Below, one piece after another: positions 1-64,000 of a DNA stretch of 64,000 nucleotides. The notes beneath the pieces were generated by a model, which worked only from the letters and a program-made list of their open reading frames with translations, made no database searches and was not told the DNA's origin. A program made the translations under genes and the position numbers. The first letter of the stretch is position 1. The number at the start of each line of letters is the position of its first letter. This DNA comes from Apostichopus japonicus (taxonomy: Eukaryota; Echinodermata; Holothuroidea; Aspidochirotida; Stichopodidae), in the NCBI RefSeq assembly GCF_037975245.1, contig NC_092570.1, positions 7,563,001-7,627,000 on the forward strand. The letters are read 5' to 3'.

Positions 1-790
1 CCTTTGAATCTCGTCGGAATTCTTCAGGCTGCGTTACCGGCAATCCTTTCTCTGACTGTACGTATTTCATTGCTGACATTACACGTGGCGTATAACTGTT
101 ACTACTCATGTCTCCAGCAGGCTGGGTCACCGACAAACCCATTATCTGACCTTATGTAATTCATTGCTGACATTACACGTGGCGTACAACTGTCACTGAT
201 CCTGTCTCTAGCAGGCTGGGTCACCGGGGTCCCATTCTCTGACAGTGTGTGTTGCATTTCTGACATCACACGTGGCATATAACTGTTACTGCTCCGGTCA
301 CTAGCAGGCTGGGTCACCGGCGTCCCATTCTCTGACAGTGTGTGTTGCATTTCTGACATCACACGTGGCATATAACTGTTACTGCTTCGGTCTCTAGCAG
401 GCTGGGTCACCGGCTTTCCATTCTCTGACAGTGTGTGTTGCATTTCTGACATCACACGTGGCATATAACTGTTACTGCTTCGGTCTCTAGCAGGCTGGGT
501 CACCGGCGTCCCATTCTCTGACCTTGTGTGTTGCATTTCTGACATCACACGTGGCATATAACTGTTACTGCTTCGGTCTCTAGCAGGCTGGGTCACCGGC
601 GTCCCATTCTCTGACCTTGCGTGTTTCATTGTTGACCACACCCGTGACGTATAACTGTTACTCCTCATGTCTCTAGCACGGTGGGTCACCGATTTGTCCG
701 TATTTCATTTCTTGTACCATCCACGTTGTATAAACCTCAGGTCATACTCCGGTACTCACACGGCTGAGTCACGCGAACTCCACTCTCCCC
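1..790 (-). repeat. 93-bp coding tandem repeat (31-residue units)
   Basis: The word ggctgggtcaccgg or a close variant recurs at 27, 120, 214, 307, 400, 493, 586 and about 679. The spacing is exactly 93 bp, except 94 bp between 120 and 214. A more decayed unit begins near 762, only about 83 bp further on. Inner units (about 214-590) are nearly identical and outer units are diverged, the usual pattern for unequal exchange in an array. A 93-bp period keeps the reading frame, which supports a coding origin. The array continues off the left edge. Confidence 0.9.
102..689 (-). CDS. Unrecognised 31-residue tandem-repeat protein, partial and probably frameshifted
   Basis: This is an open frame of 195 codons on the - strand, made almost entirely of 31-residue units containing SENGTPVTQPARDRSSNSYM followed by PRVMSEMQHT. 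The units are hydrophilic, without Cys, with a conserved VTQPA core and a Tyr-Met-Pro-Arg motif. I see no signal peptide, membrane segment or dibasic processing site, so a neuropeptide precursor is not supported. No initiating ATG is evident: the frame enters from a diverged unit whose upstream codons include a stop, so this is probably an internal exon or a decayed copy. The frame ends at 102-104 because one extra base in the unit at about 140-214 shifts it. Removing the shift conceptually, the VTQPA reading continues to the window edge. A second block of the same repeat lies at 6420-6806 on the same strand. Function unknown. Confidence 0.5.
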   Translation of the reverse strand: MTHRARDMRSNSYTSRVWSTMKHARSENGTPVTQPARDRSSNSYMPRVMSEMQHTRSENGTPVTQPARDRSSNSYMPRVMSEMQHTLSENGKPVTQPARDRSSNSYMPRVMSEMQHTLSENGTPVTQPASDRSSNSYMPRVMSEMQHTLSENGTPVTQPARDRISDSCTPRVMSAMNYIRSDNGFVGDPACWRHE

Positions 791-1034
791 CTTTGGATCA
801 TTAAAGGATGATTTTATGGATAGACTACACTTGACATGTTGAGACCATTTAAAATATTTCCAACAGTCCATAAGATATTTTTCTTCTCTTTACACTGTTC
901 CTTGTTTTTCCCCATCTTCTTTTTTTGACATAACGAAAAACATTGAATATTCGTGGATCAACAAGTATGAAGCGACTGGACTGTTAAGTCTAGAACACAG
1001 ACCATTTGGGAGATGTCCACAGAAACCGCACATT

Positions 1035-1216
1035 CATTGAAGACTCGCCCCAAACCGCGTGCCGCGCTCTGAAAAAAAAGTTAACTTTTCGTTGCTTGCA
1101 AATGACGTTTTCTTCTTTTCGCTACAAAATGCAAACAGTAATGAAACGTGATACCTTGTTATCTTTCATCTAGACATGAGATGTCCACGCTGCTATGTAC
1201 ACTGTGTTGTGGGTAT
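1035..1216 (+). repeat. Dispersed repeat, copy 1 (pair of 61014-61191)
   Basis: About 180 bp matching 61014-61191 in the same orientation, from cattgaagactcgcccc to gttgtgggta, at roughly 90 percent identity by eye with small indels. No TIR or coding potential is seen. It is an interspersed repeat of unknown class. Confidence 0.75.
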
Positions 1217-2104
1217 ATTCCCCTCTGAAATCCCTCCGAACGACGCTTACCGCCGCAAAGGATTCGGAAACTTTACGAACTGTAATGGGTTGGTTGCAAC
1301 ACTGAAATTAAATTAACATAAAGAACAGTATTATTAGCAATTAATGGCCTTGGATATTGATGATAATTTATTGATACAAATTCACACATACATACATATA
1401 TACAAAAAATAACAAGAAACAAATTATTATTATACAAGCAATTTTAATATGCAAGCATGATAATAAAAAAGTTTAAAGTTATCAAAAGCACTTGTCCTGA
1501 TGCTTCTTAAATAATCAGATATTGACGAAGGTCCAATTAAACCAATCGTTGGAAGGGGAGGCGCAACGGGTCAAAGGGGAATGGGGAGTTCGTCCAAGCA
1601 GTTTATTTCTTAGTTGGATGGCATTATTGGCAGAATTTGAATCCTGATATATCAAAGTCCAACAAATGATGAAACCACGATCACTTCAAAAGGAAAGCCT
1701 CGTCAGGTTGGAACCGATATAAAAGATACTTTCTCTGATATATCAATACATGTGGTTAATCATATAACTATATGTGAAGTTTCTTTATTGAGAGAAATTC
1801 CTTCCTTCTATGAACATTCCCAGCAGATCGCCCACCCCCCCCCCCCCCAACCATCCATTAAAATGTAATTTTCACTGACCATATAAGAGACTGAAATCAG
1901 AATTATCACTCCTTTGCAGAAGACAAGTCAAACGGTTGCCAAGTGGTCAACTTCATGTAATTGATAGATAGACCACCCAGTTGAGACCATTTTTTATATA
2001 CTGTATTTCATGTCCCGCTTCAAAGCACTCGTGCTGACAGTATGAGTATCATTTTGAGCTAAGCCAAAGCCTTCATCTGAGGTATATAGCTATCACGCGA
2101 TTTT
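1217..2104. other. No gene recognised
   Basis: AT-rich sequence with a C homopolymer near 1835-1850. Neither strand shows an exon-like stretch with splice sites that I can support. Confidence 0.4.
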
Positions 2105-2660
2105 GTCAGTATGAGTTCTTTGATACACGAAATCAGAGGGCAGAGTAGAGAGGTATTAGAAATAGCATCAGATGAAGGTTAGGAACTGTTGATACTGTCA
2201 GTATGAGTTCTTTGATGCATGAAATGAGAGGGCAGAGTAGAGAGGTATTAGCAATAAGATCAGATGAAGGTTAGGAACTGTTGATACTGTCAGTATGAGC
2301 AGGGAGCTGCTACTCTAACTAGTAGCAGCTCCCTGGTATGAGTGCTTTGATGCATGAAATGAGAGGGCAGAGTAGAGAGGTATTAGCAATAGGATCAGAT
2401 GAAGGTTAGGAACTGTTCATACTGTCAGTATGAGTTCTTTGATGGAATGAGAGGGCAGAGTAGAGAGGTATTAGTACTAGGATCAGATGAAGGTTAGGAA
2501 CTGTTCATACTGTCAGTATGAGTGCTTTGATGCATGAAATGAGAGGACAGTTTAGAGAGGTATTATCATAAGGATCAGATGAAGGTTAGGAACTGTTCAT
2601 ACTGTCAGTATGAGTGCTTTGATGCATGAAATTGGAGGACAGTTTAGAGAGGTATTAGCA
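2105..2660 (+). repeat. 92-bp minisatellite, about 6 units
   Basis: The phrase tcagatgaaggttaggaact recurs at about 2168, 2260, 2395, 2483 and 2575. Spacing is 92, 135, 88 and 92 bp. Each unit carries gtcagtatgag, ctttgatgcatgaaat, gagggcag and gtagagaggtatta. The 135-bp interval contains an extra hairpin insertion (2300-2335). The array is not obviously coding. Confidence 0.9.
2300..2335. repeat. Perfect 15-bp hairpin inserted in the minisatellite
   Basis: The left arm cagggagctgctact (2300-2314) and right arm agtagcagctccctg (2321-2335) are exact reverse complements around a 6-nt loop. Neighbouring units lack it, and it accounts for most of the roughly 43-bp excess in that unit. Confidence 0.85.
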
Positions 2661-4504
2661 TGGCATAACTGTCCCATCTGACTGGATATACTTCATATCG
2701 CTTTTATAATCTTTTCATAGATATCTTTGTGGTGACGAAATCACTCAAACAGTTAATTTACCCATCGAAACAATGTTGACAACTCAACGCGGTGATAATT
2801 TTAAAGCGGTTGTCTATATTAGCAGACTTTGATAACCTGCAGTTTTCAAACTTATTTTCAGGTCAGATATGTTCTCAAGTATATGTACGTATATTCCACA
2901 CGAACTTAAAAAAAAGCCTGTACCATAAAATTGGTTACGGAACAGTGGTTTAATTTGTATTATTTTCGTACCATGCGAAACTGCCTCGTGACCCCCTGTT
3001 TTTTCCAACTGAGTAATTTTGTTATTCTGCGGTTATTCTGGGGTATTCCTTCAATGACGAAAAGTTTGGGAGCACTTATGGCTATATATAAAGCACCCAT
3101 GCAGTGTATATATGGCTTGATGAGTTTGTACTGTGAATATTAGTATGAACTCTTTGAGTTTTATAACACCGCAGTAACACACGTTAGACCTGTCAGCAGA
3201 TGCTACTGTGGAATAATTATTAATAGAATACTTCATTACTCACAAGCCGTTTCAACTAATGACTGGTTAGGAGTCTACACAACTTTTCCTGTGTTTGACT
3301 AGTAAGGATACCATGTAAAGATGGTTGAAATTGCAGATCTTAAGTGTTTTACAGTAAATGTGTGATTATTGACGAAACCTGTAGAATAGTTTGGTTAGAC
3401 CAATCAATCATTATGCATAGCATTTAGTGTTAGTATTTTCCGTTTGTAAGTCCTTACCGGTAGCAACTATAGTTATAAATGCAACACATGTTAAGATATT
3501 ATGACACACATCAGTTTTACCTGATTAACGGTAACTCACCTTAACCAGTTTGAACTGATAAAGCATTGTGCTACCTATCGTGTGCTACATATACCACCCT
3601 TAGCAACACATTAGCCTAACCACTGGTATATACCATACTCCGAAACATGCAATCTGCTTTCCTTCATTACGTATCCATTCGGGGTGTTTTTAATTGACCC
3701 CAAAAAAAAGGGAAAGTTACAATTTCTTAACTTTTCTCCCTCTTTGACCCAGTATACTGATAGGAAACTGCAAAGCTTTGAATTTCAGACTTGATTTTTT
3801 TTTTGTCGAGCACCGTACCCTGTATAAGGTGTCGTCTGCCAGTGACTGCCGTGTGATTAACGTAAACATTACCAGCGTAAAAGGATATCAATTGACCTTT
3901 GAACTCTGAAGGTTAGGGGGGGGGGGGATGTTGCAAAGTCTGGAACAAGTTAAAAGGGGTGCAGTGGTGAAAGTGTCTTTTTACAAATTTAGCCAAAACG
4001 CAGTTCCGCAAGTTTCGTCATCCGCAGTTATATCGACTCGAAGATGAAGCCATTTTTTCTCTCTGGTCAGACAGCATCCAGTAACTGCTTGTCAGGGGTT
4101 CGTGTTACAATACATACTGTAATTGTGAGATTGCAGAATGTAACAGTACAGTGGCTTCAGCGTTTTCGATTTTCGTATTAAGCATGAGCTGTCTATAATT
4201 ACTGATAACATTAAAACCACAGATATTAATTTAGAAAAAAAAAGGAATTCACTTACCTGCATTTCCATTGCCACTAAATCACAGCATAATAATTTGCTGT
4301 AGAAAGAGTTTCTTCTCTGGCTGACGATCTAACTGCGATTAATTATATGGAATAACAACATATCTGCCAACTTCTTGATTTTAACATGTTGTCGTACGCT
4401 GATTGGATGGATTCGAGGATACCTTCACACACACCCACTCTGTCAACCAATCCAGTGTAAGAACAGCCCCTCGTTTGTAACGTGCGTGAACCCATTGTTT
4501 AACC
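2661..4504. other. No gene recognised
   Basis: AT-rich sequence with short homopolymers, including a G run near 3917-3927. The open frames present are short, on both strands, and resemble no family I know. CCAAT-like boxes occur at 4401-4406 (reverse) and 4447-4451. Confidence 0.4.
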
Positions 4505-4554
4505 ATGAAAGTGCCATGTGACTCATTTCCGTTTGCCCTCGGTGAAGCATGGAG
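4505..4554 (+). CDS. Possible first coding exon of an unidentified gene
   Basis: An ATG at 4505 opens 16 codons (starting MKVPCDSFPF) and reaches a strong splice donor, ggag|gtaagt, at 4554/4555. CCAAT-like boxes lie 55-105 bp upstream, which would suit a TATA-less promoter. A second ATG at 4549 lies immediately before the same donor. No matching downstream exon was found, so this could be chance. Confidence 0.25.
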
Positions 4555-5039
4555 GTAAGTAACAAAAGCGTTTGTTTTTAAACTTTGCTGCGATAATATT
4601 AAAAACCTTACTGTAGATTCTCATTTACAGTCGTTTAAAATGGTGTTGCAAACTTTTAATTGCTGTGAATTTGCATGAATTCCAATAACTTATCTAATAA
4701 CTGAAATAGGCTACCAACACGTATATAAGCTATGATACGGTTAAAAGTAATCGTTGCATTTTGTTGTTGTTGTTGTCTATTTACCTAATCTCGAGTCATG
4801 ACAAAATACTATTCGACTATTTCCACATATACCTCCAATAGGCCTCCACTCACACCCCCGACACACCTTCCATGAACAGCCAATCACAGCGTTATTGCAT
4901 TCAGGCCAGCTGAAGCGTGAAGGTCGACGGGGTTGAATACAACTTTCCAACAGGGAATTCCCCGATTAGTCAGCTATTGCGAAGTCAACGGAAGAAGGAT
5001 GGTGCAATGCTAGTTTAAATGTCCTTCCGTCACGATCGA

Positions 5040-5115
5040 AATGAATAATAATAATAATAATTTATTTTGTAAAGCGTAAAATCCACAAAAGTGCTCTAAA
5101 ACGCTATGTAACAGC
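5040..5115 (-). mobile_element. SINE-like 3-prime tail fragment
   Basis: Read on the - strand, this runs gcgttttagagcacttttg, then gcgctttacaaaa-like sequence, then attatt repeats. Many tRNA-derived SINEs have such a 3-prime end. No A or B box is recognisable next to it, so only the tail is called. Confidence 0.4.
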
Positions 5116-5849
5116 AAATAAGAAATATAAAAATATGACACAAAAGTCTCCATGTACGGGAACTGAATAGAGTCTCCATGTACGGGAACTGGGTTTGATA
5201 GTGGATCAAATTGTTTGTTTTTTGTTTTGTTTTTCATGCTCAGGTTCTGTCTCTCCAGACTGTTCTCCAAAAGTATGGTGTGATTCTTTTCGATAACAAC
5301 ATCTAGTTTACCTTTATTCCAAAATAAGGTCAAAGGGTCCCTGCCAATTGTTATGAATGATTATGAATAAGGGGGAGGGGGTACTCTTCAAATATTTACA
5401 GGGGACATATACTTTACTATTTTAACTACCCTTATAAGCACTTTAAGCCTTCCAAACGTAGGAATAATAACATATTAAAAATATTCTGAAAAAGAACAAC
5501 AAGGCACTGAAGAAAATTTCTCTGGCGATGAGCAATTTATTACATTTCCAATGTAATTACTGATCATCATTAAAATGACCGTCATTAAAATGGAGATATT
5601 ACATTTGAATGTTTGGAATTTTTAGAAACATGAAGGCACTTTTAAAATCTGGGAAGGCAATATAGCTGCTCGGCATACAAGAATGAAAATGAACAATAAA
5701 ATATAAATATGAAAAAGGACAGCTAATAAACCAGAAAGAAACCTATTCGTATATGTTAACTTCTTGTTTCGTAATAACATGATTGATGATGTAACACCAT
5801 TACAATGACGAGCGACTCAAGGCATTGCCTTCTATATGATGACCTTTAT

Positions 5850-6205
5850 TACCACCTTTATTTCGACAATTTATCCTTTACCGACTTTTTCATGTTTGCT
5901 AATAGTAGTTGTACCAGAGGTCATTGTCTTAAACTCTAAACGTCACATAGTAGGATTAATATTCGGCATAACTTTTTTTCTAATAGGGTTGTGAATGAGT
6001 GGAATGGTTTGCCTGAGAAAGTTGTACTTGCAAGTAGTGTCAATGGGTTTAAGAACGCTTTGGACAAGCACTTTAAGCATTGTAATCGGGTCTGAGTGTT
6101 TGCGTCTTCATTATTTTTCTCTCTCTATAGGGTCCTTGATGGGGACTTAAGTGTCCCTCCTGATCCTTTTTTTTCTACTAAACTAAACTAAACTAAACTA
6201 AATCA
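5850..6205 (+). pseudogene. Non-LTR retrotransposon (LINE) 3-prime fragment, reverse-transcriptase C-terminus
   Basis: The frame around 5860-6092 reads as the C-terminal tail of a LINE reverse transcriptase of the jockey/CR1-like type. A segment with TRGHCLKL is followed, after one in-frame TAA, by RHNFFSNRVVNEWNGLP and then SVNGFKNALDKHF, ending at TGA 6093-6095. The order of motifs (TRGH-LKL, FFSxRVxxxWNxLP, SxxxFKxxLD) is typical of the family. The 3-prime end at about 6176-6200 is a run of tandem actaa units, as expected for LINE tails. The catalytic RT domain and endonuclease are absent, so this is a dead 5-prime-truncated copy. Confidence 0.8.
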
Positions 6206-6419
6206 TTAACGTCATTATTGAAGTAGAGGAGGGGGAGGGAAATATATGCACTTTGTTCGAAAACATATATTATTGTTCAGGAAAAACGAAACTAATTATA
6301 CAAGATGATTCATAAAAGTAATAGAAATTAAATGTTTCAAAAAATTTAGGATAGTACTCTAAAAACATATTGCCCAATCAGCTTTGAAGAGTTGAAACTC
6401 CGTTAATGTCTGTTTACTT

Positions 6420-6806
6420 TCTGTTTCGTAACAGGCAGGTCGAGTCACTGGCAATCTGCTGGCACTATCTGAGACGCATATACGCTCTCTGTCCTTTATT
6501 TATCGACAGGGTGTGTGACGGGAAGTCCATTCTCTGATCTTCGGTGGTTTCCGTTAGTGTCATCATTAAAAAGTACTAACGCTGGCCGTATACTTGTTGA
6601 GTATTCAGCAGGCTGAGTAACTGGAAGTCCATTTTGCGATATTCTGTAGTTTACTTCCCTTACCATCCGTGGCATATAAACGGGAGCTCTCCTCCGGTGT
6701 ACAGCCGGCTGGGTCACTACCAGTCCACCGTCTCTTCCTCCATAGTTCACTGCTCCTGATTCAGCAGGATGAGTCACAGGATGACCATTCTCTGATGTTT
6801 GGTAAT
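6420..6806 (-). CDS. Second block of the 31-residue repeat protein, candidate exon
   Basis: A good acceptor (pyrimidine-rich tract then CAG at 6809-6807) opens an exon at 6806 on the - strand. The frame carries TSENGHPVTHPAE, VVTQPAVHRRRAPVYMPR, SQNGLPVTQPAEYS and SENGLPVTHPVDK, then stops at TAA 6496-6498. These are diverged units of the repeat at 1-790, with the same VTxPA core and YMPR motif. Another unit (LPVTRPA) lies at about 6425-6460, beyond the stop in a shifted frame, so the 3-prime side is decayed or the exon ends at the stop. No initiating exon or promoter was found upstream. The two blocks may be one gene or two copies; function unknown. Confidence 0.5.
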
Positions 6807-6942
6807 CTGAAAAGAAATTATCACTAAAGAGATTAAAACATCCAACAAATATCGTTTTTAATTTAAGTACCGTAGATTCTTGTCTTTGGCAGGGTCGTCT
6901 CTAGAGGGTTTGTGGGGGTGTCTCACCCCCCCCCCCTTAAAC

Positions 6943-7338
6943 CAGTGGCGGAGCTAGGGGTATTGGTCAGAGGGGCGAGAATGGTCTATAGGGGCGCTTT
7001 CGGCACTATCTAAGCGGAACGCCACCACAGGTTGGCGTGGAGCCTACAGATTTTTTTCAGTAAAGATACTCCCTAGATCGCCGGAAATGACCCTCTCTGG
7101 GCCTTGCTAATTTGCAGATAAACGAACAATAAATAGCCGTTAGAGCATTTTGTCAGAAAATTGCAGCAAGAAAATGTGAGAAATGTCAATAGGTAGATGA
7201 GAGCGCAATCAAAAAGTCAATAATCGCGAATACGTAAAAAGTGGTAAAAAGCTGAAAAGGGCGCCAGCAGTCCATTGGAGTCCGTCAGGGGGGAGGGCGT
7301 TCGCCCTCCCCCCTGACTGTATGGACGCTCCGCCACTG
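6943..7338 (+). mobile_element. hAT-like MITE, family B, copy 1
   Basis: Ends are CAGTGGCGGAGC and GCTCCGCCACTG. Flanking octamers CCTTAAAC and CCCCAAAC are a diverged 8-bp target-site duplication. At 396 bp it has exactly the length of the copy at 23512. It carries the shared internal module (about 6995-7105). There is no coding capacity, so it must have been moved by another element's transposase. Confidence 0.9.
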
Positions 7339-7603
7339 CCCCAAACTTGGTAAAACTGACGAGTGCGACAGTCGGAATTTCCGACTGTCGCACTCTAGTT
7401 TATCTAGGCCTATTCATTTATTCCTGTGATTGTGCATGACCTAAAATTTGATAAAGTTCGGTCAAAATTGACCTTTAATCAGTCATATTTACCACGTTTT
7501 CCTTGCCACTTTGAGAAATTGTATCTCGCGATTCTCATACTCCACCGTACAAAACTTCGTATGATATTGAATACTCCAAAAAAATGCCTAATAGAACTAC
7601 CGT

Positions 7604-7993
7604 CATTGGCGTAGGAGCCCAATTTGATTTGGGAAGTGGGGGGGGGGGGGGCTGTAAAGTCTTGCCCTAAAAATATAACCAAAATTTTTGGCGCGCTCCG
7701 CGTGCGTTCCACATGTTAATTGGCATATCAAATAGGCATGCATCGGTTTTTACATCGCATGCCAAAAACATACAATCATTTGCTGTGTAATTACCCTTCC
7801 ATATTGGTTAAAATTATGGGGGAAGTCGTTACAATATTAATGGTAATAATCATATAAGTTTAACTACTGAAAAACACATTGTTATTATCTTTATTTCATT
7901 ATCTTTCTTTCTTTCTTAGGTACCCGAAAAGTTATCAGCATATTGCCCAAATTTTCACAAATATATTTGGTTGGGGTTGGGGGGGGGGGATAA
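7604..7993 (+). mobile_element. hAT-like MITE, family A, copy 1 (right end lost)
   Basis: It begins with the family A end (cattggcgtaggag) and follows the 55153-55544 copy closely through gtaattacccttccatattg and the gtacccgaaaa region. It stops in a G-rich run near 7990, without the terminal ctcctacgcctatg. G homopolymers occur at both ends. Confidence 0.8.
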
Positions 7994-8829
7994 TAAGTTT
8001 GTGAAATGAGTGCCAGTGGGTACAAATGTATCGGAAAAAGTTCGCAACAAAAGTGCAGTCGCGACAGATCGGGTGTCTGACTGACACTGACCGTATCGTT
8101 GACAAGTAGCGCGAGGGTGGGGGAGGGGGTACAAGGCAGCAGTCGGAATTTTCTGGGTTCAAAACCCATCCAGTTGGATTTTTCAGCCACTACACACCCC
8201 AATCATCAGGCCTTAGCTACGGCCCTGGGCTTTGGTGAATGATTTTACAAAACAAAGCGATCACTACTCAAAGCGTGGTTGACCCTGGTTGAGATATAGG
8301 TCAAACTAAGACGCCCTCTAAATCGGGTCCTTTTAAAGTTACTAACTGGGAGTGGGAGGGCTTGGATTCCCGTCCACTGTTTACCCCAACTGCAGTTGAG
8401 AAAATTTCAGCTCCCTTTTTGTTCCCAAACGATATTTATTATTACAACAATTAATAATCGTTAGCAGAACTAGATAAAAATGTCTCATAATTTCCCATTA
8501 TTCACCAATGTTGGCTGTATTTATGGAAAATCTTCGACATTTATCCTCATACAGGCTTCACCTTGGCATATTGCTCTCAAATTATCTCTCCGTTGATGCA
8601 AAAATTATAGCCGCATTTAGAATCAAATAAACTGACAAATTGCTCTCAGTCGGAGATAAGAAGGTCAACAAAATTTACTCATTTATATTACACGTCAATT
8701 CAGAGATTCTTGCATCTTAAGAATGTGATATGTAACTGAGCAGAAATTTCAATTTTATGCAAAGATGTTATATTTCTTTATATTTTAAACTATTTACTCG
8801 AAAGTTTGCACTTTTTTGTTTTATCTCAA

Positions 8830-9290
8830 TCGTTTTCGATATCATTCTCTGATATCATTCTCTATCACACCATACCAACAACCGAGGGGGACGGTATCAT
8901 TTAGGGTGTTATTTACACCCAAACGGGAAGCAAAGTCTCATCTACCGTTTATATACGGTTTTTCAACACGTTTGGCTCACAAATCAAATCTGTAACTCAG
9001 TATCATTTGAGGGGGGCCAAAAAAAGAAGCTGACGTCACCCTCTATCACCCCATGCCAACAAACTTCGGCGGACGGTATCATTTAGGGTGTTATTAACAC
9101 CCAAACGGGAAGCAAAGTCTCATCTACCGTTTATATATGGGTTTTTAACACGATTTTTGGCTAACAAATCAACTCTGTAACTAAGTATCATTGGGGGGGG
9201 AGCAAAAAAGAAGCTGACGTCACCCTCTATCACCCCATGCCAGCAAACCTCGGGGGACGGTATCATTTAGGGTGTTATTAACACCTAAAC
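8830..9290 (-). repeat. About 182-bp satellite, left array, about 2.5 units
   Basis: The phrase gacggtatcatttagggtgt occurs at 8890, 9072 and 9256, each followed by ttaacacccaaac and gcaaagtctcatctaccg. This is the same satellite as at 14395-15670 in the opposite orientation. Confidence 0.9.
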
Positions 9291-11878
9291 TCGACACAAG
9301 CTATCCGATTTATATTCTCATTGTAGAGAGAATGTGTCTCACATTAAAGAAAGAAGAGAAATTAATTGAGAAAGCCGTAAAGTAAAATGAAACTATGAGG
9401 AAAACTATGATTTTGTTTACGGAATACGGAATATTATATACAAAGATACATAAGTAAACATAAAATGACCCTACTCATATAGTATCGTTGAAATGAAATT
9501 ACAAGAAAACTCCCCGATCAGTACATCCGGACCAACTCGGAATAGATTGTAGTGTCAGTGTATATACAGTCAAATTACACCGTTTTACAAGAGTTAGTCA
9601 AAATATAGTTAATATGTCTGCAAACTTCATTCAGTATGTGTGTAGAAGGTTATCGATATGCAACCGCAATGGTGAAAAGAAGGCTTAGCGATGTTGTATT
9701 CCTTTTAAATACCAAAGGAATTAATCGCCGTGAACTAAAGATGGATTTATTTGACAGACAGCAAAATCATGTCGACAGTATAAGTATAAATTGTGAAAGT
9801 TCAGGCCCGATTGTCCTTAAATGGGATCCATACAACCATTTTGAGATAACATATGATGGGTAGTCTAATGACAATGATCCAATTGTAAATTTGGTTTAGA
9901 CAAAACATATTACATAAATTGGTTAGCGATAAATGTTATCATGGCATTTTTCTCAAATTGTCTTCAATCAACCTGATTGCATATAAGCATGTGAATTGTT
10001 TTAAGACGTTGGACCACCGAGTTGCAAACACGATGATAAAATCCATGATGTTTTGTTATTTCTCTCAAATACGTTTGCGTTATAAGCATCAATTCCATCA
10101 CAGGATATAACGTATCTGACCTCCTTGTTCAAAATGTGCCGAAAAAACTTATTTTATAAATGACCGGTTACAGTGAATAAAAAAGAATAAACGGCTCATG
10201 ACTCGAAATACATAAATTGACCTAATATCTTGACTCGATATCTGGCATTTTACATTGACAACACATGCATGTACAATATGGTCCTTGTATATACTAAGGG
10301 GAATGTATATATCAAGTAAGGCTTTCAATCAAGGTTTACTTACTGTATAAGTAGTTGAGATATTTTCATATTTTCAACAATGTTAAGATGATGATTTGAT
10401 TGGCCAAAACTACGTGAAAAGCAGCTGGGCTGATATCTTTTCTAAGTAATACGTACATTTTATGAAGTTTTAAGTTGCATTGACTTTTTTAGTTATCTTA
10501 CACATACACACACAACAAACAAACAACAAACAAACGAAGGCAAACTCCACATGAATCTTCATAGATCTTTCGGCATTCAGCAGTAAGCTGGTAAGAACCA
10601 AATTCTTTAATAGACATGCAACAAACGACAAGTAATGAAATTAATATCTAACTTATCACTGTGCCTAGCGTAGAAGAGAAAAGACCATGACTTCTTAAAC
10701 AAATTACAGGGTAGACTAATTATGGATTACCTTCTTGAACTATAAAAATTGAAAGTTTATTGAAAAATTTAGTCATATTTCTTTAAAAAAAAAACTTTTA
10801 TTAATGAAGAAAAGCACAGTGTTTTACACAAAATCGCAAATTTGGGCCCCGGATGACCGTTGGCCCCAAATTCTTACCCCTATATAGACTACTGTTCAAG
10901 TAACACTATGACCAACATTCTTCATAATCCAATGCAAACTGCACGAGAAGAACCTTTGGTGGTTTCATACAACTAACTCCAAAAGATAAGTGGTTGATCT
11001 TTGACATCCATATTTTTTTGAACACACCATAATTATGTCTCCGTATTAAGAGAACACTATGACCCAGCATGGTGATCACCCATATAGGAGAAGCATTTTG
11101 AGTGTGTTCACACAATGAACCCAGATGACCTCTGTATAACCTTTGGCATAAACTTACAAAACACCCATATGACCCACTACTCAGGGACACTATGATCAAG
11201 TTTGGTCATCTTTTATTGATGTGTACACATGCACTAACTTCACTGGAATGAAAATTGAAAATAGCTCTTTCGACTACAAGTCTGTGTAATCAACAACCGA
11301 TGGAACCTCAAGTCTTTTGTTTCATTTAGAGTGACTCAACAAAACGTACCTACACAAGTCTGTGTAATTAACAACCGATGGAACCTCGAGTCTTTTGTTT
11401 CAGTCACTATCGGTTTAATCCGTACTATACCGTTAACCAACTCCTTTAAAGGGCATAATCAACAGGCATGCAGTTACCTAAATCTTGTTTTCTATCGTTG
11501 GCTAAATTCTTCAATCTCCTTTTATGTTCCAACAAAGGTACCCTCGTGATGTTTCAGAAGACATATATTGGATATGAAGGGATCAACTTGTATTTTATAA
11601 ATTACAAACTTCATATAATGAACAAAGGGTGTATGCGTATTCCCCTTAAAGTGCACTCAACCAATGATAATGTTTCTCTACCACAGATCTAACAACTGCT
11701 GAATACAGATAATATACACTTACCATCCAAAATACAAAAGCAGGAGCACTATTTAATTTGTAAATTTGTATCCATGCATGCTAAGGATACTTATCCCAGG
11801 TTGTGATAATCACTCTTGTTCCATGTTCTGAAGTTGCCCTTCATGAATTTTGAATATGCATTAACCAGGTAATAACGC
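9291..11878. other. Segment between inverted satellite arrays and element G; no recognised gene
   Basis: AT-rich. The only open frame that looks mildly protein-like is at 9636-9863, listed separately. A short local duplication of acaagtctgtgtaatcaaca occurs near 11277 and 11354. Nothing else is supported. Confidence 0.35.
9636..9863 (+). CDS. Unrecognised 75-codon open frame
   Basis: The frame ends in DRQQNHVDSISINCESSG followed by PIVLKWDPYNHFEITYDG. Its alternation of polar and hydrophobic residues looks like beta-strand protein rather than random translation. An overlapping frame from ATG 9614 reads MSANFIQYVCRRLS and stops after about 24 codons, so a one-base shift may separate two parts of a former coding segment. 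No splice partner or family match is recognised, and it may be chance. Confidence 0.25.
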   Translation: MCVEGYRYATAMVKRRLSDVVFLLNTKGINRRELKMDLFDRQQNHVDSISINCESSGPIVLKWDPYNHFEITYDG

Positions 11879-12491
11879 CAGGGTTCTCGCCAGTCCGATT
11901 TAACCGGACGGGGTTCTAGGTTTGAATTTGATTTTGCCTCTCGCCGATCGGTTCGAAAGTTGTGCGCCCTTGCTGTTTGAAAGTTGGGTGCCTGGTTTTA
12001 TAACTGTTATGAATAATAAATGTTAGCAAGTAATACTGAAACTTTTTGACATTTTTAATGTGAATAAAACCATCGACTAAATATTCACACTTTTCAGTTC
12101 ACTATTCCTATTCCCAACTGCAACCACGGCAAATAACACATCCCAGGTATCACGTAAGCGCTGCAGTATAGTGATACCGCGACACAAACGATCCCTGCTT
12201 TACACAGCAAAGGGTTGCGAACGAAGTTTGTGTTTTCTGAGTACTGAGAGATGCCAGAATGTTTGTATTTAAACATTGTACCTAACCTTAACCAGGGCAG
12301 GGAAAAATGAAGTCACAACTGAATGACACAAAAAAAAATAGTCATGCAGTTTATGTAGCAGTTTATGTAATGTTGACTTTAGTCAATGGTAAGCTGACTA
12401 GTTTTCTTTATACTGTAGAGTATACTAACAGCAATGTCCAGGTTATTGCCAAACATTTGAACATTTAAGAAATCATAGCTTTGTAAAGTAG

Positions 12492-14021
12492 CAGGCGCGT
12501 ATCCAGGATTTTCAAGCAATATAGAAAATCCTCCTTGAACCCCTAACAGACAGGTCAAAGTTGCACGAGTAGAGGAAAGTATGATGAAGAATGTTGGTGA
12601 GGAAATTTTCGAAAATTCAGACACAGTTAATTTATTGGTGTAGAAATATTAAAACCTCTTATAATGGCTATTATAAAACTTGGTTGAAGGAAATGAAAAA
12701 TAGCAGATATTTCCGATATCAGGTATATCGAAACCGAACACTACACACATTGGCGTAGGTCCCGTAGGAGGCGGTGGCTGCAGCCCCCTCCCCCCCCCCC
12801 CCGCAACCAAATTTTCCCCATCTTTTTCGGGCACCTACTGAAAGAAAAATAAATAGCAATGAATAGCTTAAAAATGATCTCCTTGGTAATTAAAATAAAG
12901 TTCTAAGCTTGGCCGACATTACTACTGTAAAAGAGAGTTTTGACATAAATGGATCTGTATGGTTTTTCTCCATCTACATAAGACATTTCGTTGTTTACAT
13001 AGCATCCAGCGGTATACTGTGCAACTTTCACGGACCGTGCGGTACACGATGCCATGCACTGTAATGACCGTTGCTTGCTTATATGATATTGGCATTGATA
13101 GCCTATGTTGAAAAATTTTGGCTTTTTTTTCGGGCAAGTCATTACAGCCCCCAAATCCAATTGGGCTCCTACGCCTTTAACTACACACATAGACAGTTTT
13201 TGAGGCTGTTCATCGTGGAACATGCATTTCAATGCTTACTGATACGATGTGATATCTGCTGTCTGCTTTACAAATTCAAAAAGGCGCGTAGCGAGGAATT
13301 TGCCAAGGGAGGGGCCAAGCCTGTAGGCAAACTATCTAAGCGAAGCGCCACCATGGGTTGGCGCGAAGCGTACAAGAAAAATTTTGGCCGAAAATGCCTA
13401 CCAGATCGCTGGAAATGACACTTCCCAGGCCTTGTAAGTTGCATCTAAGCATTGTCTATTTTGAAATTACTAGCGATGTCATAAAGAAAATTTGCTCGGG
13501 GGAGGGGGGCGGTCGCCCCCTTCCCGAAATGCGTCATGTACCCCGACGACTCGGTCGAGTTCAAGACCAGCCACAGTTGGTTCCATATAGCACAATTGTA
13601 CAATTGTTTAAGGCGTCCATACACACAAACGCGTTATGTTAGACCATATATAGTATTTATATAGATACATTAGTGAGAGAGGAAAAATGGAAACGTCAAA
13701 AATGGAGTTGTCGCTGTAAGGGGTAGGGTGAGGCGCACACCACCTCCGTAATCCTTGATCTGTCACTGGCTACCCTGTGTATATTATAGGGATCAGCGCT
13801 TTAACTATGACTGTTCCTCTTTCTCTTCCCGAGGTCTTGGCTATCTTCTACTCCCTCCTTGTTTCCTTTTTCTCTCTTTTTTCTTTTTCTTTTCCCTTCC
13901 TTCCTCTCCTCCTTTTCTTTTTTTTCCCCCCTCCTTTTCCCTTTTTTCTTCTCTTTTTTTCTCTCCTCTTTTCCTTACCCGGGGGGCGCGCGCCCCCAAC
14001 GCCCCCCTGGATACGCACCTG
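12492..14021 (+). mobile_element. TIR element C, copy 1, carrying nested A
   Basis: Ends CAGGCGCGTATCCAGG and CCTGGATACGCACCTG are flanked by the 5-bp duplication AGTAG (12487-12491 and 14022-14026). The interior holds family A copy 2 and the shared module (about 13325-13440). A roughly 150-bp pyrimidine tract (about 13830-13980) comes before the G/C-rich right end. The lysine/arginine-rich or proline/phenylalanine-rich frames in that tract are artefacts of its composition. Confidence 0.9.
12748..13179 (+). mobile_element. hAT-like MITE, family A, copy 2
   Basis: Ends CATTGGCGTAGG and GGCTCCTACGCCTTTA are mutated forms of the family TIR. The flanking octamer ACTACACA is duplicated exactly (12740-12747 and 13180-13187). 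It sits inside element C at the same position as family A copy 4 in the 48.9 kb element. Confidence 0.9.
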
Positions 14022-14394
14022 AGTAGCGTGAATTTCAAGTGGCTTGGCTGCAGGAAAAATCACCAAGACCAGTTTATTTTGTCTTTATTATTCGGCAGGC
14101 TAATATGTATAACTCTAAGTTATTGAAAAATATTTGAACATTTATGAATCATAGCTCGAAAAATAGCGTCAATTTCAAGCAGTTTGCCTACTTAGAAAAC
14201 GCGAAAATCGCGGAGCTTCCGGGGGCTTAGCCCCCTGGACCCACACGACGGGCTTTGCCCCCTGATCCCACGCCGAGAGTACGATCGCTACGCTACGCGA
14301 TCGCGCGGATACCTTTGGCATCCGAATTGATCATCGGCACTTGGGACCACCCGGTTTTCAAAAAAAGCGGGCGAGAACCCTGCAGGTTTTAACT

Positions 14395-15670
14395 TTTAAG
14401 ACAAATTCCAAAAGTAAGATTTGATTTGTTAGCCAAATAATGTGTTGAAAACCGTATATTAACGGTTGATGAGACTTTGCGTCGAGTTTGGGTGTTAATA
14501 ACACCCTAAATGATACCGTCCCCCGAGGTTTGTTGGCATTGGGTGATAGAGGGTGACGTCAGCTACTTTGGGGAACCCAATGATACTGAGTTACAGATTT
14601 GATTTGTGAGCCAAACGTGTTGAAAAACCGTATACAAAAGGTACATGAGACCGCCTCGAGTTTGGGCGTTAATAACACCCTAAATGATACCGTTCCCCGA
14701 GGTTTATTGGTATGGGGTGATAGAGGGTGATTAAAGCTACTTTGGGGACCCCAATGATACTGAATTACAGATTTGATTTGTTAGCCAAAAATGGTGTTGA
14801 AAAACAGTATATTAACGGTAGATGAGACTTTGGCTGAGTTTAGGCGTTGATAACACCCTAAATGATACCGTCCCTCGAGGTTTGTTGGTATGGGGTGATA
14901 GAGGGTGACGTCAGCTACGTTTTTGCGCCCAGTGATACTGAGTTAACGGAGTGTTAGCTCAGTGGTTAACACCGGTGCCTTTCAATCATAAGGTCCCCCG
15001 GTTCGAGTCACTCCCAGATTAATGTATGTCGTCCAGTTACAGAGTTGTTGACAATTAACAATCGTAATCATTGACGTTAAATATGAATGTGAGAGACTGA
15101 CTTCGGTCAGCTTACGGCTTTGATAAGCCAATTAGGCTTCTTCGCGAGTTCCTGCTTGCAGGAGGATCTAATATACATACATACATAGTTACAGATTTGA
15201 TTTGTTAGCCAAAAAACGTATTGAAAACCGTATATTAACGGTAGATGAGACTTTGCCTCGAGTTTAGGCGTTAATAACACCCTAAATGATACCGTCCCCA
15301 GCGGTTTCTTGGCATGGGGTGATAGAGGGTGACGTCAGCTACTTTGGGGACCCCAAAGATACTGAGTTACAGATTTGATTTGTTAGCAAAAAAACGTGTT
15401 GAAAAACTGTATATAAACTGTAGATGAGACTTTGCCTCGAGTTTGGGCGTTAATAACAACCTAAATGATACCGTCCCCCGAGGTTTGTTGGCATGGGGTG
15501 TTAGAGGGTGATGTCAGCTAGTTTGGGTACCCCAATGATACTGAGTTACAGATTTTATTTGTTAGCCAGAAATGGTTTTGAATAACAGTATATATATGCT
15601 ACGTTCGACTTTCAGTTGCCGAGTTAATTGTTAATAACCCCCTGCCCGACATCGTCCCTCACGGTTGTTG
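14395..15670 (+). repeat. About 177-bp satellite, right array, about 6-7 units
   Basis: The phrase aaatgataccgtc or aaatgataccgtt occurs at 14508, 14682, 14860, 15284 and 15463, with a decayed unit near 15640. Spacing is 174-179 bp once a SINE insertion is discounted. Units contain acagatttgatttgttagcc, gtagatgagactttg and gggtgatagagggtgacgtc. The orientation is opposite to the 8830-9290 array. Confidence 0.92.
14947..15187 (+). mobile_element. tRNA-derived SINE inserted in the satellite
   Basis: The head contains a good polymerase III A box (tagctcagtgg, about 14954) and B box (ggttcgagtc, 15000-15009) spaced as in a tRNA. A non-tRNA body follows, with cttcggtcagcttacggc and ataagccaattaggcttctt, then a catacatacatac tail. 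The satellite word agtta flanks both sides, consistent with a short target duplication. Confidence 0.85.
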
Positions 15671-17737
15671 ACATACTTTGGTAGAGTGTAATGTCAGCTT
15701 TAACGTTCACCCCACCCGTCTGCATGTTTCCCATTAAGCTTTGTTTCCAAATATGTTATCTTTAACCCGAAACTTACGCTTTTCGCTGATATTCGGGGCA
15801 GGTCTGATATTTTAAGAGCTATAATTTTGCTTTACCATAATAATGAGTTAGTCCATATCCTGACTTAGGGGACATTTTATACTCCCTTCCATAATTACGA
15901 GTTTGTCGGGTTTGAATCACTTACAATAAAGTATTTAATGCATGGAACGTCCAAAAGCCTGTCTTTCCCTCCTAATTGCAATCGATTGAAAGCATTCGAT
16001 CATTCAATTTGCTTTAAACACATCATTTCTGCCTCATGGCCCACCACGAAGGCCACTACACAACTCCGTAGTATTATTTGCACTTTCTAGCATTTTTTGG
16101 TCGCCCTTATTGGTCGCTGTTATAAGTTCCCCAAATTTCAGCCAGATTTTGGAGCGCTGGGAACATATCCGGACTGATCGACTCTATTACGGGGGAGTTA
16201 CTCGTGCTAGTGTAGATACTTGGATTTATTGACAACGTGAAAATGTATTAGTAATACAGAAAATGAGATCAAGCCATGCTTTGAAATTATGTTGTTCTGT
16301 AATTTACACCAACACTGAAAAGGTTTACAAAATTAACATTTTAAAACATACAAGGAAAGATATGAATTCTTCTACAGTTGGAAATTTAAATTATATGAGA
16401 TCAAGACAGTGCTAACTAGAAAGTTATGTTTCTTTGATTTTCCACAAGATAATGAAATTGATAGAAAATTAAAAAAAACTTAATTTGAGTTGGCTTAAAG
16501 TATGTCAATATTTTCCGGAAATATGCCATAAAGACCAAACATAGTGCATACAGTATTGTTAAACTGAAAGCACATTTTCCAATCATATCTTTTCAGCCGG
16601 AACATTCCATTCTCTTACTGTACCTTTCTCATTGTGTTAGAAAAATGTTGAGGGGTAAGAACTTGAAAGTCCTACACTACACTATATGCTCTACATTTGG
16701 TGTCCTAAACAAATGACCATCAAAGGGGAAGGGGATGGGTCGTTTTTAAGATGAAGTTATATGGCCTGCCGGCCTGCGGGAGGGCTCTATGGAAGGGATT
16801 CCCTTGCAGTATGGCGAGCCTTTTGTGCCACCTTGTTACTTATAAACGCAGTTTCACTTTAAGCATTGCACGCCTGTGTCAACACATTATATGCCTATAT
16901 GTATGTTGCTATGAAACAATTAGGGGGAACTCTTTCACCTAAAGGCAGTAAAACAAGTTGATTTCAAATGAATAATGTTATGCAATCTGGCAATACCGCT
17001 TTTGAAGTTTACATGACAAAAATTTTTCTCGAACCCTACAAAACTAGACAGGAGTCCTGACTCAAGATTCATACTTTGAACAGTGATAAAAGCTATTGTG
17101 AAATCTTCCTCTTTTTTTAAGTTTGTACTTACCTATCACTACAAAGATTACCACGCATTGTCAATCAGTGAATTTCAGTGACTTTGTCCTCTTGCGTGCT
17201 TAGACTCGGGGGGGGGGGGATAGATCTAGACTACGCCCCTATATAGGCACAATGTAGCATAACTATCGAGCGTATTCACGCACGCGTTTACAAGATACAG
17301 GTAGATGAGAAATTCAAAACTGTGACTTTCGATTCCAATCATATGCATCGCGTCGTGCGTTACCGCCCTAGGCCTACTCACCGAAACCCAGTGTATGCTG
17401 GCGATGAGATATGCAACTCCGTGGCCGATTGCCTTCTTGTCAAAAAGTCAACGCTTACCTTGAGATTTCATTCCAAACGACATCTCCAATATTTCAAGAC
17501 AATAAAACAGAAATCTAAAATATTAACGGTCCTTGTAGGAATCCCCATGTACCATCAGTACAAGTACTACGTGTCCAAATGTTCGTTAATATTTGGTTCA
17601 TAACCTAAATACAAAACTGCAACTACGGAATTGCACATGACAAGTGTTTTCAAATATCACATATATATATCACGGAAAGCTTAAAAGTTGTATTTTGCAC
17701 ACGGCCTTGAGTCGGGATGAGTGCAACTACGGTTTTA
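15671..17737. other. No gene recognised
   Basis: AT-rich, with a G run near 17208-17219. Short open frames at 16751-16942 and 17322-17603 resemble no family I know and lack convincing splice context. Confidence 0.35.
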
Positions 17738-17762
17738 CCACTGACCTCAAAGAGGTCAGTGG
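17738..17762. repeat. Perfect 11-bp hairpin with 3-nt loop
   Basis: The arms ccactgacctc and gaggtcagtgg are exact reverse complements around aaa. The sequence lies just left of a larger inverted repeat. Confidence 0.8.
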
Positions 17763-17799
17763 GTTATACCATGGAGCTCTGTTTATGGTTATACGGTAT

Positions 17800-17935
17800 T
17801 TAGGGGATAAATACGAGGGGAACCGGTCCTAAATTTGATTTGAGACCGATGATGACATCATCGAGGAGGCTGAGCGGACAGAGGTCTCAAATCAAATTTA
17901 AGACCGGGTATCCTCGTTTTTATCCCCATTCATAA
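17800..17935. mobile_element. Short foldback (inverted-repeat) element
   Basis: The left arm (about 17811-17848: ggggataaatacgag, accggtc, aaatttgatttgagacc) pairs with the right arm (about 17887-17925: ggtctcaaatcaaattt, agaccgg, cctcgtttttatcccc). The spacer of about 38 nt contains gatgatgacatcatc. Arms are about 40 bp with a few mismatches. It looks like a palindromic MITE; no clear target duplication was found. Confidence 0.7.
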
Positions 17936-18810
17936 ATGACCCTCAAAAATGTTAGAAAACGGCATTTTTTCGCTAATTTTTGCTGATCTGTATTTAATTC
18001 TCCTTATGCCTCCCTTGATCTTTTTCCTGAATGACGTAATAGTCACCTCATGTAAAATAGCATTTTCTTCTGACGAACACTAAGAGTGAAAAATACGAAT
18101 GAAGCAGTATCGTTTGGTCTTAAAATTTTGGTCCTTTAATCAATTCAAACACTCAAAAATGGAGGGAAATGACAATTAAATAAGAACAAATGAACAAATT
18201 TCTAAAGAAAACATTTTAAAACTGATTTTTGACCTACCAGGTCAAACTGAGTAATAAACAGATGCTGATTAGTGTGTGTTTTGAAAAGTCCTGTAAACGC
18301 TACAACAGTTAGGCAGCTAGCAACGTCACATGTAGCTAACATTCTTTCGAGTAGAACACGTCTATCCCTAGTCGGTAGATGAACCGTTCAAATACACGTT
18401 TACTGGGCCTGAGAATGAGCAGTTTTTGAAGAGGTTCCGAGCCCCATCGTATGATTGTTCGACAGGTTTGGACTTGTAGTACCCGCAGTGTTATTGCGAG
18501 TCTGAAAGATCGCTAGGCCTAGTCCCTGGTCAGTCATGTCGTTACTGCTAGAATTAGTAGTAGGCCTAGTGCTTACGTTATTGCTAGGCTTAGCGACAAG
18601 GTTTCTTCTGTTATAGTGTCAACATTGGACGCTTTACGCTTCGGTTCTTCGTTGAAGCACCTCGATAAGGTTGCTGACATTGACTCTAGCTCAAAATTAA
18701 GCCCAAAATTAATCCCTAAGTCATTCATGTTACTCGAAGTATTTAGCTGGATGATTTAAGAAGTACGTACAGTATGTATTGAGACTCGGTGTGTGTGAAA
18801 ACATATACAG
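17936..18810. other. No gene recognised
   Basis: AT-rich sequence without a supported exon, tRNA or repeat. Confidence 0.3.
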
Positions 18811-19411
18811 TAGCATGGTGGGCTCATAATTGACGCTCGCTCTTAAGGACTTGATCAACGATGTCTATCAAGGAAAAATCCAAATCACTCAACTGTATGT
18901 GTTTTTCATATGTGTAGTTCCTCAGAAATGTTATGAAATCAAAATATTTAAGGTTCTGTGCTTATGCACCGTACAATTGAGCAGAATTTGACCACAAAAT
19001 GTCTGCCGTGTCAAGTTCTTTCATACCCCTAAATTGACACATTCGTCGATAAGCTAACTGGTTAGGCCTTAGTATACATCCATTGACTTTAGATGCTGTT
19101 TGCTATGCTCTGAGCCTCTAAGCTCAGACAGGTTAGGTCCTAGAGAGTAGTGTTATTATATTGAGGTAATGTTGGTTATTTTTAGGATGTAAGATTTCCA
19201 AATGCCCAAAAAACTTGCAAAACTGGGGGGAGGGTGTTAAAAGCTTAAAAGATACAAAAATTTAGTCAGCAATTAGCTAAAATGGATTCAAACTCATGAA
19301 ATATGTAATTCTGCTTGACTGCAAAAAGTTTAGGTGGCCTGCTGTATCGTTGCTAGTGATAATTGAAGGTGCGTCAATTACGGGGGTGCGTCAATTATGA
19401 AGCCTTGACTA
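18811..19411 (+). mobile_element. MITE family H, copy 1
   Basis: About 600 bp nearly colinear with 36057-36664. Inverted subterminal words are CATAATTGACGC at the left and GCGTCAATTATG at the right, with termini TAGCATGG and CTTGACTA. The right end carries gtgcgtcaatta twice in tandem. The target duplication is unclear, so the class is open. Short open frames inside are not conserved as protein. Confidence 0.8.
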
Positions 19412-21033
19412 TGTAGTGAAGTGAAATTTTGTTGTGTACACCCGTTCAGTATTTGCATGTATTATGTAATAGTTCGTAATAGTCAGTTTGTAGCGTTAGT
19501 TGTTTCCACGTGTTTCTTCAGTTCTGGATACGTTGTTGTATGGCGAACATCGTCCCTGCAGAGCTCCGGGGCATCGCCTCGTGATCCCGTTCATAATTGG
19601 TCATATTTTACTTAATCTTGGGTCGTCAATAGCCCAGAGAATATCCATATCTTTACTACCTGGAGTCAGGAAGGAGATGTCACCCTTCTCAGAGGCAGGA
19701 TGCCTCAGGTTTTTGGATGGTTTGACTTCTAGCTCGAAGTCGCTGGTTACCAAGATGGCGGATCATACCAACCTCTATAGCGAGCTGGCTAGAGTTAGCG
19801 TTGATGAGTCTCGATGTACGCGACCTCCTGTACCGCGAGCGAAGAGTCTCCTTCGTCTTGTTATTTGCGAGCGAGCTGACCCCAGTATAGTGAGATATTA
19901 AGTCATACATTTTATTATTGTTAAATGTCGTACTTACCCTTATTGCAAGTTGATCGAATCGTAGTTGTAATTGTTGCCCCTCTGGCTAGGTTGTACTTGA
20001 CCGTACAGAGTACGTATGTTAGGTTGTGTTTTGGACCTTGGTCCTATGGGTTTATAGCGTGCGTTGTGTACACTGTGTAGATCAGAGGTTGTGTATCGTT
20101 AAGCACATGGGTGCTAGTAGTATTGTGTACCTTTATACTGTAGGGTGACAGTACCAGAGTTTAGTATACTGTAGAGTGACAGTATGGGTTAGGTTGAGTT
20201 TATATCCAGAAAGTGTATTGTACTGTATTGACAGTTGAGTTGTTTTGAGAGATTATTTTTATTGTACCCATATTTCAGTATTGTACTGCTCGCAGTGTAA
20301 AGAGTGTACGTATTCGTATTTTGTATCTTGAACATTATTGTTACTGTTGGTCACTACAGAGTTGTCTCAAGAGCTTGTCCTTCTAATCTTAGCCTTTATG
20401 GATAGCTATGGAGTGCCAAGTCTCTTGAGAGTTTGTGGGTTCAGGAGGTGTAAATTCCTGCTGTCTAGGAACAGTACGGTGGAAAGGCCTATAATGAGTT
20501 GCAGCGGCATTAGTTGCCCTAGGCTGGCCATTATGAAGGTGCCAAAAGTCCTCGCCTGTTGACAAACGTTTTATATTATTTATGCAGTTTATTTCATAAT
20601 GTTCATTTTACATTATTCTTTATACGCTTTATGCATTTTTATACTGTATTGTACAAGTGCTATGTCGTATTGCAGGGTAATACTATTGATTCTTTAATTG
20701 TATTCATGTCGTATGAATATTTCGTAGTTTCAAGTATAGGTTTTTCCCCGAGTAAGAATAGTTTTAATAAGAGTTTATTAAGAGAGTAAAGAGACCCTTG
20801 AGCCATTTATTATATCAAGCCATTTTATACTGTCATGTGTCATGACTTATTCTTCATTTGTATATTTTCATGATCATTTTCATAGAGTTTGTAATAAAAG
20901 TCAGTCGTTGTTTCAACGCAAGAACACTCTTGCCTCCTCATTGATAACTTATGAGTTCGAAGCGAAGGAACCCCAACCGGTAATTTCCCCCGCCATCCGC
21001 GGTTCGCTTCAACTATACTACTGCTGTAACTAA
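19412..21033 (+). mobile_element. LTR-like interspersed repeat I, copy 1
   Basis: The first 340 bp, starting tgtagtgaagtgaaatttt, match 39846-40190 in the same orientation. Shared blocks include gcatgtattatgtaat and gaggcaggatgcctcaggtt. A polyadenylation-like aataaaag at about 20894 is followed by a U/C-rich segment with cttgcctcc, as in the R-U5 part of an LTR. No paired LTR, primer-binding site or gag-pol frame is seen. It could be a solo LTR or an unrelated repeat, and the right boundary is a guess. Confidence 0.4.
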
Positions 21034-21241
21034 TTGCAAGTAGGCTATATATACTGTACAGTATTCTTTTTTATTCTCAGTATTCAATTTGAAAATTTCT
21101 TTGCCCATATGCATATCTGCATATACTCATGGCAATGTACACCATGTCTTCATTTCTTTTAATTATGACTTCATGATTGTGCGGCAACAAACCAGTGTTT
21201 GTCTAACATTTCGATCCTGAAGCAATTCTCTCTATACACTC

Positions 21242-21268
21242 GACCAGTCTCGAATCGCGAGACTGGTC
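21242..21268. repeat. Perfect 11-bp hairpin
   Basis: The arms gaccagtctcg and cgagactggtc flank a 5-nt loop (aatcg). Flanking tatac and gtata could extend the stem with interruptions. Confidence 0.75.
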
Positions 21269-21496
21269 CAGTATACAGAAAGTTGGATTAGGCATTTATG
21301 AATTCGCATTCATTCATACTTAGTAAAGATTACTAAATCCTATTGGTCCATTCAGGTCAGCTGACCGTGGTTAATCCTGTGAGTAACGCACGGTAAAATT
21401 ACGGGGCATCACTTTAATAAATCTTTTGTTATATGTAACCAAAAATGTTTTGTTTTATGATTTTTCCCCCACACAAATGGTAGTGTATGAATGAAC

Positions 21497-21632
21497 GGGG
21501 TTAATCAACGGTCTAGCGTGTGTTACTCACATGATTAATGCACTCCAGGTGTTAATGCTATCGCTGGATGCATTATCCCCCGATCGTGCATTAATCCTGT
21601 GAGTAACGCACGCTAGACTGTTGATTAACCCC
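21497..21632. mobile_element. Short foldback element with roughly 47-bp arms
   Basis: The left arm starts ggggttaatcaacggtctag and runs to gattaatgcac at 21543. The right arm runs from gtgcattaatc at 21586 to gttgattaacccc at 21632. The arms are imperfect reverse complements around a spacer of about 42 nt. The word cctgtgagtaacgcacg also occurs at 21377, just outside, suggesting an older related copy. Confidence 0.75.
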
Positions 21633-22641
21633 TTATTTAAACACATTGCAAAACGGTGATGCTTTATGGGAGCTCCGCCCATTACTCGATTTATTTATTT
21701 ATTTGTTTTATCACAAACAAATTACAATGTGAAAGGAAGTATAAAGCCTGAATTGGCTTAACAAAGTAGAAGACTCCCTGGTAAAGAAGAAATATATATT
21801 ACAAGTTAAATGAGCAGAAAGGAGTTATAACCACTGATCGAGTGTACAGATCAGTGATTATAACTAGACAGGATTTAGCTATGTAATTACTTATAGTCCA
21901 TCGGGGCAGGCTCAATAATGTTCACTGTCGTAGCACATATTTAGTACCAAGGTTTGACCACATATTCTGGTGTGTTTTCATATGCTTATTACAATTCTCG
22001 ATGTTGGATGGTTCGGGAAGTGTTATTTTAAGAGTAAACAGCAATTTAAGACTCATTTAGTCCGCTTTCCGTTGTTAGGACTTCTCCTGACGCAGCGATT
22101 TTTCAGTAAAGAGCCAATCAAAATCCTTATTGTGTATCATACATGTGATATGTCAGCTGATACAGAAACTGCTCGGTTCGGCATATGTGTGTATGTAGCG
22201 ACTGTGTGTATGTAACGTGTGTACGTGTTTACAATTCGTCTGCATAACGTACTGCATAACAAGAGAACGACGGGCTGAAAGTCTAACAAAATGTACAGCT
22301 AACAGTTGGCAAACCGAAGTCAAATGTGCCGAGATATGAAGCAGTATTGATGGTGGCAATTTTCCATGCTTCCATGATTGTTAAATGAGCGTTGTTAAAT
22401 GGGGCTTGGATATTCATTACCAACATAACAAAAGCAAAATAATGAATTTGAAATACGTTCATGAATGTATAATGAATATGTAATAAATAACATGAATATT
22501 TAACACAATTAAGAGGACAAATGAATATGTAATAACTTACGATCAATAAACTTTCTAATTGACAACTAATTCCATCGAAACGTCTTCTTTTGTGATGATC
22601 TACTGCATTAAGACTTAAGCAGATGCTTATACCCCAATTAT
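21633..22641. other. No gene; possible SINE-like fragment on the - strand
   Basis: About 21690-21800 contains tttatttatttatttg, then cctgaattggcttaacaaag. The reverse of the latter resembles the body of the SINE at 14947 (ataagccaattaggctt). The remainder is AT-rich with no recognised gene. Confidence 0.3.
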
Positions 22642-22824
22642 CACCCGATTCTCCTTGTCGTCACGATAACTAACGTGGTTCTTGCTAATGGTGATCCACG
22701 ATAGTTATCGTGCTGTGTTATAACTTCATCAAACATGTTATGAATTTCACGATAACTATCGTAGACCATTAAGCCATTCAAGGAGACTTTTGATGCTCGG
22801 ATATTACAGAAAGCGACTGGGATG
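22642..22824 (+). repeat. Element J, copy 1: repeated near-palindromic 16-mers
   Basis: About 183 bp, matched in inverted orientation by 48146-48330 with close identity. It contains three related 16-mers: CACGATAACTAACGTG (22662), CACGATAGTTATCGTG (22697) and CACGATAACTATCGTA (22748). The consensus is CACGATA, two bases, TATCGTG. No coding frame is conserved between copies. Confidence 0.8.
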
Positions 22825-23158
22825 CTAATTCTAAAGACTGGCAATTTTTATCGTCATGATTGTTGTTGCTAACATAAAGCTATACACTGTGTGGTGTAGT
22901 AAGCCTGTAACCAACATCAAACAAGTTAAATGTCTGGTTATACGCAGAATCGAATTAGATAATAAGTCAACCACGACTCTGCCAACCCTTCCGACTTGGG
23001 TAATATTCATGTAGTAAGTGCATTTATGTCATAGAGAAATTGATAGGCGTATGTTAGAGATAACTGATCAGTTCTACTACTACTTACTAGCTTAACATAA
23101 GGCCTTATTGTACGTAGGTCTAGGCCTAACTACTCGTAGTCGTACAGTAGGCTATGCC

Positions 23159-24201
23159 CATAGGCGTAGGAGGCGGGGGGGGCTGCAGCCCCCCCAACAA
23201 ATCTTTTGGGTGAAAATTCGGGCAATATGCTGAGAATTTTTCGGGCACCTACTGGAAGAATAATAATATGCAATGTGTTTTTCTGGGGTTTTTTTGGTAA
23301 AAATTCGGCAATATGCTAAGAATTATTCGGGCATCTACTGAAAGAATAATAATTTGCAATGTGTTTTTCAATTTTTTGGTGAAAATTCGGGCAATAGGCC
23401 TATGCTGAGAAGTTTTCGAGCACCCACTGAAAGAAGAATAATTTGCAATGTGTTTTTCAAATATTTTGGTGAAAATTTGGGCAATATGCTGAGAATTTTT
23501 CGGGCACCTACCAGTGGCAGAGCGTCCATACAGTCAAAGGGGCGATGACCCCTGACGGACTCAAATGGACTGCTGGCGCCCTTTTCAGCTTTTTACCACT
23601 TTTTACTTATTCGCGATTATCGACTTTTTTATTGCGCTCTCAAATACCTATTGACATTTTTCACATTTTGTTGGTGCAATTTTCTGACAAATGGCGATGA
23701 CACCTATTTATCCTTCATTTATCTGCAAATTAGCAAGGCCCGGAAAGGGTCATTTCCGGCGATCTAGGGAGTATCTTTACTCAAAAATTTCTGTACGCTC
23801 CGCGCCAACCTGTGGTGGCGCTCCGCTTAGATAGTGTCAAAAGTACCCCTACAGACCATTCTCTTCCCCCCCCCCGCCCCTGACCAATACCCCTAGCTCC
23901 GCCACTGGCACCTACTGAAAGAAGAATAATTTGCAATGTGTTTTTCAATGGTAAAACTTATATTATTATTATTATCATTATTATTGTAAGGACTTCCCCA
24001 ATAATTCTAATCAATATAGAAGGGTAATAACACGGAAAATGATTTTATGTTATTGGTAGGCGATGTAGTAACTGATGGATGCCTATGTGATATGCACATT
24101 AACATGTAGAACGCGCGCGGAGCGCGCGAAAAAATTTTGGTTATATTTTTCGAGCAAGTCGTTACAGCCCCCCCAAATCAAATGAGGCTCCTACGCCTAT
24201 G
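23159..24201 (-). mobile_element. hAT-like MITE, family A, copy 3, interrupted by family B
   Basis: Ends CATAGGCGTAGGAG and CTCCTACGCCTATG are flanked by an exact 8-bp duplication GCTATGCC (23151-23158 and 24202-24209). The left half holds several copies of a roughly 88-bp unit (gcaatatgctgagaattttt, gcacctactgaaagaa). Family B copy 2 is inserted in one of these units. Confidence 0.93.
23512..23907 (-). mobile_element. hAT-like MITE, family B, copy 2, nested in family A
   Basis: Ends CAGTGGCAGAGC and GCTCCGCCACTG lie in reverse orientation to copy 1. The exact 8-bp duplication GCACCTAC is at 23504-23511 and 23908-23915. Length is 396 bp. The shared module lies at about 23745-23845. The insertion is younger than its family A host. 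Confidence 0.93.
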
Positions 24202-24729
24202 GCTATGCCTAATTGAAATTCGGCTACTTAGGGCCTAGTACTACTACTAATATTGGTACTGATGTTATTGTTCAGAGAGTCAGTGTAACTTGTTTTGTTA
24301 GGTTATATGCCTAGTTTTTAGTAGGGCTATTATCACTGACCATATCACACAGTGCCACTCTTTTTGGGCATAGGCTAGGCCTACCTTAATTTGGTCCCTT
24401 GGTGATGACTAACTTAAGTAAAGTGGGAATCCTAAAAGTACAAGGCTACATTGAATTTGAAGATGCCAGAAGTGCACACTGGCATGCTTTTAAGTGTACA
24501 TACAGATAGGTGTACAAGACAAGACTGCAAGTACAGTTCGCTCAAGCATGTATTCTTTATTCAAATGAGAACCAAGAAGAAAATAAATAAAACATAGCCT
24601 GTCATGCTTAGTTTACAGAAAACCCACAAGAAATTAATAAAGAAATGTAAATTTTATGTCAAGTATTGGTTGTCCTCCACACTTGCTCTTTGTTATTCCT
24701 AGGTGCCATTGTAGGTGATGTGTTTGGAC

Positions 24730-26945
24730 TAGGGCTGTGTCATTCCGGTTAATTCACTAACCGGTTAACCGTTTCTATTAACCGAACGGTTAACGTTTAA
24801 ACGTAACCCGTGTTGTTGCCTCAAAATAAGAGCCGAAAATCAGAGTTATATAGCTCAGATTATAATTCCGAAAGAGCGCCACCACTTTTGATGCGGAAGT
24901 ACATTCTCAAAATAGCGCTGCAAGTATGGTTTTTCGTAACGCGTATGTCAAGAATTTGGTTGTATTTGCTTAGTTTTGACGATCGTTGCATTGAAAAAGA
25001 CGAATCGCGTGTTTTCATGAAGTTTTAAACAGATTTTTGTTTCTCTTTCAGTTCATCGGTAACTGTTACAGAGATATTTGAAGCAAATATTTCTTCGTTA
25101 ATTGCATAGCCCCTACTGTAATAGCGCAGGCATTGTATGGCAGTTATAAGCCTAATATTACTAGGCCTACTTAATATTGGCATTGTGTATTGAAGTTCGC
25201 GATCATATGGAGTGTTAGACTACAAGGCTTTCACCAGCTAGGCCAAGGTTAGGAAAGTCGGTTGTTAGGAAGCGATTACTACAGAAGTGTACGGTAGTAG
25301 GGCTAGGCCTACGCAATTACAAGTACAACAATGGGTCACAGATATATTGAATTTGTGCATTGTGGCGAGGTAGGCAGAGGGTAGGGGGGAAGTGTGGAAA
25401 ACATTGTAAAATTTCCCGCGAACACCCTGTCGATTTCCCGCCGGAGTTCGCGCAGCAAACACAATTAGCACGCGTAGCATGATAGCGTGGGGTAGTCCCC
25501 CGGTGGGGTCATGTGGTGGAACCCCTTGTGGGGGTCCAGGGGTTAACGCCCGGAAAACTTGGCGCGTCTGGCGATAAAATATTCGCAGCTGTGGATGCAA
25601 AATACTGACAACTTTTTTAATTTAAATTGTTTCGAAACTAATGAAAATTTTGGAATGACAAGTTAGAGTAGCCATATTTTGTTATAAAATGAAAAGAGAT
25701 CTATCTGTCTTACAACCATTAAAAAGTTTAACTTAAAAAAACATGCGATTTTATGAAACAACGTTCGGCAAAGCTCCATTCCTAGACTGCCTAACAATAG
25801 CTTGCACTATACTACAACTACGGTAGGCTACATTTTCCAAGGTACCTTGCCAAACAACTGTGAGCTCATCCCCTGTCTAACACCTGTTGTTAACAATTTT
25901 TTGGCATGTTGCCAAGGAACGTTTCATGGTCTAGAATTAATAAGGTCAGTCAGTAAAGGTTCGGTTAAGTTATGAGAATTATTATCTTAGACGTTTAAGA
26001 AAAGTAGGTAAAATGTGATCCCCGTAACAGCTAGGTAAGTAAAACAGGCAACTGACTCCTCGGCATGAACAAGACAATCTATTCCACATGATACATGAAA
26101 GTAAACCTTGTAATCACATGTTTAAGGCCACTTGGCATGATTAACTAAATGCTTAATATTGTTTCCATGTTCTTGTAGAAAACGTAAACTTCGCAATATA
26201 CAATTAGTTGTGTTTTTGTAGTTACGTGAGATCCGTAACCGACGAGGTGGTTAGGCTATTTGCTATACATGACATTAGTTGCATTTAGCACGATATGCCA
26301 GTTTCGCGTGAATTTTTCGAAAGTTTTTTGCTCGATCTTTCATAAAATTTGAAAGGTGTACCTACTTACTTTTCGTACACAATTGGTTATTTCTCTACTG
26401 ATTTTCAGAGTTTTTTTTACAGTCAAGTGTATACGTTGTGCATTGAGTATAAACTTATCGTGAATGCAAGAAAACGATGCGGGGATTTCCAGCAGACAAA
26501 TGTTTTCTTTGTGGGATTACTGAGTCTGTTGAATGGAACCCCGCAACCTTAGAGGGAACACTGAACTGAAATTACATCATAATAAAGAAAACGTTTACTG
26601 CTTAAATACAATATAAATTTGAAAGGATTAGATGCAGACTCGCCACGTTGTCGAATGGGGTAACAATAGGCGCTTCACGGGTCGCATACCGCTTGGTAAT
26701 CCCTTCAATGGTACCGCCAATCTTAAAAATCTTTTGTATGGATGCGTGATAAAGTTTGCAATTGTTACGTGATTTTCGGCAAGCAAATGTTGCGGTCTAT
26801 TTCGGGAATAAAGTGATGTGAAGACGCGCCGTTGCAACTGCGTAATTGGCTTTACAAAAACGGTTAAACTTATACGATGTACGGCGGACGTTTATCCGGC
26901 CGTTCGGTCGGTTAACCGGTTAACCGTTTAACCGTTACAGCCCTA
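24730..26945. mobile_element. hAT-like element F, 2.2 kb, no intact transposase
   Basis: Ends TAGGGCTGT and ACAGCCCTA are flanked by an exact 8-bp duplication GTTTGGAC (24722-24729 and 26946-26953). Both subterminal regions are dense in aaccggttaaccg-type palindromes (about 24755-24800 and 26895-26935), which could be transposase-binding repeats. The longest interior frame (25265-25600, - strand) and the others show no hAT signatures I can recognise, so the element looks non-autonomous or decayed. Confidence 0.88.
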
Positions 26946-26995
26946 GTTTGGACATGTCATAATTGGGAAACATGACATATCTAGTCCTAGGTAAT

Positions 26996-27635
26996 CAAGG
27001 GCGGCGGAACCGGGGGGGCACAGGGGGCACGTGCCCCCCCACTTTTCCTCAGGTTAAAAATGTGCCCTTTTTCTACATAAAAATTGAGGTGTCTTAAGTT
27101 AGCAAGAGGCTAGGGAACCACAATGAACACTCGGGAAGGGCCGTTTCCGGCCATCTGAGGGGTTTGTAAAACCAAAAATTTTCTTGTACGCTCCGCGCCA
27201 ACTGGTGGTGGCGCTCCGCTCAGATAGTCGTGCATACAACTTTGCAAATCTTTACTACGCCCCTGACTTTTAATTAATAACTGTGGGTCAAACTCAAAGC
27301 TATTTCGAATGGAAAAATATTGTTAAGATATAAACAAGAAATAATGTCTAATTTGGAAGATTCCTACACTAGCAACAAGCATGATATCACCTCATTTTGT
27401 CTCAAAAGAAAACTTGTTTCCCAATTTGCACATTGGATATTGCAGTACTAGTATGCATATTTTCTTTGAGGGGGGGGGGGGGCCTTGATGGAGTGATGTG
27501 TATACGCATATAAGATAATACAATAAGAGTTACAAAGGGTACTAAATATAAGGCTGCATCAGTGCAATCAAATTTCTGCAAAGTGCCCTTTGATGTCGGT
27601 GCCCCCCCAGATTAAAAGTGCTTCCGCCGCCCTTG
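26996..27635 (-). mobile_element. hAT-like MITE, family E
   Basis: Ends CAAGGGCGGCGGAA and TTCCGCCGCCCTTG are flanked by an exact 8-bp duplication TAGGTAAT (26988-26995 and 27636-27643). It is 640 bp, with G/C-rich subterminal runs (about 27012-27045 and 27600-27610). The shared module lies in reverse orientation at about 27135-27232. It sits 42 bp from the end of element F. Confidence 0.93.
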
Positions 27636-27802
27636 TAGGTAATTAGTAATTATGAATGTAAGTCAAGGGTTTTTCATCATTCCTCTGATGTTAATTTACT
27701 TCATATTTAATACATAGTTCTCACAATGCTTTGTCTAAGCAAATTTTGTACTGTTCATTACACAAAGAGCATGTTATCCAGGTTGGACATTCTTGTGTAC
27801 AA

Positions 27803-27867
27803 GACTTTGTCATGAGGTTGAACCCAAAGCATGGTTTTGGAGTGTGGGTTCGAATCCCACCAAAGTC
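27803..27867 (+). tRNA. tRNA-like sequence, probably a degenerate copy
   Basis: Three arms pair. The acceptor stem is GACTTTG/CAAAGTC, the T arm is GTGGG/CCCAC around TTCGAAT, and the anticodon-like arm is CCAAA/TTTGG around GCATGGT. At 65 nt it lacks room for a normal D arm, and the base before the putative anticodon is C rather than U. It is probably a tRNA pseudogene or SINE head rather than a working tRNA. Confidence 0.3.
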
Positions 27868-30560
27868 CCCAGATGAATGTCCTTTCTAGTGTATCATGTA
27901 GCATTTTTGTAATGGAACATGTATTCTGGAATAATTGATGAAAACTTTACAGATATTAGTGAATTACAATATCTCCTCATAACTACACAGAGTTTAACTT
28001 TATACAACATTAGATGATACTGGTCAATATTTGGACAACCAATGTACCAGTGAGGAAATAAGAAGACCCACTATAAGATATACACAACTGCTTTCTCATT
28101 CAACTTTACCGAAGAGTTCTTTAAATCTACAACAGGTGCCGAAAAAATATGATTGAAAAGATGAAGGGTCTCGGGTAAGATCAGCACTTTAAGCTAACCC
28201 GCTTACCATGGGTCAATAAATGAGTGTAACTCAGAAATTATCCAGTAGTTTTTATGATTGTTTAAATTGTATAAAATTTTCAATTCACTGCACTTTACAA
28301 TACAGTACAGTACAGTATGTCCAGTCCCATTTTTCAACGCATTGTAAAACTTCTTGTGTGCCAGACCATACAGTAGGTAGTAGGAATGATGCAATGTGTA
28401 CTTGGTGTACACTATGGACATTAAATTGAACCAGAAGACTTGGTGAGTCCTTGCCTGAAAGATGTCAGTCAGCCTGAATGAGTTTCATTTATTTTCTGTA
28501 GACAGTTGGTAGAGAGTGTTGTACATTCTTTTCTGCAAATACCCATTGTCAAAGGTGAAACCACTTGATACAGATGAAGATAACACTACTTAGATCAAAC
28601 GTAAGGATGATCTTTTCTCAGTTATTTTAAAACAGTATGACACCAACATTTGCTATTGTTGGCATACTGTAGAGAATGATCTTATTGGATGACGTCTTTT
28701 TCAGATTGAAGGAAATACCATGGAAATATTATATATATGAATTGGTTTTAGAAGTTAAATTGCTGTAAGGTAGGTGGTCATTTGACATGTGTTGTTAACT
28801 CCACAAGTTTAGAATGTTGTAAAGATGCATTTCCTCTTAAAATAATGACATTTGACCCCAGGAAAAAATGAAAGCAGCCATAAACTCACTTTTGTTTCCT
28901 ATCCACTTCAGTTGCAATCTTGAGTTATCATGTTTACAGGGTAAAAGCCTGTTTGTATTCTGTGCGTGTTTTTGTCCCTTCTGTTACTGTTACTTGTCAT
29001 TAGCCTTTGAAGAAGATCCTGCTATGATTGAAACGTCAGGCCAACTTAGTTTTACACATGTTTACAGGGTTTAAGGATTTGTCATTTGAGGGAGCTCAAA
29101 TGACCAATGACCTCTTCCCCAAATTGTACATGCTTGTTACTGTTTGTGAGAATCAGCTAGCTACTTGCTTTATATGGCACTCATTCTGGAATTCCACTTT
29201 ATGGCCTCAGCTGACCTTAAATGCCCCTTGACCACAGCTTAAACAAAACTATAAAACATTGATTCTACTCAAATCTGTAGAAAGTGAGTGGTCACTGTGA
29301 AAATCTAAACATCTCATAGTTAAGAATAAACCAATGTTTATTTCCTGAATAAGCCTGTCTACAAGATTCTCAGTTTTTGGCATTTGATCACCTTGTATGA
29401 CATTTGGCTGAGACGTCATGTTTGAAGTCCATCCAAGTTTACAATATTGAGTTATTTTGTTTAAAAACCTGAATACATACTTACCTACCAGCATACATAC
29501 ACACATACATACATACACACATATACGTACACAAACACCCATGCCATTATGACCGCAAAGTATTTACTGTATAAGCCATTCATGAGTTAGTCAATTAAGT
29601 TTACTTTCCAAAAGTGGGTTATGATCTTTAAAGGTAAACTTATCCTAAATATTAGTAATGGAAGGTAAAGTGCAAGTAATTGTAAGATCTTATTATTGCA
29701 TTTAGATGAGTGGTTGATCACTAGTTTCAGTACAACAACAAACTAGTCTTCCATTTTGAATGTGAACAACCACAATACAGTAGCTTCTGTATTAATGCTC
29801 ATTGACCACTTTTACTTGAAAGTGAAATAGTGTGTTGACATTGATCCATGCGACAAAAATACTTTATGTTTTTTTATTTTTTTATACCTATATGTTGCTA
29901 TAAGGGTAGAGTTGCTAGCTTGCCCAGTGATGCATAGGTTTTGAAACAGAAATCGGACTCAAATTAATAGAAAAACAAAACATTTTCATGTGATTGTGCA
30001 TCGAAGGAACCACTTGTGTATGCCATACCATAACTTCACTTTTGGTGCACATGATAGCTTCAATTGATAGAATCCTCATTTCAAACGAAACAGAAATTTT
30101 CCCACAATCCTGGGATATATACATGTACAGTAACATATTACTGGAATGGTCTACATATTTTGTGCATGTTTGTGAATCTGCATATTGCTTTGTTGATCTT
30201 GTTTAACCAAATAGTGTGTTGAGGGATAAATAATCTGTTGGCATGTGCTTAACCTGTACATTGCTTTTTGTTCGATATTTGTGGACTTTAACACAGTTGT
30301 ATTAAAGACAAAGCATTTACAGTAACTGAAAACTTTGTGCACACCAAATTTCATTGTTACACTACAAACTGCTTCTTTTCTTTTGAAAGTATGTAATTAT
30401 TGTAGTAAATCTCTACTGCAGTAAATCTCTATGCATGGTTGTTGGTAAATGAGATGGTAACAAATACAGGTATAGTGAGTATTTATCAAAATTCCAAAGA
30501 AGACTTTTTTTACACATGTATGTGTTTTGGGTAAAAATACCAGTGTTAGCTTATTGCATG
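27868..30560. other. No gene recognised; short microsatellite
   Basis: AT-rich sequence. A cata/caca microsatellite lies at about 29485-29540. Open frames are short and on both strands, with none recognised. Confidence 0.35.
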
Positions 30561-30689
30561 TTCCTTGTCATTCTCTCTCCAATTTCGAAATTGAAGACCC
30601 CCTACCCCCCCCCTCCCCCTTCCCTTAATGAAGGAAACTTCACATTCACCTAAGTTCTTCATGTTTTTCATCTTCAAAAGTTTTCCTGC

Positions 30690-31000
30690 AAATATGCCTC
30701 CGAAGAAGACTTTTTTTACCAGAAGAAGCATAAACAAATACCTATCTGTGACAAGGATACCAGTCAATTTCTCCGTGGTCAATAAGCCACATGTTTCAAC
30801 TGAAATGTCTGTGTGACGGAGCAGTACCATCAAGCAGTCAAACTCCATCTGGCTGATGAGGTCAGCATAGAGAAACTTCCAGTACCAAGAAGAAGGAAGA
30901 GGTCAGTGCATGGCAAAATATTAGACGAAACAGCATACATTGAATCCTCTGTACCCTCTTGCACCGGTTGCCACTTTTGTTCCCAACCCTCCCCTTGAAG
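30690..31000 (+). pseudogene. Possible decayed coding segment, unrecognised
   Basis: One frame from ATG 30694 reads MPPKKTFFTRRSINKYL and continues to HVSTEMSV at 30814. A +1 frame then takes over with TEQYHQAVKLHLADEVS and VPRRRKRSVHGKI. A third frame further on reads PPLEVLVICFDCDTRPVK. Successive overlapping frames of protein-like composition suggest a frameshifted remnant. No family is recognised and no splice sites tie it to neighbours. Confidence 0.25.
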
Positions 31001-32817
31001 TATTGGTCATCTGCTTCGACTGCGACACTCGACCAGTGAAATGCCCTGGATGAGAAGTGGAAAAGCTAGCACTGAATACAAAGTATCACAACTTGGTGCA
31101 GTATAAGGTATGCTACTCTATTTTCCTTACTTCAGACTCTGTACCTATATGTATATGGTTTGCATGGGTTATACATGTGTATAATAGGTGCTGTGGGTAA
31201 GGAGCTATGATAGGATGGTGGGATATGGATGTGTCATGATATCAAGTTATTATATGTATTTTTGTACTAGCTGCAATATTGCTAGGATATCAATTCATGT
31301 TGTAAATATCAATATATTAAATGATGCCCTAATTGCATGTGTGTCAATCAAGCACAGGTTCACAGGTTAATGAAGATGGTGATGCAGTATGTTTAGTCAT
31401 CACCATCAGTAGATGTATACTATGTGCTGATGAATTTCAGTTTTGATGTTTATTCCCTGTTAAAAGCAAAGGAAGCATATACGTGATGGTAATGCTATAT
31501 GTTTTTGTCTATGTGATGCATTCGCTTGTAGACATGATAGATCAAGAAGTACTTTGTTTATGAACTTCACATATAAATTGACAGTTTGAGTATTAAAAAA
31601 ACATCTTGTTTTCTATGGAGGTCTAAGGCCAGCAAAGGTCTGTAAAGTAAAGGCAAAATAGTTGACAGAGGTCAAGATCTGAAAACATAAAAGTTTGGAT
31701 GCAATTTATACTTGAAGTTTGGACTAATATTTATTGCGCATGACAAATCTTCTTTTAGGAGGGGTTTATTTCTAACATGAAGTCCTTAAAGTAGTTTATG
31801 GCTCACAAAACTGATCACCAATCTGTTTGCATATGATTTTAATTTGATTATATAAAGGTAGTGCTTGTTCTACTATTTAACTTTTAGAAGGAGCTGAAGG
31901 CTACCCACCATAAAGACTGTGGTAACTTTTTCATGAGGTCAATGGTTGTACAGTATTTGACCATAGAGGTACTGTAAATTGTGAAACACGTTTCTTTTTT
32001 CATATGATTGCGTTGCAAATTAATGTTGTGCAGGTGTGAACTTTGGATGTCACATGAAATCTTCTGCAATGTAGTGTTGATGTAACCATTTACCAACTCA
32101 CCATATCACATTCAATCAGTATGAAAATGGTTCCTAAGGAAAGCCAAATTCCCTTTGATTTAATATCATTTACAAACTGTATTTATTACTGACTAATTGT
32201 TCTTTTTTTTTCCTATTTAGATGGACAAGCTATTGCACAGCAGTTAGGAAAACAAATTAAAAAATCTTCCCGATCAATAACAGGCTCTCATCAAACCCTA
32301 CAATCAAATTTTCAGTCATATAATTTGTATCATGTTTTGGATGATGCACATTCAACGGATTATTATTGTATATGTTTGACAGTTGACTGACTGATCAGTT
32401 GTTTTCTGAGTCATTGCACCTTTAAATGTACATATATCTATTTGCTCTGGCTGTTACAGGGTAGACAGTCAAAAACAGTATTATTTGGTTCCTAACAACA
32501 GCAGACAAAGTAGGACTTACATCACTAACCATTACAGTTTAAAACTAGATGGAAACATGTATCATACATATATCATCCACATATAGAGCAAACATAGATT
32601 GTAATCCTGCTGGTGTTTGCAAGCCTCTTTGCATTCTAAAAAATGAAACTATATTTATATCCATTCAGTCATTTATTTGTAGAAAAATGTGCACAATTAC
32701 AATGACTGCATCACAACTGCATCACTGACTACATATAGTATTTGTACAATGAATGAATGCATTGTTAGTATTTTTTTATTGTTCAACAAGGGAACACACT
32801 TACTTCATAATTTCCAG
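31001..32817. other. No gene recognised
   Basis: AT-rich sequence without a supported exon or repeat. A pyrimidine tract ending in tatttag at about 32205-32220 resembles an acceptor, but no good frame follows it. Confidence 0.3.
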
Positions 32818-33005
32818 GACAAGAAAAACTTGAAGAGGAGGGCAGTTTGTGCCCTCAACATGCTAGAGAGAGCAAAAAAGAGGAACAAATCACCACAAAG
32901 GACGTGAAGTACACCATTCAGATTGGTGATGTTCAGGCCTCATTACTTTATAACCTCATATCAAACTTAGAGCTTCATGGTTACCGAATGAAGAAGGCCT
33001 GTTAG
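32818..33005 (+). CDS. Possible terminal coding exon of an unidentified gene
   Basis: An acceptor (tacttcataatttccag) precedes a frame open for 61 codons, starting at CAA 32820. It reads QEKLEEEGSLCPQHARESKK and later KYTIQIGDVQASLLYNLI, ending at TAG 33003-33005. A hydrophilic stretch is followed by an amphipathic one. An AATAAA lies at about 33641, beyond the microsatellite. A second overlapping frame, rich in Lys and Arg, is also open to 32907, so the frame choice is uncertain. Confidence 0.25.
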
Positions 33006-33122
33006 TTCTTTACAGAGGAAAGAAGTCTTCTATTGATTCTTTATCACCTATATTAAAAAGTCAATTTGATATAGCAAGTAGAGGAAATATTGATATTCCT
33101 GTGATATTCCTGTGATATTCCT

Positions 33123-33478
33123 GTGAGTCAGTTAATCTTAATGATGGTGGTGATGGTGTTGGAGGTGGTGGTGGTGGTTGTGGTGGTGGTGGTGGTGGAG
33201 GTGGTGATGGTGATGATGGTGGAGATGGTGATGGTGATGATGGTGGAGGTGGTGATGGTGGTGATGGTGGCGATGGTGGTGGTGATGGTGATGATTGTGG
33301 AGATGGTGATGGTGATGATGGTGGAGGTGGTGATGGTGGTGGAGGTGGTGATGGTGATGATGGTGGAGGTGGTGATGGTGATGATGGTGGAGGTGGTGAT
33401 GGTGGTGATGGTGATGATGGTGGAGATGATGATGGTGGAGGTGGTGATGGTGGCGGTGGTGGTGATGGTGATCTGTTA
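33123..33478 (+). repeat. GGTGAT/GGTGGT-type microsatellite
   Basis: About 340 bp of interrupted ggt, gat and ggtgat triplets and hexamers. Because the period is a multiple of three, every frame is open. The His-rich, Pro/Ser-rich and Met/Val-rich frames here are products of composition, not genes. Confidence 0.95.
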
Positions 33479-35475
33479 ATCTTCCTGTTGAGAAATTGTA
33501 CACATAACAGAGACGTCAAAACATTTCATTTATTTACCACTGCTTTAAAATGCTTTTTTGTCTTGTGTATGATTTCATTTACTATTATGTGTTCAATGCA
33601 AGGTCCATCAGTAACATTTTACTACCAAATGGTTTCCTAATAAAGAAGCCACTGACAAAAAAAAATGCCATCAGATAGGATCTTCATTAATCTATCTTCT
33701 AAAAATATTCTCACTGCTTGCAATATGTTATCTCCATTGTCAAATTATATTAATAAGATATTTATGGTCAGTGCAAGAAAATCTTTAATTATTCTTTTGT
33801 TGCCTAGTTTATATTCAACAGATAGCTAAATGAAGGAAATTATTGTTGCATTGGTTAGATCAGAACAGATGTAATGGTATGGAACCTATATAAGGTACTC
33901 TGATTAGCTGCAGGATTCTTATATAGCTTCTCTGGATAAACTTCAAAGATTTTTGCATGTGTCAATGGAAAGTAATTACCAGTCTTGCATTCATGTATGA
34001 TGAATATTTGAAGAAATTTTAAATGGGATCCTAAATGAACACTTCCAGAGTTATAAAATTGTAAATGTCAGATGTACTTTTCTTGCCAAGCCCAATGATG
34101 ATGGAGATTATACTTCCAAAGTTCTCAGCAACTTACATGTAGGACTACTCCTATGGATTTTGCATTATTTCCACAAAAAGAAGCACTTAGAGGAAGCATC
34201 CCTTAAAGCAGTTTTGAGTTTGTAGCCACTAGAGATTCAAATCAGACCTGACATAGTCATTACTGTATTTTTCAAATTTCATGTTTAGTAACTTCCGCTT
34301 GCGAACATGTATTTCCACTCAGTCAAAGATGGAGGATAATACAAAATAAACATGAAATGTTATCATATTTCATGCAGTGCTGCTTCCATTTGTACCATAC
34401 CATTAATTAAATTTATGGACAAGTTCTACTATAGAGCAGCACTACAGTTCTCACTCAGATACAGGGATCATTCATTGACAAGCATAATTCTTACATTGGT
34501 AGAGGTTATCTATTGAGATGTACTTCCTTTAAGTAATCATGTGTACATGTTAGTCATGTTAAATTGGTATTGTGGTTTGCTAGCCATTTCTCATGTATTA
34601 GAAATGGAAGGGATATAATTTTCTGACTGTTTTAAGTCATCTTTCCTTTAACAGACATCATAAATACAACAAAAAACATCTCCTTATTATTTAGTCTTCT
34701 GTCCGTCTTAAATTTTGAGATGCTGCACCAATCCCTTACGTGGAGTGGGTGTTTGTCATACAGCTCACATTCAAGTGGCTGAAATTGTTATTGGGCCTTG
34801 AAACTATCTAATATGGAGGAAGATAACCCCAAGTATAATTGTAAGTGGTAATAGTATTCAGTGTGTGTGTGTTTTTTTCTCTGTCTCCATTTTTCTAATT
34901 TCCACTTGTAACAGTCCATTGAAAACATAAACTACATATCTACTTTGCGAAAACGAACTGTACTTGATGATGAGCAAGTGGTATGCTAAATGAGTGGTTC
35001 TAAGTAGGTGAAAGGATGTCTAAAGGGTGTTCTCTCTGGGTTCCGTCTGAAGTTGGTGATCATACCCCCCCCCCCACTCCCACCCCTCCTTGTATGTCAT
35101 AACATACTGCATGTGGCACTTGATTGGTCTATTCATCATTTGACTGGATATCCACATGTTGCTATGTAAATAACCCTTCCCACCCACCCATACACTTACT
35201 TGAAAGAAGGTGATCCTGCACAGTTCAGCTTCACATGTTATCTATCATGTAAATGCATGTGGTTCATGCCCCTCCACCTTCCCCTCCCCACATACAACCA
35301 GAATAACATCTACTTCCACAGTAAGTTTTAAGAGAAGGCTTACATTTGTGTAGCCTCCATTTTGTGTGATATTGTCGTTCGGGGAAAGGGAACTCTAACC
35401 CATGTAACTCATCCTCCTATGTTAACATACACTTTAAGAAAAACAGAATGAAAAAGTGCATTGTGGTTTTGATGA
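33479..35475. other. No gene recognised
   Basis: AT-rich sequence with a C run near 35066-35075. No exon, tRNA or repeat is supported. Confidence 0.3.
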
Positions 35476-35479
35476 TGCA

Positions 35480-35690
35480 ACATGATCAGTTTTCTTCATA
35501 TATCTGACGTAATGTTTAGTGATGGTGTACTTGTTTACAAGGGTTTCACGATTTGACCCTAAATGACCTTTGACCTCGACCAAAAACAATAGGCTTCTTG
35601 TACTTAATGTGTCACTTCTACACACTGAGTATGCAGTTGATCTGACCTTCCCTTCTTGTGATATCATGTTTACAAGTTTTCCCAAGTTAA
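35480..35690 (-). repeat. TGTAAACACGATATCTC repeat family, copy 1
   Basis: On the - strand it carries the series tgtaaacatgatatcac, then a segment ending agaagcctattgttttt, then ggtcaaaggtcat and gggtcaaatcgtg. The same series recurs at 37040-37310 and, in the other orientation, at 42240-42640. Confidence 0.7.
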
Positions 35691-36056
35691 GCCCCGGTGG
35701 CGATTTTTTTTTTCCCAAACAGGTTCTCAATTGTGTATAAATAGTCGCTCATAACAATAAAACCCTTCACTTCGAGGTTATCAAAATGTCTGCATCCATT
35801 CGTTGCAACGAAGATATACCCGTTCAAAATTACCCGCAGCTTTTCGTAAATATATGTAGATGTGTTTGGAATTGGTTTAGACATAATGAGCACACTAGTA
35901 TTGTATGATCTACTTTGATCGAAGATTTCTGTGAAGGCAGTTTATCGATAACATCGCACAGTGAAAGTTTCGTACAGGGGTACATAACACATGCGATATA
36001 GGCCTATATGTATTATAACTGTGTACACAGTGCAGTGACGGAAATACATGATACTG

Positions 36057-36664
36057 TAGCATGGTGGGCTCATAATTGACGCACTTAAGGATTTGATCAA
36101 CGATTTCTATCAAGGAAAAATCAAAATCACTCAACTGTATGTGTTTTTCATATGTGTGGTTCCTCAGAAATGTAATGATCTCAATATATTTATTGTTCTG
36201 TGCATATGCAACGTACAATTGAGCAGAACTTGACCACAAAATGTCTGCCGTGTCAAGTTCTTTCATACCCCTAAATTGACATATTCGGCGATAAGCTAAC
36301 TGTAGTGAAGGCTTTAGTATACATCCATTGACTTTAGATGCTGTTTGCTATACTTTGAGCCTCTAAGCTTAGACAGATCAGGTCCCAGAGAGTAGTGTTG
36401 TCCATGATATTGAGGAAATGTTGGTTAGTTTTAGGGTGCAAGATTTCCAAATGCCCAAAAACTGAACGTACAAAACCGGGGGAAAGGGTGTTAAAAGCTT
36501 AAAAATTCCACAATTTGGTCATCAAATAGCTGAAATGGATTCAAACTCATGAAATATGTAATTCTGCTTGACTGCAAAAAGTTTAGGTGGCCTGCTCTAT
36601 CGTTGCTAGTAATAATTGAAGGTGCGTCAATTACGGGGGTGCGTCAATTATGAAGCCTTGACTA
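36057..36664 (+). mobile_element. MITE family H, copy 2
   Basis: It matches 18811-19411 across its whole length, with small indels. It has the same inverted words CATAATTGACGC and GCGTCAATTATG and the same tandem gtgcgtcaatta at the right end. Comparing the two copies defines the boundaries TAGCATGG and CTTGACTA. Confidence 0.82.
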
Positions 36665-37039
36665 TACACTAAACTGTTTTGCGTATATTCATTCAAGGCT
36701 GAACTCGCGTCGTGAAGTTGATTTTAGTGTAGGCCTACCCATTCCACGAAAAGAATTCCGATTTCAATAGAACGGCTGACGAATCTTGGATGGCGTAAAC
36801 ACGAAACCGATAAAATGTAGCGTATGTATCATAAGTAAGGTCAACATGTTATCCAAGCATTAAAAGTAAAAGTTAGGGCATTTGCAGGGAAACCGCGTAA
36901 CAAGACTTTATTAAGTGTCAGTGTGTAACTCAGTGTATGTCTTCGAACTATCAAGCGTTTGATGCTGACGTCACGAGCAATCTGATTGGCTGAAAACTCC
37001 GTAATTGAGAACCTGTTTGGGAAAAAAAATTCGCCCCCC

Positions 37040-37310
37040 GGTGACCCAAATGACCTTCACCTTCATCAAAAACAATAGGCTTCTTGTACTTAATGTGGTA
37101 CTTCTACACAACAAATATGAAATTGGTCTGACCATTCCTTCTTGAGATATCGTGTTTACAAGGTATTCACAATTTGACCCTGGTGACCCAAAATGACCAT
37201 TGCCTCCACTCCAAAAACAATAGGCTTCTTATACATTATGTGGTACTTCTAGGCACTAAATATGAAATTGGTGTGACATTACCTTCTTGAGATATTGTGT
37301 TTACAAGCAG
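37040..37310 (-). repeat. TGTAAACACGATATCTC repeat family, copy 2 (two units)
   Basis: Two tandem units about 145 bp apart (tcttgagatatcgtgtttac at about 37141 and tcttgagatattgtgtttac at about 37286). Each has the aaaaacaataggcttctt block. Confidence 0.75.
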
Positions 37311-39845
37311 CTGGGAGTTTACAAACGCACTCACACATACACACATACGCCATCATGAATGCAAAGGTTACGATTATCATCGAAACCAAAAATGGTGAAA
37401 CTTATATGTCATATCTTCGGGGATCTGTGACAATATTGATTGCCGCATTTTGTTTTCAAAATGACACCAATTTTAACTTGCAAATTTGTAACGTCACAAT
37501 TACGTATGCAAGTAATCAAAAGACTCTCGGTTTGGATATGTGTTCGGCATTAAAATCACCCACCGATCTTTCAATATGCAGCTCTCAAACTTTTAGGCGG
37601 ACACATTGAGTTTAACCCATAGTTAAAAAAGCCTACGCCTTTCCAAAAATGAGATTAAGCAAGAGTATTAGTAATATAAAGTAGCGTTGTATTTTAGAAT
37701 AGCTCGAGTTGGCAATGTCACAAGAAGCGGGATTACTTGAGGTGGAACTATTTGGTCCAACTGAACAGTCTTTCCCAGCTGGGGAACTTAGCTAGCCCGC
37801 TTGAGACCCACTTATACAAATTAATTGAACACCAACTGTAAACACATCCTGATGATATTTTGCTATATATATAGTGAGTTGAATTTTACGTCACTTCCCG
37901 GCAAAACTTTACTCAGATGGGTACTTGAATGCTACGCTGATCCTATGCTGAAGATTAGCCAGAATATTATAGAATTTGGAATAAGTCACGATTCATTGTG
38001 ACTAACTCAAAATGCACCCGCACGGCCAAAATGACACTTTCTTGTGGAATATTGGTCTAGTAATAGCGTTCAAGTATGTACAGAAATATTCAAAACATGG
38101 ATTGAGCTAACAAGAGTTATTACGTATGTTATTATAATATCATGGTTCGTGCATCAACGGAATATATAAATGTATTTAATATTTCTTAATATATTCATTC
38201 ATTATCCACCCATATTTGAGAACCGCAAAAGAACAAACACATAAACTTTGATTAGACCAATAAACAGGAAGTACGCAAACAAAGAAAAGGTGTAACAAAT
38301 ATTGTCAAACACATCACCAATTAAAACATGTCCCGCAAAATTTTAAAACTGAATCGCACGAATTGTCACAAATGTTTCATTTATTTTCAGTAAGGTTGAG
38401 CATCCCACAGAATAAATCCAAAGTATGAAATATCATCGGTATACCAAATTTTGGCAAACTGGAAATCAAAACTCCGAAATTAAATTGGAAGCTTTATGAA
38501 TCATCCAAATCCCCTCCCCCTACAATGGGCATGGTATTCTCTGACATTTCATCGTAATTATTATTGATATAGATTTGAGACGTCATGCCGTTATTAATCT
38601 GCTGACCGACTCATTCCATTATATACAACTTTCATTCGGGTTTCAATAATTTTATAGCAAATATTTGGTAATACACTCCAGTACATTGCCGTACAGAATA
38701 CAGATAGAGTTCCACTAACGTTAAATGAATGCTCCGCCTGACTCTGGATGTGTCTTCTCCGTAAATTAAGTTCTATGTTGCAAACATACGCGGCATGTAT
38801 GTCCATGTCTGCACACTGTGATTGGCGGAAAGTTATTGAAAGTTCACGAACAATTGTCAATCTTAAATAGTACTTCTGTCCCTGTGATCAATCGAGATGA
38901 TGCCATGGATAAGTAATTGATATAAACTATGACGTAATGAATATTGTTATTTCTATGAGAAATAACGTTTTTTGTTGCGGCTGTACGTAAATCCTTCTGC
39001 GTAAGTTCAGTATTAGTACTAGGCTTTAATCAGCCTATTGACAGCACATTGTGAACTAAACAATAGGGGGCCTAGGCCTAGGCCTTACCAATGTTAAGGC
39101 CATGGTATGCATTGTCACTAGCCAGCTAAAACTTAGGCTCGGCAAAGTCCTAGGGCTATAGATCTATCTTAGACAATAATGATAAAGTGTTCTACGTTGA
39201 CCCAAGCTTGGTATGCTTTACCGATGTAAAAACTTTGAAGGTGCCCAGTCGTACAATGCTTAGTATAGTACTAGTACTAGAGGCATATTCCCAACCCCGC
39301 ACAGCAGATCTGATCCAGGCAGTCACATTCACGCACGACAGTCCATTTCATGACAATTACATTCATGCACAAGAAACAAACGATTACAAAATACAAATGG
39401 GAACAGGACTAGTGCATGCATTCAGAAAGGTAAATTTCAAGTTGCTGACACTAACCTAGGGCTTAATTATAGCCTAAGCCTATATCAGTTAGTAGTTCAG
39501 TTAGTCTTCGCCCAAGTGTAAGGACGTATTATTGTTTGAGTTCTCATAACTTATTATTGTGTAACCGTTTTATCCCATCTATTTGCTCCGAGTCAATTTG
39601 GAATCTGAACATGACAATTAAGTTTATCACAAGAAGAAAAGTATCTGACTCGATCTTCTCATGAACTGTTCCTGTATAATCGCTACATTTTGGACGTTAC
39701 CCTCGGCAGATCGAAAAATCTTGTGTTAGGTTCACAGTTCACTAAATACCCTGCCTTACTACTGATATAAGCCTACTACTTAGGCCACTATACAGCATAT
39801 GGTTCTACTACCTAGTCTAGCTACAGTATATTTAGGCTTAGTGTA
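37311..39845. other. No gene recognised
   Basis: AT-rich sequence. Open frames at 37295-37609 (+), 38594-38860 (-) and 39187-39459 (+) are not recognised and lack splice support. Confidence 0.35.
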
Positions 39846-40190
39846 GTAAAGTGAAATTTTGTAGTGTGCACCCGCTGTATATTTGCATGTATTATGTAAT
39901 ATGCCGTAATAGCCAGTTTGTAGCGTTTGCTGTGTCCACGTGTATTGTTCAGTTCTGTATACGTCGTTTTAATGGCAGCATCGTCCCTGCAGAGCTCCGG
40001 GGCAAGTTCGCCTCGTTATCCCTTTCGTAATTTGTTAATTTCATTTATTCTTGGGTCGTAAATTGCCCAGAGTTATTCATAATCTTTACTTTGAAGTCAG
40101 GAAGGAGATATCACCCTTTTTAGAGGCAGGATGCCTCAGGTTTTTGGATGGTTCGGCTTCTGGCTCGAAGCCACTGGTTTCCAAATTTTG
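39846..40190 (+). mobile_element. LTR-like interspersed repeat I, copy 2 (5-prime part)
   Basis: It matches the first 340 bp of 19412-21033 in the same orientation, starting tgtagtaaagtgaaatttt. Homology ends near 40190, so this copy is truncated. Confidence 0.55.
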
Positions 40191-40998
40191 TAAACATTAG
40201 CCTGGCTACATTTGTGAATGTAATGACGCAATTCCTGATATTCACAAAATCCTTTTCTTATCAATCAGCTGTCTGGGCCAGAAGGTGCAGTGGGCCATAT
40301 GGCAGTTGCGCATATTTTTATGTGCATATTGCAGATCTTGTCTTCATATATGTTTTTTGAGAAGAAATCATTACATTTATTGAGCCTTTGGCTCTTAGAT
40401 GTTCTCACCATTGCATGACTGTAAGGTAAAACATGCATCAACATATGGTTTATGTGAGACATGCATCTGGAACTTATCATGACACTTAGAATAATTCCAT
40501 TGTTGTTGGTCAGTGTTCAAAATGGAAAGTTGTATGTGAGCTTCTTCTCTCATCACAATTAATGTTAACTGCTTTTATATGTGGCATGTGTCTTGCTATA
40601 CTGGAAGTAAAATATCCCGTATTGGCATTAGGTGTGGGTCAAAGACAGATGGAGGTTAGCAAGGGTGACAAAACCTGGAATGAAGATATGCATCTTAGGC
40701 CATGTTTGTATATGTGCAGTTAGAAAAGTTCAGAGAAACAGTTCTGTAGATTATAGAGTGCTCTCATTTAAACGTTTGTGCCTTTCTAACTTTATAAATA
40801 AAAGGTTAAGTAATAATCCTTACGATACGTTTTGGAATAACCCATTCTTACTTAAATTTGCTTTTTTGGGGGGAAAGGGGGTCGTTGGCATGCCACTCCT
40901 TGACTGGTATTCATGGCGGACCATATCTGCTTCTTTTGCCACTGTTTTGAGCTGTTAGACCAGAAGAGCTTCTTTGGAGTACCATATAGCAAACATTG

Positions 40999-41290
40999 CT
41001 GTGGCCGAATGGATAAAGGCGGTGGCATTTGAAGCAATGAGGCTTAGCAATCGGGAGGTTCCAGGTTCGATACCCGGCAGGGTCATAGTAAGGTGGGTTT
41101 TTCATCCAACAGCAATCTTAGGTTTTCCCATCTGAAATGACTTTCTAAATTGAAAAGATTCCAAATTTGAGTTAAAATGTTGAATTGGAAGCCACCAGAC
41201 GTGTAAGATGTAATCCATAAGCCCTGGCGGGTTTCTCCCATATTTGTGTTCGCTTTAGCATCGTAAAACTAACTGCTCATGATTATTATT
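40999..41290 (+). mobile_element. tRNA-derived SINE with Leu/Ser-like head
   Basis: The A box (tggccgaatgg, about 41001) and B box (ggttcgatacc, about 41064) are well preserved. The spacing between them, with a long variable arm, suits a tRNA-Leu or tRNA-Ser ancestor. A non-tRNA body follows, with gtgggtttttcatccaac and ccctggcgggtttctccc. No anticodon arm folds cleanly, so it is not a working tRNA gene. Confidence 0.75.
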
Positions 41291-42239
41291 TCAAACAACA
41301 GCTGAGGCAGCGAGATATTAGAAAACTCTGTCTACTTTACTTTTTTTAGGAAGGGAATAGATACAAATTCTAGCGGAGGGCTTTTCATTTTCAAAAGGAA
41401 TGTTTTAACACTTTTTAAAAAGGTAAGGGGGTCAGGGATATGCCGCTGGTTCTAACACCCTGTTGCACATGTATCTTCGCTGACAACTAATGAAAAGAAA
41501 TCCGTTGTGTTACACATTTACAGCTTGTCTTTTGTGTAGTCCAGCATTGAATGTAGTACATTTCTACTCATTGATGGGTTTGTAAAGAAACTAACACCAA
41601 TGATAAATCTAATGATGTAAGATGGTACTTTAATGGATATTCGCGAACATACTAGTATATTATGCATATCTTACAGGATTTCAAGACATGAAAACACTTT
41701 GTTTTACTTTGGACACTGAAAGGAATAATTTTCCTCTCAAGTAATGTCTTTTTCTTACAGAAGAAATGAAGAGTAGCAAAAAGTCAACCCACCCCAAATC
41801 AGTGAGCATGAGGTATGATACTCATAATTATCTGATACAGTTACAAGAAGATGCCACCTTTGCAATATCATCTGTACCTGACCTTTGAAAGAAACACTAT
41901 AAAAACTCCTACAAATGTTTGAAGATTTGTACAAGATAACTATTTCATATGGCAGAGAGCTATTATCAATAGATTTTGACCAATTTTCAAAGCATAGGAG
42001 GTAATTGGAAGATTTTGTTCTCAAAGCCTTCCAGTTGAGAAGCATTTACTATTTTTTAATCATTCAGTGGGCTCAACATTTGATATAATTACCAAAACCA
42101 GTAAAGCAGCATGCTGCTTTACTTATTCAGGTGATGGGCCCAATGATACATAATCGTATTAACTTTCCCTTGTATTTGAAGAATTTTGACAAAAGAATTG
42201 GTTTTGATGAAATCATAATCCTTTACGTTCATGATGGCT
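41291..42239. other. No gene recognised
   Basis: AT-rich sequence. Nothing is supported on either strand. Confidence 0.3.
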
Positions 42240-42640
42240 TGGGTGGGTGCGTGTGTGCATGTGTGATTTGGCACCTAGCTTGTAAACACGATATCTCAAG
42301 AATCTCATATTTGGTATGTATGTGTACCACATTAAGAACAAGAATGCTATTGTTGTTGGTGGAGGTCATTTGATGTCAACAGGGTTAAATAGTAAAAACT
42401 TTTGTAAACATGATATCTCAAGTAGAGAAGCTTGGATAGATCTGAAATTAGGTATGTTCGTGTTCCACATTGAGTACTAAGGACCATATTGGTTGTGGTA
42501 GAGATCAAAGGTCATTTTGGGTCAACAGGATCAAATTGTGACAAGGTTATAAGCTGGATATCTCAAGATTAGGAACTTAAGCTTGGGGAGATCTTATATT
42601 TAGTATGCTCATGTATCACAGTGAGTACAAGTAGGCTATC
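42240..42640 (+). repeat. TGTAAACACGATATCTC repeat family, copy 3 (about three units)
   Basis: tgtaaacacgatatctcaag is at 42281, tgtaaacatgatatctca at 42403, and a decayed unit with ggatatctcaagatt lies near 42555. Units contain gtaccacatt and ggaggtcatttg blocks. This copy is opposite in orientation to those at 35.5 and 37.1 kb. Confidence 0.75.
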
Positions 42641-43839
42641 AGTAGTCATTTTATGTCACAGCTGTCATTGTGAATATACAATATGTCACGAGGAGTACTC
42701 CTGGCTTCTTGCTGTATTACTTAAAGCAAGTACGTCAGTATGTCCCATTCATACAAAATGTACTCATAGTACTTTATCCACACCACAATGCATTTTGGCA
42801 TTCTGGTTTATACATATATATACTGTTTTTATGAATATAGCTTACCTTCATTTACATTGTATGCATGTATCTGTTTTCCTTATTGCACAGCTGTCTTTAG
42901 GATTTTGCAACCAATATACCAGGATCTGACTTCTTGAAGTGACTTTTGCTGGAGACATATATGTGCTGTTATGCTATTCCCTGTCGCCAAAATCATGACA
43001 GTGAGTTTAAAAAGCAGCCAAGATGAAGTGATTTGGGTCAATTACAGTCGGTTAACTTCACACAACATTATCGTTGTGTTTCAGTAGGAGAATGACTGAT
43101 TCACATTTTGTTCTTAATAATGCATGTTACAGCAATGTTCCAATATTGTTTTGATAGCATGTTAGCTTAACTGAATGAAGTGTTGGACATTAACATAGGA
43201 CAAGATATTCATCTCTGCAACACATATATGTTACATTAAGTTTTCAACCACAGTAAATTATATCATAGTTCAGCAGACCAGGAACAGTACTCTTTCAACT
43301 GTTTGTAATAAGCACATTTATATACAAAGCTAGTTGAAGTGACAGTATTTACAGCTGATGTAAATGAACTCACGTGGTGATTGGTTATGGGTTACTCTTT
43401 GCTAAGTTTATCAAAATGTACTAGATACTAGAAATCAGTTAACCATTGCATGGAAATGTTGTTCCACTCCTCTTTCATTGTACAGCTAAACACACTTATA
43501 AAAGCACTTGCATGTGTACAAGCATGTTCCATTCCTTACTTAAGTAATGTATTTAATCTTCCAAACTTTCTCTGCTGACCCGAACAACCTCATTGCATTT
43601 TCACTGCATATTCTACATTCCTAATAATGTCACACTGACTGGAGCAGCTCATTTGAAATCCTCCCTTTAACCATGGTATTAAAGGGCTCATTTCATATGA
43701 ACAGTATTAGAGTGTACAGTAGTATCATGTCATATCCTCTGATCCACAAAAAAATGCCAGTCAAAAAAAACTAGTGTGATATAACATATCATTAAGCACA
43801 TACATTTAATAGGTTGACATATTTTACACATTTTTGGTT
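42641..43839. other. No gene recognised
   Basis: AT-rich sequence. Nothing is supported on either strand. Confidence 0.3.
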
Positions 43840-44790
43840 CGTTGCTGAAGCAAAGGAACCCATGTATTTAGGTTGGCGTGTGCGTGTGTGTTAGACGCTT
43901 TACCTTGTATGCATGATAACTCAACAAGGGAATGACCGATCATTACCATACTTGGTGGCCCATAGTGACTAGATGAAACCTATTGATTTTGGTGCCTAAT
44001 CATAAATATTAATGAGGTCACAGGGTCAAACGTGAAAAACTCCAAATTGCAATAACTTGGCTACTATTAGTCGGAATTTCGTCAAACTTGGTATGATGAT
44101 ATTGGTAGATAGTCTTCACACACTGATGTTTTATGCAATTGATATCATGCATATTTATGAGGGGGCGGCTTAGCAATATTTTGGTATGAAAAGTTTGTAT
44201 GCAAGATTACTCAACAAGGGAATGACCGATCATTACCATACTTAGTGGGTGGGGACGTGGCCCGTAGTGAGTAGATGAACCCATATTTTTTGGGCTAATC
44301 TCATGAATAATAATGAGGTCACAGGGTCAAACGTAAAAAGCTTCAAATGCTAATAACTCCACAACCAAAAGTCAGAATTTATTTAAACTTGGTAATATGT
44401 TGATAAATAGCTGGTACATGGTGATATATGTTTAAGTTGACATTATGCATATTTATTAGGGGTGGAGCTTAAGTTGATTTTCACTAAAATAGATTGTAAA
44501 CACCGTAACTGAACAATGGCAAGTTGGACTGAGGTCATACTTGGTACATATATGTGCCATAGTGAGTAGAAGAGCTCTAGTGATTTTGTTGCTCATCTCA
44601 AGAATATTACTAAGGTCACAGGGTCAATGGTAAACATTTTCAGAATGAATCATACTTTGTGTGAAGGAGTTGGTAGATAGTGGGTGCATGATATTGTATG
44701 TTCAATGTGATATTATGCACATTTATTAGGGGGCAGGGCTTGAGTTGATTTTTGCTAAAAGTAGCTTGTAAACATGGTAAGTTAACATAT
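43840..44790 (+). repeat. About 295-bp tandem repeat, three diverged units
   Basis: Units begin near 43900, 44195 and 44490. Each has a word such as gataactcaacaaggg, then atcattaccatacttg, an atgaggtcacagggtcaaa block and a gcatatttat-type stretch. The organisation resembles the TGTAAACACGATATCTC family and may be distantly related. Confidence 0.75.
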
Positions 44791-45598
44791 TTAGTAGGTA
44801 AGTCCACAGTCAGTGAAAGAACCTTGCTGATCAATTTAATCAACAATGACGAAAGCTTGGAATTATAATCTCAATTGGCAAGGAACGACAATAAGCCAAC
44901 TGGCTTTCTGGTTTATTTTGCTACAGTGTTGTGAAAATTCCTCAGCATTGAATAAGCTTTTCCATTTTCAATTGCAATATTTCTGTTTGGGTTGCATATA
45001 TAGATGTGGCCATTTGCTAGAATGGAGTCTGCGGCCCATCTTCACTTGAATGTCCTGGTTAAGTATGACTCCAAGGTGCTATTTGTGACTATACATACAT
45101 CTAATCAGTATAGTGTTGGGAGTTAACATCTACTAAGTTGATATCACATGAGTATCACATTAGGTTTATTTCAAGAAATAGATTCAAAGCTTACTATAGA
45201 GAGGTTTCTACTTCCTACATGAACACAACATATGTAAGGTTACCATGAATCATTTGATATCATAATGGTGCAATAAGACAATCACCTTTTTTATGTATTC
45301 CTTATAAGAATCTGTTAAACTTTCATCAATACTTGTTTTCTGTTTCTTCTTTCTGTGTGAGTCTTGTGTTAAGAAAATGTAACTCTGCAGCAAAGCAGAG
45401 CATATGAAAATTGACTTGAAGTACCAATCCGGCAATACATCAGATGACCTTTAAAGAATGGACTTCACCTAGTGTCTGGTACCACAAAAAAAAATCAGAA
45501 ACAATTATGTGGCTCACAGATATCTTGCAATGTATGGTAATAAATCAGCCCCAATATGAGGAGATTTTGGCATCAAGCACTTTACTTGTGTAGTTCTT
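44791..45598. other. No gene recognised
   Basis: AT-rich sequence. The 67-codon frame at 44846-45049 is not recognised and is probably chance. Confidence 0.3.
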
Positions 45599-45606
45599 GT
45601 GATAAC

Positions 45607-46446
45607 CATGGGCGGCGATCCGTACTTCCGAGTGGGGGGGATATGACCTTGTTGACTATCTAAGCGTAGCGCCACCATCGGTTGGCGCGAAGCGTACAAG
45701 AAAATTTGGGGATTTACAAACCCTCTAGATGGCCGGAAACGGCACTTCCCGAGGTTTCCAAGCGGCATATACCCAACTTTAAAATAGGGATATCATGTCC
45801 GAAATATCTCATAATCAGGATCCAAAATACTTTTCTTTTTTTTTAATTTCGGGGGTTATTTTGGGAAAATTGCCCCTGTCAATCTTGTTTCAGGCGCTAC
45901 GTTAGAATGTTCGAGAGCTCTTTTATATTATTCGATGAAGAAAATGGCCTCATGCAGGCTATTATAGGCCTATACACATGCTATACACAATTACACATAG
46001 TTAGATTCCTAGGTACCGATTGCTAGGGCATCCAGGTGAAACGTGTATTAAGCATTACCCTGGTAACATGATATTCTCAGCGGTTCGAGGGAACATGTAC
46101 GTGTGTAGGCCTACTATAGGGCCTATATGAATACTATGAGGGTGCATATATGTGCTATATCAATACCGTGGGCGCAATAATACATTTTGTTGTTATAGGG
46201 CCAATGAAGCCTACAGTCAACTATTCTTGCTTTATAAAGACGGTTTATTTGAAAAGATCGCACTGCGTTTATGGTAGGCGAGAAATGAAGCTAAAAAAGA
46301 GCCGTACATTCACGATGATGCATATAAAGGCATGAAAATATTCTTATCCCTGGCATTTGGTGGGGGGGATATGGTGTATTACATCCCCTCCACCCATTTT
46401 CATGGGGGGATATATCCCCCCTTCCCCCCCAGGATCGCCGCCCATG
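45607..46446 (+). mobile_element. hAT-like MITE, family D
   Basis: Ends CATGGGCGGCGATCC and GGATCGCCGCCCATG are flanked by an exact 8-bp duplication GTGATAAC (45599-45606 and 46447-46454). Length is 840 bp. The shared module is at about 45650-45765. The right subterminal region is a run of G and C blocks. Confidence 0.95.
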
Positions 46447-46454
46447 GTGATAAC

Positions 46455-48145
46455 CAATACATGTCTAATATGGTATTCTATTTGATTCTGTGAAGTAAGC
46501 CTATGAGATATGGGCTCTCTACACTATGGATGCCAATGTGTTCACCATTTCTGATCTTTATTAACTCAGTAGTGAGAATATTGTACCCTATAGCAAAATC
46601 CTGTGGCTGCTTCGATACAAGTCTTGCCATTCCTAAGAACACTATTTCTTATGTTGCATTGATGCCAAATATGGTCACCTAGCTAGAAAAAAAATAATGA
46701 ACAATATGGCACATAAAGGTTATATCAAAGACTTGAATCAACAGGAATACTGAAAGGATCGATATATTACTGTTGAAGAAATCGACTCAAAACTTCGATT
46801 TACAACAATTAAATTGGAAGATGTTGGTTTACTAACTTAACTGGCAGCCTAACTGTCGTCACTACACTGCGGGTTAATCAAATGAAGTATCATGGTATCA
46901 AGTCACATTTAGCAGGGACTTGCTACCTCAATGATTAACAAGTTACTGACCTAAGCACTGTTACTTAGGGAAACGTTTCTGTCAGGGTTCCTATCATGTT
47001 CATTCCATCGTTTCTGATATGATAGTTAAATAACCCCGGAAAATTCTTCAGCACCCAAACTGTATGTGGTGCCCATGGTTGCATCGAAAAAGGTCGGAAA
47101 TGAACATGGAATAGTTTTGTCAGTATTGACAAATATAGTATTGACCTGAAAATGTTCAGTGTAAGTTGCCTGACCATAGCTGGAATGAGTAGTAACAAGA
47201 ACACATATATATCGCAAGAATGGTACTCAACCACAACCCATCTGTGCAGGCAAATATACCCAGTACCATGATGTCATATCTTCATTCTTTTTTGTTTTAT
47301 TTTTTAAGGGGGGATGGGGGCATAGAACTGCAAATGCATGAAACATCTTCCTTGTTCTTGGAGCAATCGTGAGTGAAGGTACGAAAAGCGATGCTAGATC
47401 AGTGAATGTAAAAGGGGGGATGGTTGGTGGGGACTTTTGGGCATCTTCCTTATAATCGATAGGTTTTGGTTTCCTCAATAAAATACTTGATGGGTGAGTG
47501 GCCAATAATCAGTATAGTGCCCTATTGACTTTGATGCAAATATATTAGATATATGAGGTTAATCTGCTTAAAATTGTCATAATAGCAAGTGCATGCAAGT
47601 GTACGTGGTAACCATTTGTCAGAATTCTTAATAAAAAAGTATTATTGATCATGTATATGTACTGAAATGCGGTTGTATGTATTTAGCAATGTGACATCAT
47701 GATGATGCACTTATGATTGACCATGTGACTATTACATTAAATAAATTGAATGCGGGCGAATGTTGCAAGTGGGAGGGCAATTCTCCCCGATAGCTTCCAA
47801 AGCAAAGCAATATTTTGCATATTTTCTTTAGATGACATTACTGCTGAATGAGTGTTTCTCATCCAATAATATTATTAAAAAAATATAAAGAATTGGAATT
47901 CGATTTAAATGCATGTGTTTTCACTACTGCGGAAAAAAATAAACCGAAATCACAAATTGCTCACTAACTGACAATCACTTCTAATAATAGAAAAAACCCG
48001 GTTACACTGGCCTGCTTTGTCAGTCAACCCTAGCTTAGGGTTGAAGCTTATGCGCCGATGGTCAATCAATTTAGATCAGTTAGACCTTCAAAATGCAAGT
48101 GGATTTCGCAATGTCAAATGTAAATTGTCAATACTTAAGAGTTAA
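46455..48145. other. No gene recognised
   Basis: AT-rich sequence with short unrelated open frames, none supported. Confidence 0.3.
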
Positions 48146-48330
48146 CATCCCAGTCGCTTTCTGTAATATCCGACTATCAAATGTCTCCTTGAATGGCTTG
48201 TAAGGGTCCACGATAGTTATCGTGAAATTCATAACATGTGTGATGAAGTTATAACACAGCACGATAACTATCGTGGATCACAATTAGCAAGAACCACGTT
48301 AGCTATCGTGACGACAAGGAGAATCGGGTG
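48146..48330 (-). repeat. Element J, copy 2
   Basis: The reverse complement of 22642-22824 over its full length, with the 16-mer pattern CACGATA, two bases, TATCGTG retained (for example near 48202 and 48262). Boundaries were set by comparing the copies: catcccagtcgctttctg at one end and aaggagaatcgggtg at the other. Confidence 0.8.
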
Positions 48331-49555
48331 GCTTGAGTGCTGTGCTTTTGACATTTACCTCTGTAGATTTATATAGAAAGATAACTGAAGTAATTGTTAG
48401 GTGCTGGCTAATTGGTATGTTTGAAACTGATATATCCACGATTAATTTGGGTGGAAAATGCTATGATATCGTACTACTAAAGTATAAAAAATTGTAGTAG
48501 CAACGAGTGTTTTCTCGAAAAATCCAATGAGATGAATCATCCGGCAACTTATATAGTTATATATTGTTAGTTTCTAACAATTAATATCGGAAAAATTACG
48601 TTAAATTTACTTTTTAAATCAGATTTACAATTTTGCTTTCTATAAGGTGAGTTTGTATCTTGTCCGTACTTTACTAGATCTGTTAGCCACGCACTTCCCG
48701 TCCACTCGGTTTGCGTGGCTTTAATGTTTATAGCTCCATGCTTTAATATAGTCTGAACTGTGATATCCGGTTGAAGCAAATGTCTGTGCTGTCATTCACT
48801 GTCATTCGTTTTAGTCAATGCAATTTTTTAGTGTGTACAACATATTGTCATTCGTTATGTTTAACGCAATTGTCATTCGTTTAAGTAACCAGGCGCGTAT
48901 CCAGGATTTTCTAACCCGGGGGGCGCGAATTACTATCTAAGCGGAGCGCCACCATCGGTTGGCGCGCAGCGTACAAGAAAATTTCTGGGTTCTGTACCCC
49001 CCCCCCCCCCAGATCACCGGAAACGGCACTTCTCGGGCTTGAAATGACCAACCAGATGTACACTTTTGGCCTGAGAACCAAGTTTTTCCTAATAGTTTTT
49101 TTCTCCATCCATAACCTTTTTGAAGATTGTCAACCCGGCACACGTCATGTTCGACCTGATCGCCTGTGGGTCTTTGCTTTTGTAGGTAATTCTATGTCGC
49201 GGCCCACAATACCCGTCAGCCCCACTTTTCAAGGTTTTAAGCCCCAAATTTGTTCAGAATTTGAAAATTCACATTTCTCGTGAATAAACTCACTTCAAAA
49301 CATACCTATAATGTTGTACAAAATTTCATCTATGGACAACCAATATAGAAAAACTACCTTCAACCCCTAACAGACCGGTCAAAATTGCACGAGTAGAGGG
49401 AAGTGTGATGCAGAATGTTGGTTAGAAATTTTCGAAAATTCAGACACAGTTAATTTATTGGTGTACAAATATTAAACCTCTTATAACGGCTATTATAAAA
49501 CTTGGTTGAAGGAAATGAAAAAATAGCAGATGTTTCCGAAACCGAACACTACACA

Positions 49556-50229
49556 CATAGGCGTAGGAGGCGCGGCGGCAGTGGCGGAGCTAGGGGTATT
49601 GGTCAGGAGAGGCGAGAATGGTCTGTAGGGGCGCTTTCGACACTATCTAAGCGGAGCGCCACCACTGGTTAGCGCGTAGCGCACAGACAAATTTTGAGAA
49701 AAGATACTCCCTAGATCGCCGGAAATGACCACTTTCAGGGCCTGGCTAATTTGCAGATAAACGAAGAATAGGGTGTCATCGCCAAATTACACCAACAAAA
49801 TGTGACAAATGTCAATAAGTAGATGAGAGCGCAATAAAAAAGTCAATAATCTAGAATAAGTAAAAAGTGGTAAAGAGCTGAAAAAGGCGCCAGCAGTCCA
49901 TTTGAGTCCGTCAGGGGGCGCATCCGCCCCCTGGCCGTATGGAGGCTCCGTCACTGCGCGGCGGGGGTGCAGCCCCTAATTCGCCATTACTAATGTAAAA
50001 GAAACTTTTGACATAATTGGACCTCCATGCTTTTTATACATCTACATGAGACATGTCGTTGTTTACATTAGCATCCCGCGGTATACTGCGCAATTTTAAC
50101 GGACCGTACGGTAGGCCTACATGATGGCATGCGATGTAATAACCGATGCTTGCTTATATGATATTGACATTGACACGTTGAACGCGCGCTTCGCGCGCGA
50201 AAGCATTCGGTTATTTTTTCAGGCAAGTC
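49556..50229 (+). mobile_element. hAT-like MITE, family A, copy 4 (right end deleted)
   Basis: The left end CATAGGCGTAGGAG follows actacaca, the same host site as copy 2 at 12748. The right side runs to caggcaagtcg at 50229 and then passes directly into host sequence (aacagttttgagg), so the terminal segment and second duplication are deleted. Family B copy 3 interrupts it. Confidence 0.8.
49579..49956 (+). mobile_element. hAT-like MITE, family B, copy 3, nested in family A
   Basis: Ends CAGTGGCGGAGC and GCTCCGTCACTG are flanked by an exact 8-bp duplication CGCGGCGG (49571-49578 and 49957-49964). Length is 378 bp. The shared module is at about 49635-49745. Confidence 0.93.
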
Positions 50230-51224
50230 GAACAGTTTTGAGGATTTTCATCCCGGAACGCCATTTTCATGCTCACTGATATGATGTGATATCTGCTGTT
50301 TGCGTTACAAATTCGAACAGGCGCGTAGCGAGGAATTTGCGAAGCCTGTAGGCAAATTATCTAAGCGTAGCGCCACCATAGGTTGGCGCGAAGCGTACAA
50401 GAAAATTTTGGCCGAAAATGCCTCCCAGATCGCTGGAAATGGCACTACCCAGGACCATTTGTTAGCGCGAAGCGTACAAGCAAATTTTGGCCGAAAATGT
50501 CTCCCAGATCGCTGCAAATGACACTTCCCAGGCCTTGTAAGTTGCATCTAAGCACTTTCTGTTTTGAAATTACTTAGCGATATCATTTAAAAATATGCTG
50601 AATGGGGGGGGGGGGGCGGTCGCCCCCATCCCAAAATGCGTCATGTTCCCCGACGACACGGTCGAGTTCGAGACCAGCCACAGTTGGTTTCAGAGCACAA
50701 TTCTACACACGCGTTATGATAGACCATATATAGTATATATATATAAATCATTAGTGAGAGAGGAAAATGGAAACGTCAAAAAATGGAGTTGTCGGTGTAA
50801 GGGGTAGGGTGAGGCACACTTTTACGAAATCATTGATCCGTCACTGGCTACCCTTCAGCGCTGTAATGATGTCACTGTTCCTCTTTCTCTTCCCGGTGTC
50901 TTCGCGTTTTTCTTTTACTCCCTCCTTTTCTCCTTCTTCTCTCTTTCTTCTTTTTCTTTTCCCTTCCTTCCTCTCCTCCTCCTCGTTTTCCCCTCTTTTT
51001 TCCTTTTTTCTTCTCTTTTTTCTCTCTCCTCTTTTTTCTTACCCGGGGGGCGCGCGCCCCCAACGCCCCCCCCCTGGATACGCACCTGGTAACACCCCAA
51101 TTTGTTACAAATTACATTAGATAACTGCGCCCGTCAGAGAAATAACTTTCCCTAGGTGAATGAAGTGACCTATGTAAGGGAATTTCCCCAATTGAAAACA
51201 ACCACGCGCATTTGTTCCTGAACC

Positions 51225-52422
51225 TACGGAAGCGTAGAAGGGACATGGTGATGAAAGAGTAACGAACTCGTCAAAATGACAAAATTCAGAAAAATGACGT
51301 TTTGCCGAGTTTAACAACTGGTCAAAACGACAAAATTATTAAATTTGCCGAGATACAACAAGTCGTCACAATGACAAAATTCCGAAAATTGACGTTTTGC
51401 CGAGATACAACAAGTCGTCAAAATGACAAAATTCCGAAAATTGACGTTTTGCCGAGATACAACAAGTCGTCAAAATGACAAAATTCCGAAAATTGACGTT
51501 TTGCCGAGATACAACAAGTCGTCAAAATGACAAAATTCCGAAAATTGACGTTTTGCCGAGATACAACAAGTCGTCAAAATGACAAAATTCTGAAAATTGA
51601 CGTTTTGGTGAGATACGACAATTCGTCAAAATGACAAAATTCTGAAAATTGACGTTTTGTTGAGATACGACAATTCGTCAAAATGACAAAATTCTGAAAA
51701 TTGACGTTTTGCCGAGATAAAACAAGTTGTCAAAATGACAAAATTCTGAAAATTGACGTTTTGCCGAGATACAACAAGTTGTCAAAATGACAAAATTCCG
51801 AAAATTGACGTTTTGCCGAGATACAACAACTCAAAACGTCAATTTTCAGATTTTTGTCATTTTGACGACTTGTTGTATTTCGGCAAAACGTTAAGATTCA
51901 GATTTTTGTCATTTTGACGACTTGTTATATCTCTGCAAAACGTCAATTTTTAAAATTTTGTCATTTTGACGAGTTGTTGTATCTCGGCAGAACGTCAATT
52001 TTCAAAATTTTGTCATTTTGACGAATTGTCGTATCTCAAGAAAACGTCAATTTTCAGATTTTTGTCATTTTGACGACTTGTTGTATCCCGGCAAAACGTC
52101 AATTTTCAAAACTTTGTCATTTTGACGACTTGTTGTATCTCAGCAAAACGTCAATTTTCAGATTTTTGTTATTTTGATGAGTTATTGTATCTCGGCAAAA
52201 CGTCAATTTTCAGATTTTTGTCATATTGATGAGTTATTGTTTCTCGACATAACTTCAATTTTCAGAATTTTGTCATTTTGACGATTTGTTGCATCTCGGC
52301 AAATTTAATAATTTTGTCGTTTTGACGAGTTGTAAAACTCGACAAAACGTCATTTTTCTGAATTTTGTCATTTTGACGAGTTTGTTTCTCTTTCATCACC
52401 ATGTCCCTTCTACGCTTCCGTA
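51225..52422. mobile_element. Foldback transposon-like element built from inverted 52-bp arrays
   Basis: The terminal segments are near-perfect inverted repeats, 2 differences over about 63 bp (left TACGGAAGCGTAGAAGGGAC, right its complement ending at 52422). Inward lie arrays of a 52-bp unit containing gtcaaaatgacaaaattc and gacgttttgccgag. About 11 units lie on the left (unit starts 51391, 51443, 51495, 51547, 51599, 51651, 51703, 51755, 51807). The orientation flips at about 51833, and about 11 inverted, more diverged units follow. TGAACC flanks both ends (51219-51224 and 52423-52428), a likely 6-bp duplication. There is no unique central segment and no gene. The structure matches foldback elements such as TU elements of sea urchins in organisation. 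Confidence 0.88.
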
Positions 52423-52473
52423 TGAACCCCCTATGGCCTAGCATAGAGCAAGGCGCTGTTTACCTGAGTAAAT

Positions 52474-52503
52474 CAGAGCCGTATGTTTAAATATACGGCT
52501 CTG
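52474..52503. repeat. 11-bp hairpin upstream of ACOT9
   Basis: The arms cagagccgtat and atacggctctg are exact reverse complements around an 8-nt loop (gtttaaat). It lies between the foldback element and the ACOT9 start. Confidence 0.7.
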
Positions 52504-52559
52504 GAGTAAATGCGATAGTATTACATATAAACATCACGGAGCCTGGCGACTGAATGGAA

Positions 52560-52663
52560 GCGCCGTAATTTTAAAGTATCTTCGGTAATATTATATAGGC
52601 TAGCAGCATCAGTCTCTTCAAGCCGATCGATTGTTTCAAGGAGAAACACCTCGGATTACAAAA
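52560..52663 (+). promoter_or_regulatory. Putative ACOT9 core promoter and 5-prime UTR
   Basis: A tcagtct at 52609-52615 fits an initiator element and would give a 5-prime UTR of about 53 nt. A tatatagg at 52593-52600 is too close to that initiator to be its TATA box. The position rests mainly on the downstream start codon. Confidence 0.3.
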
Positions 52664-52689
52664 ATGGCTGCTCGCACTTTTCAATTCGT
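52664..52689 (+). CDS. ACOT9: ACOT9 exon 1 (coding part)
   Basis: Encodes MAARTFQF plus two bases of the next codon, ending at donor gt|gtaagt. A at -3 and G at +4 favour this ATG. The link to exon 2 is by frame and leader-like composition, not homology, since presequences are poorly conserved. Confidence 0.7.
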
Positions 52690-55600
52690 GTAAGTGTTTA
52701 CAGAATTAAGCTTTTAAACAAGTTAATTATCTATGCTCGGTAGGCTATTGAGTAAGAACTTAGGGGGAAGTCATGATAGCCTTTGGTTAGGTTTACTAAT
52801 GCTGCCTATCGCTGTACAACTTTGGTACTGCGTGTAGCGTTATGTTATTTGAGGTTAGGCTACCAATGGAAGTCTCAAAACAGCAAAAGCTAGATTACTG
52901 AGGGTTAACATGTATTATATTGTGAACCCAAACAGTGTTGCCATTGTCCAACATGGTAGCCTCATAATAAAAAGTAGCTGTCTGGAACTAAGAGAACTTA
53001 AATCACTTCAAATTTTGAAAGTTGTTTGGATACAACTAGTATACTATAGACTATAGTATAGAACATGCCAACATGCAAGTCCACTTTGTAGCCGAATACA
53101 TCGTCACACATGCACACAATTCCCACACAGAACAACAAAGACTAACGGATCTCGTTCAACCAAACCCATGCATAACCACGGAAAGTTCCAGTGTAGCCAC
53201 TACCGTGGAAACCTTTGGACTTAATGCTAAAGTGGCTTAAGGAACAATTGGGGTAGTTGATGGTCGTTTTCATTATATATAATTCTGCAGGGGTATTTTC
53301 ATGAAAGATCTGACACTGTTGGTGTAACCACTACACAACCAACCTTTGTACTTATTTGAAATATGTTCAAAAGATTTTGCAAAACTTGATGTAGCCACCT
53401 GATTTGAGGGGGAGGTGGGGGGGGGGTCTCATGTGGCTGAGTATGCTATAATTGCTCATACATATATACATACTAGGCCTAGTTATCCCACAAATCATAA
53501 CATAGGATCAATTTGTTGCCAAGCACCCCTAGTAACTCACACATTTCTACAGATTATAACTAAAATTAGAACATTCCTATGAATGATACATGTTTGCATA
53601 TTACATAATGACCTGTTAAGGGATCATTTAAAAACGCCATATCTGGGTCCGTCTATGATTATGTAAAATTAAATATTCACTCTCCGGTTGCATGCTGTTT
53701 TTCGCTAATTTTTCAACAGAAACGTAACTTTTCAGTTTGCACAGTTTCCTAATTCCCAAATTATTTGAACTGCATGTTTCCATTAGAGATGTTACGTACC
53801 ATTTTTCAATCATTCACAAATTCTGAAAGAATTCTTAGGAGTGGTTGCAGTGGAAACATTTCAAGATGTATTGCAATCAAATGAAAAGGATATGTAGTGA
53901 TGGGGAGGGAGATTTGAGGTAGATGGTATCTCTTTGGGGAAGGTGAGTTGCAGAAAGGGATTGAACAAAAGTCGCTAAATCAAGGAATAGAGATGGAAGG
54001 GTAAGAACAATAAAGGGGACAATAGTTTTTCTATATTCGTCAATCCAATCGTTATTGATTCTGTTTATGATCTCTCGCCACCAATGTTTGCATGTACACC
54101 TTTTCACATTGAACAAGGTTCAGAAGTTTTTTGTAATTCTGTAACTTATTCAAAATGTTTGGACTCATTGTTTGGAGCTGTTTATACAGATCATACATTC
54201 AACTTATTAAAAAGTATCACATACAGTAGTTCTGGAAATGAATTGTGCACCTTTCAGTGGGATTATGATACTTTCTCATTCTGATATAATACATATTAAT
54301 TAAGAAGTAAAGACCTCAAAAGTAGACATCAATGAGTCATTTCTACATCTGAATTGAACATTGGCAAGTTGATTCTGACGGATTCACTAAAACCTGCCAC
54401 ACACTGTAGGACTGATCCCAGCCCTGCTCAACTGGACCTTCGTTACATGGAAAATCTTCAATTGTGAAGACTGAAAGTCCTACCACTGACCCCAGCAAAC
54501 TGACCGACTGATCAGAGCCCACAAGGACCGTTTGTTGTTAATGACCAGAGCTCATTCGGGTCGCATACAAATTCATGAAACTGTGATTGGTTTTATTTGT
54601 TAAAACTGTCCAGTACATTCGTCTAGATCATCCACACGCTACAGGACTGCCAGTCTGGAAAATTGATACATGGTCAGTTTCCCTGAATGAAGCCAGGGTG
54701 ACTTAAAACTGGCAAAGAAACGATCAGTCTTAAACCGTCGCACACTGGCCGACTGTCCATGTTTTCCCACATTACGATAGATGTGTTGCATCGAGTCATG
54801 AGCATTCATGTGGTGTGCAAGGGGTGTTAACATGAAGAGAAGTGTTTTGCATTTTGTTTGGTTTGACATAATTTGTTAGAAGAAAACAATCCTTCTTTGC
54901 AATATCATGTATTCGTTGAGAAAGGTATGGTAGGCTAGAGACCAAGAAATTGTTATTCAGAATAATTGTGTGACGGCTGAATGGTAACAACATCAGACAA
55001 TTTCAAAGTGTATTCAAAAACATGCCATGCTGACAGTCGACCCATTACTCTAAATGAGTATGTAAACTACTGTACGTTAAAATTAGGTTCAGCTTTAAAC
55101 ATACATGAATGCATTCATGACAAACATCAAAGTAGCATGTGATTATATATACCATAGGCGTAGGAGCCTAATTTGATTTGGGGGGCTGTAACAACTTGCC
55201 CGAAAAATAAAACCCAAACTTTTTCGCTCATTCAACATGTTAATGTGCATATCATATAGGCATCCCTCCGGTTATTATATCACATGCCATTAACAGACAA
55301 TCATTTTCCGTGTTATTACCCTTCCATATTGGTTATAATTATTGGGCAAGTCGTTACAATAATAATGGTAATAATAATGTAAGTTCAACCAATATTGAAA
55401 AACACATTGCAAATTAGTTTTCTCTCAGTACAGCTGTAGGTGCCCGAAAAATTCTCAGCATATTGCCAGAATTTTCACCAAAAAAATTGGTTGGGGGAGC
55501 TGCAGCCCCCCCAGCCCCAGCCCCCCCCCCCTCCTACGCCTATGTGATTATATCTAGAGAAAACGATGACATTAAAATATTTGACGTTTAACCAAATAAG

Positions 55601-58600
55601 TCTCCAACCCAGTAATTCCATTTCTTTTCTTTCTATGGTAGGTCAAACTACCCAGTCCTTTGTTTGTCCCACAAGTGCTTTTCATCAACTGCTACCAGAC
55701 TACCAACAGTCTATGAAAGTGAGTTCTATTTTCATCTTAAATTGTCAAAAAGCTTAGTCAAAGGTCTGTAGGTCACCATCATATAAAAAGGGGTTTTTGC
55801 TCATCATGATGGGAACACATCCTTTTCACAGGGACAAGATAGTGGGTTTCAGATCATGGAATTATGGGAAGTGCCTATTTCCGAATGAAAAACAAACACT
55901 GAATATGCTGGCATTTAGCCAGCAAAGAAATAGCCCGAGTATTTCTGATACTTGGGCATTTCAGAAGGGTTGGATAACAGGTTATGGTATGATTTGTTTA
56001 TGTAACATAGTAAACACTTCTAAACCCGGACGTAAGCATTTGCACGAAGACTTGATCAAGTGTTTTTGTGGTAAAAGTTTACAAGTGAATAACATCTAAC
56101 GAATAAAGCTAGTAAAACTGCAATGTTATGAAATTCTGGTCTCCAATCATGTTAAGTTTGCATTAATAATGTGTGAAGTAGCCATAACATATTCAGGGGT
56201 TCCAAATTATGGAAGAGTTGTTTATACTCTGGTTGATTAATTTTCTTTTCAGAAATGATCCATATATTTGGTGAGCGTGAAGAATAATGATCACTGGACG
56301 TTAATGATCTAATTGATGTTTTCTTTTCTGTCTATTACAGTTAGAGAGAAAATTAAATCGATTGTGTCTGCATCCCAAACATGGAGGTATGGTGGGCAGA
56401 GATTAATAGATAAATTATTTATTAATTAGTTATCCATCAATGAGTTATTTACTAATAAGTATATCATCACCGTAGCAGATACTAGAACTGCACATCTTCG
56501 GTACTCCACAGTTTTACATTGAGTTACTTAATACTTAGGTTGCAATCAATGCGTACAATAGAACATGATGCAATGTAACACAATATATTACAATACAACA
56601 CAACCCAATACAATGGCATACAATATGTGTGGTCGGGTAACTCGGTTCGGTTACAGGCCATTACTACCGGTTATATTACATTGAAAGAGCGCGTAATTAA
56701 AAAGAATTTACAGCCATTTCTTTTCATAGTGGATACCAGTGACTTGCGCCAGGGGGCTGGGATGGCTTGCATTGATACTAGGGCCCCACCAGTGGCGTAA
56801 CCAGAGGGGTTGTTGGGGAGAAATCCCCGCTCTCAAAAGTCTCGCCCCCCATCCCTGCTGCCCCAAAAGAAATTTATAATACAATATAACTTAATAAATA
56901 GATATAACATACCCTATTTTAAACAATATCGCGCCCCCCCCCCTTGTCAATTTCTTTGACCCCCTCTGAAGCTCCTCAAATGAAAAAGTCTAGTTACGCC
57001 TATCGACCATCGGTTCGTGGAAATTCAGTCTTGCGGACCTTCACTCTTGTGAAATTCCCCCCTCGGTTCATCAATATCTTTCACCTGGTCAAGGAAACAA
57101 TATTCCTCTTCTAACGTGGAAACCACTATTATTTGTTTAAGGATTTGAATGGCTGATTCATCTTTTTGCCTGTTGTATGCTTTATATTGTTTGATATATA
57201 TTGTAAACTGCATTTATTTCTTTTTATGTTTTGATCTTTTCCTCTGTAACAATTCATACCATAGTACCATCAATTTATTATTCAGCTTGGGTAAAACTTA
57301 CTTATAAAGTGAAAGTGTCTTTGACTGCGTTTCATGTGCAGATTCCTTTTGTTCGTTGGATTGCTATGCGATACAAGGCAGTGCCACTGTGGCGTAGCGA
57401 GGGCAGGGCCCTTGTAACAGGGCCCTTGTGCAGCAGTAGTCATGGACCTCCAAGTGAGAGTCCACATTCACACAATCCCAACAGGGGGTTTCTTGCTTGG
57501 ATGAGCAGTTTTGATATTTGGTACCAATATTCACCCTTATATGTCTACTCTCGGGCTTTCTCTATTTATTCCCACCCATGTCACTGGTCCCCTCAGGGGT
57601 CTGGGCCCAGGGTGAACACACCTGCCCAGTTATGAAATATGCACCAAAAGTTAGTAATATTCCTATCTATTTCATTCATAATATTACTCTCAATAATATT
57701 TTCTTCAAATTTTAGGCCCGATGTGAAGAGGTCTGTCGCGGGCATGGATACCCCAATCGTCCAGAGTGACCTACCTCAGAGGACCATGCAAGACAGTTAT
57801 AGTGAGGCAGTTATACCTCTATCTGACCCTTTGATCAGAGAGAAATACATCAACCAGTTCTCAAATCTAAGGATCGGCAGGTTACTGGAGGATTTGGATA
57901 CAATGGGAGGTAAAAAGAAGGAAAAAATGATTTTGAATTTGAAGAATTTTTCTTTCCCTTTGAGTTTGCATTGATTTGCCCGGCATTGAAAGAAATTCCA
58001 GGATAAGCCTTAAAGAATTTTTGCATGCCCACAACCAGGGTATACTATAGTAATCCAACAACTTCCCTCATACATGTACAAACTATCCCTTACCCCTCCA
58101 TATCCCCCCCCCCCCCATCCCAACTTCACCAACTAATCTGAAAGCAAATCAAATTGAAATTTTCAACGTAAATGTCTCTTATTACTTAACAGTAGTCTGT
58201 ATGGAAAAAAAAAAAACATTTTCTTTTGAATTATTGAATGTAACCATCATTCTGTGACATTACTGAGATTGTTACATTACCTTTGCTATTACTTTTACTG
58301 TCAACTTCAAGAAAGTGGCAATTCCAATTAGAATGCTTAGAACAATTGACTTGCAAACTAAGGATTGCAGGTTTAAGGCTACGTCATTTACACTGTGTCC
58401 TACCTGAAAAAAAGTGCTTTATCTCAGCGACCTCTCTTTTACCCAGGTGTATTGATATGCTGTAACGTGTCGATATAGTCAAGTGCACACTGGTTAGTGG
58501 CTCCAACCCTGACACGTCAAAATGGCGCACAGTAGTAGCTTGGGAGCCACCGTTTTATTTGTGTACACTTGTAGATCTCTGATCAGGGGGGGAAAATGTT

Positions 58601-61600
58601 GCAAATCATAATATTTAGTTATATTTTTTTTGTGTATCTTACTGTGATATGATTCCTTCAACCCTTGTAGTTCTGCAGTCAGGTCCATACATTAGTACAG
58701 TACACAACATGCAGTGTGGGAAATAACCATTAGAGGGTGCGCCACAATTTGCTCAATTTGCAAGAGCGTCCTCCCTTCACGCTAAGTACCATTGACAGGA
58801 AACGATTTTCTCCACGGTGTGCATAAAGGTGGGATCCACGTAAAAGTGAGGAGGCCTTGCCTTCATATTACAAGGCTGTTCATCTTGAAACTTTTACTTT
58901 TACTTTTTAAGAAAGGCCATCTTGGAGGGTGACAGCAGGACAAAGAGGAATGGAATCAAGGAAAAATGACAAAGGAACCTAAGACAAAAAGTTATTCTAG
59001 CTCAGTTTGTAAACCCAACGTTTGGTTCCTGTGCAAAAGGCACATTACAATTTCTTTGCAAAGTGTAAACCATTTTGCTTTGAGTTGTATCTTAAACTTA
59101 TTGAAAGATTCTTATTCGTATATGTTTGCTCATTTCATTATATTAAAAAATTTTTTTTGGTTTTCTTTTCATAGTAATGATTTCTTACAAGCATAACATG
59201 CCTGATCCTGGTCAAGAGACATCTCCTCTTACTATCGTAACAGCATTGGTCGACAGGTTAGGTATGATAAAGCTTTCTCTTTTTATGATAGAGGAATGAA
59301 GGAGGGGGGGAATAGAGTAGTGGAAGGGGGAGGAGTATATAATCCCTGTCTCTGAAAAAAGGAAGCTGTTTATCTTTCCTTGAGCAACTTTTTGATTCAG
59401 CTTCGTCTTCTACATTACATGTGTAATGATATTGAAAAGTCTTTGTTAGTGCGTAGAAAAAGAACTTTTATTTTTTTTTTAATTAGATATCTTTCACACA
59501 TTCTCCAATTTTCAGTGATGTAGTTTATTAATGTGCCTAGCTACCTGACATGAATTTCCAAGATTTTACAGATGCCTCGAAATGTCAGTGATCAAGAGTA
59601 AATTGTTGAGTTGTTTATGAAGTTCATGCTCTAACACCTATTGTAGAAGACGGAAACTATTGTCGTATTTTTGAGCTACGGTTTAAATTCTTGGCTGAGA
59701 GTGTCATTAGCGTGACATTCTGCCAAGTTTGCATACTCCCTCATTATTGAGTTCTATCTTGGTGAGCGTGGTGGCCAATTGTCTAAGGCGTCGGACTCGT
59801 GATCCAAGGATTGCTGGTTCGATTCCTGCCTCGTTCATTACGTTGTGTCCTTGGGCAAGATGCTTTATCTAAATTGCCTCTCTCCACCCAGGGGTTAAAT
59901 GGATACCTGTGAGGTAACTTGTCATAGGGCGCAGTATGTAACTGCTGCCGACTGGAGGGATTGTCTCTGGGACAGGTTATCATTGACCAGGGGTAATATA
60001 ACATCTGTGAAGCGCTTTGAGACCTATCGCTGGTATAAAGCGATATATAGAAAGGAAATATTAATATTATTTCATTATTATTATTATGTGTAATGTTCTA
60101 CTTTTTTTCTTTTTTAAATACTAACCAATTTAAGAAGGAATTTATCTTTATGTATTTTACCTCAAAAAAGAAGAAAATAGAAAATAAAGAAAGCTTAAAT
60201 TATTTTGATGTTTTGTCTCTAATCAGATTAGCAGAAATAATATTTTCCACAGAGAAATTTCTTCTCCTCTAGATTTGCACACAAAGATTGTCGGAGTGGA
60301 GCATGACCTCAAATTGACCGGCAATGTCACCTGGGTTGGCACCTCCTCCATAGAAGTAGCAATGTCTGTAAAAATGGTAATCGTCTTCCCGGGCTTTTCC
60401 TATTTTTACTTTTCAGTGGAAGGGAAGGTGTGTGGGGGAGGGGGTGAGGGGGAGGGTGGTGGAAGGTGGGGTTTATTTAGATGGGGATTGCTCTACTAAG
60501 GATGCTAAAATAAAGGCAAGAAGAGACAGATGTCTGACGAGTACTTCTCAGTCCTGGTGATCGTCAAATTATAAAGTGATGGTTATTCTTAGCTGTGATA
60601 TCAACTGTATTCCTCTGCTGATAATGAACCTCCCAAGCATTGTGTATGTTTACCTCTACCAGGAAGTCACCGTCATTATTATAAATAGCTTTGAAAACCG
60701 TCTCAAAAAAGGAGTAGCTCTTCCTGGCTGACTGTGTTACGTAGATGACGAACCACTGTTATTCATCGCAGAGTAGGTTTCTCGCTGTGAGTTGAGACTA
60801 TGGAAAAATGTGTCACAAGTTCAACTTATATGTCTGATGTAACTATTTCATTATTGAAATACATGTTTGCTTGTTTTCTTGATATCTCCTTAGCTCAAGG
60901 ATGGCTCAGAAGAAGAAATTGTTTCCACGACGTTTGTCAACGTCGCCAGAGATTCTGGTAATTCAAGGTAAGAACGATTGCTTCGAGCGTTCTTATCATC
61001 AATCGGTCAAAGGCATTGAAGACTCGCCCCAAACCGTGTGCCACGCTCTGAAAAAGTTAACTTCATGTTGCTTGCAAATGACGTTTCTTCTTGTCGCTAC
61101 AAAATGTAGACAGTAATGAAACGTGATACCTTGTTATCTTTTATCTACACCTGAGATGTCCACGCTGCTATGTGCACTGTGTTGTGGGTATTGACCGTAG
61201 CTGTATGTATTGACTGTACAATAGTGTCTAATTACCGACGGTAGCAAGCTGTGTGTGTATTTTCTGGGATGGATGGTGGTGTCTTACACTTCCGTTACAC
61301 CTCATTCCAAACTTGGTCATATTACCAGCATGAGACGTTTCTTTGTGCGCAAGTCTTCACACCCTTTAATAGTCCGAAAAAGAGAGATGAAGATAAATAA
61401 AAATGTATTTTAAAACACGGCTCAAGTTGAACATACATGCACTAACATATATTTTTGATCGTCACAAAGACCCATTTTGAAAAATAGGCACAATTTCAGT
61501 CTCCCGGCAGACCAATATATATTATTCCTCGCACAAAGGGGACAATCCAATCGTATGGTAACAAAAGCCTTACATGATTTTTATAAGAATGTACACTCAC

Positions 61601-63844
61601 TCGAGGAGGGCTCACTCGAGTGAGTATTTGATTTTTACTCACTCAATTCATTTGTTTATTTACAGGGCAGGTATATGTCACCCCTTAAAGGCCACGACAC
61701 CACTGGAAGAATCCATCATCAGTGAGGGAGAACAGAAGAAGTTACTACGGCAACAGCGAACTAGGGATTCACTGTTAAAGAACGCACCTACAGCTGAAGA
61801 GAGGGAATTGGTACACAGTATATTTGTGGATACTCTAGACCCGGGGTAAGCTTTGGCTAGCGGGATATGGGCCGCTTACAATTATCTAAGACTGTCTTAG
61901 AACTTAGCATCTACCCCTTGGTTCACTACAGTGGTGCACTATGGGTACTGCTGCTGCACTTTAAACTTCAGCCTGCAGACTATCAGCAGTGTTATATATT
62001 ATTCAAATGTTGAAGTTCATGAATAACCATAAGCAATACAGGAAACAGTGATGCAACCAGACGAACATCATGTGACAATCTCTGGTCCACACCTAAAATT
62101 TATAATTGGCCAAAATTCATATACCAGCTGTCAAACTGAAATATTCCATATTTATTAAGCTGTCTGTTCATTGGTCTGTTTATTAAATGGGTTCTCAGTA
62201 TGTTTTCGTTTCGGTTATACTCTGAAAAAGGGCCATGCTAAGATCCAAACGTCAAGTCCTTTAACTTTTCATAAATTTACCCGTTCAGGCTTTCTGCAGT
62301 ACATAAACAGTCTGTTAACAGTTTTTGTATTTAATCTCACTTTAAAAATTTAAAACTTGTATGGATATTGATTTAATTTCGCTAATTTTACCAGAATTCG
62401 AAATCGAGAGTTTTTGCGCTTTGCAAAGTGACGGACGGTTTACATGTAATAATGTTCAAGTGCACAGTGTTTCACATTTTCCATTTTATATCAAGTGCTT
62501 TAATATTGTGCTCTGCTAGGCTAGGATAAATTTGAACGAAATGTGTGAAACCTTCATCGTGTTCCTTCAAGTATGTTGCCAGGTACTTAAAATGTTGCCA
62601 GATGCCTACATATATCAGCTGAGTGAATAAGAAAGAATACTGACCTTTGCATATATCCATGGGTAACAGTAGAGATGGAGAACGACATGAACCGAAACGT
62701 TATTATACCAATCTCTGATTTATTCAATCTCAGAGTCTCGTCTTTCTCTGTGAGACGAATGCCGCCTAACTCGGTTTGGATGGAATCGACCAAACTCAAG
62801 AATGCTCTGCTATGTTTTCCTCAGGTAGTATTCATACTTTTTCATTTGGGTATGAAATTGAGTGACATGCAATTTATTCATCGTAAAACCAATCTTTTTA
62901 CACAGATCACTGATTCTGCCTTTTGGATTTGCAAAGGTGGAAAATGATTCCCCACAGAAAGGATCCCCTTTGAAGTGAGGCTTGCACCGACAGTTTTATT
63001 TGTTTGTTTTTTGTCACTGCTCAGCCATCAAAATAGCACCCTAATCAGCCTGTAGAACCCCACTTGGTCTTTTGTGCAATACTTTACTATTTAAAGTACC
63101 CTGTGGCCCTTCACTCATTGTTTGACCCTGGCAGTGTAAACCTATGAATGAAAGCATTGTCTCATGCCAGTTATTGTTCGCGGTATGAAAAGGAAAAATT
63201 CTTTGATTGTGATTGAAAAAGAAAAGAAAATGACGTTAACAACTAGAAATCATGCCTCAATCTAAGCTTCCTGTTTCTAGGAACTACCATGAAACTATCA
63301 TTCGTGACAGGACTGCAAAATAATTTGTTCTTCTTAGTCATCAGAATGAAAATTGGAAATATATAATGACCCAAGTTTAATGTATACCTTGGTACATCTA
63401 TTATGAAGATTCGATAGGCCTTAGTCTTGTGTTGCTATGTTTTTTCTCTCTCAAAAAAATATATATATATATCAAATAGATCTTTCTTGGGGTACCGCAT
63501 GTGTCAGGCAACAAACTGATTATAATTTGTTTGCGTTCAACTCTTTACATGGTGGGGTGAGGGTGGGGGGGGGGGCTGGGGATGTTACCATGGGAAGACA
63601 AAAACATCATCTTTTCCTGGACTGAATAGCTTCCAGCTCTTCCACAAGTATCTATTTTGGAAAGAATTAATATTTTTTATGTTCTGAAAAATGAGGTAGT
63701 CTTCTTTTCAAAGAGTCAGTGTTGATATTTTTTAAAATGTCATATTCTTTCTTCACAGGAGAGAAACATTCACAACAAAATATTTGGTGGTTACTTAATG
63801 AGGCAAGCAACAGAAATAGCCTATACAAATGCTGTCTTATTTTG
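52664..63844 (+). CDS. ACOT9: Acyl-CoA thioesterase, ACOT9 family, mitochondrial (3-prime end outside window)
   Basis: ACOT9-type enzymes hydrolyse acyl-CoA to free fatty acid and CoA in mitochondria, using two hotdog domains. Ten exons (listed separately) join in frame at GT-AG sites to about 321 codons. Residues 1-35 (MAARTFQFV, then basic and Ser/Thr-rich, no acidic residue until about 34) look like a mitochondrial presequence. REKIKSIVSASQTWR (about 36-49) matches the family N-terminal motif. MQDSYSEAVIPL, REKY and RLLEDLD (about 74-112) lead into the first hotdog domain, with SPLTIVTALVDRLD and GNVTWVGTSSIEV (about 130-175). APTAEERELVHSIF and MPPNSVWMESTKLK (about 242-286) form the linker. 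NKIFGGYLMRQATEIAY (about 298-314) opens the second hotdog domain. Family members have about 400-440 residues, so roughly 90-100 are missing beyond the window. No frameshift or internal stop is seen. The start is supported by a Kozak-like aaaATGg. Confidence 0.93.
55153..55544 (+). mobile_element. hAT-like MITE, family A, copy 5, in ACOT9 intron 1
   Basis: Ends CATAGGCGTAGGAG and CTCCTACGCCTATG are perfect. TGATTATAT occurs on both sides (55140-55148 and 55545-55553), but four bases (atac) separate the left copy from the TIR. The duplication therefore looks 9 bp or disturbed by a small insertion, unlike the clean 8 bp of copies 2 and 3. This 392-bp copy is the best full-length uninterrupted representative here. 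It ends about 100 bp before exon 2. Confidence 0.88.
55642..55718 (+). CDS. ACOT9: ACOT9 exon 2
   Basis: Acceptor tttctatggtag, donor aaa|gtgagt. It encodes SNYPVLCLSHKCFSSTATR and then LPTVYE. It is Ser/Thr-rich with His, Lys and Arg as the only charges before the final Glu, as in a mitochondrial presequence. 77 nt. Confidence 0.75.
56341..56386 (+). CDS. ACOT9: ACOT9 exon 3
   Basis: Acceptor tctattacag, donor ggag|gtatgg, 46 nt. It encodes IREKIKSIVSASQTWR, matching the conserved N-terminal VRDKLREIVGASTNWR-type motif of ACOT9. Confidence 0.88.
56791..57004. mobile_element. Small hAT-like MITE in ACOT9 intron 3
   Basis: The left end CAGTGGCGTAACCAGA and right end TCTAGTTACGCCTATCG are imperfect inverted repeats enclosing about 210 bp with G/C homopolymers. 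The flanks do not form a convincing duplication, so the exact ends are uncertain. Confidence 0.55.
57716..57909 (+). CDS. ACOT9: ACOT9 exon 4
   Basis: Acceptor cttcaaattttag, donor gggag|gtaaaa, 194 nt. It encodes the segment with LPQRTMQDSYSEAVIPL and then RIGRLLEDLDTMG. The last part is the characteristic start of the first hotdog domain. Confidence 0.93.
58320..58465 (+). mobile_element. Degenerate SINE copy in ACOT9 intron 4
   Basis: It aligns by eye with the SINE at 59761 through attgcaggttt, acactgtgtcctacctg, gctttatctcagcgacc and ttacccaggtgt. The B box is mutated (ggtttaaggct). Confidence 0.6.
59175..59261 (+). CDS. ACOT9: ACOT9 exon 5
   Basis: Acceptor cttttcatag. The donor is ttag|gtatga at 59261; an alternative donor at 59256 (gacag|gttagg) would break the frame of exon 6. 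It encodes VMISYKHNMPDPGQETSPL and then TIVTALVDRL, matching the family block MSPLSIVTALVDKI. 87 nt. Confidence 0.93.
59761..60091 (+). mobile_element. tRNA-derived SINE in ACOT9 intron 5
   Basis: The tRNA-like head has a consensus B box (ggttcgattcc, about 59816) and a weak A box (tggccaattgtctaagg). The body follows with gtgtccttgggcaagatgct and ttgcctctctccacccag. The tail has gaagcgctttgagacc, tataaagcgatatata and an attatt run. The conserved core and 3-prime end suggest mobilisation by a partner LINE. Confidence 0.85.
60273..60376 (+). CDS. ACOT9: ACOT9 exon 6
   Basis: Acceptor tctcctctag, donor aaaatg|gtaatc, 104 nt. It encodes DLHTKIVGVEHDLKLTGN and then VTWVGTSSIEVAMSVKM, the strand-helix core of the first hotdog domain. 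Confidence 0.93.
60894..60967 (+). CDS. ACOT9: ACOT9 exon 7
   Basis: Acceptor atctccttag, donor tcaag|gtaaga, 74 nt. It encodes LKDGSEEEIVSTTFVNVA and then RDSGNS, matching the family block with ATFVMVARD. The overlapping frame beginning at ATG 60901 is a shadow. Confidence 0.92.
61014..61191 (+). repeat. Dispersed repeat, copy 2, in ACOT9 intron 7
   Basis: It matches 1035-1216 in the same orientation, including gaaacgtgataccttgttat and gatgtccacgctgctatgt. It starts 46 bp after the exon 7 donor. Confidence 0.75.
61666..61845 (+). CDS. ACOT9: ACOT9 exon 8
   Basis: Acceptor tgtttatttacag, donor ccggg|gtaagc, 180 nt. It encodes the linker between hotdog domains, with ISEGEQKKLLRQQRTRDSLL and then APTAEERELVHSIFVDTLDP. 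Confidence 0.94.
62734..62824 (+). CDS. ACOT9: ACOT9 exon 9
   Basis: Acceptor tattcaatctcag, donor cctcag|gtagta, 91 nt. It encodes VSSFSVRRMPPNSVWMEST and then KLKNALLCFPQ, matching the family block PSNAVWMENSKLKS. Phase requires the start at 62734 rather than 62736. Confidence 0.93.
63759..63844 (+). CDS. ACOT9: ACOT9 exon 10 (last in window)
   Basis: Acceptor tctttcttcacag, donor ttttg|gtaaga, 86 nt. It encodes ERNIHNKIFGGYLMRQATEI and then AYTNAVLF, with the N-x-I-F-G-G-x-L-M-R motif that begins the second hotdog domain. The final exons lie beyond 64000. Confidence 0.94.
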
Positions 63845-64000
63845 GTAAGATTTGTTCCTCTTTCTTTTTTTCTATTTTTTTATTTTTTTGCTATTTCAAG
63901 TTCTGAAAAGGTAAAATCCTACTTGTATTGTCATCGTGCAAATGGTTTAAATGCCGACTTATCGGGAAAAACATGTAAGGCGAGAGAGAGAGAGACATGA

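What the first reader, a model, noticed from the sequence alone, without database searches (positions are those of the whole stretch)
51225..52422. Foldback element of inverted 52-bp arrays next to a gene start
Two arrays of a 52-bp unit face each other about 51833, capped by near-identical terminal segments of about 63 bp and flanked by TGAACC on both sides. Nearly the whole 1.2 kb can fold back on itself. The left array is more homogeneous (several units identical) than the right. That suggests array expansion after the two arms formed, or gene conversion within one arm. Foldback elements such as the sea urchin TU family have long inverted arms of short tandem repeats, but this 52-bp unit is not one I recognise.
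Basis: partly seen in the sequence, partly recalled or inferred. Interest (0 to 1): 0.72.

Follow-up and report, generated by a model that had tools for sequence, protein, structure and literature searches.

The report
Hairpin-shaped non-autonomous DNA transposon insertion
This is a 1.2-kb piece of probably mobile DNA built almost wholly of two mirror-image arrays of a 52-base repeat; its ends and the 6-base target duplication match a little-studied transposon group (IS3EU), and the papers searched here describe no such hairpin form in that group.

Summary
Window 51225-52422 (1198 bp) is two 591-bp inverted arms, 91% complementary without a gap, around a 16-nt loop, with an exact 6-bp duplication TGAACC on both sides. 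Each arm is a perfect 35-bp terminal repeat (TACGG...), 84 bp of diverged cap units, then nine 52-bp units. A 15-bp core, GTCAAAATGACAAAA (up to 2 mismatches), occurs 11 times per arm, in one orientation per arm, and nowhere else in the window. It is not a simple assembly palindrome: the arms differ at 52 of 591 sites and the flanks are not mirror images. I read it as a transposed, non-autonomous foldback element. Its termini and TSD fit the published IS3EU/GingerRoot signature, not Mutator, P/Galileo or Dada. It most likely moves by a transposase supplied in trans, with the units as extra binding sites, as for Galileo; site constraint was not shown. Copy number, empty sites and the transposase could not be tested: the genome search did not complete (17 of 17 attempts, last). 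A new variant of a known kind; moderate interest.

The parts
51219..51224 (.). left target-site duplication TGAACC
   Evidence: exact 6-of-6 match to the right flank; no other length from 2 to 12 matches
51225..51259 (+). left 35-bp terminal inverted repeat, TACGGAAGCGTAGAAGGGACATGGTGATGAAAGAG
   Evidence: 35 of 35 identical to the right end; its first 26 bases have 2 matches in the window (up to 3 mismatches), both here, 0.00 expected
51260..51343 (+). left cap: about 1.6 diverged copies of the 52-bp unit
   Evidence: local alignment to the unit consensus, score 114 against a maximum of 31 in 500 shuffles
51344..51811 (+). left array: nine 52-bp units (L2-L10)
   Evidence: TRF period 52, 96% matches; units listed
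51812..51835 (.). turning point: last partial left unit, with the 16-nt loop 51816-51831; no unique middle domain
   Evidence: arms end at 51815 and start at 51832; centre 51823.5
51836..52303 (-). right array: nine 52-bp units (R2-R10), more diverged
   Evidence: TRF period 52, 82% matches over 51832-52379; units listed
52304..52387 (-). right cap of diverged units
   Evidence: 79 of 84 bases identical to the left cap; score 110 to the unit
52388..52422 (-). right 35-bp terminal inverted repeat, ending ..CCGTA
52423..52428 (.). right target-site duplication TGAACC

Best explanation
A non-autonomous cut-and-paste DNA transposon of foldback shape, inserted here once with a 6-bp target duplication, and probably mobilised in trans by an IS3EU/GingerRoot-type (integrase-like DDE) transposase. 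Shown: the boundary, the terminal repeat, the 6-bp duplication, the array structure and the absence of a long ORF. Inferred: the superfamily (from termini and TSD length only); that the transposase cuts at the TACGG ends; that the arrays (11 copies of the core motif per arm) are extra transposase-binding sites that help pair the ends; that the units arose by duplication of the segment just inside the terminus; and that the second arm was made by copying the first (snap-back or repair synthesis), after which the left arm was homogenised while the right gathered mostly private changes.
For: TIR ends and TSD meet exactly, with only length 6 of 2-12 fitting. In a scan of the window for exact 10-bp inverted ends 60-8000 bp apart with flanking direct repeats of 2-10 bp, this was the only candidate that starts with TA and has a 6-bp duplication. 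IS3EU: always TA..TA termini, TSD usually 6 bp; GingerRoot: 6 bp, mostly TA..TA (PMC10045372, passages). Fungal IS3EU: TIRs over 30 bp ending TAYGG..CCRTA, 6-bp TSDs (PMC12730594, passages); here TACGG..CCGTA, 35 bp, 6 bp. None of the 24 ORFs of 110 aa or more in the window overlaps the element; longest open stretch inside 71 codons. Core motif: 22 matches in the window at up to 2 mismatches (16 exact), all in the element, 11 per arm, one orientation per arm; 0.67 expected. Right-arm changes: 5 in the 15 core columns and 5 in 12 columns of GAAAATTGACGT, against 29 in the other 25 (segments chosen by eye). Cap segment clearly a variant of the unit, as TIR-220 resembles the Tetris end (PMC4079207, passages). 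In Galileo, transposase THAP-domain sites recur in the first two of four direct repeats of the long TIR (PMC3688188, abstract and section 2.6). Arms are equal in length, gapless, and share the position-7 variant (L7, L8 and R7 group together in a tree without support values).
Against: One copy only; no second copy, empty site or transposase was seen, because the genome search did not complete. Superfamily rests on five terminal bases and TSD length. An alternative cut (TA target duplication, ends CGGAAG) cannot be excluded by the ends alone. The register of units between arms is not significant (p = 0.12; mean 5.22 mismatches at shift 0, but 5.00 at shift +4), which weakens the one-arm-copied-from-the-other model. 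Units of one arm are closer to each other than to the other arm (p = 0.007), yet 7 of 9 right units have L6 among their nearest neighbours, so the right arm shows little homogenisation of its own. The unbiased test for a protected 15-bp block was not significant (p = 0.36), although changes are unevenly spread over the unit (p = 0.0006), so binding-site constraint is not shown.
Confidence: 0.72

Rival explanations
1. A foldback element of the Mutator (MULE) superfamily, where most foldbacks have been placed.
For: Foldback shape with tandem repeats in the arms; [quoted passage not shown] Tm1 is called a Mutator/Foldback family (PMC3169594, passages).
Against: TSDs of 8-10 bp (Tetris) or 9 bp (Tm1); here 7 to 12 bp do not match and 6 does exactly.
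Confidence: 0.07
2. A Tc1/mariner-like or other TA-inserting foldback: ends CGGAAG.., target duplication TA, and the outer TGAACC match is chance.
For: The TA at both ends can be read as a TA duplication (sequence).
Against: An adjacent 6-mer match has probability 4e-4 by chance. No catalogue of mariner ends was on hand; from memory CGGAAG is not a usual mariner end.
Confidence: 0.08
3. A DNA transposon of an undescribed or other superfamily that also makes 6-bp duplications.
For: No transposase was seen, so kinship is untested.
Against: The five end bases match the IS3EU signature at both sides. Dada (6-7 bp) has no terminal inverted repeats in the families described in the passages seen and sits in multicopy small-RNA genes (PMC3706591, passages); ARAGORN found no tRNA at 50000-54000, and the only Rfam match in the window at gathering score is a tRNA at 59765-59836.
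Confidence: 0.09
4. An assembly or library artefact (foldback chimera), or a palindrome made by local inverted duplication of a satellite array without transposition.
For: Single copy seen; arms of equal length with no gap.
Against: Arms differ at 52 of 591 sites; 0 shared 12-mers between the 400-bp left flank and the reverse complement of the 400-bp right flank; the palindrome stops exactly at a 6-bp direct repeat.
Confidence: 0.04

Closest known systems
IS3EU / GingerRoot superfamily (PMC10045372 and PMC12730594, passages)
   Same: TA..TA ends, here TACGG..CCGTA; 6-bp TSD; TIR over 30 bp
   Different: No transposase; almost all of the element is inverted 52-bp arrays. The search of the held library for IS3EU together with foldback found one paper, where foldback stands only in a reference title.
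Galileo (P superfamily) of Drosophila
   Same: Long internally repetitive TIRs, with repeated transposase-binding sites shown for Galileo
   Different: P-superfamily transposase with a THAP domain and, from memory, 7-bp TSD; repeats of about 210 bp in the F group of D. mojavensis (PMC3573991, passages)
Tetris of Drosophila virilis
   Same: Foldback, non-autonomous; tandem repeats that its authors derive from the terminal domain
   Different: ~220-bp repeats, 8-10 bp TSDs, a middle domain; its authors suggest Mutator
Tm1 of root-knot nematodes
   Same: TIRs largely of short tandem repeats
   Different: 13-15 bp repeats, 9-bp TSD, Phantom-like (Mutator) transposase
Sea urchin TU elements (recalled, no text seen)
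   Same: Foldback arms of short tandem repeats
   Different: From memory ~15-bp repeats and 8-bp TSD

Membership tests
IS3EU/GingerRoot | TA..TA termini (TAYGG..CCRTA in the fungal families described) | tested here: met
   TACGG..CCGTA, signature
IS3EU/GingerRoot | 6-bp target-site duplication | tested here: met
   TGAACC on both sides; one locus only
IS3EU/GingerRoot | IS3EU-type DDE transposase in the autonomous relative | not testable with these tools
   no long ORF in the element; genome search unanswered (last)
Foldback elements (structural class) | long inverted arms containing tandem repeats | tested here: met
Foldback elements (structural class) | dispersed copies with different target duplications | not testable with these tools
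   one copy in the window; genome search unanswered (last)
Mutator/MULE foldbacks | 8-10 bp TSD | tested here: not met
   lengths 7-12 do not match; TSD lengths
P superfamily (Galileo) | TSD of about 7-8 bp (7 recalled for Galileo; ~8 for P) | tested here: not met
Dada | no TIR; insertion in multicopy small-RNA genes | tested here: not met
   35-bp perfect TIR; no tRNA at 50000-54000; no Rfam match at the site at gathering score
Tc1/mariner | TA target duplication | tested here: inconclusive
   TA is present at both ends but a 6-bp repeat lies outside it

The most novel reading that the evidence does not exclude
An IS3EU/GingerRoot lineage has independently evolved the foldback form: the segment just inside the end, itself an imperfect palindrome, was multiplied into arrays of like-oriented transposase sites until nothing else was left, so that the whole element is a nested palindrome (half-unit, unit, arm, element). 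That would put convergent foldback evolution in a group related to bacterial IS3/IS481 and, as far as I know, distinct from Mutator and P.
Probability: 0.4. Interest if true: 0.5.

Novelty: new variant of a known kind. Interest (0 to 1): 0.38.

Why it matters
Foldback-like elements have generated chromosomal inversions (Galileo, abstract) and can seed satellite DNA (Tetris, passages). If the same shape arose in an integrase-like superfamily, it would suggest that multiplying transposase sites in long inverted arms is a general route for non-autonomous transposons, and it gives a defined sequence with which to test what those arrays do. A roughly 590-bp hairpin about 240 bp from a possible gene start could also make double-stranded RNA or affect that gene's expression; this is untested.

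Tried and rejected
Genome-wide copy search: the genome search (own, the whole element as query) was asked 17 times and never answered, so copy number, empty sites and transposase genes stay open. An exact 29-bp TIR pattern against IMG/VR: 0 matches.

Register test of units between arms: diagonal sum 47 against a mean of 52.3, permutation p = 0.12; not significant, and shift +4 (5 pairs) has a lower mean, 5.00, than shift 0 (9 pairs), 5.22. Within-arm against between-arm distance: p = 0.007; all nine left units have their nearest neighbours in the left arm, but 7 of 9 right units have L6 among theirs and R7 has L8. Protected-block test within the unit: not significant (p = 0.36). The unit is itself an imperfect palindrome (32 of 52 self-complementary at the best rotation; 9 of 2000 mononucleotide shuffles reach that), and the arms turn 1.5 bp from one of its two dyad centres (unit index 11.5 against 13); by my own arithmetic that has a chance of roughly 0.12-0.15 by luck, so it is only suggestive.

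Neighbouring gene: exon-like ORFs at 57.7-62.9 kb on the + strand look to me like acyl-CoA thioesterase 9 (ACOT9) by recall, but Pfam, PDB and NCBIfam gave no supporting match, so this is unconfirmed. Host: not identified; TAGGCCTA occurs 16 times in 64 kb, which I recall as common in echinoderm-like genomes, not a test.

Literature, ten searches (several capped lists of larger sets): IS3EU with target site duplication, 9 papers; IS3EU with foldback, 1 paper, in a reference title; (IS3EU with echinoderm words, any two) listed only papers without IS3EU. The GingerRoot paper was not held. IS3EU-related satellites are listed in oyster (CgiSat35 and CgiSat47) and half of Tribolium TCAST10 resembles IS3EU-1_TC, so links between IS3EU and tandem repeats exist in print. 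Coral MITEs (PMC2872659, passages) have TTAA duplications. Passages of PMC9860276, PMC9783078 and PMC10853768 added background only.

Full report
What is there. Window 51225-52422 holds two inverted arms of 591 bp, 91% complementary and gapless, with 16 nt between them. They differ at 52 sites, 31 of them transitions. From the outside in, each arm has a 35-bp terminal repeat identical at both ends (TACGGAAGCGTAGAAGGGACATGGTGATGAAAGAG); an 84-bp cap, 79 of 84 identical between arms, that aligns to the 52-bp unit as about 1.6 diverged copies (scores 114 and 110; the left cap shuffled 500 times reached at most 31); nine 52-bp units; and the turning point. There is no unique middle. The palindrome stops exactly where a 6-bp direct repeat, TGAACC, begins on both sides; no other length from 2 to 12 matches, and two 6-mers of this window agree by chance with probability 4e-4. 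The longest open frame inside is 71 codons and none of the 24 ORFs of 110 aa or more in the window overlaps the element.

Not an artefact of the obvious kind. A foldback chimera would be expected to give near-identical arms and mirrored flanks. Here the arms differ by 9%, and no 12-mer is shared between the 400-bp left flank and the reverse complement of the 400-bp right flank. Reads were not available.

How the arrays evolved. Left units differ by 2.97 bases per pair on average, right units by 7.28, units across arms by 5.81. All nine left units have their nearest neighbours in the left arm; of the nine right units, seven have L6 among their nearest, R7 has L8 and R3 has R4. Within-arm distances are smaller than between-arm distances (permutation p = 0.007). 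The plainest reading is that the left arm has been homogenised (or stayed near the ancestral unit) while the right gathered mostly private changes. A variant unit (GATACGACAATTCG) sits at position 7 in both arms and at 8 in the left; L7, L8 and R7 group together in a FastTree tree built without support values. Together with equal, gapless arms this suggests that both arms come from one ancestral arm. Against this, the register test over all nine units was not significant (p = 0.12), and the mean mismatch at shift +4 (5.00, 5 pairs) is lower than at shift 0 (5.22, 9 pairs), so it is a lead. The unit is itself an imperfect palindrome (32 of 52; 9 of 2000 mononucleotide shuffles as high), and the arms turn within 1.5 bp of one of its two dyad centres, which would fit snap-back copying from a unit hairpin.

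Which transposon. IS3EU families always have TA..TA termini and usually 6-bp TSDs, and GingerRoot has 6-bp TSDs and mostly TA..TA (PMC10045372, passages). Fungal IS3EU families have TIRs over 30 bp ending TAYGG..CCRTA and 6-bp TSDs (PMC12730594, passages). The element has TACGG..CCGTA, a 35-bp perfect TIR and a 6-bp TSD. Mutator foldbacks (8-10 bp), P/Galileo (about 7-8 bp, partly recalled) and Dada (no TIR, RNA-gene targets) fail on tested features. A TA duplication with a chance 6-bp match remains possible. No transposase was seen, so membership is by termini and TSD only.

How it probably works. A transposase supplied in trans would bind near both ends, cut at the TACGG ends and insert with a 6-bp stagger. 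The core GTCAAAATGACAAAA is present 11 times per arm (up to 2 mismatches; 16 of the 22 exact), in one orientation per arm, and nowhere else in the window (0.67 expected). In Galileo, DNase I footprinting and EMSA showed sites for the transposase's THAP domain, two of them in the first two of four TIR direct repeats (PMC3688188, abstract and section 2.6), and its authors suggest that multiple sites supply specificity. By analogy the 52-bp units would be multiplied binding sites. Right-arm changes are uneven over the unit (p = 0.0006) and few in the core (5 in 15 columns) and in GAAAATTGACGT (5 in 12) against 29 in the other 25 columns, but those segments were chosen by eye and the unbiased 15-bp block test gave p = 0.36. 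Constraint is therefore not shown.

Setting. The element ends 242 bp before a possible first coding exon (52664-52689, ATG then a GTAAGT donor; by eye). Exon-like frames at 57.7-62.9 kb look like ACOT9 from memory, with no tool support. The host was not identified.

What is new. A foldback built on IS3EU-type ends was not found in the held library: the search for both words gave one paper, where foldback stands only in a reference title. Repbase and Dfam themselves were not searchable here, and most subscription papers are not held. I rate it a new variant of a known kind, of moderate interest, pending the genome-wide search, which did not answer in 17 of 17 attempts (last).

Noticed in passing
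8860-9299 and 14417-15612: Two arrays of a ~174-184 bp unit in inverted orientation, about 5 kb apart (78-96% complementary in the 25 of 33 pairs listed); possibly the internally repetitive arms of another, larger element. Its termini were not determined.
   Followed up: partly
14957-15180: A stretch beginning like a tRNA (GTTAGCTCAGTGGTTAA..GGTTCGAGTC) interrupts the second of those arrays; looks like a tRNA-derived SINE by recall (by eye).
   Followed up: no
59765-59836: Rfam tRNA match, 30.9 bits against a gathering score of 29; weak, perhaps SINE-borne.
   Followed up: no
102-704 and 6496-6900 (- strand): A 93-bp array (25-691) leaves a 200-aa frame open on the - strand with a recurring motif like SENGxPVTQPA; a second 134-aa frame has similar motifs (SENGxPVTHP, SQNGLPVTQPA). 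The Pfam matches listed were all below the curated cut-offs.
   Followed up: partly
about 13314-14000 and 50339-51075: Related dispersed repeats (families D7 and D14: AGCGCCACCAT core, CT-rich stretch; a G+C-rich end by eye); the second ends about 150 bp before the foldback element.
   Followed up: no
33061-33525: G-rich array of ~9- and 24-bp units that leaves several frames open in both strands, including a Pro/Ser-rich one; probably a simple repeat rather than a gene.
   Followed up: no
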